A DNA stretch of 14,519 nucleotides. It comes from Candidatus Tectimicrobiota bacterium (GTDB lineage: Bacteria > JACPSX01). Where the stretch lies: contig JACPSX010000008.1 of the NCBI GenBank assembly GCA_016193065.1, forward strand, positions 1 through 14,519, given 5' to 3'. Made by a program: the position numbers and the translations under genes. The notes under the pieces are model-generated. The model searched no databases. It was not told the DNA's origin and saw nothing but the letters and a program-made list of their open reading frames with translations. This document shows positions 1-14,519 of the stretch, in pieces (positions within the stretch are counted from its first letter, which is position 1; each line of letters starts with the position of its first letter).

Positions 1-952
1 TGGCCATCTCCCAGATCCAGAACAGACCGGGGCGGGGGAAGCAGGGGTAGTGAGTTTTCATGCCTTCTTCCCAGAGCTCCCGCCAGGCTTCTCCGTAGCG
101 GCCGCCGCCCTCGATCTTTTCCACGCGCCCGCGCTCCACGTGGACCTTGATGTGCTCGAACGGGCGGGCGTAGTGGCTCGTGGTGCCCGCCACCACACCG
201 GTGGCGTCTTCCTTTTCAATGAAGGGGGGCGGGGCGTGGCCCAGGAGGTGTCCATACCACCCCTGGGGGGCTTCGTTGTACCCTCTGCGGTCGCCCCCGT
301 AGTACTCTTCCAGAAGAGTGAACGTCAGGTCGGTCCCCTCGGCGTCGCTGAGGTGGACCTTGCCCCCCCGCCCCTGGTTCCAGATCTTGCTCCAGGTCTT
401 CTCGTTGATGAACTGATGGAGCGCACGGGGGAAGGTCGTGGAGCCCGATCCCAGATGGGCCGGGATGAGCCACGGGACTTGCTCATAGCGGTGATCGGTG
501 GCGGGAGTAGGGCCCCCTTTGCCGTGAATGAGGAGGTCGTACTTTTGAGTGTGGGCCAGCTCCTCGATCCAGGGGATCCCCTCCCAGCGCCGGGGCTCCT
601 CGCGCCAGTGGCGGCGCCGCATGACCACCTTGATCTCGTCCAGATCCTCGAATTCCCGGTTGGGTCCCGCGTCCACCGTCATGATGTCCACCTTGGCCCC
701 TTTGTCCCGCAGGGCCCGGGCGAACGCCTCCACGACCCGGTGATCGTAATGGGTGTCCACCGCGAGAAGGACGCGATCTGCCTTCTTCGTCTGGCCGTAG
801 CCGATGAACCCCACGTTCGGGCTGCGCCATTCCGTCCCATCGGCGACCACCCGGGCGTAGGACACCAGGTCGTCCAGACTCATCACAGCCGGACCCGAAC
901 CGGGTCTCCCCTCGGGAGCCATTCTGTACGTGCCGCCATCGAAGTCACACAT
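1..952 (-). CDS. M29-like (aminopeptidase T / NicX-like) protein, C-terminus cut by window edge
   Basis: About 317 residues are visible with no stop before the window edge. The start at 952 (ATG, MCDFDGGTYRM) follows an AGAGGAGG ribosome site eight bases upstream; in-frame ATGs at 922 and 883 are alternatives. Visible features are a Rossmann-like N-terminal half (VLLAVDTHYDHRVVEAFARAL near residues 61-81 in the frame), GTDLTF at 206-211, and then TGVVAGTTSHYARPFEHIKV and a GRVEKIEGG turn. That order is familiar from COG2309/M29-type proteins, which include metal-dependent aminopeptidases and 2,5-dihydroxypyridine 5,6-dioxygenase (NicX). The usual N-P-x-GE glutamate is not obvious, so peptidase activity is doubtful. 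It points the same way as the isochorismatase/ABC operon at 7042-10447. A long plus-strand reading frame over the same bases (50-985) is its antisense shadow. The fold assignment is moderate and the substrate unknown. Confidence 0.55.
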   Translation of the reverse strand, partial: MCDFDGGTYRMAPEGRPGSGPAVMSLDDLVSYARVVADGTEWRSPNVGFIGYGQTKKADRVLLAVDTHYDHRVVEAFARALRDKGAKVDIMTVDAGPNREFEDLDEIKVVMRRRHWREEPRRWEGIPWIEELAHTQKYDLLIHGKGGPTPATDHRYEQVPWLIPAHLGSGSTTFPRALHQFINEKTWSKIWNQGRGGKVHLSDAEGTDLTFTLLEEYYGGDRRGYNEAPQGWYGHLLGHAPPPFIEKEDATGVVAGTTSHYARPFEHIKVHVERGRVEKIEGGGRYGEAWRELWEEGMKTHYPCFPRPGLFWIWEMA

Positions 953-1010
953 GTGCCCGGCCTCCTCTATGATCTAAGTCGTTAGGGCGAAACCTGCGAG
1001 CTCTTCTCCG

Positions 1011-1037
1011 TTCGTGGTGAGCTTGTCGAACCACGAA
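1011..1037. repeat. Hairpin repeat H1, core TGAGCTTGTCGAA
   Basis: Seven-base arms TTCGTGG and CCACGAA flank the 13-nt core TGAGCTTGTCGAA. The same arms with the reversed core recur at 6503-6529, and the same core with different 10-base arms recurs at 6561-6593. From memory, this core occurs in very many bacterial genomes as a REP-like element. Confidence 0.85.
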
Positions 1038-1242
1038 AACAAAAGGTTTTCAGCACACTCTGGCCTGTGTTTCCATCTCGAAGATTGCTCTATCTTAGGA
1101 TCTAGACGGATCGAGTGTCAACGAAAAACAAAACGAACTCGCTGTCCCTCTCCCTTTTATTCTTCCGTCTCAGTTAGGTCCTTTGGCATGTGGAACCACA
1201 GCCCTGGGTCCGAATCCCCGGGGTATTTTGCATAGCGCCATC

Positions 1243-1271
1243 TTGACCATCCGATGGGGTTGTAAGATAAT
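1243..1271 (+). promoter_or_regulatory. Sigma-70-like promoter of the brnT/brnA module
   Basis: TTGACC (1243-1248) and GATAAT (1266-1271) are separated by 17 nt, close to consensus. The expected start site, about seven bases past the -10 box, coincides with the GTG at 1278, and no Shine-Dalgarno sequence precedes that codon. The transcript may therefore be leaderless. Confidence 0.6.
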
Positions 1272-1277
1272 GCTCAT

Positions 1278-1583
1278 GTGGAGAAACCGTTCCAGTATCA
1301 ATTCGAGTGGGACCCCGTCAAAGCCCGGCAGAATGTGAAAAAGCACGGGGTCACTTTTGAACGTGCGGCCACGATCTTTCTTGACCCCCAGACCCTGTCA
1401 GAGTTTGATGAGGAGTATGGTCAAGAGGAAGATTGGTGGGTTACTCTTGGATTGGACCGTACGGGGACCTTGTTGGTCGTCTGTCACACCTATCGTGAAG
1501 TTACGGCAACCAGTGCATGGATTCGGATTATCTCGGCGCGCAAAGCGACGAGGAACGAAGCCAAGCAGTATACGAGGAAATGA
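1278..1583 (+). CDS. brnT: BrnT-family toxin (type II toxin-antitoxin)
   Basis: 101 residues, normal length for the family. BrnT is a RelE-fold ribonuclease held in check by its partner encoded just downstream. Diagnostic features are FEWDPVKARQNVKKHGVTF (residues 9-27), the LDP turn at 35-37, and the C-terminal IRIISARKATRNEAKQY (82-98), whose basic residues belong to the active-site face in characterised members. Translation starts at GTG 1278; the nearby ATGs at 1270 and 1276 are out of frame. The stop is three bases before the antitoxin ATG, so the two are co-transcribed toxin-first, as usual for brnTA. No sign of decay: the frame is open and both motifs are present. BrnTA operons are usually autoregulated; no clear operator palindrome is seen at the promoter. 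Confidence 0.92.
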   Translation: MEKPFQYQFEWDPVKARQNVKKHGVTFERAATIFLDPQTLSEFDEEYGQEEDWWVTLGLDRTGTLLVVCHTYREVTATSAWIRIISARKATRNEAKQYTRK

Positions 1584-1586
1584 GCG

Positions 1587-1787
1587 ATGAAACGCGAATA
1601 TGACTTTTCTAAGGCCGTGAGAGGGAAATTTTATCGGAAGGGAGCAGAGCTGCGCCTGCCCATTTACCTTGATGCTAAGTTGCAAAGGCAGCTTGAGCGT
1701 ATTGCACGGAAGAAGGGCAAGGATATTGGAGATGTAGTGAATCAGTTTGTGAAGAAGGAAGTGGAGCTGATCGAAAAATTCAGGTGA
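1587..1787 (+). CDS. brnA: BrnA-like antitoxin
   Basis: 66 residues beginning MKREYDFSKAVRGKF, the opening typical of antitoxins paired with BrnT. The second half (LPIYLDAKLQRQLERIARKK, then KDIGDVVNQFVKKEVELIE) fits a short beta strand plus two helices of a ribbon-helix-helix-like DNA-binding and dimerisation unit. It is shorter than some BrnA proteins, but its position three bases after brnT supports the pairing. It would neutralise BrnT by direct binding and repress the shared promoter at 1243-1271 (family knowledge). The start is the only ATG that fits; a weak GAGCG lies just upstream and translation is probably coupled to brnT. Confidence 0.85.
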   Translation: MKREYDFSKAVRGKFYRKGAELRLPIYLDAKLQRQLERIARKKGKDIGDVVNQFVKKEVELIEKFR

Positions 1788-2232
1788 GTTCCAAGAAGAA
1801 ACGGACCCCTCGCTCAAGCTGACGCAGTTCATCCCGCCGCCGACTGTTTGGTGTAAGCAGTGGTTTCTACGAGCATCTGAACCCGCAGCGGCCGAGCCAA
1901 ATACCCGGGCTTTTCGGATACCGAAAAAACCCCTTGTGCCCACAACCAGGATGGGTTTAGAATTTCCGCACCGGAGCTCTACAATATCCTTCTCGTTCCA
2001 GCTCGAATTTCCATCCCATACCGCGGTCCTTTGCGAAGGGCACAATGATTCGCTGGCAAAACGATACTTTTGGTTTGCTCGCGCTGCGATGCGCTGATCT
2101 CCCGGGTCTCGGTCTTGAGCGATATCTTTCAGTCCACCCTGAAACAACGTCCCCCTTTGCGTCCCCCGATCTTTCCCCTTGTCCCCACGAATCGCTTGTG
2201 CTAGGGTTTTCCTGGAAGGAAGAAAATCAGGT
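1788..2232. other. Repeat-bearing spacer between two TA modules
   Basis: No supported gene. It contains an inverted repeat TTTTCGG-ATA-CCGAAAA (1911-1927) with short flanking GGG/CCC, repeat A1 (2065-2150), and near its right end a GGAAGG ribosome site for the next gene. A long minus-strand frame across it (1398-2276) runs antisense through brnTA and has no recognisable domain. The 12-mer CTGTTTGGTGTA at about 1848-1860 also occurs at about 4798-4809 inside the IS110-like fragment, so an older copy of that element may once have been here; this is weak. Confidence 0.45.
2065..2150. repeat. Dispersed repeat A, copy 1
   Basis: Aligns with 4385-4464 in the same orientation, sharing blocks such as CGATGCGCTGA, CTCCCGGGT, GATATC, AGTCCACC and AACAACGT, with a gap of a few bases in the middle. 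No open frame is shared strongly enough to call it coding. Confidence 0.75.
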
Positions 2233-2484
2233 ATGAAGAAGAAAACAACGTTGGCTGTAGAGATTGCGCCTCGCATTACGGTGGATCCTCAGGTACGGTT
2301 CGGTCAGCCTGTAATCAAGGGAACGCGTGTCCCTGTAGCTGTGATTTTGGACGAAATGGCCGCTGGAACCACTTTGGAGGACATCACACGCGAATATGGA
2401 GTCGCGCGGGAAGACGTCCGTGCGGTCTTACGCTATGCCGCTGAGATCATCACTGGTGAGGACATAAAGGTAGCTCACGGGTGA
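2233..2484 (+). CDS. DUF433-family antitoxin
   Basis: 83 residues. The core RITVDPQVRFGQPVIKGTRV (residues 14-33) followed by PVAVILDEMAAGTTLEDITREYG and the helix VAREDVRAVLRYAAEI is the DUF433 pattern, a small winged or homeodomain-like helix-turn-helix. Family members serve as antitoxins to PIN-like DUF5615 toxins, and such a gene follows immediately with a 4-bp GTGA overlap, implying coupled translation. ATG 2233 was chosen over an upstream in-frame start at 2179 because a GGAAGG site precedes it and the family begins here. It probably binds its own promoter; none is clear upstream. The module appears intact. Confidence 0.88.
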   Translation: MKKKTTLAVEIAPRITVDPQVRFGQPVIKGTRVPVAVILDEMAAGTTLEDITREYGVAREDVRAVLRYAAEIITGEDIKVAHG

Positions 2485-2852
2485 TCCGGTTCCTAATCGA
2501 TGCTGACCTGCCGCGTTCTGCATGTGTCACCTTGCGGCAAAAAGGGTATTTCGCCGATGATGTTCGCGACTTAGATCTTGGCACGGCATCTGATGATGCC
2601 ATTTTTCAGCATGCAACGACCCATGGCTACACCTTGATCTCAGCCGATAAAGGCTTCTCCAACCTCCTCCGTTTCTCCCTGGGAACTCATCAGGGGATCC
2701 TTGTGGCACGGTTCCCACGACACACGTCGGCCCGAGCGAAAGTCCGGATTCTTCTCCGATGGATCCCCACGCTCCAAGAAGAAGATTTAAGGGGCAACCT
2801 GCTAATCATCCAAGCGAAAGGGGTACGGATCCGGCGAGCCAAGGCCAGATAG
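2481..2852 (+). CDS. DUF5615 PIN-like toxin
   Basis: 123 residues from GTG 2481, overlapping the antitoxin stop. The N-terminal FLIDADLPRSA (acidic D7 and D9), the SDDAIFQHA segment (D39 region) and TLISADKGF (51-59, acidic D56) are the metal-binding landmarks of the PIN-like Mut7-C/DUF5615 fold, a predicted nuclease. Length and frame are complete for the family. The DUF433 antitoxin directly upstream is the typical partner. The final basic stretch (residues 113-123) is slightly longer than usual. The role as an RNase toxin is inferred from the family; the cellular target is unknown. Confidence 0.86.
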   Translation: MIRFLIDADLPRSACVTLRQKGYFADDVRDLDLGTASDDAIFQHATTHGYTLISADKGFSNLLRFSLGTHQGILVARFPRHTSARAKVRILLRWIPTLQEEDLRGNLLIIQAKGVRIRRAKAR

Positions 2853-2904
2853 CTCTACAATCTGCCACGTAAGGCCAATCTTAGAACTGCTAGTCGTGTA
2901 AGAG

Positions 2905-2960
2905 CCCCTCCTTCCCCCCCGGTGAAGGAAAATCCAATCTTCTCTCCCCCGGAGAGGGTC
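2905..2960. repeat. Pair of REP-like hairpins
   Basis: CTTC...GAAG (about 2911-2927) and CTCTCC-CCC-GGAGAG (2942-2956), followed by GGGTCCGGGTGAG. The CTCTCCC/GGGAGAG...GGGTGAG layout is a common type of intergenic repeat in bacteria (recollection). Its transcriptional role is unclear because no T-run follows. Confidence 0.55.
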
Positions 2961-3002
2961 CGGGTGAGCTGAGGAACTATAGGGGACGTTGTTCCTAGTG
3001 CC

Positions 3003-3042
3003 GTTCCTAACTGCGGCATGGTGTGCCATGGCAGGGTGCAGG
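3003..3042. repeat. Dispersed palindromic repeat C, copy 1
   Basis: A 40-nt unit matching 5651-5690 at 36 of 40 positions. Its centre TGGCA-TGGTG-TGCCA is an inverted repeat. It sits just left of the isochorismatase fragment. Confidence 0.8.
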
Positions 3043-3048
3043 AAAGGG

Positions 3049-3108
3049 GGTCAGAAGGCTTGCGAGCTCGGTGCCGAAAAAGGCGCTGGGCGGATTCGCA
3101 CGAAATAC
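3049..3108 (-). pseudogene. Fragment of an isochorismatase-family hydrolase gene
   Basis: Read on the minus strand, 3090-3049 encodes PSAFFGTELASLLT, identical over 14 residues to residues 127-140 of the intact isochorismatase-family protein at 7042-7707. A looser upstream match, V-x-R, extends it to about 3108. Seven of the 14 codons differ and every difference is synonymous. This motif follows the catalytic lysine of the family. Both sides are unrelated sequence (repeat C on one, the ccd promoter on the other), so only a stub survives. Confidence 0.7.
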
Positions 3109-3159
3109 TTGCCAGGGCAGCCAGATTGTCATATGTTGTGCGCACAGAGAGTGCGCATA
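3109..3159 (+). promoter_or_regulatory. Probable ccdA promoter and operator
   Basis: TTGCCA (3109-3114), 17 nt, TATGTT (3132-3137). An inverted repeat TGTGCGCAC-agaga-GTGCGCATA (3137-3159, one mismatched pair) covers the expected start site, where a CcdA-type repressor would bind. The ccdA ribosome site AAGGAG follows at 3159-3164. Confidence 0.55.
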
Positions 3160-3169
3160 AGGAGCAGGC

Positions 3170-3592
3170 ATGGTAGGGAAGCTCTTTAACCCCAACGCGC
3201 CCAAAAAATCCACCAACTTGAGCGTCAACAGCGATCTTCTCCGGCAAGCCAGGGAGAACCGCATCAACCTGTCGCAAACCCTTGAACAGCGCCTTGCAGA
3301 ACTGTTGCTGGAAGAGAAGCGGCGGAGATGGCGGGAAGAAAATCGAGAAGCAATTGAAGCCTACAACCAGCGAATCGGGACACGTGGCGTATTCAGCGAC
3401 GGGTTGAGGCGTTTCTGGTGGCACAGTTCGATGTCTACGGAAATCCGAACAAGGAGACGAACCGGGCGATTCGACCATCCAACCGCGCGCCGGCGTGCTC
3501 TGAAGGGCGCTGACAACTTGCCGGCGGAAAGGCTGCCGAAGCGGCCCAGCGCCGGTGAACTGTCAAAAGAAGAGGTTCACGTCTCCAGATGA
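3170..3592 (+). CDS. ccdA: CcdA antitoxin with run-on tail (ccdA stop lost)
   Basis: Residues 1-82 are a complete CcdA: the N-terminal ribbon-helix-helix part with NLSVNSDLLRQARENRINLS (residues 16-35) binds DNA, and the C-terminal helix ending GVFSDGLRRF (73-82) is the usual toxin-binding tail. Family members normally stop right there, with the stop overlapping the ccdB start as TGATGG. Here the sequence is TGGTGG, so codon 83 (3416-3418) is Trp and the frame runs on for about 58 low-complexity, Arg-rich residues to a TGA at 3590-3592 that overlaps the next ATG. AAGGAG lies six bases before the ATG. It may still bind the palindrome at 3137-3159 or a CcdB from elsewhere in the genome; the tail is probably not functional. 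Confidence 0.85.
   Translation: MVGKLFNPNAPKKSTNLSVNSDLLRQARENRINLSQTLEQRLAELLLEEKRRRWREENREAIEAYNQRIGTRGVFSDGLRRFWWHSSMSTEIRTRRRTGRFDHPTARRRALKGADNLPAERLPKRPSAGELSKEEVHVSR
3418..3513 (+). pseudogene. ccdB: Truncated ccdB toxin (5' end only)
   Basis: From GTG 3418 the frame reads VAQFDVYGNPNKETNRAI, the CcdB N-terminus (normally M-A-Q-F-D-V-Y). It should continue with a PYLLDVQ-like strand but switches to unrelated sequence and stops at 3511-3513 after 31 codons. CcdB is a gyrase poison of about 100 residues whose C-terminal helix contacts GyrA, so this stub cannot be toxic. The junction is near 3471. The start codon GTG is explained by the same base change that removed the ccdA stop. Confidence 0.82.
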
Positions 3593-4284
3593 AGTTGGTC
3601 CTTCTCGACGTTGACGGCACACTCACCGCAACGAATGAGGTGGACACGAACTGCTTCGTGTCGGCATTCACGCGCTGCTTTGGTGTCGCCGCCATTGAGA
3701 CCGATTGGACGCTGTATCGACACGCGACCGATCTGGGAATCCTGCAGGAGGTTTTTGCTAAGCATTTCGGTAGAGACCCCTCGCAGCGGGAAATCGCGCG
3801 GATGAGAGAATGCTTTCTGGAACATCTGCAGCGGGCCTGCACGGAGTCCCGATCGGTTTTTGTCCCGATCGATGGGGCTGCAGGCTTCCTTGCGGCTCTT
3901 GAGCGCCAAGACTGGGTTCCTGTTATAGCTACCGGTTGTTGGGCATCGTCGGCTCGCTTCAAGCTTGAAGTCGCGGATCTTCCGACCACCTGCCCGGTTG
4001 CGTCATCGGAGGATGGAGTATCGCGGGAGGCTATTCTTCGGAAAGCTGTGGGACTCGCCCAACGTTTCTACGGAACGCCTGGGTTTTCTCGCGTGGTCAG
4101 CGTCGGCGATGGCGTCTGGGATGTAAAGACAGCTCAAGCCCTTTCGCTGCCTTTTACGGGAGTCGCACGCGGCCCTCAAGCGGACCGGTTGCGGGAATTG
4201 GGCGCTTCCCACGTCTTGACAGATTTTGTTGATCTGGCGCGGGCCTTTGAGGCTCTGGAATCTGCGCTTGTTCCTGGAAAGTAG
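3589..4284 (+). CDS. HAD-superfamily hydrolase (phosphoglycolate phosphatase-like)
   Basis: 231 residues. Motif I is LLDVDGTLT, with nucleophile D7 and acid/base D9; motif II is VIATG with T115; K152 in REAILRKAV fits motif III; motif IV is VGDGVWDV with D174 and D178. The helical cap lies between residues about 15 and 95. Such enzymes hydrolyse small phosphate esters through an aspartyl-phosphate in the cytoplasm; the substrate cannot be told from sequence. The ATG overlaps the stop of the run-on ccdA frame by ATGA, and only a distant AGAGG precedes it, so translation may depend partly on readthrough from upstream. All catalytic residues are present. It is not an obvious toxin-antitoxin gene and looks like a passenger of the island. 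Confidence 0.88.
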   Translation: MKLVLLDVDGTLTATNEVDTNCFVSAFTRCFGVAAIETDWTLYRHATDLGILQEVFAKHFGRDPSQREIARMRECFLEHLQRACTESRSVFVPIDGAAGFLAALERQDWVPVIATGCWASSARFKLEVADLPTTCPVASSEDGVSREAILRKAVGLAQRFYGTPGFSRVVSVGDGVWDVKTAQALSLPFTGVARGPQADRLRELGASHVLTDFVDLARAFEALESALVPGK

Positions 4285-4384
4285 ATTCCTTTCAGGCGTC
4301 CTGGCGCGCGGGTTGCCGCGTCGACGGGTCACGGGTCAGGGGTCAGGCTTGCGTAATTGCTATTGGATGTTTGAGCAATGGTCT

Positions 4385-4464
4385 TACCTTTGGTCCGCTC
4401 GCGCTGGCGATGCGCTGACCTCCCGGGTGTTGAGTGATATCATTGAGTCCACCGGGAACAACGT
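4385..4464. repeat. Dispersed repeat A, copy 2
   Basis: Counterpart of 2065-2150, same orientation, roughly four of five bases matching, with an internal gap of about six bases near 4430. It is followed 30 bases later by repeat B1, which has no counterpart after copy 1. Confidence 0.75.
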
Positions 4465-4493
4465 GCCCTGCTCCCTTGGGTCACCTATGAGGC

Positions 4494-4576
4494 CCCCGGT
4501 TGTCGAGGGCGGAAAACTCCGTTGACGAAAGACTCTTCACCACAGAGGCGACATCGCTTGCAGAAGTGATTCCGCT
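4494..4576. repeat. Dispersed repeat B, copy 1
   Basis: 83 nt aligning without gaps to 6368-6450, with nine mismatches by eye. Shared blocks include GGGCGGAAAACTCCGTTGAC and GAAGTGATTC. No convincing coding frame. Confidence 0.85.
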
Positions 4577-4607
4577 CCGACTTGGGAGGGCAACCCCATC
4601 CCGCCTT

Positions 4608-4625
4608 TTCCCCATCGATGGGGAA
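4608..4625. repeat. 18-bp perfect palindrome
   Basis: TTCCCCATCGATGGGGAA, flanked by CCTT and GGGATT so that the stem can extend. This resembles a common REP-like intergenic hairpin. No T-run follows on either strand. Confidence 0.7.
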
Positions 4626-4696
4626 GGGATTGAGTTTTCAGTTGGCCGCTCGATAGCATCTCGGCCCAGCCGATACTGAGCCCGATCAAAACTGCG

Positions 4697-4817
4697 GGCT
4701 TCCGGCATGTTTCTGTGCAAGATGATCTCGCCGTCTCGGTCCAGGACACAGACTACATGGTCCTGGCGCATAGACGATTCCGCAGCAATATCAGTCCTGT
4801 TTGGTGTAGAATGTCAT
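4697..4817 (-). mobile_element. IS110-like transposase, 5' fragment (frameshifted and truncated)
   Basis: On the minus strand an ATG at 4817 follows an AAGGAG ribosome site and reads MTFYTKQD-stop-YCCGI. After a shift of frame it continues VVCVLDRDGEIILHRNMPEA (to 4697). This matches the opening of IS110-type recombinases (M-x-FYTKQ..., ...GID..., C-x-LD-x-x-GE-x-x-x-HRNM), whose first acidic residue lies in the GID region that is damaged here. Similarity stops after MPEA. The roughly 80 bases upstream (4818-4895) may be the left end of the element, where IS110 members encode a bridge RNA, but that cannot be confirmed here. Confidence 0.65.
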
Positions 4818-4979
4818 GGAAGTCTCCTTCTGGAAAGTTATCCGGGATTGACCCGAGGATACCAAACAGAATGCCCGGGAGGGGGGTCTCAATGAGTAGT
4901 AGCGCGGTGCGGCGGACCGCGCGATCGCGGTGCTCGTGTCGGCTTCTGATCGCGAACGTTAGGGTGAGCCGGAGGTGTC

Positions 4980-5426
4980 ATGTCATTACCGCCGTTTATG
5001 GATAGTGGAGATCTCCCCCCCGGCGTGCATCGGGCCTCGTTACGTGAAGCGTTGGACCGTTTCGGGATAGCCTCGGCTCGGCGGAAGGCCCTGGCCTTGC
5101 GACTTGAACGCATCTGCCAGGTTGCGCGCGCCAGCGGCTATCTGGCGCGGCTCGTCGTTTTCGGGTCGTTTGTAACGAGCGAGCCTGAGCCCAATGACGT
5201 GGATGTGTTCCTGCTGATGGAGGATACATTCGACGCATCCCGGCTCACCGGTGAAGCGCGGTTGCTGTTCGACCACGCAGCGGCCCAGGCCCACTTCGGT
5301 GGCAGCGTGTTTTGGCTCCGGCGTGTGGCCGCCCTTGCGGGCGAACAGGCGACGATAGAGTATTGGCAGGTGAAGCGTGGGGGTGGTCGGCGGGGGGTTG
5401 GCGAAATTGTCTGGGGGTCAGCATGA
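4980..5426 (+). CDS. Nucleotidyltransferase-like protein (DUF6932-like)
   Basis: 148 residues, ATG at 4980 with GGAGG four bases upstream. An N-terminal LPPGVHRASLREALDRFG (residues 12-29) leads into VVFGSFVTSEPEPNDVDVFL (59-78), which has the GS...D-x-D signature (G62, S63, D73, D75) of the pol-beta/MNT nucleotidyltransferase fold. The third acidic residue, normally further downstream, is not certain. The stop overlaps the start of a 68-residue partner as ATGA, a tight two-gene layout like toxin-antitoxin or phage-defence pairs built on nucleotidyltransferases. Whether it transfers a nucleotide to a tRNA, a protein or something else is unknown. The last 15 residues are Gly/Arg-rich. Confidence 0.72.
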   Translation: MSLPPFMDSGDLPPGVHRASLREALDRFGIASARRKALALRLERICQVARASGYLARLVVFGSFVTSEPEPNDVDVFLLMEDTFDASRLTGEARLLFDHAAAQAHFGGSVFWLRRVAALAGEQATIEYWQVKRGGGRRGVGEIVWGSA

Positions 5427-5629
5427 TTACTAATGACCAAGAGCTGGAAGCAACGCTGGACCGCATTAGGCATTTCCAGGCCCAGGTGGCGTATCTCCGC
5501 AAGATGGAGACTAACCCGGCGAACTACCACCTTGCCGCGTCCGGTTTCCTGGCGGAGATCGATCGGATGCAACTGGAGGTGAGGGAGTACCTCGCCGTTC
5601 ATCCCGCTGAGAACATGGGCCGAGTCTGA
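5423..5629 (+). CDS. Small helical partner of the nucleotidyltransferase
   Basis: 68 residues, starting at the ATG that overlaps the previous stop (ATGA), with GGGGGT as a possible ribosome site. The sequence is predicted to be almost all helix: ITNDQELEATLDRIRHFQAQ, then a loop MET-NPANYH, then a second helix FLAEIDRMQLEVREYLAVH. No catalytic motif is seen. Size, position and overlap suggest an antitoxin or cofactor for the upstream nucleotidyltransferase (inference). It is not a HEPN protein: there is no R-x4-6-H motif typical of MNT-HEPN pairs. Confidence 0.7.
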   Translation: MITNDQELEATLDRIRHFQAQVAYLRKMETNPANYHLAASGFLAEIDRMQLEVREYLAVHPAENMGRV

Positions 5630-5650
5630 GAATGCGGGCACCCACGTGCT

Positions 5651-5690
5651 GTCCCTAACTGTGGCATGGTGTGCCATAGCAGGATGCAGG
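5651..5690. repeat. Dispersed palindromic repeat C, copy 2
   Basis: Counterpart of 3003-3042 with four mismatches in 40 nt. The stem is CTGTGGCA-TGGTG-TGCCATAG, with one G-T pair. It lies about 75 bases before the truncated BrnT tail. Confidence 0.8.
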
Positions 5691-5765
5691 GCGCGTTGGG
5701 AAGGGGGGGCAGGCATGCAAAATGGCTTTTTGATGTTTGCGCGCGCGAGGAGACGTTGTTTCTGA

Positions 5766-5894
5766 CTGAACTGGGCAGACTCAGCTCCTTGGGGGAACGA
5801 GGTGTTCTTCATTCACAAGCGGACGGGCGAGGCGCTCATTTTGAGCGCGCGTGACATGGATAAGAAGGAGCGGAGGAGTTATGCCACGACGTAA
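5766..5894 (+). pseudogene. C-terminal stub of a second BrnT-type toxin
   Basis: Following an in-frame TGA (5763-5765), the frame reads NEVFFIHKRTGEALILSARD then MDKKERRSY and ends at TAA 5892-5894. The block E-A-L-I-L-S-A-R-D-M-D-K-K-E-R-R-S-Y matches the BrnT C-terminus (I-R-x-ISAR-x-x-x-x-x-E-x-x-x-Y), as in the intact copy at 1278-1583. The EWDP and KHG halves are absent, and repeat C lies at the break. The overlap of its last four codons with the next gene's ATG (5881) is the normal toxin/antitoxin layout, supporting the assignment. Confidence 0.55.
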
Positions 5895-6012
5895 GAGGCA
5901 AACCCGTGAGCGCGACCCCCTACCAGAGAACTTCGGTTCACTTGAGGAGTTCTGGACTTTCTGGGACGCCCATGGTACGGCCGACTACGAGGATGTTAGG
6001 GAAAGAACGTGA
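5881..6012 (+). CDS. CopG-type antitoxin, orphaned partner of the BrnT stub
   Basis: 43 residues with a strong GGAGGAG site just before the ATG. The segment LPENFGSLEEFWTFWDAHGT followed by ADYEDV is the conserved part of small antitoxins that follow BrnT-like toxins (E-E-x-x-x-FWD-x-H-x-x-x-DY). It is shorter than usual, since such proteins often have a further ribbon-helix-helix tail. Its end overlaps the next gene as GTGA. With the toxin truncated it may be a surviving orphan; it could also serve the next gene, which would then be a new partner (inference). Confidence 0.65.
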   Translation: MPRRKRQTRERDPLPENFGSLEEFWTFWDAHGTADYEDVRERT

Positions 6013-6338
6013 AAATCCTGAAGCGCAAAAATAGGATCTACGACACCGGCAAGTTCGGCCAGCCCCAGATCCGGGTCTATCACAAGGCGGGCAAAGGCAA
6101 GATGTGTCCACGCTATTTGCTCAAGTGCGGCTGCTGCGAGGAAAAATTGCAGATCTTCTATTCCGAAGACGGTCTCGAAATCGGCGGCGTCAACGGAGCG
6201 ATAGAGGACTGGAAGGAGATTCTTCTCCCGCTTCTTCAGCTCAATGCGCGGAAGGGTGGGCGCAGAACAGCGAAAGGCAAAAACATCCGTCGCGCCCGAG
6301 CACTCACTCCATCGAAGGGCGCTTCGCGCTATCGCTGA
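6009..6338 (+). CDS. Cys-rich conserved hypothetical protein, third gene of the module
   Basis: 109 residues from GTG 6009, overlapping the antitoxin stop by four bases. MKILKRKNRIYDTGKFGQPQ leads to CPRYLLKCGCCEEKLQIFY with cysteines C33, C40, C42 and C43, a possible metal site, then GLEIGGVNGAIEDWKEILLP, which looks like a conserved strand-turn-helix. Residues 81-109 are Arg/Lys-rich and probably a poorly conserved tail. I do not recognise a named family. Its coupling to an antitoxin-like gene suggests it belongs to the same module, either as an effector or as an accessory protein; it may merely have been captured. Confidence 0.65.
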   Translation: MKILKRKNRIYDTGKFGQPQIRVYHKAGKGKMCPRYLLKCGCCEEKLQIFYSEDGLEIGGVNGAIEDWKEILLPLLQLNARKGGRRTAKGKNIRRARALTPSKGASRYR

Positions 6339-6367
6339 TCTGACGCCTTACACCTGTGAGATCAGAT

Positions 6368-6450
6368 CCCCGGTTGTCAAGGGCGGAAAACTCCGTTGAC
6401 GAAAAACTCTTCGCCACCGCGACGACGTCGCTTGCGGAAGTGATTCTGCT
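6368..6450. repeat. Dispersed repeat B, copy 2
   Basis: Gap-free match to 4494-4576, 83 nt with about nine mismatches, same orientation. It starts 30 bases after the stop of the Cys-rich gene. Confidence 0.85.
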
Positions 6451-6502
6451 ATCGAGGTTCTCGATTCATCGGCTGTCCTTAACAGTCTCTGGAAAAGTCT
6501 GG

Positions 6503-6529
6503 TTCGTGGTTCGACAAGCTGACCACGAA
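6503..6529. repeat. Hairpin repeat H2, core reversed
   Basis: Arms TTCGTGG and CCACGAA identical to H1 (1011-1037); the core TTCGACAAGCTGA is the reverse complement of the H1 core with one mismatch. H2 is thus H1 with its core inverted. Confidence 0.85.
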
Positions 6530-6560
6530 CGGTCAAGCAACAATGGATTCAATGCCTGCT

Positions 6561-6593
6561 CTGTTCGGCCTGAGCTCGTCGAAGGCCGAACAG
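6561..6593. repeat. Hairpin repeat H3, same core, different stem
   Basis: Perfect 10-bp arms CTGTTCGGCC and GGCCGAACAG flank the core TGAGCTCGTCGAA, one base different from H1. The next bases are GAGGTTTTT, so it could also act as a plus-strand terminator, although no gene ends just upstream. Confidence 0.85.
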
Positions 6594-6778
6594 GAGGTTT
6601 TTCAGGAACCTGCTAAGGCAGCGTCGATGACGACAGCCAAGGAAGGGAGAGTTCCTCGTGAACCATGGGCCCATCCGGGCATCATGGAAGTGCTCCCTAC
6701 TCCTGCCTGCGCTGCGGGCGCGGCAGGCAGGCATCCCTCCCCCGCACGAGGGAGAAGAGATAAAGCTGCTGACGATAG

Positions 6779-6904
6779 GCAGACATCGTCATATATTATT
6801 TCGCATATCTTTTTCCTTATGTGCGAGATGGTGAAGAGCTATTTTTGAAGACTATGATTCCCAGTCGAAAAGCAACCAATAAGTACGTGAGGGCAAAGAA
6901 ATGA
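6779..6904 (+). pseudogene. C-terminal stub of a toxin gene
   Basis: After an in-frame TAG at 6776-6778, 41 codons read ADIVIYYFAYLFPYVRDGEE then LFLKTMIPSRKATNKYV and end at TGA 6902-6904. The I-K/L-K-T-x-I/Y-PSRKAT-x-x-Y block is familiar from the ends of small toxin components (BrnT/DUF4258-like) that precede antitoxins of the type found next. The frame overlaps the downstream ATG as ATGA, the normal operon junction. The 5' half is lost near the hairpin cluster at 6702-6752. Family assignment is from memory and tentative. Confidence 0.45.
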
Positions 6905-7137
6905 AGAAGAAACTTTTAGAAGACGAAGAAAAGAATCTGATGGATTCTTACGACCGAGGGGAATGGCGGTCCGTCAAGAATCCAAAGCAGGAAGTGAAAA
7001 AGCTTCGGGAATATGCGAGAAATACCCCGCAAGATGTCCTCCTATGTGCGCTGGCGGGCGGGTTGTGTGGCTTCAAGGGCCGCCATGACCTCGGCCAGCG
7101 GCATCACGTCGCCGTACTTCATGTGGATGTCGAATAA
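6901..7137 (+). pseudogene. Antitoxin truncated at the island/operon junction
   Basis: Residues 1-45, MKKKLLEDEEKNLMDSYDRG then EWRSVKNPKQEVKKLREYARNT, match the N-terminal part of CopG/BrnA-type antitoxins (L-x-x-EE-x-x-x-x-x-x-x-x-GEW-x-SVKN...YA-x-NT). Such proteins continue with K-x-x-R-x-NIR-x-S and a ribbon-helix-helix of about 40 residues. Here the match ends at about 7035, and the rest of the frame runs antisense into the end of the isochorismatase-family gene, giving meaningless sequence. The start is the ATG overlapping the toxin stub; a weak GAGGG precedes it. The break marks the right boundary of the island. Confidence 0.65.
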
Positions 7138-7707
7138 GTTCACGGCGTGGGGGATTTGAGCCCGGTCCGCCACGCACTCCTCGGGCACAATGACCCGCAA
7201 GTTGTGTGAGAATGCATCGACGGCAGTCGCCCGTACGCAGCCACTGGTCACCATGCCGGTCACGATGACCGTATCGACCCGGTGAAAGGTAAGCAGGCTT
7301 GCCAACTCAGTGCCAAAAAAAGCACTGGGTCGGCGTTTGCGAATCACGGTCTCGCTGGGTAACGGCTCCAGGTCCGGAACAATGCTATGGGGATCAGGAA
7401 GCCCTGGAGGCAGTTGCCGACCCGAAGATTTCCACAATCCCCGCTCGGCTGGGTTGCGAACCGGCAGGCCGCCGGAGTAGAAGATCGGAAGTTGCAGACT
7501 GCGGCACAGATCCAGGAGTTGGCGGATCGCGGCGACGCATGGCCAGCCGGTCTTCCCGTATCCCGTGGGGGACCGATCATCGACGAAAGCGTAGGTCATG
7601 TCCACCACGATCAAGGCGGGCTGGGCGCCGAACCCGCGGCTCATACCCCATTCTTTCTGCATGGCAACCAGGTCTTCAGCGGGAATAATGGTATCCCAAG
7701 CGGGCAT
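7042..7707 (-). CDS. Isochorismatase-family amidohydrolase (N-carbamoylsarcosine/maleamate amidase type)
   Basis: 221 residues, cytoplasmic cysteine hydrolase. The catalytic triad is visible: D36 in LIVVDMTYAF, K124 in VIRKRRPSAFFGTEL, and C157 in VTGMVTSGCVRATAVDAFSH. The stretch after it (RVIVPEECVADRA, then AVNLFDIHMKYGDV) is the pattern of N-carbamoylsarcosine amidohydrolase and maleamate amidohydrolase (NicF) rather than of true isochorismatase or nicotinamidase. The reaction is probably hydrolysis of a small amide or carbamoyl group to ammonia and an acid. A GAGGAGAG site precedes ATG 7707, and the ATPase gene ends 14 bases upstream, so it is the last gene of the transporter operon. The transporter presumably delivers its substrate. 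A short fragment of a homologue lies at 3049-3108. Confidence 0.87.
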   Translation of the reverse strand: MPAWDTIIPAEDLVAMQKEWGMSRGFGAQPALIVVDMTYAFVDDRSPTGYGKTGWPCVAAIRQLLDLCRSLQLPIFYSGGLPVRNPAERGLWKSSGRQLPPGLPDPHSIVPDLEPLPSETVIRKRRPSAFFGTELASLLTFHRVDTVIVTGMVTSGCVRATAVDAFSHNLRVIVPEECVADRAQIPHAVNLFDIHMKYGDVMPLAEVMAALEATQPARQRT

Positions 7708-7721
7708 GTCAATCTCTCCTC

Positions 7722-8495
7722 TTACATCCCGTTGCCACCGTGGGTGAGCAGACGGGTAACCTGAACACTGAACTCAAACAGCTGGGAGCTCTCGTAATTC
7801 CGTGGCCGGGGCAATTCGACCTTCATCTCCTGTCTAAGACGTCCCGGCCGGGGGCTCATGACCAGAATCCGATCTGCGAGATAAGATGCCTCAAAGCTAT
7901 TGTGCGTGACAAACAGGACCGTCTTTCGGGTCGTATCCCAGAGTTCCAGGATTTGTTGCCGCATGCTGCGGGCCGTCAATTCATCCAGACCACTAAATGG
8001 TTCGTCCATCAACAAAATCTCGGGGTCGACCGCAAAGGCGCGGGCGATGGCGGAGCGTTGCTGCATGCCACCCGACAGCTCGTGGGGATGGGAATCACCA
8101 AAGCCGGCGAGTCCCACCTTCTCCAGCCAAGTCTCGGTGCGCTGGCGCCACTCGCTATGGGGAACGCCGATGGATTCCAGGGCAAAGTAGATGTTCTTCC
8201 GCACGGTCAACCACGGCAACAGCCGGGGCTCCTGAAAGACGTAACCGACACGGACAGGGTGGCTACCGTCATGGGATAGAGGACGGCTGTCGATTTCGAT
8301 CCGCCCGGTGTAGTTTCGATCCAGCCCTCCGATGAGATTCAGAACGGTGCTTTTGCCGCATCCCGACGGGCCGACCAGACAGACGAATTCACGGTCCGCC
8401 ACTCCAAAGCGGATGTTGTCCAAAGAGAGTAACCCTTCAGGGTACGCCCGGCTCCGAAACAACTTGGAGATTATGTCGATGGTAATCGTTGCCAC
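7722..8495 (-). CDS. ABC transporter ATPase (SsuB/TauB type)
   Basis: 257 residues. Walker A GPSGCGKST (42-50), Q-loop VFQEPRLLPW (Q88), signature LSGGMQQR (140-147), Walker B ILLMDEPFSGLD (160-171) and H-loop FVTHNS (H198) are all intact. The Q-loop form EPRLLPW and the MSPRPGR segment are typical of nitrate/sulfonate/taurine importers. It energises the permease encoded 57 bases upstream. The start is GTG 8495 and the family N-terminus fits, but no clear Shine-Dalgarno is present. The next gene, the amidohydrolase, follows after 14 bases. Confidence 0.93.
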   Translation of the reverse strand: MATITIDIISKLFRSRAYPEGLLSLDNIRFGVADREFVCLVGPSGCGKSTVLNLIGGLDRNYTGRIEIDSRPLSHDGSHPVRVGYVFQEPRLLPWLTVRKNIYFALESIGVPHSEWRQRTETWLEKVGLAGFGDSHPHELSGGMQQRSAIARAFAVDPEILLMDEPFSGLDELTARSMRQQILELWDTTRKTVLFVTHNSFEASYLADRILVMSPRPGRLRQEMKVELPRPRNYESSQLFEFSVQVTRLLTHGGNGM

Positions 8496-8552
8496 TGTGG
8501 TTCCCAGACTAATGCAATCCGAAATATCCCCGTCTTCTTTGCCTTCGTGGTA

Positions 8553-9365
8553 CTAGCCACTTATTTCCGGACGCCACCGAAAGAGCTTGCGCTCCAGAGG
8601 CTTCAGTATCCCGAGTTCGATGATGACCATGAACACGGTGAAGGAGAGAGTCCAGGCAAAGACATCCGCCATGTTGAACATCTGGAACGAGTAGTTGAGC
8701 ATGTAACCAATACCGTCGGACCTCCCCAGCAACTCGACCAATACGGTTACCTTCCAGACCACGCCGAGCCCAAAGCGGGTGGCTGCCATCAGGTAGGGGA
8801 GCACCTGGGGAAGGACGACCCGGACCGTGCGCCGCCAGCGCGAGGCGCGGAAGACCCGGGCCATATCGACGAGCCGCTGATCAATGGCCTTGACCCCTTG
8901 CCAGATGTTGATCGCGATGGAGGGGAACGTGGTCCAGGAAATGGCCAGGATCGCCGCCCGGTCGTTCAGACCCAGCCACAGGAAGGAAACGATGACGTAG
9001 CACAATCCGGGGATGGTCAAGCCGACCATGACCCAGAGGTCGAGCATCTGCTCTCCGCGGCGGAAGAGACCCATGAGAATGCCGGCCGCCACGCCCACGA
9101 TCATGGCCAGGGCAAAGCTGGAGACCATCCGCACAATGGTGGCGAGAAAGTGCCCCCAAAGGGCCCCGCTAGCCGCGTGCTTGGCCACGGCCATCACGGT
9201 CGACATGGGGCCGGGGACGTACTTGGGGGACACCAGAAGCGAGATGGCCTGCCACACCGCGATCATGAGCAGGACCGAAACCAACCGGTACGTCACCCCT
9301 TCCCAGGCGAGTGCCGGTTTCCTGGAAACGCTTGCTTGAGTCCTGGCCTGATCTGCGACAGCCAC
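8553..9365 (-). CDS. ABC transporter permease (SsuC/TauC type)
   Basis: 270 residues from GTG 9365, which is preceded by AGGAGG ten bases upstream and lies 32 bases after the binding-protein stop; the longer open frame to 9524 overlaps that gene and is not used. About six membrane segments are seen, beginning with LVSVLLMIAVWQAISLLV and ending with FTVFMVIIELGILKPLE. The cytoplasmic coupling loop reads DMARVFRASRWRRTVRVVLP, corresponding to the EAA-x3-G motif; the Gly is Arg here, an uncommon change that could affect contact with the ATPase. It forms the inner-membrane channel of the importer. Confidence 0.92.
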   Translation of the reverse strand: MAVADQARTQASVSRKPALAWEGVTYRLVSVLLMIAVWQAISLLVSPKYVPGPMSTVMAVAKHAASGALWGHFLATIVRMVSSFALAMIVGVAAGILMGLFRRGEQMLDLWVMVGLTIPGLCYVIVSFLWLGLNDRAAILAISWTTFPSIAINIWQGVKAIDQRLVDMARVFRASRWRRTVRVVLPQVLPYLMAATRFGLGVVWKVTVLVELLGRSDGIGYMLNYSFQMFNMADVFAWTLSFTVFMVIIELGILKPLERKLFRWRPEISG

Positions 9366-9397
9366 GGCGCGGGAGCCTCCTGGGTGAGGAGAGCCGG

Positions 9398-10447
9398 TTA
9401 CGGAGCGAAGCTCATATCGAACGTGCCGTCGGGGATCTGCTTGGGGATTCCCTCGGCGTCGCCGAAGACCTTCAGGACTTCCGCGGCGTAGCGGTACTGC
9501 TCGTCGATGAACTTCTTGTCCCACTTGGTCAGCAGATTGCTGGCGGTGCGCTCCCGCAGCAGTTTGGCGCCGGCCTCGGTTTTGATCCCCATCTGCTTGG
9601 CCAGTTCGGGCCAGACGCCGGCATGGGTCTTCAGGTACTCGAGGGACTCCTTGTAGGCCGCCACAAACCGTTTGGCAACGTCCGGGTTCGCCCTGGCCCA
9701 GGTTTCATTCATACTGATCGAGACCAGCATCGGGTCCTGACCGGCCTTCTCCCGCCAGATGTCTCCGATGTTGCCGATGGAGCGGAATTTCCCCGTCTCC
9801 AGCAGTTGGACGATCTGGGGATCCAGGATCAGGATCGCGTCCAGTTCGCCCTTCTCCAGCAAGCCGATCAGAAGCGGGGGGGCGCCGAACTGCACTTTGG
9901 ACTCCTTGAGCGGGTCGAATCCGAAGTAGCGGACAGCTTCCAGACGGAAGAGCCAGGTGGTGGCGGCGCTCGGTCCCCCGAAGACACCGATCCTCTTCCC
10001 TTTCAGTTCGGCGATGCTCTTGAGCGGGGAGTCCGCGCGGACCATCACGTCGTTGGTGTAGCCATACACGGAGTAGACATTGATAAACTTGTAACCTTGG
10101 GCACGCATCAAGGCAACGCTGAGCCAGCCGCCGAAACTAACTTGGAAATCTCCGGTTTGCATCACCGTGTAGAGGGCCTGGGGTCCGGCTGCTTTGATTT
10201 CCTCGATTTTCAAGTTGTATTTGTCTGCAATCCCCTTCGTCTGCATCACGTATATGGGGAAACGCTGGGTTCCCTCGATCACGGTGGCCTTCACGGTAGC
10301 CTGCTTGGGTCTTTCCGACCTGGCGGGCGCGGCCGCCGCCGGCGCGGGAATCGGCGGGGCCGCAAGGCCCACGACAAGGGCGAAAAACAGCAAAGCCCAT
10401 AGCACTCCGGCAGCCCCGATACGGCCCTGATGGCTTGGCCTACGCAT
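9398..10447 (-). CDS. ABC transporter substrate-binding protein (NMT1/SsuA/TauA type)
   Basis: 349 residues. ATG 10447 (MRRPSHQGRIG) is chosen because GGAGGGAG lies six bases upstream and a signal peptide follows directly: basic start, core GVLWALLFFALVVGLA, then an Ala-rich cleavage region near residue 38. A start at 10603 would bury that signal. The mature part begins VKATVIEGTQRFPIYVMQTK and contains GDFQVSFGGWLSVALMRAQG, LKGKRIGVFGG and ELDAILILDPQIVQLL, the two-lobed layout of NMT1/THI5-like binding proteins for nitrate, sulfonates, taurine or pyrimidine/aromatic compounds. No lipobox Cys is seen, so it is likely periplasmic and soluble. First gene of a four-gene operon. Confidence 0.9.
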   Translation of the reverse strand: MRRPSHQGRIGAAGVLWALLFFALVVGLAAPPIPAPAAAAPARSERPKQATVKATVIEGTQRFPIYVMQTKGIADKYNLKIEEIKAAGPQALYTVMQTGDFQVSFGGWLSVALMRAQGYKFINVYSVYGYTNDVMVRADSPLKSIAELKGKRIGVFGGPSAATTWLFRLEAVRYFGFDPLKESKVQFGAPPLLIGLLEKGELDAILILDPQIVQLLETGKFRSIGNIGDIWREKAGQDPMLVSISMNETWARANPDVAKRFVAAYKESLEYLKTHAGVWPELAKQMGIKTEAGAKLLRERTASNLLTKWDKKFIDEQYRYAAEVLKVFGDAEGIPKQIPDGTFDMSFAP

Positions 10448-10461
10448 CGCTCGCTCCCTCC

Positions 10462-10478
10462 GGAAACGGATCGTTTCC
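10462..10478 (-). promoter_or_regulatory. Hairpin next to the ribosome site of the binding-protein gene
   Basis: GGAAACG-GAT-CGTTTCC, a 7-bp perfect stem with a 3-nt loop. On the transcript its 3' arm abuts the GGAGGGAG ribosome site, so it could limit access to it or bind a regulator. Confidence 0.4.
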
Positions 10479-10694
10479 CCTTGGCCTGATTTTCCCGGTC
10501 CATTTTCTGCGCGGTGCAAAGCTGTTCCCAAACGCGCTTTCCTGCCTGACAGAGCTGAAAAGTTCCGGCTCGCTTCCCCTGTTTGTGCCGGGAGTTCTGA
10601 CATCTCTTCCTTTGTCCTTGCCGGGGCTGCGGGTAGTCGTACGACCTGCTGCCCTCCTGTGTGGGACCGGTCTTAGTGATGGTGGATTGATTGC

Positions 10695-10724
10695 ATCATA
10701 TGGGTTCGGCGGATTCGTTGTCAA
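10695..10724 (-). promoter_or_regulatory. Sigma-70-like promoter of the ABC/amidohydrolase operon
   Basis: On the minus strand TTGACA (10724-10719) is perfect, the spacer is 18 nt and TATGAT (10700-10695) follows. The predicted start is near 10688, giving an untranslated leader of about 240 nt before ATG 10447. Confidence 0.65.
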
Positions 10725-10941
10725 CCCGAAAAGGGGGAAAGGCTTTGTAAATGCGAGAGGAGGAGACGCGTGGTGACGGGGCGGGGGGGCGGCCCATGCG
10801 TCAGGCGCCGGCGGGCACCCGCACGCCACACTGCCGTGGGCGTGTATGCTCCGGCCCTGGCTCGGTTCCGCGTGGCTGCCCGGGGAGTACGGGACGTTTT
10901 CGAGCAGCCCGGATTCGCGGGATGTTTTCAGAAGGACTTTC

Positions 10942-11328
10942 TTAGGACGGAGCCTCCGGGCTGGCTTTTCTGGCCTGAGCTTTGGCCCGGTTTTCGGCAA
11001 TTGTCTTGCGCAGCTCATCCATATCGAGCCAGGCAAGCCGTTCGACCACCTTACCTCTGACCAAGTGCTGTTCGATGATCTCAGGTACGTCCTCCACCGT
11101 CACCCCGGAATACCACGTGCCGTCCGGATGAACGACCAAGTTGGGACCGTGGCCGCAGGTTCCCAGTGAGCCGCAAGGGGTCACGTGAATTTCCTCTTGC
11201 AGTTTGCGGGCCCGGACCTCGGCGCGGAATTTTTCCAGCACCGCTTCCGATCCCCGGGCGGCGCAGCAACCGTCATCATCGGGCTTGCGGTTGGTGCAAA
11301 CGAAAACGTGGTGGCGGAACGGCAGCAT
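10942..11328 (-). CDS. Thioredoxin-like 2Fe-2S ferredoxin
   Basis: 128 residues. ATG 11328 (MLPFRHHVFVC) is preceded by AAAGGAG, so the longer frame to 11364 is not used. The fold is the one-cluster thioredoxin-like ferredoxin: HVFVCTN with C11, C21/C22, then TPCGSLGTCGHGP with C52 and C58, followed by the family block NLVVHPDGTWYSGVTVEDVP. Most relatives have a C-L-G-x-C pair; here the first Cys is displaced and the spacing is C-x5-C, which may alter the cluster or use C21/C22 differently. It probably carries single electrons for the nearby molybdenum enzyme. The C-terminal 30 residues are charged and helical. A near-consensus FNR-type site lies upstream. Confidence 0.87.
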   Translation of the reverse strand: MLPFRHHVFVCTNRKPDDDGCCAARGSEAVLEKFRAEVRARKLQEEIHVTPCGSLGTCGHGPNLVVHPDGTWYSGVTVEDVPEIIEQHLVRGKVVERLAWLDMDELRKTIAENRAKAQARKASPEAPS

Positions 11329-11366
11329 ATGTTCTCCTTTCAAGTCTTGGCGCGAATGTCCCACTC

Positions 11367-11411
11367 TTTTAACTGACTTCCAATAGTCCCGTCTATGATC
11401 TGGATCATAGA
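11367..11411 (-). promoter_or_regulatory. FNR/CRP-type operator with -10 box for the ferredoxin gene
   Basis: TCTATGATC-TG-GATCATAGA (11392-11411) is a perfect inverted repeat with 9-bp arms. Its core ATGAT-CTGG-ATCAT differs from the FNR consensus TTGAT-N4-ATCAA at one position per half. On the minus strand a -10-like TTAAAA lies at 11372-11367, its centre 32 bases from the centre of the palindrome, the spacing of class II FNR/CRP-activated promoters. The palindrome also lies 25 bases before the divergent plus-strand gene. Confidence 0.6.
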
Positions 11412-11435
11412 TCCCCTTGATGAGACTTCTAAGGG

Positions 11436-11738
11436 ATGAAAAATTACGACGAGGTCATGCGAGCTGTCGGCCGGACTCTTAATCGTCTGCAGATTTCGGC
11501 CAGGGTCTGTGTGGGCTGGTCTGCAACCCCTCAGGGGTACGCCGTGAGCTTGAAACAGGGGTACCGGGAAGCCAGCAAGGTGATCCCCGTGCAGGAAATC
11601 GACGCATACTTTCAGGAAGGAGCCGGATCCGGCCGCCTGGAGGGCCTTGTCCGGTCCCTCCATTCCCAAGTCGCTTCTTCTCCGCATTACTTGCGGGAGA
11701 CCATCTACAAGGACCCTGCCGGCCGCCGCTACCTGTGA
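11436..11738 (+). CDS. Conserved-looking hypothetical protein, divergent from the ferredoxin
   Basis: 100 residues with balanced, protein-like composition; not recognised. It opens MKNYDEVMRAVGRTLNRLQI (helix), then ARVCVGWSATPQGYAVSL (two strands), VIPVQEIDAYFQEG (strand-helix), RLEGLVRSLHSQV (helix) and the tail RETIYKDPAGRRYL. No signal peptide, metal motif or membrane segment. AAGGG directly abuts the ATG, too close for an ideal ribosome site, so the start is uncertain. It shares the 107-bp intergenic region and the palindrome at 11392-11411 with the ferredoxin gene and may be co-regulated. The antisense frame (11340-11891) looks like a shadow. Confidence 0.6.
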   Translation: MKNYDEVMRAVGRTLNRLQISARVCVGWSATPQGYAVSLKQGYREASKVIPVQEIDAYFQEGAGSGRLEGLVRSLHSQVASSPHYLRETIYKDPAGRRYL

Positions 11739-11817
11739 AGCTTGATCTTCCCCAGTTCTTGAAGGGCAGCGGCTAGACACGGGATCCCTCCTCCCGATAG
11801 AACTTCTCAACGTCATC

Positions 11818-12180
11818 TCAGGAAGAGAGCCTGCTGCGGCTCCGGCGGCGGAAAGCCGGATACAGGTTCTTGATGTTGGCGAGGATGGCAATCAGAGCTC
11901 CGATGACAGCGAGAACCGGGTGCAGGGTTGACGGATTTTCCTGAATGGATCCGGACAGCCCCGTGCCGAGAACGGTGATTAAAAAGAATGTGGCTAGAAA
12001 GTTGATCCCTCCCCCCCACAAGAGATGGGCTCCAATGGAAACAATTCCGGCTACAAATCCCAGGTTGGTGTGAAGGTCCAGGGACCCTCTACCTGAAGAT
12101 GCGACGAAACCGGCCACGGAGGCGGTGAGGAGGAGGATCAGCGCAAGGCTGCTTAGGATCATGCCGACTTGCTTCTGCAT
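11818..12180 (-). CDS. Small four-helix membrane protein with three His, possible redox anchor
   Basis: 120 residues from ATG 12180; a TTG at 12219 would add 13 residues and neither has a good ribosome site. Four membrane helices: MILSSLALILLLTASVAGFV, LGFVAGIVSIGAHLLWG, FLATFFLITVLGTGLSG and LAVIGALIAILANI. Histidines H37 (start of helix 2), H52 (end of helix 2) and H87 (start of helix 4) are placed as in heme-b membrane cytochromes. It lies between the Fe-S subunit and the ferredoxin, where a NrfD/DmsC-type anchor of eight or more helices would be expected. It may dock the molybdenum enzyme to quinone (inference). The C-terminus is Arg/Ser-rich and cytoplasmic by the positive-inside rule. 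No family name recognised. Confidence 0.72.
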   Translation of the reverse strand: MQKQVGMILSSLALILLLTASVAGFVASSGRGSLDLHTNLGFVAGIVSIGAHLLWGGGINFLATFFLITVLGTGLSGSIQENPSTLHPVLAVIGALIAILANIKNLYPAFRRRSRSRLSS

Positions 12181-12281
12181 GGGAAGCCAATATACTCCGA
12201 TCCGCGGCAGGATCGCCAATGAGAATATCCGGAGAATTGGCTGCCATGTGCTCGCTTCTCCTCCTATAGCGATCCATCCCC

Positions 12282-12887
12282 CTACGGGGGTAAGTAGTAA
12301 ACCGAGGGATTGGTACCCAGCTCCGGGTGCAGGGGAGTCCCGCCGCGCTCCCGGATCAGGCGGGAGACCTCGCTGTCCGGATCCTCAAGATCCCCAAAGG
12401 TGCGGGCCCGCGCCGCACAGTTGGCCACACAGGCCGGATCGAGCCCCTCCGTGACTCGGTGCAGGCAGAAGTTGCACTTCATGACCACCCCGGTGTTCTG
12501 ATCCTGGTAGCGGTGCTCCTCATAGGGGGTGTAGCCCTGCCCCGGAAAATAACCCCGGTGATCCTCGTTGTAGTAGCGGGCCCCGTACGGGCAGGCCATC
12601 ATGCAGGCCCGGCAGCCCACGCACTTCTCCGGGTCAATATCCACAATCCCCCCCTCCCGCTGGTGGCTGGCCCCCGTGGGGCACACGTGGACGCAGGGCG
12701 GATCCTGGCAGTGAAAACACAACAAGGGCAGGAAGAGCAGCCGGGTGTTCGGGTAGGTGCCCATCTCCTGCTTCTGGACCCGGGCAAAGAACACCCCCGG
12801 CGGGGTGCCGTGCTCGGCCTTGCAGCTCAACTGGCAGCCGTAGCAGCCCACGCACCTCCTCAGATCAATGACCATCCCGTATCTCAT
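12282..12887 (-). CDS. Four-cluster Fe-S subunit of a molybdopterin oxidoreductase
   Basis: 201 residues from ATG 12887 (MRYGMVIDLRRCVGC), overlapping the stop of the catalytic subunit gene as ATGA; an in-frame start at 12911 is less likely. Four Cys clusters are complete: CVGCYGCQLSC, CFHCQDPPCVHVCP, CVGCRACMMACP and CNFCLHRVTEGLDPACVANC. This is the DmsB/PsrB/NrfC layout, carrying electrons from the Mo site through four [4Fe-4S] clusters to a membrane partner. The YYNEDHRGYFPGQGYTPYEE insert between clusters 3 and 4 is reminiscent of subunits of phenylacetyl-CoA or polysulfide/thiosulfate-type enzymes, but the substrate is unresolved. A CCCCCTACGGGGG palindrome spans its stop codon. Confidence 0.93.
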   Translation of the reverse strand: MRYGMVIDLRRCVGCYGCQLSCKAEHGTPPGVFFARVQKQEMGTYPNTRLLFLPLLCFHCQDPPCVHVCPTGASHQREGGIVDIDPEKCVGCRACMMACPYGARYYNEDHRGYFPGQGYTPYEEHRYQDQNTGVVMKCNFCLHRVTEGLDPACVANCAARARTFGDLEDPDSEVSRLIRERGGTPLHPELGTNPSVYYLPP

Positions 12888-14519
12888 CGGTAGACCCTCA
12901 CTTTCACGCACAGGTCCAGGTTCAGATCCACGGGGCTGGAGTGCTCAAAGTCCACCTCCAAGAGATCGTTGAAGAACACCCCCTTGCCCTGCGCCACTGG
13001 CAGGCGATGGCTCCAGTGTCCCGCACAGGCGCCGATGCCCAGCCCCTCGGGGTGGATCGCCTCCGTGAGGTGCACCTTGCCCCGCACCTTGCGTTCGCTC
13101 TCCGACTCCACCCAGACCAGCTCCCCGTCCCTGAGCCCCTTCTTCTGTCCTGTGCTCTTGTTGATGGCGATGGTGTAGGAGAAGGGGTCGATGCGGGCCG
13201 CCTCGTCCAGCCAGGGGTTCTCCATCGTAAAACTGTTCGTGTGCAGCGTGTCCCGGTAGTAGAATCCGTAGAGATCATACCGGGAATCATGGCACTCGTG
13301 GGATGGGCAGGGCTTCCAGTCGGGCAGCGGGTCGTAGTAGGAGTCGTCCCATTCCATGCCGTGGGCCCGGGCAATGGCCCCGGCCTTCTCCCCCAGGGGT
13401 TTCAAAAACTCCCAGTAGATGGGGATGCGCACGGGAACCTCATAGCGCCAGTAGACCTCCTCGGGCTTCTTCTTCCACGAGATCAGCCCTTCCTTCTTAA
13501 ACCACTCCAGGCCCCGCTCTTCCCCGAAGTTGTTCCTGAGCTCCCGGTCGCAAACTTCCTCGTAGCTGTACTTCTTTTGAAACTCCAGACGGTAGGGCCC
13601 TTCCAGCTTGAGGTGGGCGTTGAAGGCGGCGTTGATCTCCTCCCGGATGCCGATGCGGTCGGCGAGGTCGAGGAGTGCATCGCCGGCGATCCTCCTCTGA
13701 CCATTCGCGGGCAGGACGGGCTGCTTGATGGGCCAGCACCACTCTCCCATCCCCGCGTGCAGGTTGAAGATGAAGGAGTTCGGCCGGGAGTCCAGAGACT
13801 CCAGGTAAGAGGCGTCGGGCAAAATGATGTCGGCGAACTCGGTGAACTCGTTCTGGAAAATATCAATCGACACGATGAAGGGGATCTTGAGCAGGGAGTC
13901 GATGACCGTGTCCTTGTTCCCCACGCTCATCACGGAGTTGGCCCCGTAGTTGAGCAACATCTCAGGGCGGTAGGGGAGCTGGAAGCGCTGCCACATCTCC
14001 TCCTGGTCCCGGGAGGCCATGAAGGGGGACATCATCCCCATGGGGAAGATATCCTGGAGCCCCATGGTCTCGGGCATCTTCGGCTCGGACAGGGGGTAAG
14101 GCAGGTGGGGAACCATCCAGGTGCCGGTGATCATAAGTCCGTCCGGGCATGGCTTAGGGACATAGTTAGGTCTTCCAGTCTCCGGGTGTCCGTGGCACAC
14201 TGGGTTGAACCCCAGCGCCGCCCCCACCACGTCCGCCGCCCCTACCAGGTGATTTAAAAGCCCGATGGCCAAACAGTTGTAGACCGAGTTCTTGTGCCCT
14301 TGAGACCCGCGGAAGTAAATTGCCGCCACCGGCCGGTAGGGAAATGTCTTCCCCTCGATCACGATCGTGCTCCCCACCCGGGCCTCGGTGGCAAACTCGC
14401 GAGCCATCTCCCGAATCGTCTTCTCGGGCACCGTGGTGATTTCCGTGGCCCAGCGGGGCGTGAACTGCTTCAAATGCTCCCGCACCAGAGCAAAAGCCGG
14501 CCGGCAGGAGACCCCGTTT
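12884..14519 (-). CDS. Molybdopterin oxidoreductase catalytic subunit (DMSO reductase family), N-terminus off-window
   Basis: About 545 residues visible, in frame to the window edge (SCRPAFALVREHLKQFTP) and ending KVRVYR before a TGA that overlaps the Fe-S gene. Visible family features: the Rossmann-like cofactor domain (IYFRGSQGHKNSVYNCLAIG, then NHLVGAADVVGAALG), LLNYGANSVMSVGNKDTV, the FTEFADIILPDASYLESLD block with the ADI(I/V)LP motif, and the C-terminal beta-barrel domain (SYTIAINKSTGQKKGLRDGE, then GKVHLTEAIHPEGLGIGACA) that closes over the pterin. The N-terminal [4Fe-4S] and Mo-ligand regions are outside the window, so the substrate cannot be assigned; thiosulfate/polysulfide reductase, phenylacetyl-CoA oxidoreductase or a hydroxylating enzyme are possible. 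Long plus-strand frames over it are shadows. Confidence 0.9.
   Translation of the reverse strand, partial: NGVSCRPAFALVREHLKQFTPRWATEITTVPEKTIREMAREFATEARVGSTIVIEGKTFPYRPVAAIYFRGSQGHKNSVYNCLAIGLLNHLVGAADVVGAALGFNPVCHGHPETGRPNYVPKPCPDGLMITGTWMVPHLPYPLSEPKMPETMGLQDIFPMGMMSPFMASRDQEEMWQRFQLPYRPEMLLNYGANSVMSVGNKDTVIDSLLKIPFIVSIDIFQNEFTEFADIILPDASYLESLDSRPNSFIFNLHAGMGEWCWPIKQPVLPANGQRRIAGDALLDLADRIGIREEINAAFNAHLKLEGPYRLEFQKKYSYEEVCDRELRNNFGEERGLEWFKKEGLISWKKKPEEVYWRYEVPVRIPIYWEFLKPLGEKAGAIARAHGMEWDDSYYDPLPDWKPCPSHECHDSRYDLYGFYYRDTLHTNSFTMENPWLDEAARIDPFSYTIAINKSTGQKKGLRDGELVWVESESERKVRGKVHLTEAIHPEGLGIGACAGHWSHRLPVAQGKGVFFNDLLEVDFEHSSPVDLNLDLCVKVRVYR

Follow-up and report, generated by a model that had tools for sequence, protein, structure and literature searches.

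Does a small membrane protein with three histidines serve a molybdoenzyme in the place usually taken by NrfD, or is it only encoded there? The locus lies in a window (the whole stretch of 14,519 nucleotides analysed here) that is an entire contig, C292, of a draft genome from a Candidatus Tectimicrobiota bacterium (2.9 Mb, 294 contigs, 86% complete). The gene order that the initial annotation had read, catalytic subunit, Fe-S subunit, 120-aa membrane protein and 2Fe-2S ferredoxin, is seen in the sequence on the minus strand, and beyond the ferredoxin the same strand encodes a sulfonate-type ABC transporter and an isochorismatase-like hydrolase. The left half of the contig is interspersed with REP-like inverted elements and includes a 90-nt repeat at 87% identity (repeat and REP-like coordinates 1003-1037, 6503-6537, 6569-6584, 4487-4576 and 6361-6450). 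It also holds a BrnT toxin gene, a DUF433-DUF5615 pair and a CcdA-like antitoxin (window 1278-1580, 2230-2849 and 3170-3589), a cluster of toxin-antitoxin type within 2.5 kb.

The catalytic gene (12884..14518, minus strand) is cut by the contig end, leaving the C-terminal 544 aa of a Mo-bisPGD subunit in the window and the N-terminal ~320 aa, with FS0 and the Mo ligand, beyond it. PF00384 scores above its cutoff, which places the protein among the CISM molybdopterin oxidoreductases, and PF01568 falls slightly under its cutoff on the truncated protein (25.5 bits against 26.8). An ATGA overlap joins the catalytic stop codon to the start of the Fe-S gene (12282..12887, minus strand), and both genes are intact where visible. 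The Fe-S protein has 16 Cys in four groups of four, as in the four-cluster [4Fe-4S] ferredoxins of CISM enzymes, and matches Fer4_11 among family profiles; its nearest solved structures are PsrB/NrfC of Thermus (2vpw_B, the best) and ArrB (6cz7_B), with 4v4c_B also matched. DsrO was rejected as its identity despite 201 bits against a cutoff of 200, as neither the gene context nor the catalytic partner agrees with that assignment. Full-length catalytic relatives are without a twin-arginine (Tat) signal, which argues that members of the family are probably cytoplasmic, and the window enzyme, judged by these relatives, probably lacks the signal as well. A molybdopterin oxidoreductase fragment at the end of another contig of the same genome (L074, C6:2-1453, minus strand) does bear a Tat signal (SRRDFLQLSALAALG), in contrast to this cytoplasmic family.

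Scanning 85,000 species genomes yielded 44 related catalytic loci at 55-70% identity to the window enzyme, distributed over Rokubacteria, Betaproteobacteria including Aromatoleum, Rhodospirillaceae, Acidobacteria, Deltaproteobacteria and Archaeoglobi. These enzymes form a CISM family without a curated name: the window subunit scores far below every curated family cutoff, and the top NCBIfam model, PhsA, is far below its cutoff for a full-length relative too. At every outside locus where the Fe-S gene comes in tandem after the catalytic gene and sufficient sequence remains beyond it, an NrfD-type gene is directly next (20 of 20 loci). Other arrangements occur, with Fe-S and NrfD genes as converging neighbours in two Acidobacteria loci (L021, L045) or upstream of the catalytic gene in four loci (L032, L039, L041, L049), while ten catalytic loci have neither an adjoining Fe-S nor an adjoining NrfD gene. 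L034 and nine other loci are such solitary catalytic genes; because they are scattered across the tree, unlinking appears to have been recurrent. One solitary copy, in Aromatoleum toluclasticum, lies ~23 kb from a complete operon, which suggests shared partner subunits.

Measured against the 20 outside tandem loci, the initial annotation was right that NrfD is missing from its usual downstream place: among the known CISM anchors (NrfD, DmsC, heme b), no NrfD type lies downstream in the window, and the upstream side is past the contig end. The genome itself encodes five catalytic-FeS pairs, three with NrfD (on C20, C149 and C255) and two without, at the window and at C84 (L072, C84:1546-4707), where no membrane gene is predicted nearby. 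With a Rokubacteria PadD-like query, good matches in this genome were confined to C20 and C149, and C65 gave a partial match; thus, the assembled part holds no unpaired PadD-like NrfD. The tree leaves the exact branch position of the window enzyme unsettled, but NrfD accompanies its nearest relatives, from Rokubacteria (69%), which makes loss or separation at the window the simplest reading.

We therefore favour, at somewhat better than even confidence, an alpha-beta enzyme whose NrfD has been lost or is shared, with the small membrane protein (P0001) independent of it. The catalytic and Fe-S subunits would constitute a cytoplasmic molybdoenzyme of the uncurated family, elsewhere encoded with NrfD, at a locus where the linked gene was lost or became separated. 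Electrons would pass from the Mo site through FS0 to the four [4Fe-4S] clusters and from there either to a PadD-like NrfD encoded with the C20 or C149 paralogue or to a diffusible carrier, as in soluble alpha-beta enzymes. P0001 would be a separate, rare small membrane protein, putatively a minimal b-type cytochrome, encoded downstream by chance. The lost or shared NrfD is supported by the linkage in all 20 outside loci, the NrfD-less C84 pair and the recurrent unlinking, and the independence of P0001 by its unlinked relatives, its absence from the 44 loci and a drop in GC, all detailed below. Against the loss stand a contig that ends inside the catalytic gene and a genome 86% complete, such that NrfD could lie upstream; against an independent P0001 stand its strand and its place, which is NrfD's, 102 bp beyond the end of the Fe-S gene.

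Several known systems come close to this enzyme. NrfD/PsrC-linked enzymes of the PsrABC/PhsABC type share its Mo-bisPGD catalytic and four-cluster Fe-S subunits, but the window locus is without an NrfD gene, and its relatives are probably cytoplasmic rather than exported. The soluble alpha-beta enzymes ArrAB and pyrogallol-phloroglucinol transhydroxylase likewise pair a catalytic with a four-cluster subunit and have no membrane subunit, whereas the sequence relatives of the window enzyme are NrfD-linked. A further comparison is PadBCD, phenylacetyl-CoA:acceptor oxidoreductase, a Mo/Fe-S enzyme with a membrane subunit in aromatic degraders such as Aromatoleum. PadB was set aside as a name for the enzyme, since the sequence sets searched included no PadB reference, and no phenylglyoxylate dehydrogenase was seen adjoining the Aromatoleum catalytic copies. 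Among the related loci (L010-L053), 23 of 44 have a MoaD/ThiS-like gene, and a UbiD-type decarboxylase is found at seven of them and beside the genome's own C20 paralogue. These neighbours hint at substrates that are aromatic or recalcitrant organic compounds of another kind, and the loci look like an expanded, unnamed module of an aromatic-acid or similar pathway.

P0001 itself (11818..12180, minus strand) is, as first described, a 120-aa protein with four hydrophobic segments and histidines at positions 37, 52 and 87. A homologue, P0006, from a Rokubacteria-phylum genome (35% identity over 97 residues, E 1.9e-11) and codon scores that favour its reading frame show that it is a real coding gene, although the start is uncertain: the strongest Shine-Dalgarno/ATG combination (12247) belongs to a different frame, and the Shine-Dalgarno of the ATG at 12180 is weak. 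No significant match to P0001 was found in Pfam, NCBIfam or PDB sequences. Nor did searches return anything for P0001 in the genome_contigs set, for the P0001/P0006 alignment in viral contigs, or for P0006 and P0007 in plasmids; among 95 Rokubacteria-phylum genomes, the P0006 query matched only its own. Weak P0001 matches were seen at L054-L058 (E 0.004-0.06), and weak genome matches to NuoN (L077) and MotA (L080) were dropped as hydrophobic look-alikes. With four helices in place of the eight to ten of NrfD/PsrC and a profile score of about 1 bit, P0001 is not an NrfD fragment. Its single-sequence structure model is of low confidence (pLDDT 63, pTM 0.34), and a fold search with that model gave no useful match.

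Both P0001 and P0006 consist of two similar hairpins in tandem, the alignment of the P0001 halves being equalled in 8 of 1,000 shuffles. Two-helix proteins from a third genome, P0007 and P0008, align ungapped to these hairpins with the same H-X14-H; on this common spacing and alignment we tentatively regard P0001 and P0007 as kin, although in the same search a MotA match scored about equal to P0007. Five of the six hairpins have both histidines, 15 residues apart. The exception is in P0001, where Asn102 occupies the fourth position; H37, H52 and H87 are all kept in P0006, which has a histidine at the Asn102 position. The histidines noticed at the outset are thus conserved in one clear homologue, in a pattern that fits heme b. 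A diheme core has H-X13/14-H on two helices: P0006 has it on both, and P0001 has H37-X14-H52 on helix 2 and H87...N102 on helix 4. The hairpin proteins are a rare, unnamed family, and their H-X14-H pattern suggests a minimal b-type cytochrome. In cytochrome b the heme-ligating helices are B and D, which the helix-2/helix-4 placement in P0001 matches. With four short helices, the second and fourth of which are the sites of histidine pairs spaced ~15 residues apart, P0001 resembles the cytochrome b/b6 core of helices A-D, from which it differs in its Asn fourth ligand, a putative rather than known heme and the lack of a match to solved structures or Pfam. It is far smaller than the heme-b subunits NarI and FdnI and is similar in its minimal size to CytbX, a designed minimal diheme bundle (PMC10120048).

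An alternative interpretation is that P0001 replaced NrfD, acting as a minimal b-type cytochrome anchor, comparable to the heme-b subunits NarI or FdnI, that receives electrons from the Fe-S subunit and delivers them to the quinone pool. Its four helices, the three histidines kept in P0006 and the identical H-X14-H spacing in all five two-histidine hairpins are consistent with this, as is its position: it starts 102 bp past the Fe-S stop codon on the same strand, exactly where NrfD usually lies, and a crude scan found no terminator or promoter-like site between the two genes. We nevertheless consider the replacement unlikely, because the relatives of P0001 do not adjoin Mo enzymes. Judging by neighbouring genes, whose sequences were named by eye, P0006 is surrounded by ABC-transporter, Tim44-like and transposase genes, and P0007 and P0008 adjoin PqqC-like and citrate-synthase-like genes. 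Conversely, no P0001 relative occurs at any of the 44 catalytic loci, and the 33 searched genomes with such loci gave no convincing match, the one partial match having 29% identity over 59 residues (E 0.004). The sister unit on C84 lacks both NrfD and P0001. The topology also speaks against it. By the positive-inside rule, with the Arg-rich C-terminus inside, H37 and H87 would face the periplasmic side and H52 and N102 the cytoplasmic side; because the enzyme is expected in the cytoplasm and the inner pair, His/His in P0006, is broken in P0001, the protein would present no full ligand pair on the enzyme's side.

These observations do not bear out the initial proposal of P0001 as the membrane partner of the enzyme. 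Among the findings named there as telling against a partnership were homologues that lie apart from Mo enzymes and lack the histidines; the relatives do lie apart, but the histidines are kept. The case for P0001 and the enzyme working together is weak: position and strand favour joint function, and almost everything else is against it or neutral. A combined interpretation, in which P0001 founds a minimal b-type cytochrome family of H-X14-H hairpins, one in P0007 and P0008 and two fused in P0001 and P0006, and one member took over NrfD's role here, seems rather improbable to us.

A contig misjoin or a recent rearrangement just after the Fe-S stop codon, with the true NrfD on another or a missing contig, would likewise explain the locus. 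At the border between the Fe-S gene and P0001, GC falls from about 0.65 to 0.55 and codon usage shifts with it, the draft is fragmented, and NrfD is there in every outside tandem relative. We think this explanation quite unlikely, however, because no repeat lies at the border, the assembly's two clear PadD-like genes belong to the C20 and C149 pairs with none left over, and C84 is independently without NrfD.

The ferredoxin gene (10942..11328, minus strand) begins 489 bp past the P0001 stop codon. Its product has the CX(9-12)C...CX(3-5)C pattern and thioredoxin-like domain of [2Fe-2S] ferredoxins of this type, with both profiles matched below their curated cutoffs (NF041612, 85.5 bits against 150, E 3e-24; PF01257, 22.9 against 24.8, E 9e-5). 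Between it and P0001 lies a 100-aa ORF on the plus strand (11436..11738) that has no family match; its codon score, 0.185 per codon, is close to those of accepted genes. The gap between this divergent ORF and the ferredoxin gene holds a near-exact 18-bp palindrome with FNR/CRP-like half sites (CTATGATC-TG-GATCATAG, 11393..11410), found once with 0 expected in shuffles. Since the ORF and the palindrome intervene, the ferredoxin is probably its own unit; it does follow the membrane protein as first read, but the distance, the opposite ORF and the palindrome argue against a common transcription unit. That a soluble complex reduces or oxidises this ferredoxin, as its adjacency had suggested, is very improbable: the gene is near and on the same strand and both proteins are expected to be cytoplasmic, but it appears to be separately transcribed and no ferredoxin of this type occurs at any related catalytic locus.

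Under the preferred reading of a lost or shared NrfD beside an independent P0001, the recurrent unlinking of NrfD in an expanded family raises the question of whether a single quinone-binding subunit serves several paralogous catalytic pairs. Should P0001 bind heme and serve the molybdoenzyme after all, the CISM superfamily would gain an anchor of a new type. What deserves most attention in these results is the family of hairpin proteins. A heme-binding P0001 would rank with the smallest membrane cytochromes in nature, as a natural parallel to the designed CytbX, and its duplicated hairpin would show how the four-helix core of cytochrome b may have originated by fusion.
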